A stretch of 44,620 bases of DNA from a virus: IMG/VR virus record IMGVR_UViG_3300037247_000112, positions 1 through 44,620 of that record. One strand, 5' to 3'. Both the position numbers and the translations under genes were made by a program. This document shows, piece after piece, positions 1 through 44,620 of the stretch. The notes below the pieces were generated by a model. It did no database searches, had not been told where the DNA came from, and saw only the letters and a list, made by a program, of their open reading frames with translations. How positions within the stretch are numbered: position 1 is the stretch's first letter; every line of letters begins with the position of its first letter.

Positions 1-127
1 AGAATCTAATTGATTGGATTGATACAGGTGCTACATTTGCACAGCAAAGGTATATAACAGAAACGTATGAAGACTCTAATGGTCATGCTAAAATGTTATA
101 TCAAGGATGTGTATTAGAAAAGATTAA
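1..127. repeat. Terminal direct repeat, left copy (circular overlap)
   Basis: The first 127 bases are identical to bases 44494-44620. The portal reading frame is continuous when the two copies are merged, so this is one locus seen twice. A length of exactly 127 matches a common maximum assembler k-mer, so it is probably an assembly overlap rather than a packaged terminal repeat. Confidence 0.95.
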
Positions 128-1400
128 TCCTGAAGAGATTGTGTTTGATGTTACTGCATCGTCCTTTAAGAAGGCACGTAAGATTATACGTAAGACTTAT
201 GGCCTTGGTGATATACGTGCGCTAATAGATGAAGATGCTGCCACACCCTTCACCCACGAAATACTAGAAGAGATGCGTAGCACTAGGCAATCTGTTCGTA
301 GTTCTGGTATCACAGGCACTCATAGTGGAATTGATTGGAAAACTGAATCACTTACTAAAGCTGGCTTTGGTTCTTTATTAGAGTACATGCAGGGCGATAC
401 AGTAGAAGTGTTAGAATTTTATGGCGACTTTTATTCTATTGAAAGTGGAGAGTATTTAAAGAATCATAAGATTATTGTAGCTGACCGCAGGAAAGTTATT
501 AGTATGGAACCTATACGCTCTCGTAACGGTAGCCAGTATATTTACTATTCAGGATGGGAAGACCGCCCCGATAACTTAATGGGCATGTCACCTTTGGCTA
601 GGCTAGTGGGTATGCAGTACAAGTTAGATAAGCTTGAGAATCAACGAGCAGATGCCTTCGATAGAATTATTAACCCTGCTATAGTAGAGAAGGGTGATGT
701 AGAGTTCTATGGTATTCATGGTGCTCCCGGCGGGCGTTATGTAGTAGATGAGCAGGGAGATGTTACGGAGTTAAACTTAGATGCTAAGGTACTTAATGCA
801 GACTTCCAGATGCAGAACACAATGGAAATTATGGAAGAGATGGCAGGTAGTCCTCGCAACTCTTCAGGCTTCCGTACTCCGGGAGAGAAGACTAAGTTTG
901 AGGTACAGTTTTTAGAGAATGGTGCCAATAGAATCTTTAGAACTAAAACTAATAAGTTTGAGAAAGAGTTCATTGAGCCTATCTTAAATGATATGGTTGA
1001 ACTTGCATTAGATAATCTAGGAGAAACTGATTTAGTTTCTACAGAGAGTACAGAGTTTAGTACTCAGGAATTCTTAGCAGTAAGTAAATCAGACTTAAAC
1101 ATCAGTGGTACACTACGTGCCAGAGGCAGTCGCTTATTCGCAGAGAAGGCTAACGCCTTACAGAACTTACTAGGTATATTTAATACAGGCGCAGCAGAGT
1201 TAATTAAGCCTCATGTATCTAGGATTAAATTAGCTCAATCCTTTGAGGAGCTTGCTGATTTAAAAGAGCTAGGTATAGTTATTCCTAACATAGGGATACA
1301 AGAAGATGCACAATCACAACAACTAGCAAATCAGTCTCTACAAGCAACACAAGAAATTGATGCAGTTAATACGCTGCCTCCTGTAGAGGAAGATGAATAA
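1..1400 (+). CDS. Portal (head-tail connector) protein, 3' part of gene that continues from the window end
   Basis: The frame is open from base 3 and ends with TAA at 1400. Its real start is ATG 44109 at the other end; joined across the repeat it encodes 594 residues, the usual size of a T7-type podovirus portal. The dodecameric portal sits at the capsid vertex and is the DNA channel and terminase dock. Support comes from its place directly after the large terminase and before scaffold and capsid genes, and from portal-like stretches such as SPLARLVGMQYKLDKLEN (a helix-rich stem) and a charged C-terminal helical region. An ATG at 93 is internal and should not be taken as the start. The family call rests on context and general resemblance, not on a catalytic motif. 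Confidence 0.88.
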   Translation, partial: NLIDWIDTGATFAQQRYITETYEDSNGHAKMLYQGCVLEKINPEEIVFDVTASSFKKARKIIRKTYGLGDIRALIDEDAATPFTHEILEEMRSTRQSVRSSGITGTHSGIDWKTESLTKAGFGSLLEYMQGDTVEVLEFYGDFYSIESGEYLKNHKIIVADRRKVISMEPIRSRNGSQYIYYSGWEDRPDNLMGMSPLARLVGMQYKLDKLENQRADAFDRIINPAIVEKGDVEFYGIHGAPGGRYVVDEQGDVTELNLDAKVLNADFQMQNTMEIMEEMAGSPRNSSGFRTPGEKTKFEVQFLENGANRIFRTKTNKFEKEFIEPILNDMVELALDNLGETDLVSTESTEFSTQEFLAVSKSDLNISGTLRARGSRLFAEKANALQNLLGIFNTGAAELIKPHVSRIKLAQSFEELADLKELGIVIPNIGIQEDAQSQQLANQSLQATQEIDAVNTLPPVEEDE

Positions 1401-1703
1401 GTGAAGACTATACGTTTAGTAAACAAACTAGAAAAGATACAGAACTTAACGCCAAGTGAAAAACGCAGCACAGCTGCTGCCTTTAATAACAGCAAAGCAG
1501 TCATTGGCTGCATAACAGATTACCTAAGTAATGAGATACAACGTATTGATAAAGTTCTAAATAACCCAGTAAAGTTGTATCAGAATAACAATGCAAATAA
1601 CTTCGTAGCGTTCAAACTAGCAGAACGTGCGAGTATGATTACACTTCTATTATTGTTGACGGAACAGATAGAAGTACTTGACGCGACCAGCGTAGGAGAG
1701 TAA
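1401..1703 (+). CDS. Unknown 100-residue protein between portal and scaffold
   Basis: The gene begins with GTG immediately after the portal stop codon, with no spacer, and ends 1 nt before the next start, so translation is probably coupled. The product looks fully alpha-helical with basic and hydrophobic faces (for example ASMITLLLLLTEQIEVL near the C-terminus). I do not recognise the family. Its position between portal and scaffold suggests a head-assembly accessory role, which is inference only. Confidence 0.75.
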   Translation: MKTIRLVNKLEKIQNLTPSEKRSTAAAFNNSKAVIGCITDYLSNEIQRIDKVLNNPVKLYQNNNANNFVAFKLAERASMITLLLLLTEQIEVLDATSVGE

Positions 1704-1704
1704 A

Positions 1705-2427
1705 ATGACTAATAGTTTATTTAGTAATAACGATGATAGTTCTAATAACCAAACGGACTTAACAGGTGAAGATGCCTTAAAGTTAATGGTAGGCGAAGGT
1801 GGTAAGTATGCCTCCGCAGAAGAATTAGCAAAAGCCATGGTGTATAGCCAAAGCCATATTACTAAGCTTGAGCAAGAAGCGACCAGCTTTAAAGATAATC
1901 AGGCAAAGCAGACAAGTATAGACGATATACTAACTGCCATTAAAGCAGGACAAAGTAACGACAACCAACCAGATGATAACCAGAACCATTCCGACCAGAA
2001 TGATAAAGGCGCTAGTGAAGTTGATATTACCAAGACTGTACAGGAAGCATTTGACGTGCAGACACGTAACCGACAATCCGATACTAATACAAAATTAGTC
2101 ACGGACACATTAAGTAAGTCGTTAGGTGTAAGAGCTAATGAAGTGTATTCCAAGGTAGGAAAAGACTTAGGTGTGGACTTAGATGAGTTATCTAAAACCT
2201 CTCCTGAAGCTGTTATACGCTTATGTACTGGGCAGGGACAACCTAACCAGCAGCAGAGTAGTCTACCCGCAAGTACTGTTCATAACCATAGCACCTCAGT
2301 AGGAGGTGAACTTGATTACAAAGGTATTCAAGACCTTTATAAAAAGGGTGGTATGACAATCGACCAAAAATTTAGATTGGAACAACAACAAGCACAGAAG
2401 CTTGGTAGTAAGTTTTTCAATCAGTAA
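1705..2427 (+). CDS. Capsid scaffolding protein (putative)
   Basis: This 240-residue protein is acidic and rich in Asn, Gln, Asp and Ser. It has a helical segment near residues 50-75 and a long polar disordered middle (about 85-120) full of DNQ repeats. It ends in a basic/Gln-rich helix (KFRLEQQQAQKLGSKFF) of the kind that contacts coat protein. It lies directly upstream of the major capsid gene, where podoviruses place the scaffold. Scaffolds guide procapsid assembly and leave before packaging. Sequence identity in this family is poor, so the call rests on composition and order. The start is the ATG after an AGGAG site. Confidence 0.8.
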   Translation: MTNSLFSNNDDSSNNQTDLTGEDALKLMVGEGGKYASAEELAKAMVYSQSHITKLEQEATSFKDNQAKQTSIDDILTAIKAGQSNDNQPDDNQNHSDQNDKGASEVDITKTVQEAFDVQTRNRQSDTNTKLVTDTLSKSLGVRANEVYSKVGKDLGVDLDELSKTSPEAVIRLCTGQGQPNQQQSSLPASTVHNHSTSVGGELDYKGIQDLYKKGGMTIDQKFRLEQQQAQKLGSKFFNQ

Positions 2428-2439
2428 TAGGAATTTATT

Positions 2440-3390
2440 ATGTCTGGTAATACTACATCCAACTCCGACAGTATAATTCGCTCCGAGTTATGGCAAGTCC
2501 AGTTGGAAGAGATTTTACATGAGAATCTAATGGGCGTACCGTTTGTACGTCAAGTTGATTTTCCCGATGGTACAGCATTTACTATGCCATCTATAGGTAC
2601 ACCTTTAGTGCGTGACCTACCAGAAAGCGCTGAAGTTACATTTGATGCATTAGATACTGGTGAAACCACTATCACAATGAATGCTCCTATAATTGCAGCT
2701 AACAGCCTAAGCCAAGTGTTGATGGAGGATAGTATGTGGGCTGCTGAAGCAGTAGCGTCTATCCCTGTTGAGCAAGCACAAGCTATTATGGAACGCTTTG
2801 AAACTGACACACTAGCACTAGCTATGCAGCAGTTTGGTGGTGTTGATGATGAGAACTTAATTAATGGCGTAGCACATCGTAAGATTGCTAGCGGTACTAA
2901 TGAAGTTATAGCTACCACAGATTTTGCATTTGCAGGATTTAGCTTGAAGAAGGCTAAGATTGCGCGTAAAAACTTAATAGCTATAGTTGACCCGTCAGTG
3001 GCGTTTACATTAGAAACTTTAAGCAACCTAAGTAACGTTAGTAATAACGCTCGTTGGGAAGGTATCATTGAAACTGGCATCGAACAGAACTTCCGTTTCA
3101 TCCGTAACATTTATGGCTTTGATGTATTTGAAAGTAACATGTTGCCTACTATGAATGAAACAATTGATGGTAAGACTACTACTGCGGGTAAGGCTAATAT
3201 CTTTACTTCACTAGCTCGTCCTTCAATTGCTCCTTTTGTGTTAGCATGGAGACGTAAGCCTTTGTTAGTTTCTGAATGGAACAACAAGAAGAAGCAAACT
3301 GAAATTGATACCACTGCTCGTTGGGGTTCAGGTTTAGTTCGTGATGAGAACTTAGTAGTAATCGGTAGTGATACCGACCAAGTATCGTAG
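2440..3390 (+). CDS. Major capsid protein (HK97-fold expected)
   Basis: The 316-residue product follows the scaffold gene at a 12-nt gap. It has the features of podovirus coat proteins: a helical N-arm (SELWQVQLEEILHENLMGVPFVRQV), a beta-rich segment with MNAPIIAANSLSQVLMEDSMW, a long spine-like helix (EQAQAIMERFETDTLALAMQQFG), and a late segment with the pattern EDxx..R. followed by WGSGLVRDENLVVI. There is no N-terminal protease or delta domain, so capsid assembly relies on the separate scaffold. The fold assignment is from family knowledge; length, position and the internal pattern make coat protein the only good candidate here. Confidence 0.9.
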   Translation: MSGNTTSNSDSIIRSELWQVQLEEILHENLMGVPFVRQVDFPDGTAFTMPSIGTPLVRDLPESAEVTFDALDTGETTITMNAPIIAANSLSQVLMEDSMWAAEAVASIPVEQAQAIMERFETDTLALAMQQFGGVDDENLINGVAHRKIASGTNEVIATTDFAFAGFSLKKAKIARKNLIAIVDPSVAFTLETLSNLSNVSNNARWEGIIETGIEQNFRFIRNIYGFDVFESNMLPTMNETIDGKTTTAGKANIFTSLARPSIAPFVLAWRRKPLLVSEWNNKKKQTEIDTTARWGSGLVRDENLVVIGSDTDQVS

Positions 3391-3399
3391 GAGAATAGT

Positions 3400-3912
3400 A
3401 TGACTCGTATAAGTATTACAGCGGGTGCAAGTGCTGGCAGCAAACGTAGAGCAGCTACTCACTATGGAGAGCGTAACATTGAAGATGTGTTGCCTAGTAA
3501 ATTCGCCAAGGATAACGGTGAAGTAAAATTACTACACACGTTTAGCTTTGATGATTTGCCTGTAGTTGGATTGGATGAGGCGATACTACGTATCCCTGCC
3601 AATGCCTTTATAGTTCGTGCAACGCTAAGAGTTATTACACCACTGGCGGGTACTACACCTACAGTGACAATCGGCTTAACAGAGCCTGATGGTACTACCA
3701 TTGATGCTGATGGTATTGATGTTGCTATAGCAGCCTCCGCACTAAGCTCTATCGGTGAGACAGTGTTATGTGACGGTGCGCTAGTAGCAGGACTAGTTGG
3801 TATTGGTGCTGAAGATGGTCAGATTGTTGTGACCACTGGTGGTACTGTAACAGCAGGTAAGTTTGTACTTGAGACAGTATACAAAGAGTTATTAGACCGC
3901 GCTGCATCTTAG
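3400..3912 (+). CDS. Head decoration / minor capsid protein (putative)
   Basis: This 170-residue protein follows the capsid gene after an AGGAG ribosome site. The sequence is dominated by beta strands with many Gly, Thr and Val residues. It resembles jelly-roll phage cement proteins (strand pattern FIVRATLRVITPL, then PTVTIGLTEPDGTTIDADG, then GKFVLETVYKELL at the end). It is the last gene before an intrinsic terminator, so it is co-transcribed with coat protein and should be made in quantity. A head fibre is the main alternative. Confidence 0.6.
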   Translation: MTRISITAGASAGSKRRAATHYGERNIEDVLPSKFAKDNGEVKLLHTFSFDDLPVVGLDEAILRIPANAFIVRATLRVITPLAGTTPTVTIGLTEPDGTTIDADGIDVAIAASALSSIGETVLCDGALVAGLVGIGAEDGQIVVTTGGTVTAGKFVLETVYKELLDRAAS

Positions 3913-3938
3913 GATTTAGCAAGGACTTAGTTTAAATT

Positions 3939-3966
3939 GGGAGCCTTGTGCTCCCCTTTTTATTTT
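3939..3966 (+). terminator. Intrinsic terminator after capsid/decoration genes
   Basis: GGGAGC (3939-3944) and GCTCCC (3950-3955) form a perfect 6-bp stem with loop CTTGT, followed by CTTTTTATTTT. It lies between the decoration gene and the beta-helix fibre gene. It probably lowers read-through so that coat and decoration proteins outnumber tail proteins. Confidence 0.9.
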
Positions 3967-3980
3967 ATAAGGAATACAAT

Positions 3981-5246
3981 ATGACTTTACACAATGCCTT
4001 AACAGGTGTGGAGTTACATGAAACTAAAGGAGCAGCAGGTGCCACTAGAGGGCATATACTAGTTGCTAGTGGAGCAGGTACTGCTGTGTACCAAGCCTTA
4101 TTAGGGAACGTGGTTTATGTTAATACTTTAGCAGACTTACCTACAGCAGCAGGTGGTAAGATTACATTACTTGCTAGTACCACTTATCTATTTGGGGCAA
4201 ACATAAACATAGGTACTGACTTCTTGCAATTTAGTACAGGGTCAAGTGTGCAAAGCAGGGCAGCATTTACAGCTATCATTACCTATACAGGAACTACTCC
4301 TATGTTACAAGGGACTGATGTTAATGTCACTGTAAATGATATTAACATTGTTTGTAGTAACTCAGATGTATTTGGGCTGAACGACACTGGGGGAGGTGGT
4401 AATAGTATAGCTTTAGTAAGTAATTTTGTAATACTAGCATGTAAAGGAGTAGGTACAATTGATAACTTAAATGCTATGGTATTTACTAATGTTACAGCAA
4501 TTGATTGTACGTCAGGAATGACGATTACAGGAACTAATTGGTCTGCCCTACGTATGACCTCTGTTAACTTTCAAAGTACTAGTACAACATTTATAGGTAT
4601 GGACTTTACAGGCTCTGTACAAAAGGCTCTAGTTTTAGATGCTATGATATTTACAGGCGGTACAGGCAGTATAGGAATTAAAGGAGACGCAGCTAACGCT
4701 AATATCAGTGCTAACTTTATCGCAGCTGTGACAGATACTCAGTTCACAGGAGTAACTACTCCTTTGTCTGGCATTACTACAGACGATTTTCGTTGGGACT
4801 TTCAAGGTAACGGTGTTGTAGCTGATAGTAATGCCGATGCTATGGTTTCTCTGACAGCTAATGCTACAGTCACTACACTAGCTGTAGGTGTTCCCGCGCT
4901 AATAGCAGGTACTTGGGTAGTTGAACGCGAGTCTATGTTCACTGGCACTACAGGCGGGCGCATCACCTATAATGGTGAAAGAGATTTGACTACCCCTATT
5001 GATATAACTATAACACTCAATCCTGTTTCTGGTACTAATAAAGTGTTCAGAGCTTACTTAGCCTTAAATGGTGCCGTTATTGTTAATAGTGGTAAAGCTA
5101 TACGTTTAGATAACGCTGACCCCTTAGCTATTACTGTGCCATGGCAGCTCAAGTTAACTACGGGAGACTTCTTAGAAGTGTTCGTAGAGAACGAGACTGA
5201 TAGTATTGACGTTACAGTAATAGATGGTGTAATGAGGGCGAGATAA
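3981..5246 (+). CDS. Beta-helix fibre / receptor-binding structural protein
   Basis: The 421-residue product starts at ATG 3981 after AAGGA; an earlier in-frame ATG at 3948 lies inside the terminator and is unlikely. The N-terminus (HNALTGVELHETKGAAGATRG) is of a kind often seen in virion-attached fibre proteins. The middle (about 40-280) is a chain of short beta strands with Asn, Thr and Val turns typical of a right-handed parallel beta-helix. The last 130 residues look like a jelly-roll cap. It probably trimerises and sits on the head or tail as a host-contact fibre. There is no obvious polysaccharide lyase or esterase catalytic motif. Function is inferred from architecture. Confidence 0.65.
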   Translation: MTLHNALTGVELHETKGAAGATRGHILVASGAGTAVYQALLGNVVYVNTLADLPTAAGGKITLLASTTYLFGANINIGTDFLQFSTGSSVQSRAAFTAIITYTGTTPMLQGTDVNVTVNDINIVCSNSDVFGLNDTGGGGNSIALVSNFVILACKGVGTIDNLNAMVFTNVTAIDCTSGMTITGTNWSALRMTSVNFQSTSTTFIGMDFTGSVQKALVLDAMIFTGGTGSIGIKGDAANANISANFIAAVTDTQFTGVTTPLSGITTDDFRWDFQGNGVVADSNADAMVSLTANATVTTLAVGVPALIAGTWVVERESMFTGTTGGRITYNGERDLTTPIDITITLNPVSGTNKVFRAYLALNGAVIVNSGKAIRLDNADPLAITVPWQLKLTTGDFLEVFVENETDSIDVTVIDGVMRAR

Positions 5247-5247
5247 C

Positions 5248-8200
5248 ATGGCTAGACAAAAGGCAGTCGAGACTCATATAGAGGTATCGAGGGGATTTGC
5301 TACTGAAGTAAACCCGGTAGTAGCAACACCAGAAGTACTAGTAGATATAGATAACTGTATCATTGCTAGGGACGGTACTATTCGTAGAAGATTAGGCGTA
5401 GAGTTAGAAGTTGGTTTCTCTACTAACTTAATAAACGGTGCGGCACTAGGTCTTGGGGAGTTAGATACTATTGCATTTGCTACTGACTTGTGGACTTCCG
5501 TAGCCAACATAGGGTCGTTTAATATAGTAGTACAGCAGATAGGAGCAGTACTACAATTCTTCTCTCAAGTGGGGGCACTGTCTAGTAACTTTCTTGGAGA
5601 GTTAGACCTCGCAGTTCACACTGTAGATTTGTCCCTAATGGTAGTTACACCCATGCAACTAACTTCAGGACTTGGTAAGTTATTTGTAGTAAATCCCTAC
5701 ATGGAGCCTGTTGTAATAACATTTGACGAGGGTACTTTTTTAGTAGAGACAACTACTTTACAGCAGCGAGACTTTGAGGGTCTTGATGATGGGCTAGCAA
5801 TAGATGAACGTCCTGACCTACTAACTAAGCTCCACTATTATAACCTACGTAATCAGGGATGGAGTGATGAGAACATTAACATATTTGCAGGCAGAGCCTC
5901 TACCACTAACCTGTGTACAGGTACTACTGGTACAGGACTAGCTGCGGATAGTAGTAAGGACTGGCCTAGTAACTCTGATATAATGACAGTGGGTATTGTA
6001 GTCAATAGTAGTGGAGATTTAGAGTTTGACCCTGAGTTTATAAGGGAAGACTTTCTAGGTAACACTCCTGCCCCTAAGGGACACTTCATATTAGATGCAT
6101 TCAACAAGGATTATAGTGCAGCTTTAAATTGTTCGGGAATTGATACAGCTGTAACTACTACACGCCCTGAAGCTATCGCATTTCACCAAGGACGTATATT
6201 CTATGCAGCGCCTCCGGGCAGAGCTGTAGGTAATGGTATATTCTACAGTCAGCAGCTCCTAGCAGACGATAGAAGAGGTAAATGCTTTCAAGAGGCAGAC
6301 TCTACAGCAGCAGAAGTTAATGACCTTGTAGCTACTGATGGAGGCTACCTACCTACCCCCGGAATAGGACAAGTGTATAGGCTACAAGAGATGTCGAATG
6401 GTATAGTTGTCTTCGCATCTAATGGTGTGTGGTATTTAACAGGAGCAGAGATAGGTAGTGCAGTCACAGGTACTAGCTTACGTCTTGATAAAGTATACTC
6501 TTCAGGGGTTTTAGGTGCAGCTAGTATAGTGGAGGCTGAAGGAAATATATACTTCTTTAGTGAAGAAGGCATTATGAAGGCTAATATAACTATTGAAGGC
6601 GTTAAAATAGAGAATATATCTAAGAGTAGCATACAAAGATTCTACACAGCTATTGATACAGCTGCTCGTGCAAAAACTGTATCTGTGTTTATACCTACTG
6701 AACGTAAGATTTTCTGGGCATACAGCTCTCCTGCGGTGGCAAGCTCTAGCTTAGATAAATTATTGATTCTTGATTTAGATGTGGGAGGCTATTATAAGTA
6801 CTCCATACAATATGATGATGTTCAAGTTTACCCTCAGATTATAGGCGTAAGTAAGGTAGCACCACTAGCACGTAATACTACTGTAGCCACTGTAATAACT
6901 ACAAATGGTATTCCAGTAACTACATCAGATGGTGTAACGTTAGTCACAGCTAATATTATTGTAGACTCAAGCCAAACACCTGAGTTAAAGTTAGCAACCT
7001 TAGTTGAGGATACAGGGCTAGGAGGACATCTGTCCACATTCGCTACATTTGATAGGGGCAACTTCCGCGACTGGACAAGCTCTACAGTAACTGGTTTAGG
7101 TTTACCTATGGTATCCTCTATTGACTTTGCACAAACTGCTATGGGAGCAGTACATACAAATGGCAGACCTACACACGTAAATACATACTACTCTAAAAGT
7201 TCAAAGAATGTTCCCGGAATACGTACACTAACGACAGCAGGTGCATTGGGATGTAGTACGGGAGTAAACCTTGTACTACTGATAGACATCTCTAACTCTA
7301 TGGTAGCGTCTGGCTTCTTGACAAGTGATATAAAGCCGGGAATTAAGGGATTGATAACTGATTTACTAAGTAGTGTTAGTGGTATTAGTATAGCACTAGA
7401 TGGATTTTCTACGGACACTGCGAATTTTGCAGGCTTTACCGACAATGAGGCTACCCTACATGCAGCAGTGGACACCGCCTATGCTGACCCTATTGCAGCA
7501 CAAGCTACTGCCTTGGGACTTGGTATAGACTTAGCAGCAACAACACTAACAGGTGCTACAGGCTTTAAGAGCCAAGTAATATTTATAGTTACTGACGGAG
7601 TGGGTAACATTCCAACAGGTAGTGGATTACAGGCAGGTGTAGATTCTGCCGCAGCGTTAACTAACACAGAAATTTATGTAGGTGGTATCGGTGGTAGAGA
7701 TGGGTTTAACGACTTATACCTTGAGACATATATAGCAACCACTCCTGCGCATTATTCGCAGATAGATGATTATGATGAAATGATAGTTGAATTAGCTAAA
7801 GTGGCTACATGTCCCTCACAAGTACCTGTACCAGTGGACTACTTGAACACTACGTTTGCTACAAACTGGAAGATGTCTACAACTACATTAGATGTATCAA
7901 ACAAGAGAGTAGAATGGATACAGGATTTTGGATTATATGTTCTGGTATCAGAGGCGTTTGCGCAGTTTGACACTACTAATATAGAATGCATACACACTAG
8001 TCCTGACGGTATCACTTGGACAGCACGAGATGTGGCTTTAAAGACCGCAGCGTTAGGAGATGTGGCTTACTCATCAGCCTTAGGCTTAGCAGTGGCAGTA
8101 GGAGTACAAGACCCCTTCGAGGGCTTCGGAGCAATCAAAGGCTTCCGTACGTCAACGGATGGTATCACATGGGTTGAAACATCTGCTCCTACAGATGCCT

Positions 8201-8823
8201 TTTATTATGGTGTCATGTGGTCAGCTGCTAAGAGTTTGTTCATAGCATCAGGTGATGATGGTATATTCAGTAGCACAGATGGTGTTACTTGGGTGAACAG
8301 AGAGAGTGGTGATGCGTTTGATAAGGTAGCCTACGCTGATTCCTTAGGGTTGTTTGCAGCTCCTACACGTAATGGAGACGATGTATACACCAGCTCTGAT
8401 GGTATCACATGGGCGATAACTGCTGCTGCCTTGCCACAGAACTCATTCCGTGACATAACTTGGTCAGAGTCCTTAGGTAACTTTGCAGCAATATCTGTAG
8501 TTAATAGTTTATCTCAGGGCGTAGCTCACAGCAGTAATGGCACAACATGGACAGTGGCTACGGTTGTTGGTGATGGAGAAAAAGGAAGACGCTCAGTTAA
8601 GTGGTTCCCGGTAGAAGGGAAGTTTATATCAGTAGATGATGGTGACAATGCACATAACATAATATCTAGTACAGATGGTATAACATGGATTGAAGAGACA
8701 GCTCTAACAGAGTGGCCTGCTGGCACAACACTAGTAGACATAACCCGTAAGAGTGCAACAGAGTGGGTAGTTATAAGAGAAAGTGGTATGGTAGCTTTCC
8801 GTAGCATAGCAGCACCCTTTTAA
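5248..8823 (+). CDS. Tail nozzle protein with inserted von Willebrand A domain and beta-propeller
   Basis: This 1191-residue protein begins as a T7 gp12-like tail tube (nozzle) protein. Residues about 14-50 have the typical VDIDNCIIARDGTIRRRLG pattern, and residues about 590-650 match the late nozzle region (DRGNFRDWTSS, then THVNTYYSKSS). It then departs from the family. Residues about 670-855 are a von Willebrand A domain with a full metal site: D680, S682 and S684 in DISNS, T754, and D783 in VTDG. Residues about 860-1191 hold six repeats ending S-x-D/N-G-x-T-W (Trp at 924, 975, 1015, 1055, 1101, 1147), as in a BNR/sialidase-like beta-propeller. The conserved C-terminal nozzle segment is missing here but is found in the next gene. 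The likely role is the DNA exit tube with a large host-binding head at its tip. Confidence 0.85.
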   Translation: MARQKAVETHIEVSRGFATEVNPVVATPEVLVDIDNCIIARDGTIRRRLGVELEVGFSTNLINGAALGLGELDTIAFATDLWTSVANIGSFNIVVQQIGAVLQFFSQVGALSSNFLGELDLAVHTVDLSLMVVTPMQLTSGLGKLFVVNPYMEPVVITFDEGTFLVETTTLQQRDFEGLDDGLAIDERPDLLTKLHYYNLRNQGWSDENINIFAGRASTTNLCTGTTGTGLAADSSKDWPSNSDIMTVGIVVNSSGDLEFDPEFIREDFLGNTPAPKGHFILDAFNKDYSAALNCSGIDTAVTTTRPEAIAFHQGRIFYAAPPGRAVGNGIFYSQQLLADDRRGKCFQEADSTAAEVNDLVATDGGYLPTPGIGQVYRLQEMSNGIVVFASNGVWYLTGAEIGSAVTGTSLRLDKVYSSGVLGAASIVEAEGNIYFFSEEGIMKANITIEGVKIENISKSSIQRFYTAIDTAARAKTVSVFIPTERKIFWAYSSPAVASSSLDKLLILDLDVGGYYKYSIQYDDVQVYPQIIGVSKVAPLARNTTVATVITTNGIPVTTSDGVTLVTANIIVDSSQTPELKLATLVEDTGLGGHLSTFATFDRGNFRDWTSSTVTGLGLPMVSSIDFAQTAMGAVHTNGRPTHVNTYYSKSSKNVPGIRTLTTAGALGCSTGVNLVLLIDISNSMVASGFLTSDIKPGIKGLITDLLSSVSGISIALDGFSTDTANFAGFTDNEATLHAAVDTAYADPIAAQATALGLGIDLAATTLTGATGFKSQVIFIVTDGVGNIPTGSGLQAGVDSAAALTNTEIYVGGIGGRDGFNDLYLETYIATTPAHYSQIDDYDEMIVELAKVATCPSQVPVPVDYLNTTFATNWKMSTTTLDVSNKRVEWIQDFGLYVLVSEAFAQFDTTNIECIHTSPDGITWTARDVALKTAALGDVAYSSALGLAVAVGVQDPFEGFGAIKGFRTSTDGITWVETSAPTDAFYYGVMWSAAKSLFIASGDDGIFSSTDGVTWVNRESGDAFDKVAYADSLGLFAAPTRNGDDVYTSSDGITWAITAAALPQNSFRDITWSESLGNFAAISVVNSLSQGVAHSSNGTTWTVATVVGDGEKGRRSVKWFPVEGKFISVDDGDNAHNIISSTDGITWIEETALTEWPAGTTLVDITRKSATEWVVIRESGMVAFRSIAAPF

Positions 8824-8839
8824 TATTTAGGAGAAACTA

Positions 8840-9127
8840 ATGACACCATCCACATTGAACAGCTGTATATTAACTGCTAAGTTTGGATGGAGTAGCACTG
8901 ACCTGATAGGTAGGTGGTCTACTCCGCAAGAGACTTATAAACTACGTACACAAGAACTGGCTAAGGTCGGGGGAGTTGAGGAAGACTACCCCTATGATGT
9001 AGTAACCACTAGGGTAAGAGTGAGAGGCAGTGGCGAAGTAATGCTGCTGCATTATGAATCCTCAGATGGTAAAGATTTTGAGATGGCAGGTAGAGTAACA
9101 CCATTCACAGCTGAAACAGAGGGGTAA
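8840..9127 (+). CDS. Detached C-terminal segment of the tail nozzle
   Basis: This 95-residue protein matches the very end of T7 gp12-like nozzle proteins, with a cysteine-led strand (NSCILTAKFGWSS), then GRWSTPQETYKLR, then the hallmark end VRVRGSGEVMLLHYESSDGKDFEMAG. It has its own AGGAG site and ATG, and lies in a different frame from the 1191-residue protein upstream, so it is translated separately. It most likely completes the nozzle fold in trans, next to the residues that precede the von Willebrand A insertion. This pairing is an inference from family pattern and adjacency. Confidence 0.75.
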   Translation: MTPSTLNSCILTAKFGWSSTDLIGRWSTPQETYKLRTQELAKVGGVEEDYPYDVVTTRVRVRGSGEVMLLHYESSDGKDFEMAGRVTPFTAETEG

Positions 9128-9131
9128 TATA

Positions 9132-9215
9132 ATGCCTATTCACACACCCAAAAAGAAGAGAGTACATAAAAAGAAGCAAGGTAAGAAAGTTCCTACTAAG
9201 CGTAAAGGTAAGTAA
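9132..9215 (+). CDS. 27-residue, extremely basic peptide
   Basis: ATG 9132 opens a 27-residue frame with 13 Lys/Arg and 2 His, arranged in clusters (KKKR, KKK, KK, KRKGK). It is tightly packed between the nozzle tail segment (4-nt gap) and the adaptor gene (2-nt gap), which supports it as real. It may neutralise DNA or bind an acidic partner in the virion. I know of no family. The upstream GAGGGG is only a modest ribosome site. Confidence 0.6.
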   Translation: MPIHTPKKKRVHKKKQGKKVPTKRKGK

Positions 9216-9217
9216 GC

Positions 9218-9988
9218 ATGGCTAAGAGAACTATACTACAATTAGTGCAGCAGCTGGGGGAGTCTATAGGCTCAGATGAGATTGATACTCTTGATGAAAC
9301 TATTGAAGCCTCTGAGATTGCCACTATACTTGAACAAACTGTAACAGAGGTTATCAGTCGTAAACGTTGGGAGTTTATTAAGGATAGAGTACGCCAGTTA
9401 GATATTAGGGATATTGCTAGTACTCAGCTAAACACTTTGGTTATCCCTAGTGACGTAACACGTATCAACTGCCTGAAGTATCGTGATACAAACAATGCAG
9501 ATGTTACTACATTTATAAAGCTAACTTATATGCAGCCTTGTGAGTTCATAGAATTTGTACAAGCCCGTAACTCAGCTGACTCTAACATAACTGCCATTGC
9601 TAATGACGATGGGGTGTTAATTAATGTCCTTACGGACAATGCCCCTACTCGGTGGACATCCTTTGACGAGGAGAATATAACATTTGATGCGTATGACGCA
9701 ACACTAGGAACAGGGAATTTAATTGCAGATAGTGTTATAATAGCTGATATCGTTCCTGTTATAGATTACACAGATGCTACAGCTACACTAAAAGTGCCTG
9801 AGAGAATGGAAACTTTAATCTATAATGAAGCGGTGAGTACATGTGCTATTCGCCTACGTCAAACAGTTGACCCTAAGGCGGAGAGAGTGGCACGAAGACA
9901 GCACATAGCTCTACGAGAACAAGAGCACATTACCAATAAAGATATAAAGGAAGCAAATTATGCCAGACGTTCAAGAAGTGGTAGATAA
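9218..9988 (+). CDS. Head-tail adaptor (T7 gp11-like tail tubular protein A)
   Basis: This 256-residue protein has the signature opening of podovirus adaptors: a leucine-rich N-terminal helix, then SDEIDTLDETIEASEIATI, then a long helix and KRWEF. A central beta region (about 70-190) is followed by a C-terminal helical tail rich in Arg and Gln. Adaptors form a dodecameric ring beneath the portal and hold the nozzle. The family's usual neighbour is the nozzle gene, here immediately upstream. The gene overlaps the next one by 29 nt. Confidence 0.85.
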   Translation: MAKRTILQLVQQLGESIGSDEIDTLDETIEASEIATILEQTVTEVISRKRWEFIKDRVRQLDIRDIASTQLNTLVIPSDVTRINCLKYRDTNNADVTTFIKLTYMQPCEFIEFVQARNSADSNITAIANDDGVLINVLTDNAPTRWTSFDEENITFDAYDATLGTGNLIADSVIIADIVPVIDYTDATATLKVPERMETLIYNEAVSTCAIRLRQTVDPKAERVARRQHIALREQEHITNKDIKEANYARRSRSGR

Positions 9989-10226
9989 ATTAGATTTAAG
10001 AGCATTGCTAGGCACAACAGAGAAGGGCAAGGAGATTTACTTAGTACGTAAACCTAATTGCTCTGTTCGTATGATTGCCTTTGGCAGTGGTGGGCTATTA
10101 CCTGCACAATTAAGAGGTGGCTTTAGTTCTGTACAAGCAGCACAGCATGTTACAGATTGTTACTTAGCTAAGGTTAAGGCTAAAGAGATTAAATTAGATG
10201 GTAGTGAGATTGTAGTTAAAGAGTAG
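9960..10226 (+). CDS. Unknown 88-residue protein overlapping the adaptor gene
   Basis: The ATG at 9960 lies inside the adaptor gene after AAGGAAG, and the frame runs 29 nt in overlap and then alone to 10226. The product has a helical start (VQEVVDKLDLRALL), a beta hairpin with RKPNCSVRMIAFGSGG, and a Gln/Ala-rich helix. I do not recognise it. It closes the adaptor cluster before a run of hairpins. Confidence 0.7.
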   Translation: MPDVQEVVDKLDLRALLGTTEKGKEIYLVRKPNCSVRMIAFGSGGLLPAQLRGGFSSVQAAQHVTDCYLAKVKAKEIKLDGSEIVVKE

Positions 10227-10237
10227 TATACTATATA

Positions 10238-10264
10238 GGAGTAGCTTTGCGGTAACGCTACTCC
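10238..10264 (+). terminator. Hairpin, possible weak terminator after adaptor cluster
   Basis: GGAGTAGC (10238-10245) pairs perfectly with GCTACTCC (10257-10264) around an 11-nt loop. The following TTATGTAT is a poor U-tract, so full intrinsic termination is doubtful; it could instead protect the upstream RNA end or be a processing site. Confidence 0.5.
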
Positions 10265-10272
10265 TTATGTAT

Positions 10273-10292
10273 AGCGACTAATCAAAGTCGCT
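10273..10292. repeat. Second inverted repeat in the same gap
   Basis: AGCGACT (10273-10279) and AGTCGCT (10286-10292) form a 7-bp stem with loop AATCAA. With the preceding hairpin it fills most of the 121-nt gap between genes, which also contains two direct copies of GCTTCAGC near 10316-10337. Confidence 0.5.
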
Positions 10293-10347
10293 TATTACAT
10301 CCGTGTAGTATATTAGCTTCAGCGTCCTTGCTTCAGCTTACAGGTAT

Positions 10348-10836
10348 ATGATAACTATGTCAAGTAATATCAACTTAATAGAAGTAACTAATCTAAGCTA
10401 TAAAGAACTTATAACATTAATAGATAAAGACCCCGTGAGTCACCTCGAAGAGGTTCCTTTCGGGAATTTCCAATTAGAGTTAGACCTCGTGGATGAGGTG
10501 TACGACTACTCTGAACAAGCAGGCTACTGTAGAAGTTATATAGTGTCCGTGAATGGTAACTACGCGGGATATATACTACTGATGGCCTCTGAAATGATAC
10601 ACCACAGAGGTCAGATGCAGGCAGTAGCAGACTCATTTTATATAGTGCCAAAGTATAGAAGCTCTGGCGCATTTACAACATTACTGACATATGTTGAAAA
10701 CGATTTACGAAGTAATGGTATCAGATTTTTAACAGTAGGACTAAATCCTAACATGCCCCATGTACACAAAATGCAAAAGTTTATAAATGATAAAGGGTAT
10801 GTACATACGGAAGCATATTATACTAAGGAATTATAA
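10348..10836 (+). CDS. GNAT-family N-acetyltransferase
   Basis: The 162-residue product has the acetyl-CoA binding motif A of GNAT enzymes: a beta strand (QAVADSFYIVPKYR), then the pyrophosphate loop R-S-S-G-A-F followed by a helix (TTLLTYVENDLRSNG). A downstream strand LTVGLNPN and a C-terminal GYVHTEAYYTKEL strand match the family end. Phage GNATs acetylate unknown targets; many podoviruses carry one between tail and internal-protein genes. The start could be ATG 10348 or 10357; neither has a strong ribosome site. Confidence 0.8.
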   Translation: MITMSSNINLIEVTNLSYKELITLIDKDPVSHLEEVPFGNFQLELDLVDEVYDYSEQAGYCRSYIVSVNGNYAGYILLMASEMIHHRGQMQAVADSFYIVPKYRSSGAFTTLLTYVENDLRSNGIRFLTVGLNPNMPHVHKMQKFINDKGYVHTEAYYTKEL

Positions 10837-11279
10837 TGGCAGCAGCAGCATTAATAATAACTGCGGTAGCAGCAATAGGCGGAGCAATACAGCAGCGTAA
10901 GATAAGTAAAGCTCAGCGCAAACAGAATAAATTAATTAATAAGGTAGCAGCTATCACTAGGCAGCGTGATATTAAACGCTCTATAGCAGCCTCTCGTATA
11001 CAAGTTGCTGAACAGCGAGCCGTAGGGTTCCAGTTGGGCGTTGGTGGTAGTACAGCTGTACAAGGAGCCACTCAAGGGGTAATTGGGGATGTAGCTACAG
11101 CTGTTGGACAGTCTAACTTACAACTTGTAGGACAACAGTTTAGTGCAGGGTTTCAAGATGATATAAGCAGAGCACAGCAGGCACAAGCAGGCTTCCAAGC
11201 AGTAGGGGCTGTTGCGGGAGCTTTCACTGGGGCTGGTGGCGGGCAGAACGTAACCGCATTAACAAGCTTAGTAGGGTAG
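10836..11279 (+). CDS. Small internal virion (ejection) protein, T7 gp14-like
   Basis: The 147-residue product starts with a hydrophobic Ala/Ile-rich helix (ALIITAVAAIGGAI), then a basic coiled segment (QRKISKAQRKQNKLINK), a Gln/Ala-rich helical middle, and a Gly/Ala-rich tail. This is the usual pattern of the smallest podovirus ejection protein, which enters the outer membrane. It overlaps the acetyltransferase stop by 1 nt (TAATG) and directly precedes the two large internal proteins. Confidence 0.75.
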   Translation: MAAAALIITAVAAIGGAIQQRKISKAQRKQNKLINKVAAITRQRDIKRSIAASRIQVAEQRAVGFQLGVGGSTAVQGATQGVIGDVATAVGQSNLQLVGQQFSAGFQDDISRAQQAQAGFQAVGAVAGAFTGAGGGQNVTALTSLVG

Positions 11280-11282
11280 TGC

Positions 11283-14200
11283 ATGACTGAATTCTTAATT
11301 AATCCTGATAGTTTTGGTAAAGTGCTAGACACGGATGTCGAGTCTTTAGACCAAGAGACTGAAGGAGTAGGTGTAGTTACGCCGGACAATATGGCAATGT
11401 TGTTTGACAACGCACTTACTACAGGTACTGCTAGAACTAATGAACTAGCTACACAGAATGCTATGGTGCAAGGCCGTGGTACAGACTTGGCTACTATTAA
11501 CTTAGCGAAGGCTGACTTCAATGCCACTACTTCCCTCGCAATATCAGCAGAGAATTTGTTCCTTACATTAGAAGGGAGACTTCGTGATGCTGGTAGTGCC
11601 TTCTCAGAGATATCCCCTAATGAATTACCGGGAGTAATTGACCAGTTAGTAGCAGGCCAACAAGATATTAATGCTATGCGAGGCAGTCCTGTATCTACAG
11701 AGTTGGCAGTAATACAACGTGCTACTAGTGTACCATTAGACCAAGCTGTTAAAGAAGAGTTAGCATTTAGCCTTGGTGTACGTAATGAGCTATCCCGTAT
11801 GATGGATGAGTCTGATAAGCTAGATTTTATGTCAGATATAGGAGGTAACTTTTGGCCTTTCCGTATGGCATTTGACTTTGATGATGTACGAGAGAATATA
11901 AAGGAGCATGCGGAACTTAAAGATGTTATTGATGGCGAGTCTATACAGGGTATGATTGCCACATGGCAAGCTCTCCCTACTGCACGTAAGACTGTATTAA
12001 TTAAACCTCTAACTGAAGCTATACTAGCAGCTACAGGAGTAGACTACTCAGCAGGGCTAGGAATTCCATTCTTAAAGACTGATAAGAACGTACTTAATGC
12101 AGCAGGCATACTACTACGCTTCTTACAGCCAGAAGGAGGAGAACGTGCAGAATTACAAACTAATATACTAACTGCGGTGGATATCGTAGGGCTAGGAGTA
12201 GGTAGTCTAGCTAGCGGAGGCGTAGATGCTGTTAGGAGTGCTAGAGCAGGTACACAGTTAGCTAAGCTTAACAAGATTCCATTGAATACTCGTAAAATAA
12301 TGGAGGGTATTCTAGGCAATGCTGCGGAGTATTCTCGCAAGAAGCATAACCCAATTAAATTAATAGCCCAAGCAGGCGATAAGAAGGAGGCAGCTACATT
12401 AAATTTAGCTGCTGTTAGTGATACAGATATAGCTAAAGCATACGGTATGCCTTCGGAGGCAGCCTACACTAATGCTATGCCTATGAGAGGCACCTCTATG
12501 CAGCCGGGATTTATTGAAGGGCTTAGCGGTATAACCTCTGAAACTATGAATGATTTCATTCGTGGTGCCAGTGGCTTTGTGCGTAGCATGACTACTGAAT
12601 CAGATTTACTACGTATAGGAGCACTGAACAAATCGGAACGTGCTATAGTTGTGCGTAACTTTTATAACGAAATGGAATTAAAAACTGAAGACTTATTACA
12701 AGAAGGTATACACCTTATAGATGTTAAAGTAATTCCCGGTTCACAGAACTCAAGGGGATTTTCTTATGAGTACACTATGGAGAATACTAAGCAAGAGTTT
12801 ATTCCTGCCGGAGGAGGAGCTGGTGAAATAATCCCAACTACTCACACAGCATTCAGGTCATGGAGAGTGGATGAGGTTACAGGTAACTTTGTAGAGACTA
12901 TTAAAGACTTAGCATCTCCTAGTAGTTCTAGCATTCCGGGACAGTCTCCTGCTGCATGGTCTGTGACTAAGAAGGGACAAGAGCTAGACTTTAATGATGC
13001 AGTGAAGCAGTCTATTGCACTGGAAGATTTAACAGTAGCCAGTAAGTCACGTATAAATGAACATTGGCTAGAGGCTAACGAGAGTATCAATAGTCTAGGA
13101 GATATAAAAGCTCGTGCTCGTATTGAGGCTGTTGAGTTAGCAGGAGATGAGTATGTTAACAAGGGTACACAGATTAGAGGACGTATGTTCACAGAGCGTG
13201 AGCTAATAGCAGGAGTGCAAACTCCTACTGGTACTGTACACTTGACTAAGCAGAATGAAGTAGAGGCTTACTACAAGCGCAGAGTGTTCGCGGATAGCTT
13301 ATGGGCTATGCAAAACTTTGTATCACGTAGAGAGCTAGAACTGGGTGGCTTTACTAATTCTGTAACTACTAAGGGACAGCAGTTAGCAGTTAAGCCTTTC
13401 CGTACCTCTGACGCAGCTAAGGCATCAGCAGCTTTACGTCCTAATTACAATGCATACTTAGCCAATGAAGGGTTAGTGGCACCTTTAACTGATGAACTAA
13501 TTGATAGAATGTACGCCAAAGGCAGAGTGCTTGTACGTTCTCGTAATGATTGGAATGTTACAGGGGCTGGTGATTTAGCTACAGGCGGGGAGGTTGTTGA
13601 GTACTTATTCATAGAAGCAAATCGTCTAAGAAACTTACCAGAACAAGTATTACATTATAAGCAAGGGTATGTACCTAAGATTAATGAAGGTGTAGAGTTT
13701 GTAGTTAAACAGAAGTTCCCCGTAACTAAGACAGGCGTTCCCGGTCATACAATTGACCATGTACTACGGGCATTCAGCTCTAAGTTAGACGCAGAAGAGT
13801 TTATTAAACGACAAGTAGACTTAGCTGTTGCTAAGAATCCTGAAAGACTCCCTGAAGATGTAGCTCTTATGTTTGACATTGGTGATGGTAGCCAGATGAA
13901 GCAGTTAGAGAGAATGGAGAGCGCCCTCAGTGGTTCAGGAGGACTATACACTGGTACACGTAGTGTAGACGAGTTACTGATGGGATTGGATGGTGTTCCT
14001 ATTGAGCGTATGGCTCCTAGTGAGGCATTTGGAAGATACATTGACCACATAGGTAATGCTCTATCTCGTAATGAGTGGAGAATAGGCCAAGAGAAGCAGT
14101 GGATAAACACTGTACAGAAAATGGATAGCACTGCCAAGATTGAAGGATTTAATGGCACACGTTTACCTGATTCTCCTGAGGGCAAAGCGTTGCAGAGACT

Positions 14201-16061
14201 GCGTGACCAGATTAATACATGGAATAGAGTACCAAGCAGGCAGGAGAGTATGTTTGAGGGCATGGCGCAGAAGTACCATGACTGGGCATTGAATGGTTCT
14301 CGCGGTATGGGCTTGAATAAGAGCAGTATCAAGCATGCACTATGGCTTAAACATGCAGACCCTATTGCTGCTGTGTTAACCGCTAACATGCATCTATTTC
14401 TTGGAGCTATGAACCCCGCACAGATATATGTACAGGCATCTGCTGCTGTAGTGGGACTATCCCTTGCTAAGATTAGTGACATACCGGGAATACTGGCTAC
14501 TACTGCTAGATTTACTATGCTAGATAATGTACGGGAAGGCAGTACGTTTGATAAAGTGCTTAAAATGCTAGTCAAGGATAACCAAGTAGCTCCACAAGAG
14601 GTGGAATTGTACACAGCATGGAGACGTTCAGGCTTGTATGAATCTGTACGTAGTAATGCTGATATGAACTACATGTCTAGCACAGGATTAGGTGTAACTG
14701 CTGATGTTATGCGTAAAGGTAGTAATGCTAGCTTACTGTTCTACCGTACAGGAGAGTTATTGAATAGACGTTTAAGCTTTGTATCTGCTTTCTCTCGTTG
14801 GAGAGCTACTAATCCTACAGCTACAGTGAATGACGATGCTCTAACGGAGATTATACAAGAATCTAACAAGACTATGCTTGAGTTGAATGGGGCTAACAAG
14901 GCATGGTGGCAGGGAGGAGCAGGGAAGTCTGCTGCTCAGCGAGTATTCTCTATGACAGGACAGTTTCAACAAGTACTAGCTAAAACTATGGAGCTTTCTC
15001 TTAAAGGAGAGCAGCGTGGTGGCTTTACTAATACACAGAAGAGGCGTATAGCTACAGGACAGCTAGTAATGTTTGGCGCAGCTGGTGTACCCTTAGTAAG
15101 TGTAGTAGCCCCTGCCATGTTTGAGTGGTTAGGTGTAGAGCCAGACGCTACCACTGCTAATGCAGTGAATCAAGGGGTAACTGGCACGGTGGTTAAGGAA
15201 GTGTTTGGAGCTAATATAGATATTGCTAATAGAGCTGCATTATTCTCTAGTACCTTTGAAATAATGAAAGATATTATGACTAGTAAAGACCCTATGTGGT
15301 CTAAGTTCTTATCTATTACAGGCACTACAGCCCAACGTGGAGGGGAAGCTATACAGAATGCTAGTATGGTGCTACAATCTCAAGCGTTTGCTAGCTTAGC
15401 GGAGCTAGAGCCTCTGTTAATGCATAACAGGGCTAGTGAAACAGAGATGAATGTACCTACTATGATAGAAACTGCAACAGATATAGCTACTATCATGGCT
15501 ACCATACCCTCTTCAGGGCGTAACATGTTAAAAGCTTTAATGATGCATAACTCTAATAAGATACTAGACCGTAGAGGTAGGGTAACAATTGAAAGAGAAG
15601 ATGGATTCACCTTTGCTGATAAGCTAGGCGTGGCCTTAGGCTTTCAGTTAACGGCAGAGTCTCGTATTCGCCAGATACAGCAAGGCAATAGAGAAGTGGA
15701 CATGGTAGTTAATGAGGCAGCTGATGTGATTGTCAAGGCGTACCACAGGTACGTGTATACACATGACATGAACCCTGCCTATGCACAGTCAGTTAAGAAT
15801 ATACAGCAACTGGTACATGAAACACTGGATAATGAATTTCTTATTGATAAAGTAAATGAGCAAGTATCTCGTAAGATATTCTCTGACCCTCAAACATTAG
15901 AGGACAGAGAGCTTAAAAAATTCTATGAACGTACAGTAGCAGAGAAATTAACAGAAGGTGTCATACTTGATACTACTCTAGGGCTTAATCCTAGTAATAT
16001 ATTTAACCAGCAAGCTATCGTGCAACCATTCCAGAACACGTTAGAAGAGGAGAGTAAATAG
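11283..16061 (+). CDS. Large internal virion (ejection) protein, T7 gp16-like position
   Basis: This 1592-residue protein is the largest in the genome and is mostly alpha-helical and Ala-rich. It has two hydrophobic stretches suited to membrane passage, at about 1020-1070 (IAAVLTANMHLFLGAMNPAQ onward) and 1255-1285 (LVMFGAAGVPLVSVVAPAMF). Such proteins leave the capsid first and form the trans-envelope channel for DNA. I see no transglycosylase motif at its N-terminus, unlike T7 gp16; the lytic function appears to be moved to the lysozyme gene at 17850. The gene's stop overlaps the next start by 1 nt. Confidence 0.78.
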   Translation: MTEFLINPDSFGKVLDTDVESLDQETEGVGVVTPDNMAMLFDNALTTGTARTNELATQNAMVQGRGTDLATINLAKADFNATTSLAISAENLFLTLEGRLRDAGSAFSEISPNELPGVIDQLVAGQQDINAMRGSPVSTELAVIQRATSVPLDQAVKEELAFSLGVRNELSRMMDESDKLDFMSDIGGNFWPFRMAFDFDDVRENIKEHAELKDVIDGESIQGMIATWQALPTARKTVLIKPLTEAILAATGVDYSAGLGIPFLKTDKNVLNAAGILLRFLQPEGGERAELQTNILTAVDIVGLGVGSLASGGVDAVRSARAGTQLAKLNKIPLNTRKIMEGILGNAAEYSRKKHNPIKLIAQAGDKKEAATLNLAAVSDTDIAKAYGMPSEAAYTNAMPMRGTSMQPGFIEGLSGITSETMNDFIRGASGFVRSMTTESDLLRIGALNKSERAIVVRNFYNEMELKTEDLLQEGIHLIDVKVIPGSQNSRGFSYEYTMENTKQEFIPAGGGAGEIIPTTHTAFRSWRVDEVTGNFVETIKDLASPSSSSIPGQSPAAWSVTKKGQELDFNDAVKQSIALEDLTVASKSRINEHWLEANESINSLGDIKARARIEAVELAGDEYVNKGTQIRGRMFTERELIAGVQTPTGTVHLTKQNEVEAYYKRRVFADSLWAMQNFVSRRELELGGFTNSVTTKGQQLAVKPFRTSDAAKASAALRPNYNAYLANEGLVAPLTDELIDRMYAKGRVLVRSRNDWNVTGAGDLATGGEVVEYLFIEANRLRNLPEQVLHYKQGYVPKINEGVEFVVKQKFPVTKTGVPGHTIDHVLRAFSSKLDAEEFIKRQVDLAVAKNPERLPEDVALMFDIGDGSQMKQLERMESALSGSGGLYTGTRSVDELLMGLDGVPIERMAPSEAFGRYIDHIGNALSRNEWRIGQEKQWINTVQKMDSTAKIEGFNGTRLPDSPEGKALQRLRDQINTWNRVPSRQESMFEGMAQKYHDWALNGSRGMGLNKSSIKHALWLKHADPIAAVLTANMHLFLGAMNPAQIYVQASAAVVGLSLAKISDIPGILATTARFTMLDNVREGSTFDKVLKMLVKDNQVAPQEVELYTAWRRSGLYESVRSNADMNYMSSTGLGVTADVMRKGSNASLLFYRTGELLNRRLSFVSAFSRWRATNPTATVNDDALTEIIQESNKTMLELNGANKAWWQGGAGKSAAQRVFSMTGQFQQVLAKTMELSLKGEQRGGFTNTQKRRIATGQLVMFGAAGVPLVSVVAPAMFEWLGVEPDATTANAVNQGVTGTVVKEVFGANIDIANRAALFSSTFEIMKDIMTSKDPMWSKFLSITGTTAQRGGEAIQNASMVLQSQAFASLAELEPLLMHNRASETEMNVPTMIETATDIATIMATIPSSGRNMLKALMMHNSNKILDRRGRVTIEREDGFTFADKLGVALGFQLTAESRIRQIQQGNREVDMVVNEAADVIVKAYHRYVYTHDMNPAYAQSVKNIQQLVHETLDNEFLIDKVNEQVSRKIFSDPQTLEDRELKKFYERTVAEKLTEGVILDTTLGLNPSNIFNQQAIVQPFQNTLEEESK

Positions 16062-17848
16062 TGGCAGCAGCACCATTCCAAACATCAGGTAATGTATCTG
16101 ATATAGCACCTGTACAGCTTAGAGGGGGATTTACTCCTGATACAGGCTTAGCTGATGCAATAGTAGATGTAGCTAATATAGTTATCCCTGAAATACGACA
16201 GAATTTAGAGGATGATTTAACTGAGGATGTAACTGGCAGAGTTAAGGCTGTTAGCCTTGCCCTTAAAGCTACAAGGTTCCCTTCTATACAGGAGAGTATA
16301 TTTAGTGAGGAGGCGTTAGCTAATCCTAACGTTAAGTTAGCCTTAGAAGAGTTTACCCTTATACAAGATGCAACTAAGCAGGGTAGGTTACCTTCCACTT
16401 TTGCCCTTGAGAGACTAGAGTTGATACAGAATAACGCTATACGTAATGCCCCTGAGTTTGAATCGGAGATACGTGGTGCTATGAGAGATGCTACAGGGCA
16501 AGACCCGCAAAGAGCACTGTTCGGCAGATTACTTAGTGAGACTACTCAGAAGACAGCAGAGCAAAAAGCTTTTGAACAGTTAGATGTTGAGTCTATTAAG
16601 TTAGGTATCACTCGTGACCAGTTGATAGGTATTAACCAAGCAGCAATGATTAATAAAGTAGAACAGGATAAGTTTGAATTGGCTGCGAAGCAAGGCACGT
16701 ATACCCTTAACACTCTTGGCAGTGAAGTAGTTAATAGAGGAGCTGCCTTAGTAACTGATGTTATGGCTGATGTGCAACGTATGGCTACAGCGGGGCAGAC
16801 TATAGGAGTTAATGAGAAGCTAGGCTTAGTGGCGAGGGTTAATGCCGCGTTTGGTGCAGCAAATGCATCTATACTAGCTAAGACTGCGGGATTGAGTGTA
16901 TCTGGCACAGCTATTAATGCGGAGCTTGCTCCATTGAGTGCTCTACGTGACAATACAATTAAGATGATTGAGGATGATACTTTACAAACTGTGCTAAGCC
17001 AGCACAATGACACTATCATAGCCTCTACACAGAATAGCTTGCTTAATAATCCTGATTATGTATCAGCATATGCTATCGGTGGTAGTCGTGGTTTCTTAGA
17101 CTTAGTTAAGTTTATGAGTAAGTCTGGTGGAAGTGCAGAGGGTAAGGCTCTTACTGCTGCATTGAGTACAGATGCTAGTATAGCATTTGATTTACAAAAT
17201 CTACCCCAACAGTACTCTAGGATTGGTAGTAGTGACCAACTAGAAACCCGTAAAGAGAAGCAGAGCAGGGTAGTAGCAGCAGGAGTAGCACTAAGTACGT
17301 CTGATATTGATGAGAACTTCCAGATAGCAGCGTTAGAAGATATTAAGAAGTATGGAGGAGAGGAGCTAGCATGGAGTAGCTTCGGTAGTAACAACGTGCT
17401 AACTGCTACAGCTAAGAGTAATAAACTCAAAGCGGCATTCATTAACATGCAAGCAACTACCACAGCAGGACTAAGCCAAGAGCTAGTGGGGCTAGCAAGT
17501 GACCCTAATGTACAAATGGAACGCTTAGTACTAGGAGAGGATGGTAGCTTAACAGTGCTCCCTCGTCCACAAGCAGAGCGTATAGGCTTGGCTCAGACTG
17601 CGGCAGCAGCTGATGCTAGTATGGCTACATACACTAGACGATTTAATAGGGCTAATGGTATATCTGCTAAGTATAATGGGGCTGGTATACTTCCTTCTTC
17701 TAGATATCAGGGTAGTGTAGCTTACTGGAACACAGTAAAAGAAGCTGCCACTAGTATAGTGCAACCAAGAGGTGATGATGAGGTTAAGGTTATTAAGTTT
17801 ATCCGTGATGCTAATGGTAACATCGTTCCTGCCACTGAGGGGGAGTAG
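16061..17848 (+). CDS. Internal virion protein, T7 gp15-like position
   Basis: The 595-residue product starts with GTG overlapping the upstream TAG. It begins with a flexible Pro/Gly-rich segment (VSDIAPVQLRGGF, a motif common at the N-terminus of ejection proteins) and continues as a long chain of Ala/Gln/Leu helices. With the 147- and 1592-residue proteins it completes the trio of podovirus ejection proteins. Assignment is by order and composition. Confidence 0.72.
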   Translation: MAAAPFQTSGNVSDIAPVQLRGGFTPDTGLADAIVDVANIVIPEIRQNLEDDLTEDVTGRVKAVSLALKATRFPSIQESIFSEEALANPNVKLALEEFTLIQDATKQGRLPSTFALERLELIQNNAIRNAPEFESEIRGAMRDATGQDPQRALFGRLLSETTQKTAEQKAFEQLDVESIKLGITRDQLIGINQAAMINKVEQDKFELAAKQGTYTLNTLGSEVVNRGAALVTDVMADVQRMATAGQTIGVNEKLGLVARVNAAFGAANASILAKTAGLSVSGTAINAELAPLSALRDNTIKMIEDDTLQTVLSQHNDTIIASTQNSLLNNPDYVSAYAIGGSRGFLDLVKFMSKSGGSAEGKALTAALSTDASIAFDLQNLPQQYSRIGSSDQLETRKEKQSRVVAAGVALSTSDIDENFQIAALEDIKKYGGEELAWSSFGSNNVLTATAKSNKLKAAFINMQATTTAGLSQELVGLASDPNVQMERLVLGEDGSLTVLPRPQAERIGLAQTAAAADASMATYTRRFNRANGISAKYNGAGILPSSRYQGSVAYWNTVKEAATSIVQPRGDDEVKVIKFIRDANGNIVPATEGE

Positions 17849-17849
17849 T

Positions 17850-18572
17850 ATGCCTATTGTAGAGTTTGAAGGACAGCAGTATGACTTCCCTGAGGATGCT
17901 AGTCAAGAGGAGATAACTCAAACCTTGAGTAGTTTACCAAAGGAAGAGGAAGAAGTAGTAGCTGAAGATGTGAGGGAGCCATTTGCAGAGCAAAGCGTGA
18001 TAAAGAAGGACGAAGGTATTAAGCGTAACAAAGAAGGCTCTCACGTAGCATACAAGGACAGTAAGGGAATTCCTACAGGAGGAGTGGGACACCTATTAAC
18101 TGATGATGAGCGTAAGCTCTACCCTAAAGGGACGGCTATACCAGATGAAGTGGTTAAGCAGTGGTTTAAGACAGACATGGATGAAGCTGACACTAGCTTA
18201 ACAAGGGTGTTAGAAGACAAGGCAGTACGTGTCCCTGATGATGTGTACAGTATACTTCTTAACATGACATTTAATTTAGGTGAAGGAGGTATACTTGAGT
18301 TTACTGACATGTGGGCTGCTATAGAAGTGGGTGATTGGAAGACAGCTGCTGCTGAGATGAGAGATAGTAAATGGGCTAAGGATGTAGGCAATCGTGCAGT
18401 ACGTTTAATAAGACGTATGGATTCTTTGGCGGTTAAATCAGAAACAACAGCAACAGAAGACCTTAACGAGCAAGCTTTATCACAAGGAGTGGATTTAACA
18501 AGTTTTGAAGATGGCACTTATGAAGATGTTAATGGTAACAGAATAATTATTAAAGATGGTAGGGTATTATAA
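17850..18572 (+). CDS. Virion-associated lysozyme (GH24, T4-lysozyme-like)
   Basis: The 240-residue protein starts at ATG 17850 after GGGGGAG; a longer upstream frame overlaps the previous gene and is unlikely. Residues 1-30 (PIVEFEGQQYDFPEDASQEE) form a small module often found at the start of phage virion enzymes. Residues about 48-210 are a phage lysozyme domain: catalytic Glu55 (KKDEG), Asp70 (YKDSKG) and Thr76 (IPTGGVGH), the E-D-T triad of GH24, with a longer than usual insert between Glu and Asp. The domain then continues with LLNMTFNLG. It cleaves peptidoglycan. There is no signal peptide or holin next door, and it lies within the ejection-protein block, so it probably acts at entry and possibly also at lysis. 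Confidence 0.85.
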   Translation: MPIVEFEGQQYDFPEDASQEEITQTLSSLPKEEEEVVAEDVREPFAEQSVIKKDEGIKRNKEGSHVAYKDSKGIPTGGVGHLLTDDERKLYPKGTAIPDEVVKQWFKTDMDEADTSLTRVLEDKAVRVPDDVYSILLNMTFNLGEGGILEFTDMWAAIEVGDWKTAAAEMRDSKWAKDVGNRAVRLIRRMDSLAVKSETTATEDLNEQALSQGVDLTSFEDGTYEDVNGNRIIIKDGRVL

Positions 18573-19141
18573 TGCCATTCTTAAGTTTTATTAGAGGTAC
18601 AAAAGCAGCATTTACTATAGACAAAACACTAATAGCTAATATACAGAAGTTGGAGAATTTAGGAGGGAGAGTAACATCCGGGGGACTTGTTGAATTAATT
18701 AATAGGTCTAGTGTAAAGCTATCTACTACGCAGAGGAGTACTCTAGCTACGGAGCTAATAGCAGCAGGAGGCGCTGAGGCAGAAGGGATAGCACACCACT
18801 TAGCTAGATTTGAGAAGTTAACTAAACTAGGCAAGACTAAAGGCGCTGCCCAAAGGTTGCAGTTTATAGATGAAGCAATACACAGAGCCATCCTAAGCCC
18901 TCTAGCTGATGATTTCTTTGATGCATCTATAAAGAAGGAGGGTATAAAGTTTCTAGATAAGAGCACTTCTCCTCCGGGATTTGATGCTGCTGTGCCACCA
19001 CTGGAACCTCCATTAATAAATGTACAAAGATTTTTAGATAAACGTAAGTTTGATTTTAAATCTGCTAAAAAAGTCCCTATTAAAAGCGTTGAAGGTAATG
19101 TGATTACTGTAGACTTCACCACATTGACAAAGTTAGAATAG
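18572..19141 (+). CDS. Unknown 189-residue protein ending the late operon
   Basis: The gene overlaps the lysozyme stop by 1 nt and ends before the convergent terminator. The product is mainly helical and basic, with a Pro-rich segment (STSPPGFDAAVPPLEPPL) near residues 132-150 and a beta-like tail. It may be a minor virion component, given its operon, but I do not recognise it. Confidence 0.7.
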   Translation: MPFLSFIRGTKAAFTIDKTLIANIQKLENLGGRVTSGGLVELINRSSVKLSTTQRSTLATELIAAGGAEAEGIAHHLARFEKLTKLGKTKGAAQRLQFIDEAIHRAILSPLADDFFDASIKKEGIKFLDKSTSPPGFDAAVPPLEPPLINVQRFLDKRKFDFKSAKKVPIKSVEGNVITVDFTTLTKLE

Positions 19142-19142
19142 T

Positions 19143-19229
19143 ATGAGATATAGTAATTGTTTGTTCACTGCCTTAGTAGTAAGGTGGAGAGTAGGAGGAG
19201 TATTGTGCCATAAGAAAGGCACCTCATGA
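19143..19229 (+). CDS. Possible 28-residue peptide at the end of the late operon
   Basis: ATG 19143 follows the previous stop by 1 nt, so translation could be coupled. The 28-residue product has two Cys and a hydrophobic middle (CLFTALVVRWRVGGVLC). Its TGA lies in the centre of the terminator palindrome. It is short and lacks a separate ribosome site, so it may be chance. Confidence 0.3.
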   Translation: MRYSNCLFTALVVRWRVGGVLCHKKGTS

Positions 19230-19237
19230 GGTGCCTT
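19216..19237. terminator. Bidirectional terminator between convergent operons (perfect 22-bp palindrome)
   Basis: AAGGCACCTCA followed by TGAGGTGCCTT is a perfect 22-bp palindrome. Flanking CCATAAG and TCTATGG extend the dyad to about 19208-19246. Short T-rich runs follow on both strands. It lies where the rightward late operon and the leftward early operon meet. Confidence 0.8.
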
Positions 19238-19248
19238 GTTCTATGGTA

Positions 19249-19314
19249 CTATAAGCTAAATCCGTTAGCAATACCACCGCCAGCTCCATGCATATAACTC
19301 TTTTCCTCTCCCAT
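19249..19314 (-). CDS. Possible 21-residue Gly-rich peptide, last leftward gene
   Basis: AGGAGAATAGT precedes the ATG at 19314, a good ribosome site for so short a frame. The peptide begins MGEEKSYMHGAGGG and ends FSL. Its place as the final leftward gene and its clear ribosome site support expression; its function is unknown. Confidence 0.45.
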   Translation of the reverse strand: MGEEKSYMHGAGGGIANGFSL

Positions 19315-19335
19315 ACTATTCTCCTATTAAAGATT

Positions 19336-19533
19336 CTATTGTAACACAGTATTGCTCTCAGGAGTAGGGTAGCAATCATCAACCATGCTTAGCATAGTAG
19401 CTGTGTCTGCTATGTCCAACTCCCCTTGTAGTATTAGGTAGTGTGCAAACTCAGTAGCACCTTGCAGCTTTAACTCTTCTTCCATCTTACCCCTGTTACA
19501 GGTAGTGCCGCAGCACTGCTCTTTACAGGCCAT
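19336..19533 (-). CDS. Unknown 65-residue protein with N-terminal Cys cluster
   Basis: The start chosen is ATG 19533, 1 nt after the upstream lipoprotein stop; a longer frame to 19590 would overlap that gene by 56 nt. The N-terminus MACKEQCCGTTC has four cysteines in ten residues, possibly a metal site, followed by a helical acidic body. No family is recognised. Confidence 0.65.
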   Translation of the reverse strand: MACKEQCCGTTCNRGKMEEELKLQGATEFAHYLILQGELDIADTATMLSMVDDCYPTPESNTVLQ

Positions 19534-19534
19534 A

Positions 19535-19900
19535 TTATGTCGCCTGTGCTGTACTACAACTGAGTAGATTATATAATGCTCTTGCTGCATCTATCCTAGC
19601 AGCTTTAAAGGAGCCAAACCTAGGAGCATTAGCTGTGCCGTATGTATCTAACGTGTCAGTATAGTACCCCCTAGTGTATATTATAAGAGGATGTGTATTA
19701 TACTGCCCTACTCTATCTAAATGCACCTTCAACTCTTCAGGAGAAAGGCCATGTGCCTTACCTAGTACAAAGCAGTTAGCCGCTGTCTTGGCATTGTTTA
19801 GTAGTCTATCTTCGTAGTAGGAGCCTTGTGCCTCATCACAGCTAGCTAGTGCTGCTAGTACAAGCAATGCCCCTGCCATTTGTATTCCTATTCTCTTCAT
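19535..19900 (-). CDS. Small lipoprotein with lipobox signal peptide
   Basis: The 121-residue product has a basic start (MKR), a hydrophobic core (MAGALLVLAALA) and the lipobox L-A-S-C with Cys21, so it should be lipidated and exported to the periplasm or outer membrane. The mature part is helical with Tyr-rich stretches and further Cys residues at about 43 and 115. It is an early gene, overlapping the GroES start by 4 nt. Early phage lipoproteins often block superinfection (as T5 Llp does), so exclusion is a reasonable guess; no homology is claimed. Confidence 0.75.
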   Translation of the reverse strand: MKRIGIQMAGALLVLAALASCDEAQGSYYEDRLLNNAKTAANCFVLGKAHGLSPEELKVHLDRVGQYNTHPLIIYTRGYYTDTLDTYGTANAPRFGSFKAARIDAARALYNLLSCSTAQAT

Positions 19901-20202
19901 GTAACCTCCTTAACAATTGCAATGATAGCCTGTTCCACTATCAATAATACTTTCTTCCCCTCTAACCTGTCTTCTATTGTATTCTGCACATCTCCGTAGA
20001 TAACTACATCCCCTATGGACACATCAATAGGGATGCGCCCGCTAGGCATGTTACGTCCCTCTCCCACTGCTAACACTTTACCATGGTTAAACTTAAACGT
20101 AGCATCTCCTGTTAGTACTATGCCACCAGCTGATGTACTCTCTACATCTATAGGCTCTACTAACACTCTATCATTCAATGGGATAATAGTCTTAATCATC
20201 AT
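19897..20202 (-). CDS. GroES-family co-chaperonin
   Basis: This 101-residue protein matches GroES from end to end. It has the opening strand PLNDRVLVEPID, the mobile loop STSAGGIVLTGDAT whose Ile-Val-Leu contacts GroEL, the segment GKVLAVGEGR, a DVSIGDVVIYGD strand (where cellular GroES has VKVGDxVxF) and the closing IVEQAIIAIVKE. It is expected to form a heptameric lid on host GroEL and adapt it for phage proteins, as T4 gp31 does for its capsid. A phage copy in the early block suggests that some virion or replication protein has special folding needs. The start is ATG 20202 after AGAGGA. Confidence 0.9.
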   Translation of the reverse strand: MMIKTIIPLNDRVLVEPIDVESTSAGGIVLTGDATFKFNHGKVLAVGEGRNMPSGRIPIDVSIGDVVIYGDVQNTIEDRLEGKKVLLIVEQAIIAIVKEVT

Positions 20203-20368
20203 CTAATTCCTCTGGCACCATGCCCAATAAACATACTAAACTATAGGGAATAAATAATATTAACACTGCAACGGTGTCCCATCCTCCCATAGGCAGTATC
20301 TCCCATGCAGCCTCTAGCATGTCGCTCCAATTACTAGTGTACTCATCTACTGTTCTAACAAATTTCAT
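20192..20368 (-). CDS. 58-residue single-pass membrane protein
   Basis: ATG 20368 overlaps the upstream HNH stop as ATGA, and the end overlaps the GroES start by 11 nt. Residues 32-50 (TVAVLILFIPYSLVCLLGM) are one transmembrane segment; the N-terminal part is amphipathic with Trp residues and the C-terminus is acidic (PEELDDD). Function is unknown. Confidence 0.75.
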   Translation of the reverse strand: MKFVRTVDEYTSNWSDMLEAAWEILPMGGWDTVAVLILFIPYSLVCLLGMVPEELDDD

Positions 20369-21036
20369 AGCTTCTCCTGTAAGTATTGTTTGTATGCAGC
20401 TCTACGCTGCTTGGCATTGGTTGCCTTTAAATTTAGTAACTCTACTAGTCTATGTTGTTCACCTATAGGCAGCTTGGTAAAGGCTATCACTTCCTTCTCA
20501 AGCTTAGACTCTTCGAAGCTTATCCCCATACGCTCAGCATAGCTGATGATACGATGGCACTCCTTGCACACAATACGTATACTATCAAAGTTAATGTGCA
20601 TAAGCTTGTGCATCCATGCCTCGAAGTCTTCCCATCCCTTGAAGCTCCCAGCTGCATCTATGTGGTCTACTTCACACTCAGTTTGCTTAAACTCCTGCTT
20701 ACAATGCTCACACTGACAGCCCCACACAAGCCCTGTTGGATTATTAGCAATCTTCCTACCCAATGGTACACGCTTACGATGTTGCTGCATGTACGCCACC
20801 TTAACGGGGTGCCTAGCCCATGCCCTTCTCATCTGTCCTCTCATCCATGCAAAGAACGCAGCCTTAGTTTTCCACACTGTGGGGCATTGCTGCCACGGCT
20901 CAAGTGAAGAGATAGCCTTAGCCGTCTCTATTGTGAGCAGTTGCGTGGCTGTTGCCTCATCAATTGCCTTAGGTAGTGCAGCTACTATCTTAGCGATAAT
21001 GACTGCCTTGCTCAGCTTCGTACTAGCCCTACTCAT
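20365..21036 (-). CDS. HNH endonuclease (free-standing)
   Basis: The 223-residue product starts at ATG 21036, 8 nt inside the previous gene; a longer start at 21069 would overlap more. The C-terminal half holds an HNH nuclease with a zinc ribbon: WGCQCEHCKQEF, then the catalytic ECEVDHID, then RIVCKECHRI with the second Cys pair. The N-terminal half is helical and may bind DNA. It could be a homing endonuclease acting on related phages or a packaging/recombination nuclease. It is not inside another gene, so its role is open. Confidence 0.85.
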   Translation of the reverse strand: MSRASTKLSKAVIIAKIVAALPKAIDEATATQLLTIETAKAISSLEPWQQCPTVWKTKAAFFAWMRGQMRRAWARHPVKVAYMQQHRKRVPLGRKIANNPTGLVWGCQCEHCKQEFKQTECEVDHIDAAGSFKGWEDFEAWMHKLMHINFDSIRIVCKECHRIISYAERMGISFEESKLEKEVIAFTKLPIGEQHRLVELLNLKATNAKQRRAAYKQYLQEKL

Positions 21037-21226
21037 AAACCACCTGCCACTTACCTTGTGTCTTACCACCCCATCCGCTAATCTTTAAACCATATGCGAC
21101 AGCCTCTTCCATACTGTACACATAAGCTGCCCCCTTACGCATAGTAAAGCCCTGCGCATAAGCCTTGTAATAGCCCAACATCCTAGTTTTAAATATATAC
21201 CCCTTAACTTTTCTATTGGTAGGCAT
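21029..21226 (-). CDS. Unknown 65-residue basic protein
   Basis: The frame overlaps both neighbours by a few bases, as is usual in this operon, with GGGAG upstream of ATG 21226. The product is rich in Lys, Tyr and Gly with a likely beta-alpha-beta pattern (GYIFKTRMLGYYKAYAQGF, then EEAVAYGLKISGW). No family is recognised. Confidence 0.7.
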   Translation of the reverse strand: MPTNRKVKGYIFKTRMLGYYKAYAQGFTMRKGAAYVYSMEEAVAYGLKISGWGGKTQGKWQVVYE

Positions 21227-21917
21227 CCACTATCTCCCACACCTCTGCTAACACCTCATCATGCTGCTGTGCTATAGCCTCGTCAATAGCTCCACAAGGC
21301 TGTGCATCTGTTGGCTCTATTAGGCTACGGATAGCTTTAAGTGCATGTAATCTCTCTGCTGCTGCCTTAATGTGAGGCTCACAGATGGTGCTTGCAACTG
21401 CTACAGTGGTAGTTTCCACCACGCCACTAATGCTAGTAGCCCTACAAGTATCACTGCTCCCTTCAGAGCTGCCATCTCTAGTTGCCTCATCAGGCTCTCG
21501 TAGTCCAAGCTCAATTTCTTTTGCAATGATTGCTTGTTCTCTCTCTTCAAGGGACTTCTCCTTAGCTAACGCCTCTGCTGTCGCCTTCTTTGCAGCAATC
21601 TCTTTCTTATTTTCGATAGCCTTAATCTCACTATCAAATTTGTTAAAGAGAGTATCAAGCCTTGATATAATTTCCTTAGCTTCTGCATCTATTTGTTTTC
21701 CTTTGGCTAGCACAGGAGCTTTAGTCTCCTTGCGTAAGTCTTCTAAGTTACTACGTGCATCACGTATCTCTTTACGACAATCCTTAGCTGACTTCATTCC
21801 TGTAGGGGTGGTGCAGTCTATTACAATTGTCTCATACTTAGTTTCAAATGCTACAAGCTCTGCTGTAGCTGCTTTGTACACTGTTAGTTTTCTAGCTGCA
21901 GGTTTACGTGTTGCCAT
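21213..21917 (-). CDS. Coiled-coil phage protein, recombination/SSB-associated type
   Basis: The 234-residue product has an N-terminal domain of a kind seen in many phages near recombination or single-strand-binding genes. It runs from a short strand KYETIVIDCTTPTGMKSAKD into a long Lys/Glu/Ala coiled coil (about 45-140), then a Ser/Thr-rich linker and a helical tail. Its molecular role is not established; DUF1351-like proteins are the nearest family I can name, with low certainty. Confidence 0.7.
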   Translation of the reverse strand: MATRKPAARKLTVYKAATAELVAFETKYETIVIDCTTPTGMKSAKDCRKEIRDARSNLEDLRKETKAPVLAKGKQIDAEAKEIISRLDTLFNKFDSEIKAIENKKEIAAKKATAEALAKEKSLEEREQAIIAKEIELGLREPDEATRDGSSEGSSDTCRATSISGVVETTTVAVASTICEPHIKAAAERLHALKAIRSLIEPTDAQPCGAIDEAIAQQHDEVLAEVWEIVDAYQ

Positions 21918-22033
21918 TAGGAATCCCTCTCAATACGTTCAAGTCGTTTTTGCTTGTTACCTTTACGGTTACGCAGTTCCTCGTCACTAGGTGTATCTAT
22001 CTCAAACTGTAGTAAGTCTTGTACTAGTTGCAT
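21917..22033 (-). CDS. 38-residue charged peptide
   Basis: ATG 22033 coincides with the end of the upstream gene, and its TAA overlaps the next ATG (TAATG), so it is locked into the operon. The peptide has an acidic N-terminal half (MQLVQDLLQFEIDTPSDEEL) and a very basic C-terminal half (RNRKGNKQKRLERIER). Function is unknown. Confidence 0.65.
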   Translation of the reverse strand: MQLVQDLLQFEIDTPSDEELRNRKGNKQKRLERIERDS

Positions 22034-22215
22034 TATAACTTCCTCTTAGCTTGACACTGCTTATGCTTTTCTGCTCCGGCTAGCTGTTTAATCAGCAGCC
22101 CCAATGCATGTACATCCGTAGCTATATGCCGCGCTGTGGGCATGTAACCCTCCCTTGCGTGGTCTGTATATACTATATAACCATTTACCACTTCTTCAAT
22201 GTGTAATTTAATCAC
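22033..22215 (-). CDS. Unknown 60-residue protein, GTG start
   Basis: A longer frame reaches 22284 but overlaps the upstream gene. GTG 22215 is preferred because GGAGG lies just upstream and GTGA overlaps the preceding stop. The product has two short strands (VIKLHIEEVVNGYIVYTD) and a helix with a Lys/Gln-rich end. Function is unknown. Confidence 0.65.
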   Translation of the reverse strand: MIKLHIEEVVNGYIVYTDHAREGYMPTARHIATDVHALGLLIKQLAGAEKHKQCQAKRKL

Positions 22216-22418
22216 AGCTTCCTCCACTCTCGCTTCTCTGCCTTGGTTACTAGCTCTACTGCATGTAGTGCTATCTTGACACACTCAGGGCATGTCAATA
22301 TGCCATCAGTAACAGCACCCCCTAATATCTTGCCATCTACTAGCTCACCACATAGGCTGCTGTCTGCCTTACCTCTAAGATGAGTAGTACCATCTACATC
22401 GGTTAATACTTTAGCCAT
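22212..22418 (-). CDS. Unknown 68-residue protein with a CxxC pair
   Basis: The ATG overlaps the PhoH stop by 1 nt (TAATG). The product has a Cys at about 23 and a CPEC pair at about 43-46, possibly a small zinc knuckle, and a basic helical end (KAEKREWRKL). No family is recognised. Confidence 0.65.
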   Translation of the reverse strand: MAKVLTDVDGTTHLRGKADSSLCGELVDGKILGGAVTDGILTCPECVKIALHAVELVTKAEKREWRKL

Positions 22419-23098
22419 TACCTGTTGTCCTCTTGTTCAAATGCTTTAACGAATAGCTTACATATGTCACTACGTACTACATCATCACTATTGAATTCAT
22501 GTAGCTCTACAGGTAGTTTATACTTATCTGCCAATGCTATTAGCCATTCCAATCCATTGGCCTTAGTGTCCCGCTGGCTGTTATCTCCCATTAGTACAAG
22601 GCGTGTGTGCCTGCCTATACGTGTAACAATAGCCATAAGCTCGTGCTTAGTGAGCTGCTGTGCCTCATCTATCAACACCACTGCATTATCAAATGAACGT
22701 CCACGTATAGTTTCAATAGGCTGAAACTGTATCACCCCTGTCCTTAATGCATAAGCATAAAACCCTGCACCAAGATGTGATTGTAGTACATCAGTGACAG
22801 GCAATAACCATGGTGCCATCTTCTCTTCTACTGTGCCGGGGAATGCCCCTAGACTCTTACCTGTTGCTACATTAGCACGACTAATAACTATACGCCCTAT
22901 CCTCTTATTAGCTAAGTCTTGTGCTGCTACGGAGGCAGCTAAGTAAGTCTTACCTGTACCTGCACTGCCTGTTGCTATATTTAACGTGCTATTCTGTAGA
23001 GCATGTAGATAGTCACGCTGCTTAGTATTCCAAGGTTTGATAGCTACGTTAGGTCTACTCTTTTCTTCTGTTACTTCATTACGCTGCTTACGTTTCAT
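22418..23098 (-). CDS. PhoH-like P-loop ATPase
   Basis: The 226-residue product uses ATG 23098 after AGGAGGAAG; a longer frame to 23140 overlaps the nuclease gene more and is less likely. Walker A is GSAGTGKT (44-51) and Walker B is VVLIDEAQQL. Between them is the PhoH pattern ISRANVATGKSLGAFPGT, close to the usual R.....G..LG.LPG. Cellular PhoH relatives are linked to RNA metabolism and phosphate stress, and some are RNA helicases. It is a common early gene of marine phages, and its phage role is unsettled. A 13-residue basic Lys/Arg N-terminal patch may bind nucleic acid. Confidence 0.9.
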   Translation of the reverse strand: MKRKQRNEVTEEKSRPNVAIKPWNTKQRDYLHALQNSTLNIATGSAGTGKTYLAASVAAQDLANKRIGRIVISRANVATGKSLGAFPGTVEEKMAPWLLPVTDVLQSHLGAGFYAYALRTGVIQFQPIETIRGRSFDNAVVLIDEAQQLTKHELMAIVTRIGRHTRLVLMGDNSQRDTKANGLEWLIALADKYKLPVELHEFNSDDVVRSDICKLFVKAFEQEDNR

Positions 23099-24134
23099 CT
23101 TCCTCTTCCTCCTCAGGTAAGAACTGCTCCACTGTACCATTAGGGTAGGTAATCCATTGGCTCAGTAAGTGCTCAGTGTGGGGCATATACTGGTCGTCAG
23201 GAGTACGTAACATGTACAGTAAGTTTGCATTCTCTCTAAACATACTAAGTGCACTGCCTGTCAGGAGTCGGGGCTTATCAAGGAACTCCTCTGTACCTGC
23301 CCACCATGGCACATACTTAAACTCTTCAGCCCCATACTTAATAACATACTGGTCATATACTATCTGGCACATCATGCCTATGTTATCCCCCGCAGGCTCT
23401 AATAACTTATGTGCCTTAGCCTTGCCTACACCGGGACACTGCTTGGTTCCCTTCAGTCCTTTGATGTTATCAGCTGCATCTCCCATTAGCATCTGGTGAT
23501 AGAAGTTATACCAGCCTTCAGCTTCTTCTATAACATACACACCCTCATCCTTCTTGTTAGGATTGACATGTTTACCTCGCTGCTGTGCTAAGTCCTTGTC
23601 TACAGTGGACAGCACGTACTCCCACCCGGGGCGTGTACTGCCCTTATGCAATGCCATACAGGCAGCATCATCTGCCTCCCACTTACTAAACATCATTGCA
23701 CCATGTACGTCTCTGTAGTACTCACGGATAGCATCATAATGTACAGGCTTAGTCATGCCATCTCTGTTACCCTTGTACTTCTGAATGGTAGCTAAGTGAT
23801 GTCTGAAACAATCACCCCCCTTTGTGAGTAGTAGAATTGTACGCTTACAACCTGTGTACTCTAGTATATTAGCTACAAAAGCTTTAGCTGATGCTAAGGC
23901 ATGGCTAATAGGTGCCACCTCTACTGTGTAGTCGTAGTCAAGCAGCTTCATAGGGTCACACTTCTTCTGCCACTTGTTAAGCTCAATCTTCTTATTGCCC
24001 TGCCATACTATCTTACCTGCTGCATCAGTGAGGTAGTGTGTCTTAGTCTCAGTCATAAAGCCAATGGCATAAACACTACTATCTGCATCATTAACTAACA
24101 CTCTCTCTTTCTTAGTTAAGCTTTTGCGTGGCAT
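23088..24134 (-). CDS. 5'-3' exonuclease / flap endonuclease (FEN, PIN-like)
   Basis: The 348-residue product has the FEN metal and DNA-binding motifs in order: an N-terminal Asp motif (VLVNDADSSVY), the arch region with YKGNRDGM, EADDAACM, STVDKDL, LMGDAADNIKG, and the helix-3-turn-helix CPGVGKAKAHKLL. It probably removes RNA primers and trims flaps, and could resect ends for recombination. It ends in an unusually acidic tail (EEEEEDE). I prefer ATG 24134 because GGAG lies 6 nt upstream; ATG 24146 is the alternative. It overlaps PhoH by 11 nt. Confidence 0.9.
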   Translation of the reverse strand: MPRKSLTKKERVLVNDADSSVYAIGFMTETKTHYLTDAAGKIVWQGNKKIELNKWQKKCDPMKLLDYDYTVEVAPISHALASAKAFVANILEYTGCKRTILLLTKGGDCFRHHLATIQKYKGNRDGMTKPVHYDAIREYYRDVHGAMMFSKWEADDAACMALHKGSTRPGWEYVLSTVDKDLAQQRGKHVNPNKKDEGVYVIEEAEGWYNFYHQMLMGDAADNIKGLKGTKQCPGVGKAKAHKLLEPAGDNIGMMCQIVYDQYVIKYGAEEFKYVPWWAGTEEFLDKPRLLTGSALSMFRENANLLYMLRTPDDQYMPHTEHLLSQWITYPNGTVEQFLPEEEEEDET

Positions 24135-24453
24135 CATCTGCTCCATAATAGTCAGAAAAGTTTATGATATTATTCTCATGGCCTGTTAAGGCTAGGAACA
24201 CAGCCTTCTCTACGAGGTAAGGATTGCTAGCTTTTGGTGATATTCCCTTAGCCATCAACCATCCCATGAACATGCTACTATAGGCACAATCTCCTATCTG
24301 ACTCCACATAGCAAGGGTATCATTAACACTGAGGTAAGTTATCTCAGGCTCTCCCTCCGTATCATATGTCAGGCAACATGCTAGTTGTGGGGCTACTGCT
24401 TCTACAAATTCTAATATGTATACTGCTAGTTCTTTAACTGTTAGTTTTTCCAT
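24112..24453 (-). CDS. Unknown 113-residue helical protein
   Basis: The product begins with a helix (KLTVKELAVYILEFVEAVAPQL) and includes the stretch TLAMWSQIGDCAYSSMFMGWLM, which is hydrophobic but not clearly membrane-spanning. It lies between SSB and the FEN nuclease, so a replication accessory role is possible. I do not recognise the family. Confidence 0.65.
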   Translation of the reverse strand: MEKLTVKELAVYILEFVEAVAPQLACCLTYDTEGEPEITYLSVNDTLAMWSQIGDCAYSSMFMGWLMAKGISPKASNPYLVEKAVFLALTGHENNIINFSDYYGADDATQKLN

Positions 24454-24504
24454 GTGTACCCTCCTAATGGGGGAGCATTCCCCCTCATTTAGTTAGTTGT
24501 TGTG

Positions 24505-25182
24505 CTACTGAGGAATATCATCATCGTAGTCAGCGTTACTACTACGACCTCTGCTAGCTTTCTTTGGAGCACCGTGCACTTGCTCCTCATACTGGTCGTA
24601 CAAACGTACAGCTTCTTCATCACATAAGGCAATATAAGCATCAAGCTTGTCAGCTTTTTTAGTAGGCAGGGACACTAACTCATTACTAACAGCGGAGCTA
24701 ATTAAAGCTATAGCGGTGTTCATGCATGCCTGTCTACGTATCATGTTATCTTTCTTCTGCCAATCATCCTTGCTCATCTTAGTATCATCAGCCGCAGGCT
24801 TAGCTCTTACTGAGGGCTTACTGCTTCTGCTATTACTTCTGCTAGGCTTGGCGCGTGAGGAGCTGCCACCTGTGCTACTGCTACGACTACTGCTACGAGA
24901 AGTAGACCCCCTACTATTCCCCCTACTACTGGTGCTAGAACTACCACCCCCGCCTTCACTAAGAATATTAACCGTGTTAGTATCCACATTGGCATAATCT
25001 CCGTTGTATGATATATCAAACTCTATCTCATCTCCTTCTTGGAACTCTGGCTCATTAAATCCATGACCAAACCACTCATCCTCTCCGCCATTTATCTCTA
25101 AGCATACGTTGTAGATTGTGCCACCATTTCTGGTAGGCTTCTCTGTAATCTTTGCTACTATCCCTTCTACTCTATCACTCAT
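24505..25182 (-). CDS. Single-stranded DNA-binding protein with Ser/Arg-rich linker and SSB-type acidic tip
   Basis: The 225-residue product has an N-terminal OB-like beta domain (about 1-75; EGIVAKITEKP, then NVCLEINGGEDEWFGHGF, then DEIEFDIS). Next comes a low-complexity Ser/Arg/Gly tract (about 78-135) and a conserved phage-SSB helical segment (KKDNMIRRQACMNTAIALI onward). It ends ADYDDDIPQ, close to the DDDIPF tip by which bacterial SSBs recruit partners, but with Gln in place of the final Phe. It would coat ssDNA during replication next to the nuclease, polymerase and helicase genes. An adjacent alternative frame across the Ser/Arg tract is a compositional shadow. Confidence 0.78.
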   Translation of the reverse strand: MSDRVEGIVAKITEKPTRNGGTIYNVCLEINGGEDEWFGHGFNEPEFQEGDEIEFDISYNGDYANVDTNTVNILSEGGGGSSSTSSRGNSRGSTSRSSSRSSSTGGSSSRAKPSRSNSRSSKPSVRAKPAADDTKMSKDDWQKKDNMIRRQACMNTAIALISSAVSNELVSLPTKKADKLDAYIALCDEEAVRLYDQYEEQVHGAPKKASRGRSSNADYDDDIPQ

Positions 25183-25194
25183 ATTGTTCCGCCT

Positions 25195-25380
25195 TTAAAT
25201 TGTTTTGCTATCATCACAGTCTTCATAATCTACCTCAATATGCACTATCCCACGTTCCTCACAGATGATACTCTCTAGAGCTACCGCTGCTTGGTCTACT
25301 GCGCTAGTGCTATGTCCTGCCATCTTTATATTACGCAAGACAGTGCCATTCTTATTGGTTACTATACGTACATATGCCAT
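25195..25380 (-). CDS. Unknown 61-residue protein
   Basis: This small alpha/beta protein (MAYVRIVTNKNGTVLRNIKM, then a helix, then a VHIEVDYEDCDD strand) is packed between the beta-protein gene upstream and SSB. Its start overlaps neither neighbour. The family is not recognised. Confidence 0.6.
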   Translation of the reverse strand: MAYVRIVTNKNGTVLRNIKMAGHSTSAVDQAAVALESIICEERGIVHIEVDYEDCDDSKTI

Positions 25381-25382
25381 GC

Positions 25383-25637
25383 CTACTCCTCTACCACCTC
25401 ATACTCTTCGTTAAACATAACACAGGCAGCACCTGCTGAAAAGTAGAAATAAAATACATCACGGTACTCTGTAATATCTGCACCACTAGTATCTATAACA
25501 GCCCCCTCTGCCTCTAAACTACTAACACGTACATCAGCACCATAAGCCTCGTCAGTTGCGTCTAACACTGCATCATAGTTAAACTTAGAGAAGTCACTGT
25601 CCGTATTAAAGCTACCCTTTATTAATTTAATCTTCAT
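25383..25637 (-). CDS. Small beta protein, paralogue family B member 1
   Basis: The 84-residue product begins KIKLIKGSFN and ends EEYEVVEE. Its layout matches the shorter proteins at 29852, 32159 and 34064: a K-x-K-x-L start, a D/N-A-T segment near residue 25, a DIxxxxL-A-G motif and an E-x-E-V-x-E end. These look like copies of one small SH3-like beta fold. Function is unknown. Confidence 0.6.
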   Translation of the reverse strand: MKIKLIKGSFNTDSDFSKFNYDAVLDATDEAYGADVRVSSLEAEGAVIDTSGADITEYRDVFYFYFSAGAACVMFNEEYEVVEE

Positions 25638-25860
25638 TGGTTATGTCCTCAAATTCACTGTTATCTCTGCCTAGTACAAATAAGTACTGCTTACAAGGAA
25701 ACTTACCCTTCACACCACATGCCTTAGCTAGGCTAGTACCTCGGATGAACACACCACCTGTACCACTAGCTACACCTTTGAACTTGGTGCCTATAGGTAT
25801 CAGTTGTACATCATTGTACCTGCTACACCTGTTGTACACTACTGCCATTCGTTTACCCAT
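25627..25860 (-). CDS. Unknown 77-residue basic protein
   Basis: The product overlaps the next gene by 11 nt. It has a beta-rich body (IPIGTKFKGVASGTGGVFIRGT) with Cys at 12, 48 and 56 and a basic middle (VKGKFPCKQYLF). No recognised family. Confidence 0.6.
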   Translation of the reverse strand: MGKRMAVVYNRCSRYNDVQLIPIGTKFKGVASGTGGVFIRGTSLAKACGVKGKFPCKQYLFVLGRDNSEFEDITNED

Positions 25861-25868
25861 TAGTCCTC

Positions 25869-26156
25869 CTAATCAGTATGCACAATACCCGTGTATATAT
25901 CACCGTCCTTAGAGAAGTCTCTACCGCCAAAGCAGAGATTACCTCCAGCAGCTACAAGTGCTGCTTGTGTAGCTGTTAATAATTTAGCCTTAGTCGTTAG
26001 TGCCATCAGGGTATACCTAAAGTGTGCATATCCTGAAGTAACTTTAATTGTATAATCTGTTCCTTTAACTAAACCAAACGCCTTTAATTCCTGCATATTC
26101 TCTCTCGCTTTATCTTGCTCACTTTCAGTAAACGCCCAAGGACTATGTATAGTCAT
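25869..26156 (-). CDS. Unknown 95-residue protein
   Basis: The product has a helix (TESEQDKARENMQELKAFG), a beta hairpin (DYTIKVTSGYAHFRYTLMAL) and a helix rich in Thr, Ala and Lys. It starts after GGAGG, which overlaps the end of the upstream gene. No recognised family. Confidence 0.6.
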   Translation of the reverse strand: MTIHSPWAFTESEQDKARENMQELKAFGLVKGTDYTIKVTSGYAHFRYTLMALTTKAKLLTATQAALVAAGGNLCFGGRDFSKDGDIYTGIVHTD

Positions 26157-26157
26157 G

Positions 26158-26331
26158 TTAATCCTCCACTATTTTAGAGTTAAGCACCTCAATGAATCCA
26201 CGCATGCACTCACACATACACTTATGGGTTTTAATACATACAGGGTGCTCATTAGGTGCTCCTGCTACTTCAAATACTTCTACCACCTTTGTTAGTACAT
26301 TTATACTAATATTAATCTCTTCGTTAGTCAT
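26158..26331 (-). CDS. 57-residue protein with a Cys cluster
   Basis: ATG 26331 overlaps the end of the polymerase gene by 8 nt, and the TAA at 26158 lies beside the next ribosome site. The product begins MTNEEINISINVLTKVVEV and has Cys at 32, 38, 40 and 42 (C-x5-C-x-C-x-C), a possible metal site. Function is unknown. Confidence 0.65.
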   Translation of the reverse strand: MTNEEINISINVLTKVVEVFEVAGAPNEHPVCIKTHKCMCECMRGFIEVLNSKIVED

Positions 26332-26678
26332 ATACCCACTCCGTTATCAGTTCTTTATAGTCTATACCTTTCATAGAGTAGGGAGGCATAGGCACACACT
26401 TAACCTCTTGTCCTGTACCCCAATAAGGCTCCCCAATCTTAACGCCTATCCCTAATGGTACGTTAAACTCTACACCGTACACTTCCTTAAGGTAGTGGTA
26501 CACACAAGTAGTGAAGGCATGCAAGCTATACTCTGTGAACAGTTCATGTTCCTCAGGATGTACCTCAGATATGACTGAATCATGTATAGTATTAACTAAA
26601 AAGGATTCCATGTCTCTCATAGCATGCCACATGTACACCACTGCTATTGGTATAATCTCTGCCGTTGCAAAGTGTTGT
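26324..26678 (-). CDS. Family A DNA polymerase, exon 2 (motif C)
   Basis: Reading resumes at A26678 after the intron and gives QHFATAEIIPIAVVYMWHAM, the expected continuation of the polymerase motif NYPVQGFATADI. Motif C, the second catalytic Asp, is NTIHDSVISEV. The exon ends at TGA 26324. A GTG at 26641 opens a shorter free frame, but the residues upstream of it are clearly polymerase, so it is not a separate gene. Joined to exon 1 the precursor is 909 codons, in frame, with the splice falling within a Val codon (GT|A). Confidence 0.9.
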
Positions 26679-27473
26679 CGCTTGTGTTGCGGTGTGCCCG
26701 ATTCCGATACACCTCTTATAGTTTCCTATAAGGCCAGACTATATCATCATCCCTTAGGATGGAGACCGCTTCGAGTTCTCTTGAACCCTACTCCTATTAA
26801 GGATAGTCGTTGCACTTTCCGTATCACCTTTACGTATTAACCAGTGATATTTAATATGGTCACTAACAGTCATAAGTAACAAGTTACTAGGGCAGTTGTA
26901 AGTTCTATCACCATTAAGGTGATGTACTATGTAACCTTCCTGTATAAGTGTTAGAGCATGTGTAGCACAGTACACTACTATATGCTCATACACCTTGTTA
27001 CCATCAGTACTCCCCTTATACCATAAGGGGGAGAACACCTCTATATAGCCTGCACTGTTCGTTGTACGCGGCTTAGCATTATGATGTAACATTCTACACC
27101 TGCCATACATAGGATTGTTCTCTCCTAACTTAGATATAGCTAAAAGCTCCTTAGCTCTACTCTTTATCTCAGCACATGTATATTTGGTAGCCAAGTACCT
27201 ACGTAGTGTTACGTAAGATATACCTAACCTGCCCTGTATACGGTGCATAGCTATTCTGTTGGTGTACATATCAAATAAACGTTGTTGTACTGCTTCATCC
27301 AGTATTACTTTATTAGGCATAAGCCCTCCTCATATAATAAGGAAGTATTGTACCATAATAAACAACAGTTGTCTACGGCTTAGCTCAGGATTACCATATC
27401 AAATGACTTAGGCTTCCCCTGAATTCAATCTCTTCTTCACTACCTTATTACTAAGGTAGGCCGCTAATCTATA
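26679..27473 (-). other. Group I intron (IA2-like, T4 td type) in the DNA polymerase gene
   Basis: The 795-nt insert starts after exon U (CCCCGT) and ends in G, as group I introns do. P1 pairs exon CCGU with intron GCGG (27464-27461) with the conserved U-G at the splice site. A perfect P2 hairpin lies at 27440-27459. The P element AGGGGAAGCCTAAGTC lies within 27405-27426. The Q element TAATCCTGAGCTAAGCC lies within 27367-27394. The R element ACGACTATCC is at 26801-26810 and the S element GATATAGTCT at 26736-26745. These are very close to the td intron core. The HNH gene fills the P6 region. Splicing restores the polymerase frame exactly. Confidence 0.93.
26754..27320 (-). CDS. Intron-encoded HNH homing endonuclease
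   Basis: The 188-residue product has an N-terminal helix-turn-helix-like segment (RIQGRLGISYVTLRRYLATK), a NUMOD-like GENNPMYGRC motif, and a C-terminal HNH nuclease: KVYEHIVVYCATH, then GYIVHHLNGDRTYNCPSNLLLM, with catalytic His-His and Asn. It would cut intronless polymerase genes and spread the intron. It starts downstream of the Q element, and its 3' end runs through the R element and stops 9 nt short of S, so gene and ribozyme share sequence. The ribosome site is AGGAGG upstream of ATG 27320. Confidence 0.9.
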   Translation of the reverse strand: MPNKVILDEAVQQRLFDMYTNRIAMHRIQGRLGISYVTLRRYLATKYTCAEIKSRAKELLAISKLGENNPMYGRCRMLHHNAKPRTTNSAGYIEVFSPLWYKGSTDGNKVYEHIVVYCATHALTLIQEGYIVHHLNGDRTYNCPSNLLLMTVSDHIKYHWLIRKGDTESATTILNRSRVQENSKRSPS

Positions 27474-29848
27474 ACGGGGTAGTTCTTTATATTAGTGCTG
27501 TTAGTTACATACCCACTCTGTTGCATATGGCAGTCAGGAAAGAAGAACTTGAATCCATGTATCATCTTGACTTCCTTAGTACGTTGAGCGTTATCTATCC
27601 ATCGTTGCTGTGCCTTAGCTATGCCTGAGTAGTGACTAGCAAACCATTTGTAGTATGCCACTTCTGCTTTAGTACCACTCATACCACCAAATAAGGGCTT
27701 AAACGTATGCTGTTTGCTATCCTGCCGTGTCTCTATCTGCCCTCCCTCTGCCAGCACGTTCATTGTATCCGTGTGTACATCCAAGTTGTTAACAATAGCC
27801 TGTGTTGCTATAGGACACTGCCCTAAGAATGCAGCCACTCTAAATTCTAGTTGACAGTTATGATTACAGTAGCCATCTACTATATAGGTCTTAGTGCTAG
27901 TTTGTATTGAGTGTACTGGACGTTGTCCTAAGTACTCTACATCTACAACCTTTATGCGTTTATTCCTACTCATAGCCTTGCCTTCTAATCTAGGCAAGAA
28001 GTTTAGCTTAGCTTTTATACTGCCACTCAACGCTGCTACACGTAACATACTAGCTATGCCTGTAATGTTATAACTAACTACATCAGCAGTAGAGAGTGCA
28101 CTCCTCCTAAAATTATACTGCCTTATAGGAAAGTTTAGTGTCTCCAACACTTCTCTTATCCTAGCATCTACAGGATTTGCTACTGATTGTGTTATCTGCA
28201 TCTTGTCATGACTTACTGAGCCATCACAATCAAGCATACCTCCCAATGCTCCCCACTCTACCTGATTTCCTCCATAGTGATAGGTGTCACAAAACTTAGA
28301 TACATAAAAAGTTTTATTACTAGCTAACATGTCATTAGGTGTTATATATTTAAGTGCATTACTATGCTTATCACATCCTAGGAATTGATGATTGCCACTT
28401 ACATTCAGCTTAACACCATTTTCTAAGTGCACTCTATAACACAGTACTCTCCTCTGCTTAGTATGCTCCACTACACCATAGCGTAGTTTTCTAGTAGCAG
28501 TACCCTCCCTATTCTCATCGAAGGACAACACCTTGTCACCCACTGCCACAGTAGATACTTCCTTCCATTTACCATCTGCCATAAGCATATGATGGCCTGT
28601 CATAAAGCATCCATCTGCTTCACCCATTGACCACCCCTTCTTACGAGGGCTAAACAAGGGCTTAAATTGTCTACTAAAGTTCTGAAACTGTACAGACTTA
28701 GTAACTACCTTACCCTTATCATCTACTATGTGCTCAAATGTACGCCGGATACCACTGCTACTTAGCCTGTGTGTCTTAGTTATACACTGGTTAAACTGGG
28801 CATAAAATACACCATCAGGTATATCATCTCTCTTATCAGTGGCTACGCCCTGAAAGAAGAGTAAGTTTTTAGTCACCTCTGCGTTGTACTTAGAGTACTC
28901 CTTCTTTAACTTGACAAACTCACGTTGTCTTTTATTGGTGGTCTTCAATGCAAGCAGGTCTTCTATCTTGGTGCTATATATGGGGGTAGCATTCCTCCCC
29001 TTACCCTTATACTTAGGGGTAAACTTCAGCACCTCGTATACAAATTCCTTCACTTGCTTAGGACTATTAGGATTAATGCCTCCTGTAAACTCATCAACAG
29101 CAGCAGTGGCAGCAGCTAGCTTAGCAGCAGACTCTCTGTAACGCTCACCAACAGCCGTTGCATCTATATGCATGCCATTGCTCTCTATATCAGCTAACGC
29201 TGCCGAGAGAAGGCATCTAGTGTACACATGACCAAGCAAACCACGTTCCCTCACCTCTTCTAATTGGAGGAGGAATAACTCACGAGTTTGTGTGATGTCC
29301 CAGTTACATCTAGCTATCAATTTACTACGAGGCATATCACTAGGGTCTACCTTCCCCTTCATACATAGATTAATATAAGGTGCCTTGCTCTTACCTAAGT
29401 ATTTAGTAGATAGAGCGTCAAGAGATAGCTCCGCCTGTAAGTTACCATTCATACAGTATTCAGCAACCATAGTGTCGTATAGTACTAGCTTATACAAGTC
29501 AATGCCCGCTCTTTTCAACCAACCAATATCAAACTTGCCATTGTGTGCCACTATAAAATCTGCATTCTCTAAGGCATCTACTAACTCTCCCATCTCTAAC
29601 TCATTGCCGTATATGTTATGAGCAGCACCATAATAACCATGACACCAACTACCACACACTATACTATTAGCAGGCCAACACGGTTGCGGGCTGCTAGCAT
29701 CTCCCTTAGTGTTAGTCTCTAAATCAAACACTACAAAGTTATCTGATAGGTACACCTCGGGGTTTGGTGATAGTAAGAAGGGTGGCAAGGCTTTAAGCAT
29801 AGCCCTTGGCAGCTTAGCTAGTGTACGTGCTACCGTTACTCTACCCAT
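27474..29848 (-). CDS. Family A DNA polymerase, exon 1 (exonuclease, palm/fingers, intein)
   Basis: Residues about 35-190 are a 3'-5' proofreading domain with FDLETN (Exo I), AHNGKFDIGW (Exo II) and NWDITQTREL (Exo III). The polymerase part has RLSSSG and QFQNFSRQFKPLFSPRKKGW, motif A (EADG split by an intein from CQLEFRVAA), and motif B (RQDSKQHTFKPLFGGMSG). It reads NIKNYPV at the splice site and stops 10 nt into the intron if unspliced, giving an inactive 794-residue product without motif C. Spliced and with the intein removed, the enzyme is 658 residues, near T7 gp5 size. It replicates the phage genome. Confidence 0.93.
27857..28609 (-). mobile_element. Intein with LAGLIDADG-type endonuclease, in polymerase motif A
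   Basis: Residues 414-664 (251 aa) of the precursor. Block A starts at Cys414 (CFMTGHHMLMADGKWKE, VGDKVLS); block B is NVSGNHQFLG with the conserved His. A single dodecapeptide motif, LGGMLDCDGSV, marks a LAGLIDADG endonuclease. Block F is HSIQTSTKTYIVDGY and block G is CNHN followed by Cys665 of the extein. Cys1, HN at the end and Cys+1 are all that class 1 splicing needs. Splicing joins EADG to CQLEFR and rebuilds motif A, where the catalytic Asp lies 2 residues before the insertion point. Confidence 0.95.
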
Positions 29849-29851
29849 GCA

Positions 29852-30052
29852 TCACTCCTCTATCACCTCAACTTCACTAGCGAAAAAGCATAACCAACCA
29901 CTTGTAAGACTACCATCCCCCTTATAGCCTGCTGCCTCCAAATCTACCAGCAATATATCATAACCATACCTTAAATCTGTTGCATTAAATACCTTGCCTA
30001 CTACTGCCGCCATTCCTGTATAACCGCCATCATTTAGTACTTTAACTTTCAT
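29852..30052 (-). CDS. Small beta protein, paralogue family B member 2
   Basis: The 66-residue product begins KVKVLNDGGYTG and contains GKVFNAT, GYDILLVDLEAAG and a closing EVEVIEE. It shares nearly every one of these with the protein at 34064 (VKVKLLSDGGY, GKVFNAT, GYDIIVADLVAAG, EVEVVL). It lies just upstream of the polymerase gene. The function of the family is unknown. Confidence 0.75.
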   Translation of the reverse strand: MKVKVLNDGGYTGMAAVVGKVFNATDLRYGYDILLVDLEAAGYKGDGSLTSGWLCFFASEVEVIEE

Positions 30053-30315
30053 AGATTTATCTCCGTTAATTCTTTATCTCTATGGTAACTCACATGTCTT
30101 ACGCCGAGGCTACGCAGCAGGGCTAATGCCTTCACTCGTATTGCTTTAGTCATAAGGCCATGTGCGCCCATTAAATACACTGTTTCTGCATCAAGGTACA
30201 TCACTGTAATTATACCTACGTATGCATCCCGCTTAGCATAGCACTTCCCTCTATCATACACTCTTATATGTGCCATGGCGGGGGTGTGCTCTATACTGTG
30301 CTCGGCCTTAGACAC
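30049..30315 (-). CDS. Unknown 88-residue protein (GTG start preferred)
   Basis: A longer frame opens at 30360, but GTG 30315 has GAAGAGG 7 nt upstream and only a small overlap with the gene before. The body has the pattern HIRVYDRGKCYAKRDAYVG, ITVMYLDAETVYLMGAHG and a helix plus strand with LRSLGVRHVSYHR. It looks like a compact alpha/beta fold of a kind I have seen in other phages, but I cannot name a function. The start is uncertain (ATG 30276 is also possible). Confidence 0.6.
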   Translation of the reverse strand: MSKAEHSIEHTPAMAHIRVYDRGKCYAKRDAYVGIITVMYLDAETVYLMGAHGLMTKAIRVKALALLRSLGVRHVSYHRDKELTEINL

Positions 30316-30508
30316 TAGGCACCTCTTCAAATGCACTCCATGTGCTGTCATTAGCATCACCTGCGTTATCTACTAACCGTCCATTCTTATCTATAGTATA
30401 CACATTTCCCTCAGTGAAAATTTCCCCATCGTCAAAGTAATCTCTTGTGCAGCGTAGTGCAGTGCCTGCTTTATATTGGCCTCTTTCAAATTGCTTACCC
30501 ATAATCAT
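30308..30508 (-). CDS. Small beta protein, possible distant family A member
   Basis: The 66-residue product has Gly-x-x-hydrophobic-x-C-T-R-D near residue 22 and then FTEGNVYTIDKNGRLVDNAGD. This parallels the C/S-T-x-D-x-T-x-G-K-x-Y-x-hydrophobic and VxDDxGD order of the proteins at 31941, 33831 and 37246. The start is ATG 30508 after AAGGAG, or ATG 30502. Confidence 0.6.
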   Translation of the reverse strand: MIMGKQFERGQYKAGTALRCTRDYFDDGEIFTEGNVYTIDKNGRLVDNAGDANDSTWSAFEEVPSV

Positions 30509-30712
30509 TTACTCCTTAGTAAATAGTGCTGTGATGTTATTGATAGCCCGTACTGCAAGCTCACCCTCTGCTAAGGCTGCATCACGCTTAGCTGTAGCAG
30601 CACTTATCTTGTCTGCTTCTAGGGCAGCTGTGGTTACCTCGCGCTCTGCTACATCTTGTAAGTCTTTGGTGAATGTATCTAAAATTGATTGTGTTGTCTT
30701 ACGTTGAAACAT
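30509..30712 (-). CDS. 67-residue helical protein
   Basis: The sequence is a single Ala/Glu/Lys-rich helix (FTKDLQDVAEREVTTAALEADKIS onward) with heptad-like spacing, probably a coiled coil. It lies directly between the helicase gene and small beta proteins. Similar small coiled coils are common in podovirus early regions, without known function. Confidence 0.65.
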   Translation of the reverse strand: MFQRKTTQSILDTFTKDLQDVAEREVTTAALEADKISAATAKRDAALAEGELAVRAINNITALFTKE

Positions 30713-30717
30713 ATATG

Positions 30718-31938
30718 TTACCTTATGTATTTAAAAGCTGATATCTTCTCATTCAATCTCACTGTAATAGCTAGATGCTTACCGCCTAGCTTATTCTTAG
30801 TGATGTTTAGCACCCTACGTCCCGATGCTTGGTACTCTCTGTTCATCCCAATGCCTATCATGGCATCCGTTTGTCCTTGCACTCCTATGTTACTGTAGTA
30901 CACATCCTTAATAGTCAAGTACAATTTACCTATAGCTGTCTCAGCTGCCTGTGATATGCTAACCCCTGCCACCTTATTCCTACTGTAGAACATACGCATA
31001 GCATAGGCTAGCTTCTCTATTAGCTGTGTCTTCTCAGGCTCTTTGCCCTTACCTAGCATTAAGTTGGTTAGTTGGTCAATGATACACACCTTAGGCTTGT
31101 GCTCTAAGATAAGAGACTGTACTTGTGCTACTGTTCCCGGTGATAGGTGTACAAACACTAGATTACTCCATCCCCTACTACGTGCTAGCGCCATAGCCCC
31201 CTCTCTGTCCTCTTGTACCTCCTCCGCTGTCCATTGGGTGAAGCGGCACAGTAGACGCATTAGGTACATGTCTGCACTCTCCTCATTGCCTATGTACAGG
31301 GTCTTATCTCCCTTCCTTGTGCGCTTGTTACATGCTGTAGCATATGCCAAGTTGATACCGAAGGCTGTCTTGCCACACTCAGGAGGAGCATACACCAACA
31401 AGTGACTACCTGCTATAAGCCCTCCATCAAATGCATCGTTCAATTCACAGGGTGCAATAGGAATTCTATTAGCAATAGTGAGAGACTCAGCAAAGCTATC
31501 CACATCAGCATCGGCATACACTATGGGAGCATCGACAGCATCCTGTAAACCATCAGCTTGTAAGCTGTTGTACTTCTCTAGTAAAGGGGCTGCTTTCTTA
31601 TGCTCCTTAGCTAGTAGGTAGCCTCCTATTAGTTCCCCTATACTATCTGATTTCATAACACGGTAATCATCTAGTATATTATCTACTGACACAGGCTGTA
31701 GCTTATCTAAGAAGGCTTCAAACTTCTCAATAGCCTTAGGATGAGAGCGTTTGAGCCTTGTACGTAAAGACTGTACATCCATGCAGGTAGCAGAATCATC
31801 TCTATTATAATACTTGACAAGCTCTTTGAATATTAATTCACCCATATCACTGAAGTCTCCTTCATCATGGTACTTGTGTACTGTGTCAAACGCATTACGA
31901 GATTGTATCAAGGCTGCTATGATGCTACGCTCAGCCAT
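30718..31938 (-). CDS. Replicative DNA helicase (DnaB-like, RecA fold)
   Basis: The 406-residue product has a helical N-terminal domain (1-130) and a RecA-type motor. Walker A is APPECGKT (184-191), Walker B is KVCIIDQL, and late motifs include VAGVSISQA and the C-terminal GGKHLAITVRLNEKISAFKYI strand. It is expected to form a hexamer at the fork, working with the separate primase encoded upstream, so helicase and primase are two proteins here rather than one as in T7 gp4. It lies 3 nt from its upstream neighbour. Confidence 0.9.
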   Translation of the reverse strand: MAERSIIAALIQSRNAFDTVHKYHDEGDFSDMGELIFKELVKYYNRDDSATCMDVQSLRTRLKRSHPKAIEKFEAFLDKLQPVSVDNILDDYRVMKSDSIGELIGGYLLAKEHKKAAPLLEKYNSLQADGLQDAVDAPIVYADADVDSFAESLTIANRIPIAPCELNDAFDGGLIAGSHLLVYAPPECGKTAFGINLAYATACNKRTRKGDKTLYIGNEESADMYLMRLLCRFTQWTAEEVQEDREGAMALARSRGWSNLVFVHLSPGTVAQVQSLILEHKPKVCIIDQLTNLMLGKGKEPEKTQLIEKLAYAMRMFYSRNKVAGVSISQAAETAIGKLYLTIKDVYYSNIGVQGQTDAMIGIGMNREYQASGRRVLNITKNKLGGKHLAITVRLNEKISAFKYIR

Positions 31939-31940
31939 AG

Positions 31941-32162
31941 TTATTCCTTAACGAGGGATACGTAGTAGTCATACAAGTGTACTATGTCTCCTACATCATA
32001 CACAAACGCAACATCGTGCTTACCCCTTGTACAGGAGGGAGTGTCTACTACCACTAATGTATAATGCTTTCCCTTAGTAGTATCACTTGTACATATACTA
32101 GCTGCGAGGTCTAACTCTTCGTTAACTGTAATCTTATCACCAACTTTAAATGTATTACTCAT
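31941..32162 (-). CDS. Small beta protein, paralogue family A member 1
   Basis: The 73-residue product begins SNTFKVGDKITVNE and contains SDTTKGKHYTLVVV, FVYDVGDIVHLYD and VSLVKE. The protein at 33831 starts SNTFKAGDSITINQ with the same later blocks, so the two are clear duplicates. Its ATG overlaps the stop of a family B gene as ATGA. Likely a small SH3-like beta barrel; role unknown. Confidence 0.75.
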   Translation of the reverse strand: MSNTFKVGDKITVNEELDLAASICTSDTTKGKHYTLVVVDTPSCTRGKHDVAFVYDVGDIVHLYDYYVSLVKE

Positions 32163-32380
32163 ATTAATTCCTCCACTAGTTCACACGCAGTGCCAATAAA
32201 CCAGCTATAAGGGACGTCCCTATCAAACGCCACATGCTCCGCACCAACAGCATGTAATTCACTGCCTGTTACCTCCGCAAGGCGTCCCTTTAAAGTGGCC
32301 TCTACCTCTACAGGAAATTTAACCTCATCTAGCCCCTTAAAGTCCCCATTATTTAATAATATTACTTTTACTTTACTCAT
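32159..32380 (-). CDS. Small beta protein, paralogue family B member 3 (diverged)
   Basis: The 73-residue product starts KVKVILLNNGDFKG, has EVEATLKG at the position of the family's VFNAT block, and ends GTACELVEELI. It is paired with a family A gene downstream in the same ATGA overlap as the 34064/33831 pair, which strengthens the family assignment despite divergence. Confidence 0.6.
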   Translation of the reverse strand: MSKVKVILLNNGDFKGLDEVKFPVEVEATLKGRLAEVTGSELHAVGAEHVAFDRDVPYSWFIGTACELVEELI

Positions 32381-33204
32381 GCTATCACCTCAAATGTTTT
32401 ATTTAGTTCACCCACTGTCATATCCTTACAATCTACTCCTAGTAGAGGTATAATTATCACCTCATCAAAGGCTAGAGATAGGCTACGTTTAAGCTTAACA
32501 GCCTTAGTAATAGCATCAGCATCTAGCACAATGATTAACTTCTTTACATCTAACGCAAGCATAGTGCTTACATGCCTATCATATATAGCAGTCCCGCCTA
32601 GACAGCATGTAGTTACGCCTATCTGGGAGTTGATACGTAGCATCGAGGGGTAATCCTCCACTACACATACCGTCTTACTTTCTACTACTTGTTGTAGCAC
32701 TTCCATGTTAGGGAAGCACAGCCCTATATCAGTAGGAATAACAGGCTTCCAGTATGCCTTCGCCCCCTTACAGGGTCTGTTAGAGGCAAGCTTAGGGTAG
32801 TACCTTGCTATATAACCGTGTACCCTACCCATCAGGTCATACTGCGGGTAGTACACTCTCATATCCTCCTCACTAAACCTAACAGCATCTAACCAACGGG
32901 ACTCAATGCCAAAGGTAGCTTGTAAATACGCTGCCTCATAACTAGTGAGGGCTGACAGCTTACCATCAAACAACTTCTTATGTCTAATACTTGTTTGGTC
33001 TAAGCCTACCTTACCACTACCCTTAGAGGTTATAACGCCACGGCAAGGGCAGTTTAACTTAAAGCATATGTATGCCACCTCACTATTAGTGCGTGTCATA
33101 CTGAAGGCACTAGTACTACCACATACAGGGCATACACCACGAGTACTACATCCTTCAGGTAAGGTTAGTGCCTGCTCTCTCACTAGCTGTGCTACGTCAT
33201 TCAT
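32377..33204 (-). CDS. DNA primase (zinc finger + TOPRIM)
   Basis: The 275-residue product has an N-terminal zinc finger, Cys25-Cys28 (CPVC) with Cys47 and Cys52 (ICFKLNC). A linker follows, then a TOPRIM domain with the catalytic Glu in VCVVEDYPSMLRI and the Asp pair in KLIIVLDADA. A CCLGG loop (TTCCLGGTAIYD) lies between them. It would lay down RNA primers for the DnaB-like helicase. It is small compared with T7 gp4 because there is no helicase half. Confidence 0.9.
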   Translation of the reverse strand: MNDVAQLVREQALTLPEGCSTRGVCPVCGSTSAFSMTRTNSEVAYICFKLNCPCRGVITSKGSGKVGLDQTSIRHKKLFDGKLSALTSYEAAYLQATFGIESRWLDAVRFSEEDMRVYYPQYDLMGRVHGYIARYYPKLASNRPCKGAKAYWKPVIPTDIGLCFPNMEVLQQVVESKTVCVVEDYPSMLRINSQIGVTTCCLGGTAIYDRHVSTMLALDVKKLIIVLDADAITKAVKLKRSLSLAFDEVIIIPLLGVDCKDMTVGELNKTFEVIA

Positions 33205-33565
33205 TTGTCACAGGTCTGACATGCAGCTTAGCTAAGGCAGCCGGGCATACCAAGTAACTGCCTCCTAATAAACTAGCTAATATAGTAGCACCTTCATACC
33301 CTGCTGCGCCTAGCACACTCACATCATAGTAAACATCAGGACTACATATACTACGAGTGCTAGTATCATCATTAATAAACACCCCTGTATATATAAAGCT
33401 ATACCCTTTCGAGTCTTTAAAGCGCAGTCCTAAAATTTTACCTACATGCTCTGCCAAAGGAGCATACATTTCGTAACGCTCCCCTATCTCCATAAACTTA
33501 CCTGTACTATCTAATACAGGGATATCTGTGTGCAATATAACGGCTTCTGATAGTGATGTACTCAT
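33197..33565 (-). CDS. Unknown 122-residue protein
   Basis: The product overlaps the primase start by 8 nt. It has beta segments (GKILGLRFKDSKGYSFIYTGVF), then VYYDVSVLGAAGYEGATILASLLG, which faintly recalls the GYDIxVxDLxAAG block of family B. It may be an extended family member, but this is weak. Function is unknown. Confidence 0.65.
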   Translation of the reverse strand: MSTSLSEAVILHTDIPVLDSTGKFMEIGERYEMYAPLAEHVGKILGLRFKDSKGYSFIYTGVFINDDTSTRSICSPDVYYDVSVLGAAGYEGATILASLLGGSYLVCPAALAKLHVRPVTNE

Positions 33566-33834
33566 CTTGCTCTCCTTTTAGCTGCTCTATTCTTACGTGC
33601 TTGTAAGGCTGTAAACTCCTGTGTAGTTTCCCAACGTGTAGCTATATTGCCGTACAAATCTTCAAAGATACGCTTACCTTCGGCTAAGCTAATCACTTTC
33701 TTATCCTTAGGCTGTGCCTTAGTGGTGTACAGTATAGCATTGCCTTCCCTGTTTAGTGTGGCGTACTTATCCACGGTGGTATGCATCTTTTTAACTAGTA
33801 CCTCCATGAAGAAGTGTTGTGATAATGTGTTCAT
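33562..33834 (-). CDS. Unknown 90-residue basic protein
   Basis: The product is a mix of helix and strand with a strongly basic C-terminus (QARKNRAAKRRAR), which may bind nucleic acid. It overlaps both neighbours by 4 nt in the ATGA manner. No family is recognised. Confidence 0.65.
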   Translation of the reverse strand: MNTLSQHFFMEVLVKKMHTTVDKYATLNREGNAILYTTKAQPKDKKVISLAEGKRIFEDLYGNIATRWETTQEFTALQARKNRAAKRRAR

Positions 33835-34067
33835 AATACCACCTCAGCCAAGCTAACGTCACTCTCCCATATAGTTACTGTATCTCCTATATCATCTACG
33901 AACTGTACTCGTTGTAAGTGTGGATTTTCAACCCCTGTGCGGTAGAACACGGCAGTGAGGAGGTAGGCTTTACCTGTTGTTGTGTCCCTTGTGCTAGACG
34001 CTGTGTAATTGTCTGCCATAGGCTGATTAATGGTGATGCTATCACCTGCTTTAAATGTATTACTCAT
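33831..34067 (-). CDS. Small beta protein, paralogue family A member 2
   Basis: The 78-residue product begins SNTFKAGDSITINQ and has RDTTTGKAYLLTAV, VQFVDDIGDTVTIW and DVSLAE, matching the protein at 31941 block by block. It overlaps the upstream family B gene as ATGA, the same gene pair order as 32159/31941. Confidence 0.75.
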   Translation of the reverse strand: MSNTFKAGDSITINQPMADNYTASSTRDTTTGKAYLLTAVFYRTGVENPHLQRVQFVDDIGDTVTIWESDVSLAEVVL

Positions 34068-34279
34068 AATACCACCTCTACTTCCTCGTTAGTCCAATAC
34101 AACGCCGTCTCTAAGTCTGCACAATCAGTAACAAGGCCAGCAGCTACAAGGTCAGCTACAATAATATCATAGCCACTACCCCACCAAGGTGTTGCATTAA
34201 ATACCTTACCAATCAAGCTTGGCTCCCCTTCCTTACGATACCCGCCATCACTTAACAACTTCACTTTAACTGTATTCAT
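34064..34279 (-). CDS. Small beta protein, paralogue family B member 4
   Basis: The 71-residue product has KVKLLSDGGY, GKVFNAT, GYDIIVADLVAAG and the closing EEVEVVL. It is the best match to the protein at 29852. It forms a two-gene cassette with the family A gene downstream. Confidence 0.75.
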   Translation of the reverse strand: MNTVKVKLLSDGGYRKEGEPSLIGKVFNATPWWGSGYDIIVADLVAAGLVTDCADLETALYWTNEEVEVVL

Positions 34280-34536
34280 TATGCCTCCTCAATTAGAGTA
34301 ACTTGGTGGTGTTTGTACTCCCCATGTAATGTACCTTCAGGAAAGAAGGCAGGCTTTCCTGCTATTAGCACATCATCAGTAAACCCTCTCCCTTCACGTA
34401 CGTCAGTACACATGAAGGAGCCATCAGCATTCTTAAACTTAGCATGTATTATAGATTTCATAAAATCTACGCCCTTTGCTTCTAATTGATACTTAAAGCC
34501 CACTACCAATTGTTGTCTTGCTTTAACTTCACTCAT
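34279..34536 (-). CDS. Unknown 85-residue protein
   Basis: The product starts with a Lys/Gln helix and then has a beta-rich part (IIHAKFKNADGSFMCTD, then GEYKHHQVTLIEEA). The end resembles the VxLxEE ending of the small beta families, but there is no clear family core. The stop shares a base with the next ATG. Confidence 0.6.
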   Translation of the reverse strand: MSEVKARQQLVVGFKYQLEAKGVDFMKSIIHAKFKNADGSFMCTDVREGRGFTDDVLIAGKPAFFPEGTLHGEYKHHQVTLIEEA

Positions 34537-34548
34537 AATCGTATTACC

Positions 34549-34764
34549 TTATTGATTGTATAAATAACTTATGCCTAATATAACAGGAACAAGTAGTACA
34601 CCCCATCCCATAACACCTAGAGTATACCACCACACTGATACTATCAGCATAGTAATTGCATGTACTAGCACCATAAATATTAGAGCTAGTAATATTACTA
34701 CACGCCTACACACTCCAAATATATTAAAGTTACACCTCCTTGCACCATCTAGCATGATAAACAC
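34549..34764 (-). CDS. Small two-segment membrane protein (start uncertain)
   Basis: The product has two hydrophobic stretches, about residues 22-45 (VVILLALIFMVLVHAITMLIV) and 50-68 (LGVMGWGVLLVPVILGISYLY), so a helical hairpin in the inner membrane is likely. The start is unclear. ATGs at 34764 and 34755 lie inside the upstream gene, while a strong AAGGAGG at that gene's stop is followed only by non-standard codons and GTG 34713. Could be a host-envelope modifier or an anti-superinfection protein. Confidence 0.55.
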   Translation of the reverse strand: MFIMLDGARRCNFNIFGVCRRVVILLALIFMVLVHAITMLIVSVWWYTLGVMGWGVLLVPVILGISYLYNQ

Positions 34765-34942
34765 GAGCTAACTGTACAGCTAGTTTAACTGTAGACACAT
34801 AGCATATCTCATTACCCTTGGGATGAATAACCCACCACTTGAGAGAATCCAACTCCCCCTCACCCATAACTCTAAAAGGAAAGTAGTCGCCTATAGTATG
34901 CGCGCGCCTACCATGTTTAATTGTATTAGTAAATGTACTCAT
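34730..34942 (-). CDS. Unknown 70-residue protein
   Basis: The product has a basic start (TNTIKHGRRAH), a beta hairpin with SLKWWVIHPKGNEICYVS and a helix (TVKLAVQLARVYHARW). The WWVIHPKG...CYVST pattern resembles small phage proteins of unknown role. It overlaps the upstream gene by 4 nt. Confidence 0.65.
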   Translation of the reverse strand: MSTFTNTIKHGRRAHTIGDYFPFRVMGEGELDSLKWWVIHPKGNEICYVSTVKLAVQLARVYHARWCKEV

Positions 34943-35178
34943 AACAATCTCCCACTCTTTCTAAAACAAAACACCTCGTCACCATTGGGCAATAAGCCGT
35001 ATACTAGGTCGGCATGCCATCCATTCTGGTGACACATTAACAAAGCCAAGGCATGTGCGGCAGCAGCAGGTAAGGAAGATAAAGGACGTTCAATAGACCT
35101 CTCCCCCATACATGTAGCTATCATTTTAGAAGGCAACTGCCCCACTCCCACTTCAATGTGTACTTGTATAGCCTTCAT
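34939..35178 (-). CDS. Unknown 79-residue protein
   Basis: The product has an N-terminal strand (IQVHIEVGVG), an Ala/Leu-rich helix (PAAAAHALALLMCHQNGW) and a C-terminal beta hairpin ending in basic residues. It overlaps the next start by 4 nt. Function is unknown. Confidence 0.65.
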   Translation of the reverse strand: MKAIQVHIEVGVGQLPSKMIATCMGERSIERPLSSLPAAAAHALALLMCHQNGWHADLVYGLLPNGDEVFCFRKSGRLL

Positions 35179-35187
35179 TGTATAGCC

Positions 35188-35475
35188 TCAATAGCAAAAC
35201 TTTTTAGTAACACTCTCTTGCTGCGCTTGTATTAATGCCGCTTTAAATAAAGCTAGCTCACTAATCATACTACTTAGCTTCGCTATGCGCTTGGCTATAT
35301 GCTTACTCTTATAACAAGCGAACTCTAGCGCCACTCCCTTATAACAGTCAGTGATATACAGGGTAGCGTCTATTGTGTTACTATAAGTTGAGGAGGCATT
35401 TGTAACAACGTACCAGCGTACACTGCCACCTTCATCACCTCTGTCAGTGAGAAATCTTTTACCTTGGGCTTTCAT
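35188..35475 (-). CDS. Unknown 95-residue protein
   Basis: An N-terminal beta-rich half (SVRWYVVTNASSTYSN, then ATLYITDCY) is followed by a basic helix (SKHIAKRIAKLSSMISELAL). Function is unknown. The ATG has AGGAG upstream, just after the stop of the membrane protein at 35476. Confidence 0.65.
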   Translation of the reverse strand: MKAQGKRFLTDRGDEGGSVRWYVVTNASSTYSNTIDATLYITDCYKGVALEFACYKSKHIAKRIAKLSSMISELALFKAALIQAQQESVTKKFCY

Positions 35476-35676
35476 CTACTTCTCCTTATCTTGTTGTGCT
35501 CTACGCTTCTGCTTACGCTCTATATGCCCGTCAATTACAACTATAACACCTAACACCCCTGCTGCTATGCCATACAAGCCGTGTGCCTCTATAAACACCA
35601 AGGATAAGTATGTAATGTGTACATAGTGATGCACCTCGTGTAATATAATGCGAACAACTCCATGTAGCTTAGCCAT
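35476..35676 (-). CDS. 66-residue single-pass membrane protein
   Basis: A His-rich N-terminal segment (HEVHHYVHITYLS) precedes one transmembrane stretch (about 32-49, LYGIAAGVLGVIVVIDG), followed by a charged tail of Arg, Lys, Gln and Glu. Probably inserted in the inner membrane with a cytoplasmic charged tail. Function is unknown. Confidence 0.65.
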   Translation of the reverse strand: MAKLHGVVRIILHEVHHYVHITYLSLVFIEAHGLYGIAAGVLGVIVVIDGHIERKQKRRAQQDKEK

Positions 35677-35679
35677 GTA

Positions 35680-35859
35680 TTAATCCCCCCACTCAGGGTT
35701 GTTAAAGTGGTGACGTACAGACTTGCGAGGCTGTGTTGGTGTAAGCTTAGCTAGTGCTTGTCCCGTTGCCATTGCTTTGCCTTCGTCTTTGACAAGCCAC
35801 ACAATATATGCACCGTATAACACTGCGATAGACATACCTAGTAGGTAATAATTAATCAT
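35680..35859 (-). CDS. 59-residue membrane-anchored protein
   Basis: ATG 35859 overlaps the previous stop as ATGA. The start MINYYLLGMSIAVLYGAYIV is a membrane anchor with few charges before it, then comes a polar body with PTQPRKSVRHHFNNPEW. It and its neighbour at 35476 form a pair of small membrane proteins in the early block. Confidence 0.65.
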   Translation of the reverse strand: MINYYLLGMSIAVLYGAYIVWLVKDEGKAMATGQALAKLTPTQPRKSVRHHFNNPEWGD

Positions 35860-36047
35860 GCCACATTCTCCTCGTGCGGGACTACCGCATCTCTGATATA
35901 AATTAAATTGTTATGTTTAGCTAAGATTAAGCCACACTTAGCAGTGCAAGTAGGGTGTGGTAGTTCACTAGTAAATATAGTGTCCACGCCCTTAGCTCTC
36001 ATCATAGCCATGAATTCATCGTTCAATTGTGTGTTTGATTTACTCAT
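35856..36047 (-). CDS. Unknown 63-residue protein
   Basis: ATG 36047 follows AAGGAGAGG, an ideal ribosome site; a longer frame to 36089 overlaps the upstream gene and is not needed. The product is helical at the start, then has a PHPTCTAKC segment and a beta end (NLIYIRDAVV). Function is unknown. Confidence 0.7.
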   Translation of the reverse strand: MSKSNTQLNDEFMAMMRAKGVDTIFTSELPHPTCTAKCGLILAKHNNLIYIRDAVVPHEENVA

Positions 36048-36048
36048 G

Positions 36049-36240
36049 TTATGCCTCTCCTTGTAATACAGCCTTGGCAAACTTAACATCTGTTATAATA
36101 CGTTCAACAGTTTTAGCTAGCCCATACTCAGACTTATCACCCACGCTAGTAGCAATACGACCATGGACATTGAGGTTTAAATTAAGCAGCTTGATTAGAG
36201 CAGCCCCCGTTACACTGTTAATATTACGTGTGTTGTTCAT
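36049..36240 (-). CDS. Unknown 63-residue protein
   Basis: The product has an N-terminal Asn-rich helix (VTGAALIKLLNLNLNVHG) and a second helix (GLAKTVERIITDVKFAKAVLQ). It ends 1 nt before the next ATG. Function is unknown. Confidence 0.65.
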   Translation of the reverse strand: MNNTRNINSVTGAALIKLLNLNLNVHGRIATSVGDKSEYGLAKTVERIITDVKFAKAVLQGEA

Positions 36241-36252
36241 TAGTATTCTCCG

Positions 36253-36771
36253 TTAGGCAGTAAGAGGACGTAACATATTAGCAAAGTGTTCGTGCATTAC
36301 CTTAGTGACACGTGCTAGGCTCTTATTATTATCCCTAAACGTACTGTTCCATGTACTAGGAGCAACCAGATAACGCTCCATAGTACTAGTGCTTAGTCCC
36401 TTACTAATAGCCTTCCCGCTTGTGTACACTCCCTCACTATCATATAAAGTAGAGCCAATCATTACACATACATGGTCATTTTGCAGGTCGATACGCTTAC
36501 CCTTTGCCTTTAACTTTATAGCTGCTTTGAGTGCTGTATTGATACCCTTGCTACCATACTTATTAATAAACTCTTGTACACTAGCAGCAGTGACATCCCC
36601 AAAACCTGTGCGACAATCAACTAGCACTACATGTGATTTAATATTGTATGTCTTCAATGACTTTTGTAACTCATAAGCAAAGCACCCACATCCCCCTTCA
36701 TTAATGCACTGTATTTTATTATGAATGGCAGGTATACCATCGGTTAGTATAGTATGTAGTTGCTTGTTCAT
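36253..36771 (-). CDS. Papain-like / transglutaminase-fold cysteine protein (putative)
   Basis: The 172-residue product has a candidate catalytic triad in the order used by papain-like folds. A Cys sits at the start of a helix (Cys28 and Cys30 in GGCGCFAYELQKSLK), a His starts a strand (His100 in NDHVCVMIG), and an Asp lies 11 residues later (Asp111 in LYDSEGVY). A strand with SHVVLVDC lies between them. These proteins cleave or join amide bonds; here it could modify a host protein early in infection. There is no signal peptide, so it should act in the cytoplasm. The call is from motif order only. Confidence 0.55.
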   Translation of the reverse strand: MNKQLHTILTDGIPAIHNKIQCINEGGCGCFAYELQKSLKTYNIKSHVVLVDCRTGFGDVTAASVQEFINKYGSKGINTALKAAIKLKAKGKRIDLQNDHVCVMIGSTLYDSEGVYTSGKAISKGLSTSTMERYLVAPSTWNSTFRDNNKSLARVTKVMHEHFANMLRPLTA

Positions 36772-36775
36772 GGGC

Positions 36776-37186
36776 TTATCTCACTGTGTAATATATATTA
36801 TTAAGAATAGTGTAACAATGTGCGCCTTTGGGAGCAGCATTACCACTGTTAAATTGTTCGCCAATCTTTTCAGTAGTAGCATTGGCAAAATGTAAATCAA
36901 TTTTATGTTTACGATTGTAGCGTATAAGTACACACTCCTGACCAAGGTCAACAACTGCATGTAGTTTAATACGGCACAGTACGCTTGATTGGTTAGTGTG
37001 AACAATAAAGCTCTGTTCGCTGTCACCATCATACACCCCTATAGCGCGGATAGCCTGTACATGGCAGTCATGTTCTAAGAAGTAACATAGCTGCTCAGTG
37101 GCTATCATGTTAGCAAGGGGAGTATTACACGAGCGATAAGCACTGAGTATAATAGTAAACTTCTTATCTGTTGTTAATGTGTTCAT
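36776..37186 (-). CDS. Unknown 136-residue protein
   Basis: A mixed alpha/beta protein with a helix (NMIATEQLCYFLEHD), a strand pair (QSFIVHTNQSSVLCRIKL and ECVLIRYNRKHKIDLHF) and a Gly/Asn-rich end. It lies 4 nt from the papain-like gene and may work with it. No family is recognised. Confidence 0.65.
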   Translation of the reverse strand: MNTLTTDKKFTIILSAYRSCNTPLANMIATEQLCYFLEHDCHVQAIRAIGVYDGDSEQSFIVHTNQSSVLCRIKLHAVVDLGQECVLIRYNRKHKIDLHFANATTEKIGEQFNSGNAAPKGAHCYTILNNIYYTVR

Positions 37187-37245
37187 GTTAATACCTTGTT
37201 TGTTAATATTAGTAAGCCCACTTGCACTAGGCTTATAACTACCAA

Positions 37246-37473
37246 CTATGCTACTAATGTTACCTGTTCCTGTAGTAGTCTCACATCGTCACCTACATCG
37301 TCCTTAAATTGTAAGTCGGGTCTATCATCGTCCTCCATATGCACATTAACATCTGTCACCCTATAAGGTTTGTTCGGGGTTACATCCCTAGTACACAGTA
37401 CCAACATAGAGTCGCCCCTCATTTGTGTGGCACTCATTGTAATCATGTCACCAATTTTAAGTTCTTTACTCAT
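37246..37473 (-). CDS. Small beta protein, paralogue family A member 3
   Basis: The product (75 residues from ATG 37473, which has the best spacing from GAGAGG) begins KELKIGDMITM and has VLCTRDVTPNKPYRVTDV, FKDDVGDDVRLLQ and VTLV. These align with the other family A proteins. It is separated from the other copies by about 3 kb. Confidence 0.7.
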   Translation of the reverse strand: MSKELKIGDMITMSATQMRGDSMLVLCTRDVTPNKPYRVTDVNVHMEDDDRPDLQFKDDVGDDVRLLQEQVTLVA

Positions 37474-37500
37474 CATATCCTCTCTTTGTTATCAGTTGAA

Positions 37501-37671
37501 TTAATACCCTGCCCCTACATATAGTTCATCGAAGTCAGTGAAATATAAATCATCACCACCCATATCATTTCTTACCTTAACGGTACAATCATCATCGCAA
37601 CAACCTAGTTGTGTATGTAGCCACCAGTCATGGTCTGCTGCCCAGTTTGCTTGTTGTCTAGTCATGTTCAT
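37501..37671 (-). CDS. 56-residue acidic protein near the leftward promoter region
   Basis: ATG 37671 has AAGG upstream, and ATG 37665 is an alternative. The product begins MNMTRQQANWAADHDWWLH, with Cys-Cys and an Asp run in the middle (GCCDDDC) and an acidic end. It is one of the first leftward genes, so it should be made very early. Function is unknown. Confidence 0.65.
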   Translation of the reverse strand: MNMTRQQANWAADHDWWLHTQLGCCDDDCTVKVRNDMGGDDLYFTDFDELYVGAGY

Positions 37672-37751
37672 TCTACCTTGTCTGTTGAGTTAATAGCAGT
37701 GTGATACCACCATAATGCTAATGTTAAATATACCACTTGTAGTACTATCAT
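37668..37751 (-). CDS. Possible 27-residue single-TM peptide, first leftward gene
   Basis: ATG 37751 opens MIVLQVVYLTLALWWYHTAI, one membrane-spanning helix, and its TGA overlaps the next ATG as ATGA. That overlap and the composition support it. The ribosome site is weak (AAGGGG, too far). A GNRA-capped hairpin at 37765-37778 lies just upstream. Confidence 0.45.
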   Translation of the reverse strand: MIVLQVVYLTLALWWYHTAINSTDKVE

Positions 37752-37764
37752 TATTATAAAGATT

Positions 37765-37778
37765 GCCCCTTGCGAGGC
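37765..37778 (-). promoter_or_regulatory. Leader hairpin with GCAA tetraloop
   Basis: On the leftward strand GCCTC and GGGGC pair (one U-G) around a GCAA loop, a stable GNRA tetraloop. A competing outer pairing GATTGC/GCAATC uses part of the same stem. It lies in the 5' leader of the first leftward genes and could affect translation or RNA stability. Confidence 0.4.
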
Positions 37779-37948
37779 ATCCCCTCTATAGTAAAGTAGC
37801 AATCTGTTACCTTAATATAACCGTGCTACATCCAGTACGTATACTATGAACTACTTCAAGAAATAGTGTTAATTCATTAGATGAATAGCCGACTATAGTC
37901 TGTGTGAATATAACATTATCAACGCCTTAGCGTAACACCCAACTTGTA

Positions 37949-37968
37949 TACTGTACGGATATACAGTA
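37949..37968. promoter_or_regulatory. LexA-type box 1
   Basis: The site contains CTGT-ACGGATAT-ACAG and matches the gammaproteobacterial LexA consensus TACTGTATATATATACAGTA at 17 of 20 positions. It lies about 200 bp upstream of the first leftward gene. A weak leftward promoter (TTGGGT, 16 nt, GATAAT) can be drawn just downstream of it, not strong enough to list separately. Confidence 0.75.
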
Positions 37969-37996
37969 CTATTGTTACAGACCAATGAGAATAGGC

Positions 37997-38055
37997 ATGC
38001 CAACTTGCAAATTATCACGTAAGTCCTTGATTAAATACCATGCCAACATGCCAAA
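37997..38055. repeat. Three ATGCCAA repeats (iteron-like)
   Basis: ATGCCAAC at 37997-38004 and 38040-38047 and ATGCCAAA at 38048-38055, all in the same direction. They lie beside LexA box 1. They could be binding sites for a replication or regulatory protein; the copies are short, so chance is possible. Confidence 0.35.
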
Positions 38056-38493
38056 GCACTTAGGCAATACCCTAGCAACACTTACAGGTGAAGTGTGCTT
38101 AGAATGGCTCTAAGAGCCTCTAGTGTAATGGTGCTATTTACAAGGAAATAAACAATAAAATAAATATGTGAATGTAGTTTGACATCAATAATGTAGCAGA
38201 TACCAACGTGAGCACGTAGCACGAACGTTAAAATATAGAATAAGTAATTGATAGGTAAGGTTAAGAGATGTAATTCAATAGTGGGGGGTATAGCTATAGT
38301 CGAATTCACTATATTAATTAGTCGGTGACCGCTTGCATATTTTATCAGCAAGTGCAACTTTATATATGTTCTTGGTCAGTCATTCTTCTAGGGGGTACAA
38401 GGGGGGTTGATTGGGGTAATCTGTAGAGCATTACACCCTAATAATTTCTACAATAATTATATATATTGGGGGTGTGCATTATATTTCAGGCAT

Positions 38494-38517
38494 AAAAAAG
38501 CCCTCACTAAGGAGGGC
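38494..38517 (-). terminator. Intrinsic terminator, leftward
   Basis: GCCCTC and GAGGGC form a perfect 6-bp stem with a 6-nt loop, followed on the minus strand by TTTTTT. On the plus strand no U-tract follows. It closes the predicted small RNA that starts near 38699 and isolates the rest of the control region from that promoter. Confidence 0.88.
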
Positions 38518-38567
38518 AATAAGAGGCAAGGGTGGTGACTAAGCTAGATTCTCTTGGTTATATACTT

Positions 38568-38592
38568 ATTGTACTCCTAAGGGAGATACAAT
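38568..38592. repeat. Bulged inverted repeat over a ribosome site
   Basis: ATTGTA-CTCC pairs with GGAG-A-TACAAT around loop TAAG. On the plus strand the stem hides the AAGGGAG ribosome site and start of the frame at 38591. On the minus strand it is a stem-loop within the predicted small RNA. Confidence 0.6.
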
Positions 38593-38773
38593 GCAATATC
38601 TATTATCTATGCATCATCTAGTATATATTGATAGTATAGTATTGAAAACAGAAGAAGGAGAAGAAAGAAAACTGGATAAAAGAAAGAAGAGCAAGAAGAG
38701 TACACAGTATATCTCTATACCCAATTACTGTCAACCCCTGTCAATACTGTTCGTTTATACAGTACTACGTTAA
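38591..38773 (+). CDS. Doubtful 60-residue protein in the control region
   Basis: ATG 38591 follows AAGGGAG at suitable spacing. The product has a hydrophobic start (YLLSMHHLVYIDSIVL), a highly charged Lys/Glu/Arg middle and a hydrophobic end. The charged middle simply reflects a purine tract, and the 3' part overlaps a promoter and a LexA-type box. It may be a real early peptide silenced by the antisense RNA, or chance. Confidence 0.3.
   Translation: MQYLLSMHHLVYIDSIVLKTEEGEERKLDKRKKSKKSTQYISIPNYCQPLSILFVYTVLR
38706..38734 (-). promoter_or_regulatory. Strong leftward sigma70 promoter
   Basis: TTGACA (38734-38729), a 17-nt spacer and TATACT (38711-38706) are a near-consensus host promoter. 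A second TTGACA lies 10 nt upstream (38744-38739). The start point should be near 38699. LexA-type box 2 ends 1 nt before the upstream TTGACA. Confidence 0.85.
38745..38764. promoter_or_regulatory. LexA-type box 2
   Basis: CTGT-TCGTTTAT-ACAG, 16 of 20 to the LexA consensus. It is immediately upstream of the tandem TTGACA elements of the leftward promoter, so a bound repressor would crowd RNA polymerase. Confidence 0.7.
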
Positions 38774-38814
38774 GTGGTTGTTCAGAAACAGATAAGTTAA
38801 TAATTTATTTTACA

Positions 38815-38834
38815 CACTGTATGGATATACAGTA
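38815..38834. promoter_or_regulatory. LexA-type box 3
   Basis: CTGT-ATGGATAT-ACAG, 17 of 20 to the LexA consensus, with perfect 7-bp half-sites (ACTGTAT/ATACAGT). It lies between the leftward and rightward promoters and could allow cooperative binding or looping with boxes 2 and 4. Confidence 0.78.
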
Positions 38835-38868
38835 CTCCCCTAAGAGGTGAGGCTATGATTTACATAGT

Positions 38869-38888
38869 ACCTGTATAAATATACAGTA
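38869..38888. promoter_or_regulatory. LexA-type box 4
   Basis: CTGT-ATAAATAT-ACAG, 17 of 20 to the LexA consensus. It directly abuts the -35 element of the rightward promoter at 38889 and so is the best placed operator for the late operon. Confidence 0.78.
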
Positions 38889-38917
38889 TAGACAAAGTAG
38901 TTGAGTTATACTACAAT
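38889..38917 (+). promoter_or_regulatory. Rightward sigma70 promoter of the late operon
   Basis: TAGACA (38889-38894), a 17-nt spacer and TACAAT (38912-38917) each differ from consensus by one base. It lies 29 nt upstream of the start of the first late gene, leaving a short leader with AAGGAGAGGG. It reads into the whole structural block. Confidence 0.75.
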
Positions 38918-38946
38918 GTAATAACTTAATGTTATAAGGAGAGGGT

Positions 38947-39426
38947 ATGACTACAATAGTTTGGGATGGTAGTACATTGGCAGCTGATGGTAGAACTACA
39001 GCAGGTAATATAGTGCTTACTAATACCCAAGGTAAGATATATATGGATGAAATATCCAAGGTAAGAGGTAGTACAGTTATATGTTATGCCATTGCCGGGC
39101 ATGCTGATATGGAAAATATTATAAAATTATGGTTAGCTGATGGCTGCCCTGTTACAAATGATATGGAAGATGCGAACTTTGAAGTGCTTATAATTACAGA
39201 TGACGCTGCCTACATGTACAGTGATGCGAACAATGACCTATATGATGTGACACATAATTACTGTTCAGGTAGTGGGGCTGACTTTGCATATAGTGCTCTA
39301 GCGTTTAAGGCTAATGCCTGTAAAGCAGTTAAGCATGCATGCACTCTTGATATATACTCAGGGGGAGAAGGTAGCTTTGTGAATTGTAGAAGTAAAAAGC
39401 CTGTACTAAAAAGGTTTACAACATGA
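38947..39426 (+). CDS. Proteasome beta-like Ntn hydrolase
   Basis: The 159-residue product begins MTTIVWDGSTLAADGRTT, the pattern of proteasome-beta/HslV-like Ntn hydrolases. After Met removal, the N-terminal Thr is the nucleophile, Asp13 (LAADGR) matches the catalytic Asp, and Lys29 (TQGKIYM) matches the catalytic Lys. A central SGSGADFAYSALAFKANACKAV helix and IYSGG near the end match the fold's later part. Such proteins are found in several podoviruses; substrates are unknown. It is the first gene after the LexA-flanked promoter. It may process virion or host proteins. Confidence 0.78.
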   Translation: MTTIVWDGSTLAADGRTTAGNIVLTNTQGKIYMDEISKVRGSTVICYAIAGHADMENIIKLWLADGCPVTNDMEDANFEVLIITDDAAYMYSDANNDLYDVTHNYCSGSGADFAYSALAFKANACKAVKHACTLDIYSGGEGSFVNCRSKKPVLKRFTT

Positions 39427-39803
39427 GTATGCATCCAATACAGATGGCACTATACGTACCACTGTTATGTATCATAATAGGTACAGGCTGTTCCATACTA
39501 ACTGACTTAGCAATGGACGCAGTTGGTGGTAGTAAAGGTGGTATCAACACAGAGTTAGTTGTAGGGGATAAGGAACAAGTAGTTGGCTCTAACATAGAAG
39601 TAGATGCCAAGACAATAGGCAAGGTGGTAGGTGCTAGTGATAACTCCGTGATTGCAGCTAATGCCAAAGAGATAACAGTAACAAACAATACATTCCCTGC
39701 ATGGGCAATATTCTTTATTGGAGGGCTTACCACTTTGATTGGTTACTTAGCTCCTCGTCCTAAAGCATGGAAACGTTTAATCCAAAGGAAACCAAATGAG
39801 TAA
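39423..39803 (+). CDS. Spanin-like lipoprotein with C-terminal TM (u-spanin type)
   Basis: The 126-residue product has an N-terminal hydrophobic signal (MALYVPLLCIII) ending in a lipobox-like GTGC-S (Cys23) and a C-terminal transmembrane helix (FPAWAIFFIGGLTTLIGYLA) with a basic tail. The periplasmic middle has VGDKEQVVGSNIEV and a Val/Asn-rich stretch. A lipid anchor in the outer membrane and a TM in the inner membrane are the mark of unimolecular spanins, which fuse the two membranes at lysis. It overlaps the previous gene by 4 nt. The lipobox residues before Cys are not ideal. Confidence 0.65.
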   Translation: MSMHPIQMALYVPLLCIIIGTGCSILTDLAMDAVGGSKGGINTELVVGDKEQVVGSNIEVDAKTIGKVVGASDNSVIAANAKEITVTNNTFPAWAIFFIGGLTTLIGYLAPRPKAWKRLIQRKPNE

Positions 39804-40074
39804 TGTACAAAACGATTCAGTAGCAGCAAGTGCTACAGGCACAACACTAACTCCTGTAGGTTCTGCTAAAGCATTTAACATGAGCTTTGCAGTTGATGTA
39901 ACAGGCACTATCACCTTCCTAGTGGAGGTTACTTACAATGGTACAGCATTCCATACAGTAGCTGCTAGTGGAACAGTAAGTGTAGATGGAGCAGTCACCT
40001 CTCCTATTGCAGGCATTCGCGCCCGTAGTACGGCAGGTACTGGCACATTAGTCTTAACAGTGATTGAGGACTAG
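39796..40074 (+). CDS. Small beta-sandwich virion protein, copy 1
   Basis: The 92-residue product is all beta (FNMSFAVDVTGTITFLVEVTY, then IAGIRARSTAGTGTLVLTVIE). It shares its order with the next gene product (SVTYTIQHSLDG, then IRVNHTAGAGTATLHVRQ), so the two are tandem copies. Such domains are often attached to fibres or capsids. Confidence 0.65.
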   Translation: MSNVQNDSVAASATGTTLTPVGSAKAFNMSFAVDVTGTITFLVEVTYNGTAFHTVAASGTVSVDGAVTSPIAGIRARSTAGTGTLVLTVIED

Positions 40075-40076
40075 CA

Positions 40077-40367
40077 ATGAGCATACAAACTAAGTTTGTA
40101 ATACAAGTAGGCGTAGGTGCCTCAGAAGCTATTGATGTAATAGATACTAATGATGTACGTATATCTTATGCGGTGGCCTTGAGTGGCTCCGTGACATATA
40201 CAATACAACATTCACTTGATGGGATAACCTTCTTTGATAATTCAGACAACGCTGCTCAAACTACAGCTCAAGATGGGAACTATGTTTTCCCTGTTAGAAG
40301 CATACGGGTTAACCACACCGCTGGTGCAGGTACTGCTACATTGCATGTACGCCAGCTTGTAGTATAG
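40077..40367 (+). CDS. Small beta-sandwich virion protein, copy 2
   Basis: The 96-residue product parallels the gene just before it and ends in a typical small-virion-protein strand (VRSIRVNHTAGAGTATLHV). It precedes a fibre gene, so it may be a fibre base or decoration piece. The assignment is structural inference. Confidence 0.65.
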   Translation: MSIQTKFVIQVGVGASEAIDVIDTNDVRISYAVALSGSVTYTIQHSLDGITFFDNSDNAAQTTAQDGNYVFPVRSIRVNHTAGAGTATLHVRQLVV

Positions 40368-40376
40368 GAGTGCTGT

Positions 40377-41474
40377 ATGAGCAGACTAGGCGGTAAGGTA
40401 ATGTCGGAAGATACCGACCAAGACAACATAGCTACGGGTATAGTAGAGACTATTGTAGCAGGGGATAGAATTACTATTAATAGTAGTGACCCTGCAAATC
40501 CAATTGTCACTGCCGATGTACAAGCAGGTAGTGGAGAAACTAACACAGCTTCTAATGTTGGTACTGGTGATGGAGATGTATTCAAGCAGAAGACAGGAGT
40601 AGACTTAGAACTAAAGACTATTAAAGCTGGAACTAATATAACTGTAACGAATAACGTAAGTGATATTACAATTGCTTCTACGGGTGGAGGGGGAGGAGAG
40701 AATACTACTAAGGGTGACATTGAAGGGTTTGATACAGCTGCTGCTCGCATACCTATTGGAACAAACGACCAAGTATTAACAGCCGATAGTACACAAGCCC
40801 TAGGACTGAAGTGGGCTACTCCTGCGGCAGGCGGAGGTAGTAGTGCCTCTATTTATGATGTATCCCCCGGCACAGGGTTCGGGATGTTAGGTATACAGGC
40901 AGGTAGTGTTGGTGCTTTGGGTAGCTCAACCTTGACAGCTAATAGGATATATTTAGACGCTATATACTTTGATGGTACTACTACAGTAACTGAATTAAAT
41001 TTATGGGTTCAGACTAGCAATGCGGCAGGTATTGACATACATGTAGGACTGCATCCTATGACGGATAGAGGCACCGTAGCTGCAAGAGCACACGGTGATA
41101 TTATAGTATCAGTTACGGGAGCTAACCAGTTATATTCTAAAGTATTAAGCACTGCATGGACTCCCTCTGTTGGATGGTACTTTTTAACTATATGGACTGG
41201 TACAAGTGTAGTAGGAGTAACAGTTAACCTCACTGACACCCATCATGCCTTATTAGGCCAATCTTTATCCGCTTATGTATTTACAACATCATCTGAAGAT
41301 ACAATTGAGGTAGCGTGTTATATTCTCAATGACCCTAACTATGATACAGCCCCTGACACACTTATCACTGCTACTGACTTTAACGATGCTACTGGGGGTT
41401 ATGGGTTTACTGCTACAGTAGGGGAAGTTTGGGCGCAATCTAATATACCTCTAATTATACTGAAGGCAGGCTAA
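40377..41474 (+). CDS. Tail fibre-like protein
   Basis: The 365-residue product has an N-terminal repeat-rich, collagen-like or triple-beta shaft. This includes VETIVAGDRITINSSDPANP, KTIKAGTNITVTNNV and a Gly-rich hinge STGGGGGENTT, then the fibre module TNDQVLTADSTQALGLKWAT seen in many phage fibres. The C-terminal 200 residues form a beta-rich head (IYLDAIYFDGTTTVTELNLW onward), probably the receptor-contact or cap domain. It is expected to trimerise. The receptor is not predictable. Confidence 0.75.
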   Translation: MSRLGGKVMSEDTDQDNIATGIVETIVAGDRITINSSDPANPIVTADVQAGSGETNTASNVGTGDGDVFKQKTGVDLELKTIKAGTNITVTNNVSDITIASTGGGGGENTTKGDIEGFDTAAARIPIGTNDQVLTADSTQALGLKWATPAAGGGSSASIYDVSPGTGFGMLGIQAGSVGALGSSTLTANRIYLDAIYFDGTTTVTELNLWVQTSNAAGIDIHVGLHPMTDRGTVAARAHGDIIVSVTGANQLYSKVLSTAWTPSVGWYFLTIWTGTSVVGVTVNLTDTHHALLGQSLSAYVFTTSSEDTIEVACYILNDPNYDTAPDTLITATDFNDATGGYGFTATVGEVWAQSNIPLIILKAG

Positions 41475-41478
41475 GACA

Positions 41479-41712
41479 ATGGCGTTTACTATTAATTATA
41501 AAGGTACAAGTTGTAGAGGCACTTTGTTCATATATCTATGCGGCAAGTGTGGACATGAACAAGAGTCTGTACACCCTGCTAGGGAGGAGCCTATGGTAGT
41601 GTGTGAGAAGTGTTGCTACGCTATGAACAAGAAGCCTGTAGTCTTCTCATTAGATGCAGACCACCACGATAGTATGAGGTCACATAACATAGGATGGGAT
41701 GAGGATGCGTAA
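41479..41712 (+). CDS. Zinc-ribbon protein
   Basis: The 77-residue product has two CxxC knuckles (LCGKCGHEQ near 20-26 and VCEKCCY near 41-47), a standard zinc ribbon, in a small beta body. Such proteins are common just before terminase genes and may be transcription or packaging accessories. The end overlaps the next gene by 14 nt. Confidence 0.75.
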   Translation: MAFTINYKGTSCRGTLFIYLCGKCGHEQESVHPAREEPMVVCEKCCYAMNKKPVVFSLDADHHDSMRSHNIGWDEDA

Positions 41713-42262
41713 AACAAAACAACCAGAAGTAATTGACTGTGAAGTAAACAAAAAGGAATTACTGCCTAAGGTAGGAGCTGACTTACCTATACACCCAACG
41801 TTAGTAAGGGCTACTCAGGGACTATTCTTTGAGTATCGTTTCCAAACTACATGTAAGACTACTGCACCATACTGTCTGAAGCCGCACGACCATTCCCTTG
41901 ATGGGGTGACGTATCGCTCCATGTATCTAATTTATATAAGCTGTGACAGTGAGTATGAGGCAGCTATTAAGCTGCTAGGCAACTATGCACACTGGTTAAA
42001 GTTAAAGAGGTGTACGTGGTTCCTGCCGTACATAGAAGAATGGAACTCTGAAATAGAACTAAGGGAATGTGCATTAGCTAAGAGTAAACTAGTAACCTTA
42101 ACAGAGGCGGGTAATGTAACAGCCGCCCGCACACTACTAAACAGTAAGAAGATTGCCAGTGTAGGCAAGCCTATAAAAAATGGACATCGTAAGAGTGACA
42201 TAGTATTAGGAGATTTAGATGCTATGCTAGAGCGTACAGACACTACCCAAAAGCCCAGTTAG
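41699..42262 (+). CDS. Small terminase subunit (putative)
   Basis: The 187-residue product lies two genes upstream of the large terminase. Its later part, WFLPYIEEWNSEIELRECAL followed by ALAKSKLVTLTEAGNVTAARTLLNSKK, is the long Glu/Leu helix and Ala/Leu helical pattern I associate with podovirus small terminases. It ends in a basic tail. It should recognise phage DNA and start packaging. ATG 41699 or ATG 41705 may be the start. Confidence 0.6.
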   Translation: MRMRKTKQPEVIDCEVNKKELLPKVGADLPIHPTLVRATQGLFFEYRFQTTCKTTAPYCLKPHDHSLDGVTYRSMYLIYISCDSEYEAAIKLLGNYAHWLKLKRCTWFLPYIEEWNSEIELRECALAKSKLVTLTEAGNVTAARTLLNSKKIASVGKPIKNGHRKSDIVLGDLDAMLERTDTTQKPS

Positions 42263-42269
42263 GAATCGA

Positions 42270-42524
42270 ATGGAAATTATATTATATACAGTTGTAGGCC
42301 AAATAGCAGTTGTAGGAATGCTGTTTAGATGGCTACAGGTACAAGGCAGAGATAACAGAGTAAGGATAGATAAAGTTATGACCGACAGCTATACGAAGGC
42401 GGAAACGAAGGAGGTGATTGACCTTAAAATTGAGCCAATCAAAGTGGGAGTTGCTCACATACAATCAGAGATAGCAGAACTCAAGAGCATGGTAGGTAAG
42501 TTGTTAGATGAGAAAAACAAGTAA
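42270..42524 (+). CDS. Membrane-anchored coiled-coil protein (holin-like)
   Basis: The 84-residue product has one N-terminal transmembrane helix (IILYTVVGQIAVVGMLF) and a long amphipathic helix (KAETKEVIDLKIEPIKVGVA onward). Small one-TM proteins with charged tails between small and large terminase genes are often class II or III holins in podoviruses. No other holin is visible here. The last 17 nt overlap the large terminase start. Confidence 0.5.
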   Translation: MEIILYTVVGQIAVVGMLFRWLQVQGRDNRVRIDKVMTDSYTKAETKEVIDLKIEPIKVGVAHIQSEIAELKSMVGKLLDEKNK

Positions 42525-44112
42525 TATTGCCTCTACTAAGCTTGAGGAGTTAAGGGAGCGTTGTACTAACTCTTTATATGCCTTTGCTTGCGCAGTGGAA
42601 CCTCATAGGGAGTATGGCGATTGTCATAGGGAGTTATTTGAATTCTGGCAGCAGTCGGAAGTGAATGCTATAGATAACACACTAGCACTAATGCCCCGCG
42701 ACCATCAGAAGTCTCACTGCTTAGCAGTACGTTGCGCGTGGGAGATATATAAGAACCCGGCAATAACTATTATATATGTGTCAGCTACGTCAGGGCTAGC
42801 GGAACGCCAGCTTGTAGACATACAAAACATATTAGAGTCTAGGTTTTTTAGACAGCTCAGCCCCTCTATGATTAATAAGGATAAAGGTAAACGTGCCATG
42901 TGGAATACTACAGGCATATCTGTTGACCATCCTGACAGAGAGGCCGAGGGGGTGCGTGACCCTACTGTTGCAATAGCAGGATTAACTACTAACACTACGG
43001 GGTGGCATTGTGTATTTCTAGCAAAAGATGATGTTGTTATTCCTGAGAATGCTTATACTATAGAAGCTCGTAAGAAGGTAGAAGCTAACTGCTCACAGCT
43101 TGCGTCTGTATTGACTACAGGAGGTACTGAGTGTGCTGTAGGTACACGCTACCATCCTAAAGACCACTATGCTAGTCTCAAGAATATGATAGAGTCTGTG
43201 CATGATGAGGAGACAGGGGAGGTTATAGATACACGAGCAGTGTATGCTGTACATGAACGCCAAGTAGAAGTTAACGGTGTGTTCTTATGGCCTCGTAAAT
43301 CTAGGGCTACTGATGGGCATATGTATGGCTTTAACTATGCAGAACTAGCTAGGAAGAAGGCTAAGTACACGGACAGACTTCAATTCTTTGCTCAGTACTA
43401 CAATAACCCAAATGACATGGAAGATAGAAACATTGAACGTGGAAACTTTCAATACTACAAACGTGAACATATCTTTATGCAGGGAGGTAACTGGCACTAT
43501 GGTAAGGCTGGCGGTAAAGGTTACGGAGGAGATAGTAGAAGGCTTAATGTCTATGCTGCTATGGACTTTGCCTTTAGTAAAAGTAAGCGAGCAGACTATA
43601 CTTGTATAGTAGTGTTTGGTATTGACTATGAGTTTAACGTGTACGTTCTAGACATTGTAAGATTTAAAACTAATAAGACTTCTGTATACTTTACTAACTT
43701 TAAAGAGATGCTTATTAAATGGGAGTTTAGTAGGCTCCGCGCAGAAGTGACAGCAGCACAGGAAGTAATTGTACAGTCTCTAAAAGACCAAGCAATAACT
43801 GAAGGTGTTCATTGTAGAATAGAATCACATCGTCCCAACAAGTATGATGGTGCTAAAGAAGAACGAATGGAGGCAGCACTACTCCCTCGTTATGAAGAAG
43901 GTAAGGTATACCACTTTAAAGGTGGTTTATGTAATTACCTTGAAGAAGAAATATTACTAGATAACCCAGAGCATGATGATATCAAGAATACTCTGGCTGA
44001 TGGACTAAGTTCTGAGTATGTACGTAAGCCTCGTAGACCTTCTAGCAGAGAAGAACAAGCGAAGTATACTACCTCTGTACAGTACCATTCCCGATTTGGA
44101 GGAACAACATGA
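42508..44112 (+). CDS. Large terminase subunit (ATPase and nuclease)
   Basis: The 534-residue product has an N-terminal packaging ATPase with a variant Walker A (LMPRDHQKSHCLAVRCAWEI), a strand and helix set with YVSATSGLAERQL, and Walker B-like FLAKDDVV, in which Asp replaces the usual second Glu. The C-terminal RNase H-like nuclease begins VYAAMDFAFSKSKRADYTCI with its metal Asp and ends near a further Asp in DIKNTLADGL. It docks on the portal and drives DNA into the head. The TGA overlaps the portal ATG (ATGA). Confidence 0.92.
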   Translation: MRKTSNIASTKLEELRERCTNSLYAFACAVEPHREYGDCHRELFEFWQQSEVNAIDNTLALMPRDHQKSHCLAVRCAWEIYKNPAITIIYVSATSGLAERQLVDIQNILESRFFRQLSPSMINKDKGKRAMWNTTGISVDHPDREAEGVRDPTVAIAGLTTNTTGWHCVFLAKDDVVIPENAYTIEARKKVEANCSQLASVLTTGGTECAVGTRYHPKDHYASLKNMIESVHDEETGEVIDTRAVYAVHERQVEVNGVFLWPRKSRATDGHMYGFNYAELARKKAKYTDRLQFFAQYYNNPNDMEDRNIERGNFQYYKREHIFMQGGNWHYGKAGGKGYGGDSRRLNVYAAMDFAFSKSKRADYTCIVVFGIDYEFNVYVLDIVRFKTNKTSVYFTNFKEMLIKWEFSRLRAEVTAAQEVIVQSLKDQAITEGVHCRIESHRPNKYDGAKEERMEAALLPRYEEGKVYHFKGGLCNYLEEEILLDNPEHDDIKNTLADGLSSEYVRKPRRPSSREEQAKYTTSVQYHSRFGGTT

Positions 44113-44620
44113 CAACTGATGTACATGCTACAGTACAACTCTTAACACCAGACTCTATGGCAGATGAGATAAGTACTTTGTGGGATAGATTTAAGAGCGC
44201 CCGTAGTTCGTGGGAAGCTGAGATGGTAGAGATACGCAATTATAAGTATGCTACATCCACTCGCACTACTGAAGTAGACCAAGCAGACTTTAAGAACTCA
44301 ACAACAGTTCCTAAGTTATCTCAGATAGCTATGAACTTACAAGCTAATTATAACGCCCATTTATTTAGTAATCCTAACTGGGCGCAGTTTGAAGCATTCA
44401 ACGCAGATGCCGCTGGCAAAGAGAGTAAGGACATAGTTGAAGCCTATGTACGTACTAAAGCCAGACGTAAAGATTATGAGGGAGTTCTTAATAAGAATCT
44501 AATTGATTGGATTGATACAGGTGCTACATTTGCACAGCAAAGGTATATAACAGAAACGTATGAAGACTCTAATGGTCATGCTAAAATGTTATATCAAGGA
44601 TGTGTATTAGAAAAGATTAA
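44109..44620 (+). CDS. Portal protein, 5' part (continues at window start)
   Basis: ATG 44109 overlaps the terminase stop. The first 128 codons lie before 44494, and the remaining bases repeat the window start, after which the frame continues to 1400. The N-terminal part is helical (ADEISTLWDRFKSARSSWEA, then QIAMNLQANYNAHLFSNP), as in T7-type portals. Confidence 0.9.
   Translation, partial: MTTDVHATVQLLTPDSMADEISTLWDRFKSARSSWEAEMVEIRNYKYATSTRTTEVDQADFKNSTTVPKLSQIAMNLQANYNAHLFSNPNWAQFEAFNADAAGKESKDIVEAYVRTKARRKDYEGVLNKNLIDWIDTGATFAQQRYITETYEDSNGHAKMLYQGCVLEKI
44494..44620. repeat. Terminal direct repeat, right copy (circular overlap)
   Basis: Identical to bases 1-127. Removing one copy gives a 44,493-bp circle with the portal gene intact. 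Confidence 0.95.

Follow-up and report, generated by a model that had tools for sequence, protein, structure and literature searches.

The search for host-recognition parts in podoviruses usually turns to fibres and spikes, which raises the question of what an adhesion-type domain does in the gene of a DNA-ejection nozzle, where we find a von Willebrand A (VWA) domain followed by a beta-propeller, together termed the cassette here. The locus lies in IMGVR_UViG_3300037247_000112, a virus record of 44,620 bases, the whole of which is the window of this analysis. The record stems from a podovirus with a Zobellviridae-like gene order, running from the portal, a scaffold-like gene, the capsid protein and a fibre-like gene to the nozzle, the adaptor, a GNAT gene and an internal virion protein (Table 1). 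The nozzle gene is accompanied by adaptor, portal and capsid genes, and VpV262 shows the same order. The GNAT acetyltransferase-like gene (phrog_1249, 10348-10836) lies inside the tail module and is retained in many relatives.

Table 1. Positions of the nozzle, its cassette and neighbouring tail genes in the window.
Feature	Position	Strand	Basis
Fibre-like protein, within the variable island	3948..5246	+	phrog_16509; blastp
N-terminal nozzle chain (residues 1-653) with platform strands, the propeller and the beginning of the C-terminal platform	5248..7206	+	phrog_8094; model
VWA domain, residues 674-844	7267..7779	+	PF00092; profile matches to integrin/TRAP/ANTXR2/BatB structures
MIDAS motif D680-x-S682-x-S684	7285..7299	+	sequence; D-x-[ST]-x-S in L002, L099
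MIDAS T754	7507..7509	+	sequence; aligned T in L002, L099
MIDAS D783 (TDG)	7594..7596	+	sequence; invariant in L002, L099
Seven-bladed Asp-box beta-propeller, residues 870-1191	7855..8820	+	model, 28 strands
Six Asp-box motifs [ST]x[DN]GxxW, residues 918, 969, 1009, 1049, 1095, 1141	7999..8688	+	motif scan
Ribosome-binding site AGGAG, 6 nt before the ATG of the C-terminal nozzle chain	8829..8833	+	sequence
C-terminal nozzle chain of 95 aa, last part of the platform domain	8840..9127	+	phrog_8094 681-758/769, E 1.4e-12
Adaptor (gp11-like) tail protein, seat of the nozzle	9218..9988	+	phrog_7592 E 5e-51

A nozzle encoded in two chains

The ORF at 5248-8823 on the plus strand is open for 1191 codons, and its residues 1-653 are a T7-type podovirus nozzle protein. 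They match phrog_8094, a tail appendage family, over profile positions 1-666 of 769 (E 1.3e-87), and their predicted structure, with pLDDT values mostly of 90-98, finds its best solved matches in VP1, Pa223, Carin1, the crAss001 muzzle, SU10, HRP29, T7 gp12 and P22 gp10 (Z 19-24). Profile and fold thus bear out an earlier note on this DNA, which had recognised a nozzle region ahead of the VWA domain. The 95-residue ORF downstream can be aligned to the C-terminal end of nozzles encoded as a single chain. Since it covers the end of the family profile, has its own AGGAG and lies in another frame, the nozzle is encoded as two chains, and the difference in frame means that readthrough is unable to join them. 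The small ORF, formerly taken for a partner of the nozzle, is by profile match and alignment the nozzle's own missing C-terminus. Of the proposed insertion of a VWA domain into the nozzle, the fusion itself stands, but the domain is appended at the break of the nozzle gene and does not lie within one chain.

The break can be placed on the nozzle by comparison with T7. Residue 643, the last one confidently placed before the junction, aligns to T7 gp12 residue 709, and in one looser alignment residue 661 aligns to residue 745. The C-terminal domain of T7 gp12 is the platform that touches the adaptor, blade 3 of the propeller extends to form the tip, and the fibre dock is on the outer nozzle surface between propeller and platform (PMC6702177). 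As the junction falls into this adaptor-facing platform region, the cassette is expected to emerge close to the upper end of the nozzle and not at the tail tip, where the VWA domain had been assumed to sit. The size and variety of the cargo tolerated suggest that it faces outward.

A VWA domain with a complete MIDAS and an Asp-box propeller

Behind the nozzle part, the Pfam VWA profile matches over positions 1-167 of 174 (E 3.2e-9, 37.7 bits against a curated cut-off of 23.8; E 1.9e-12 in a scan of 49 records), and all five residues of the complete MIDAS are found letter for letter; on both points the earlier reading was correct. A second structure model was made for residues 600-1191. In its residues 673-855 the order of strands and helices is the alternating alpha/beta pattern of VWA domains, in a block with pLDDT of only about 40-83, and the matches listed in the fold searches with this model were propellers alone. 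The best solved relatives of the VWA profile are integrin alpha-1, TRAP, ANTXR2, SpaC and Mfa5, along with Bat-type proteins. This kinship, mostly with adhesive or ligand-binding VWA domains, would fit a function in adhesion.

Three nozzle loci with a VWA domain were found among the 49 records, the window and the contigs L002 and L099, in line with the expectation that the architecture is not common across nozzles. The MIDAS residues (D-x-[ST]-x-S, T and D) are retained in all three despite a VWA identity of 23-28%, a conservation from which we predict a functional metal site. Among cultured phages, neither the VWA region of the window nor the VWA of L099 had a match, and genome contigs scanned for either the nozzle or the VWA domain gave no relative. 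Since the virus contig comes from a metagenome, its nozzle-VWA fusion could in principle be due to misassembly or a frameshift. However, the same fusion is present on two independent contigs from other assemblies (L002, E 2e-11; L099, E 9e-15), which argues that it is no assembly chimera. With an ORF open over 1191 residues and conserved flanks in addition, the probability of an artefact is close to nil.

The phage VWA domains that we found described in the literature are partners of MoxR/CobS co-chaperone systems (PMC7824862, PMC7911831, PMC8651126), and they are common in phages (PMC7824862, PMC7911831). A CobT-like vWA that adjoins a MoxR/CobS-like AAA+ ATPase indeed occurs in the record of a relative, L062 (L262:256-3171). 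Nevertheless, it is very improbable that the nozzle VWA is a co-chaperone of this usual kind: it is fused to a virion protein, its best structural relatives are mostly adhesive, and no AAA+ gene was found in the flanking genes scanned in the window.

The propeller behind the VWA domain, which the earlier note had overlooked together with the split of the nozzle gene and the variable cargo site in relatives, is modelled with seven four-stranded blades. Its best solved fold matches are YCF48 (best in the PDB) and virginiamycin B lyase (Z 29.5). Asp-box propellers are widespread among phages, with at least 347 candidate loci, and the BFVD matches of this one are diverse phage proteins. That distribution would suit a decoration of the virion which, by adhering to polysaccharide or to surfaces in the environment, keeps the phage near its hosts without deciding host specificity. 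We consider this unlikely, as the cassette is carried by the ejection conduit and lies in the variable island of the fibre described below. A possible independent nozzle-propeller fusion occurs in another podovirus (L205:2892-5930), where an Asp-box propeller forms the C-terminus of a phrog_511 virion protein with weak kinship to nozzles.

In L002 and L099, the VWA domain is itself spread over two ORFs. The first ends with five glycine codons and a stop, and the next ATG overlaps this stop (TAATG; L002:10440-10460, L099:6740-6762). The second ORF opens with the last part of the VWA domain, and the propeller follows. The run of glycine codons reads GGTGGAGGAGGAGGC in L099 and GGTGGAGGGGGTGGC in L002, and contains an AGGAGG-like ribosome site. 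A sequencing error in the G-run of L002 was considered as the source of the frameshift and dismissed: the stop-start recurs in L099, where there is no homopolymer, so the arrangement is probably real. It probably represents termination-reinitiation, by which the VWA domain would be completed by two chains.

The cargo site in related phages

How general is the break in the nozzle gene? Nozzle loci were drawn from IMG/VR and GenBank, and duplicates were removed before counting. At 112 loci the C-terminal part shares an ORF with nozzle sequence ahead of it; six of them have a split at another place, so that about 106 distinct loci, the majority of relatives, carry both nozzle halves in one ORF. 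At 12 loci besides the window, the C-terminal part has an ORF of its own behind the loop at which the window is cut. The cargo at this loop differs: VWA plus Asp-box propeller in the window, L002 and L099; a phrog_2448 protein of about 340 residues in L019, L020, L021, L067, L098 (two copies), L100, L106, L107 and L116; an extension plus a phrog_6368 ORF in VpV262; unclassified ORFs in the Vibrio breoganii phages 1.015.O and 1.209.O; and a kelch-like start in L025, the last being a weak match (E 0.004) on an incomplete contig. VWA and phrog_2448 did not occur together in any of the nozzle records scanned. One relative, L268, has no cargo at all, its nozzle C-chain starting 9 nt after the stop of the N-chain, and this split nozzle without cargo indicates that the cargo is accessory. 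Thus, the nozzle break is a shared cargo site whose contents are variable and removable.

Two further features of the family were observed. N-chains with phrog_2448 cargo end in at least two LRxSQSVxEVL repeats directly ahead of the cargo gene (L019:10100-10175, L021:6620-6692, L107, L100, L106), and the repeat is perhaps a docking peptide. A lectin-like nature of the phrog_2448 cargo itself was supported by neither the Pfam nor the PDB sequence search. Relatives of the Melvirus HP1 type (L017:4959-7655, L015:4956-8161, L016:4986-7198) have their nozzle split at a second place, around residue 290, and in two of them an extra ORF lies between the halves, assigned to phrog_8270 in L017.

The cassette and the nozzle that carries it have different kinships. 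In the nozzle tree, the window is paired with L002 (100/100), and L099 stands in another branch among carriers of phrog_2448; the nozzles of the window and L002 are the closest pair (71% identity), against 51% between L002 and L099. For the VWA domain, identity is 56% between L002 and L099 and 28% between the window and L002, and the start of the propeller follows the same pattern (54% and 31%). This conflict indicates that cassettes were exchanged or replaced at least once. The base composition of the cassette gives no strong sign of recent import. Between the window and L019, identity is 81-86% for the portal, capsid, adaptor and internal virion proteins but 56% for the nozzle; the fibre-like protein is homologous over about 45 residues only and the cargo is unrelated. 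Hence, fibre, nozzle and cargo form one variable island, and the differences concentrate in the parts expected to recognise the host. The conserved N-terminal stretch of the fibre-like protein contains HNALTGxELHE, and the remainder is replaced in L002 and L019. Being modular and exchanged between close relatives, the cassette behaves as receptor-binding modules do.

The variability could instead mirror the docking of different fibres. MIDAS sites also serve assembly functions, and the VWA domain might be an internal docking or assembly device whose MIDAS binds an acidic residue of another tail protein (fibre, adaptor or nozzle C-chain) and so keeps the fibre or the split nozzle in position. 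The location in the platform region, beside adaptor and fibre dock, and the joint variation of fibre gene and cassette are in line with such a role. However, L268 has the same split nozzle without cargo, so the split needs no clamp, and unrelated modules fill the site in other phages. Docking thus has something in its favour, but we regard it as doubtful.

A probably swappable module on the ejection nozzle

We consider it probable that the cassette is an accessory, swappable adhesion module on a split nozzle that binds a receptor and contributes to host range. Relatives carry quite different modules or none at the site, which makes an exchangeable host-gripping part the probable reading. The mechanism that we propose starts from the break of the nozzle gene at one loop close to its end, which gives a nozzle of two chains; the cut would serve as a display site for exchangeable cargo, with VWA domain and propeller covalently tied to the N-terminal chain. 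If the nozzle is hexameric as in T7, about six copies of the cassette would surround its upper, adaptor-facing part. The VWA domain may bind a host-surface ligand via a MIDAS-bound Mg2+ or Mn2+, and the propeller may add a second, possibly glycan-binding surface, so that both would act as an accessory receptor-binding module beside the fibre-like protein. A precedent for such grafting is the PilB pilin, in which a grafted VWA domain gives MIDAS-dependent adhesion (PMC8179133). Counting against receptor binding is the position of the insertion, close to the adaptor, where contact with a receptor is less readily expected than at the tip.

In integrins, the VWA domain sits between propeller blades. 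The integrin alpha I domain is likewise a VWA in covalent linkage with a propeller of seven blades, but in the window the VWA precedes the propeller, and common descent is not claimed. A bolder extension of adhesion would be an integrin-like, metal-dependent receptor head, in which ligand binding could pull on the ejection conduit and help to open it, with the virion domains of L002 and L099 completed in trans; we see this as a speculative and rather improbable version.

The nozzle belongs to a known kind. With the T7 gp12-type nozzle and the Zobellviridae tail appendage (phrog_8094; SIO1 gp27, VpV262 ORFN+ORFP) it shares profile, fold and the portal, capsid and adaptor neighbours. However, T7 gp12 and most phrog_8094 loci that we found are single chains, while the window has two chains with the VWA-propeller cassette at the cut. 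VpV262 is among the closest known arrangements, with the same split loop, a separate C-terminal piece and an extra module in between (ORFN/ORFO/ORFP), although its extension and phrog_6368 protein lack a VWA. The broken nozzle gene is already visible in its GenBank record, the note of which reads 'mosaic pattern'. In the crAss001 muzzle gp44, two Ig-like domains and a crass domain are grafted on the nozzle (PMC10172136). It resembles the window in being a nozzle propeller with grafted domains, yet they sit at other positions, include no VWA and belong to a single chain. A MIDAS VWA grafted onto an appendage subunit is also found in VWA pilus adhesins and in PilB, the modular pilin of Streptococcus sanguinis (PMC8179133); PilB, however, is part of a bacterial pilus and has no beta-propeller, whereas the window encodes a viral DNA-ejection nozzle for which binding is predicted. 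In the open-access literature searched, we found no description of a VWA-bearing phage nozzle or tail protein, in agreement with the earlier note, for which no such nozzle was known to be described. Measured against this literature, the nozzle is of a known kind, its cargo belongs to a class not reported so far, and the cargo site has received little notice.

Thus, this lineage has an evolvable cargo site on the DNA-ejection nozzle itself, and the adhesion-type VWA domain is one of its cargoes. The cargo-less L268 offers a natural control, and the natural split of the nozzle could serve assembly studies. More broadly, the site is a place to seek overlooked receptor-binding modules in podoviruses.
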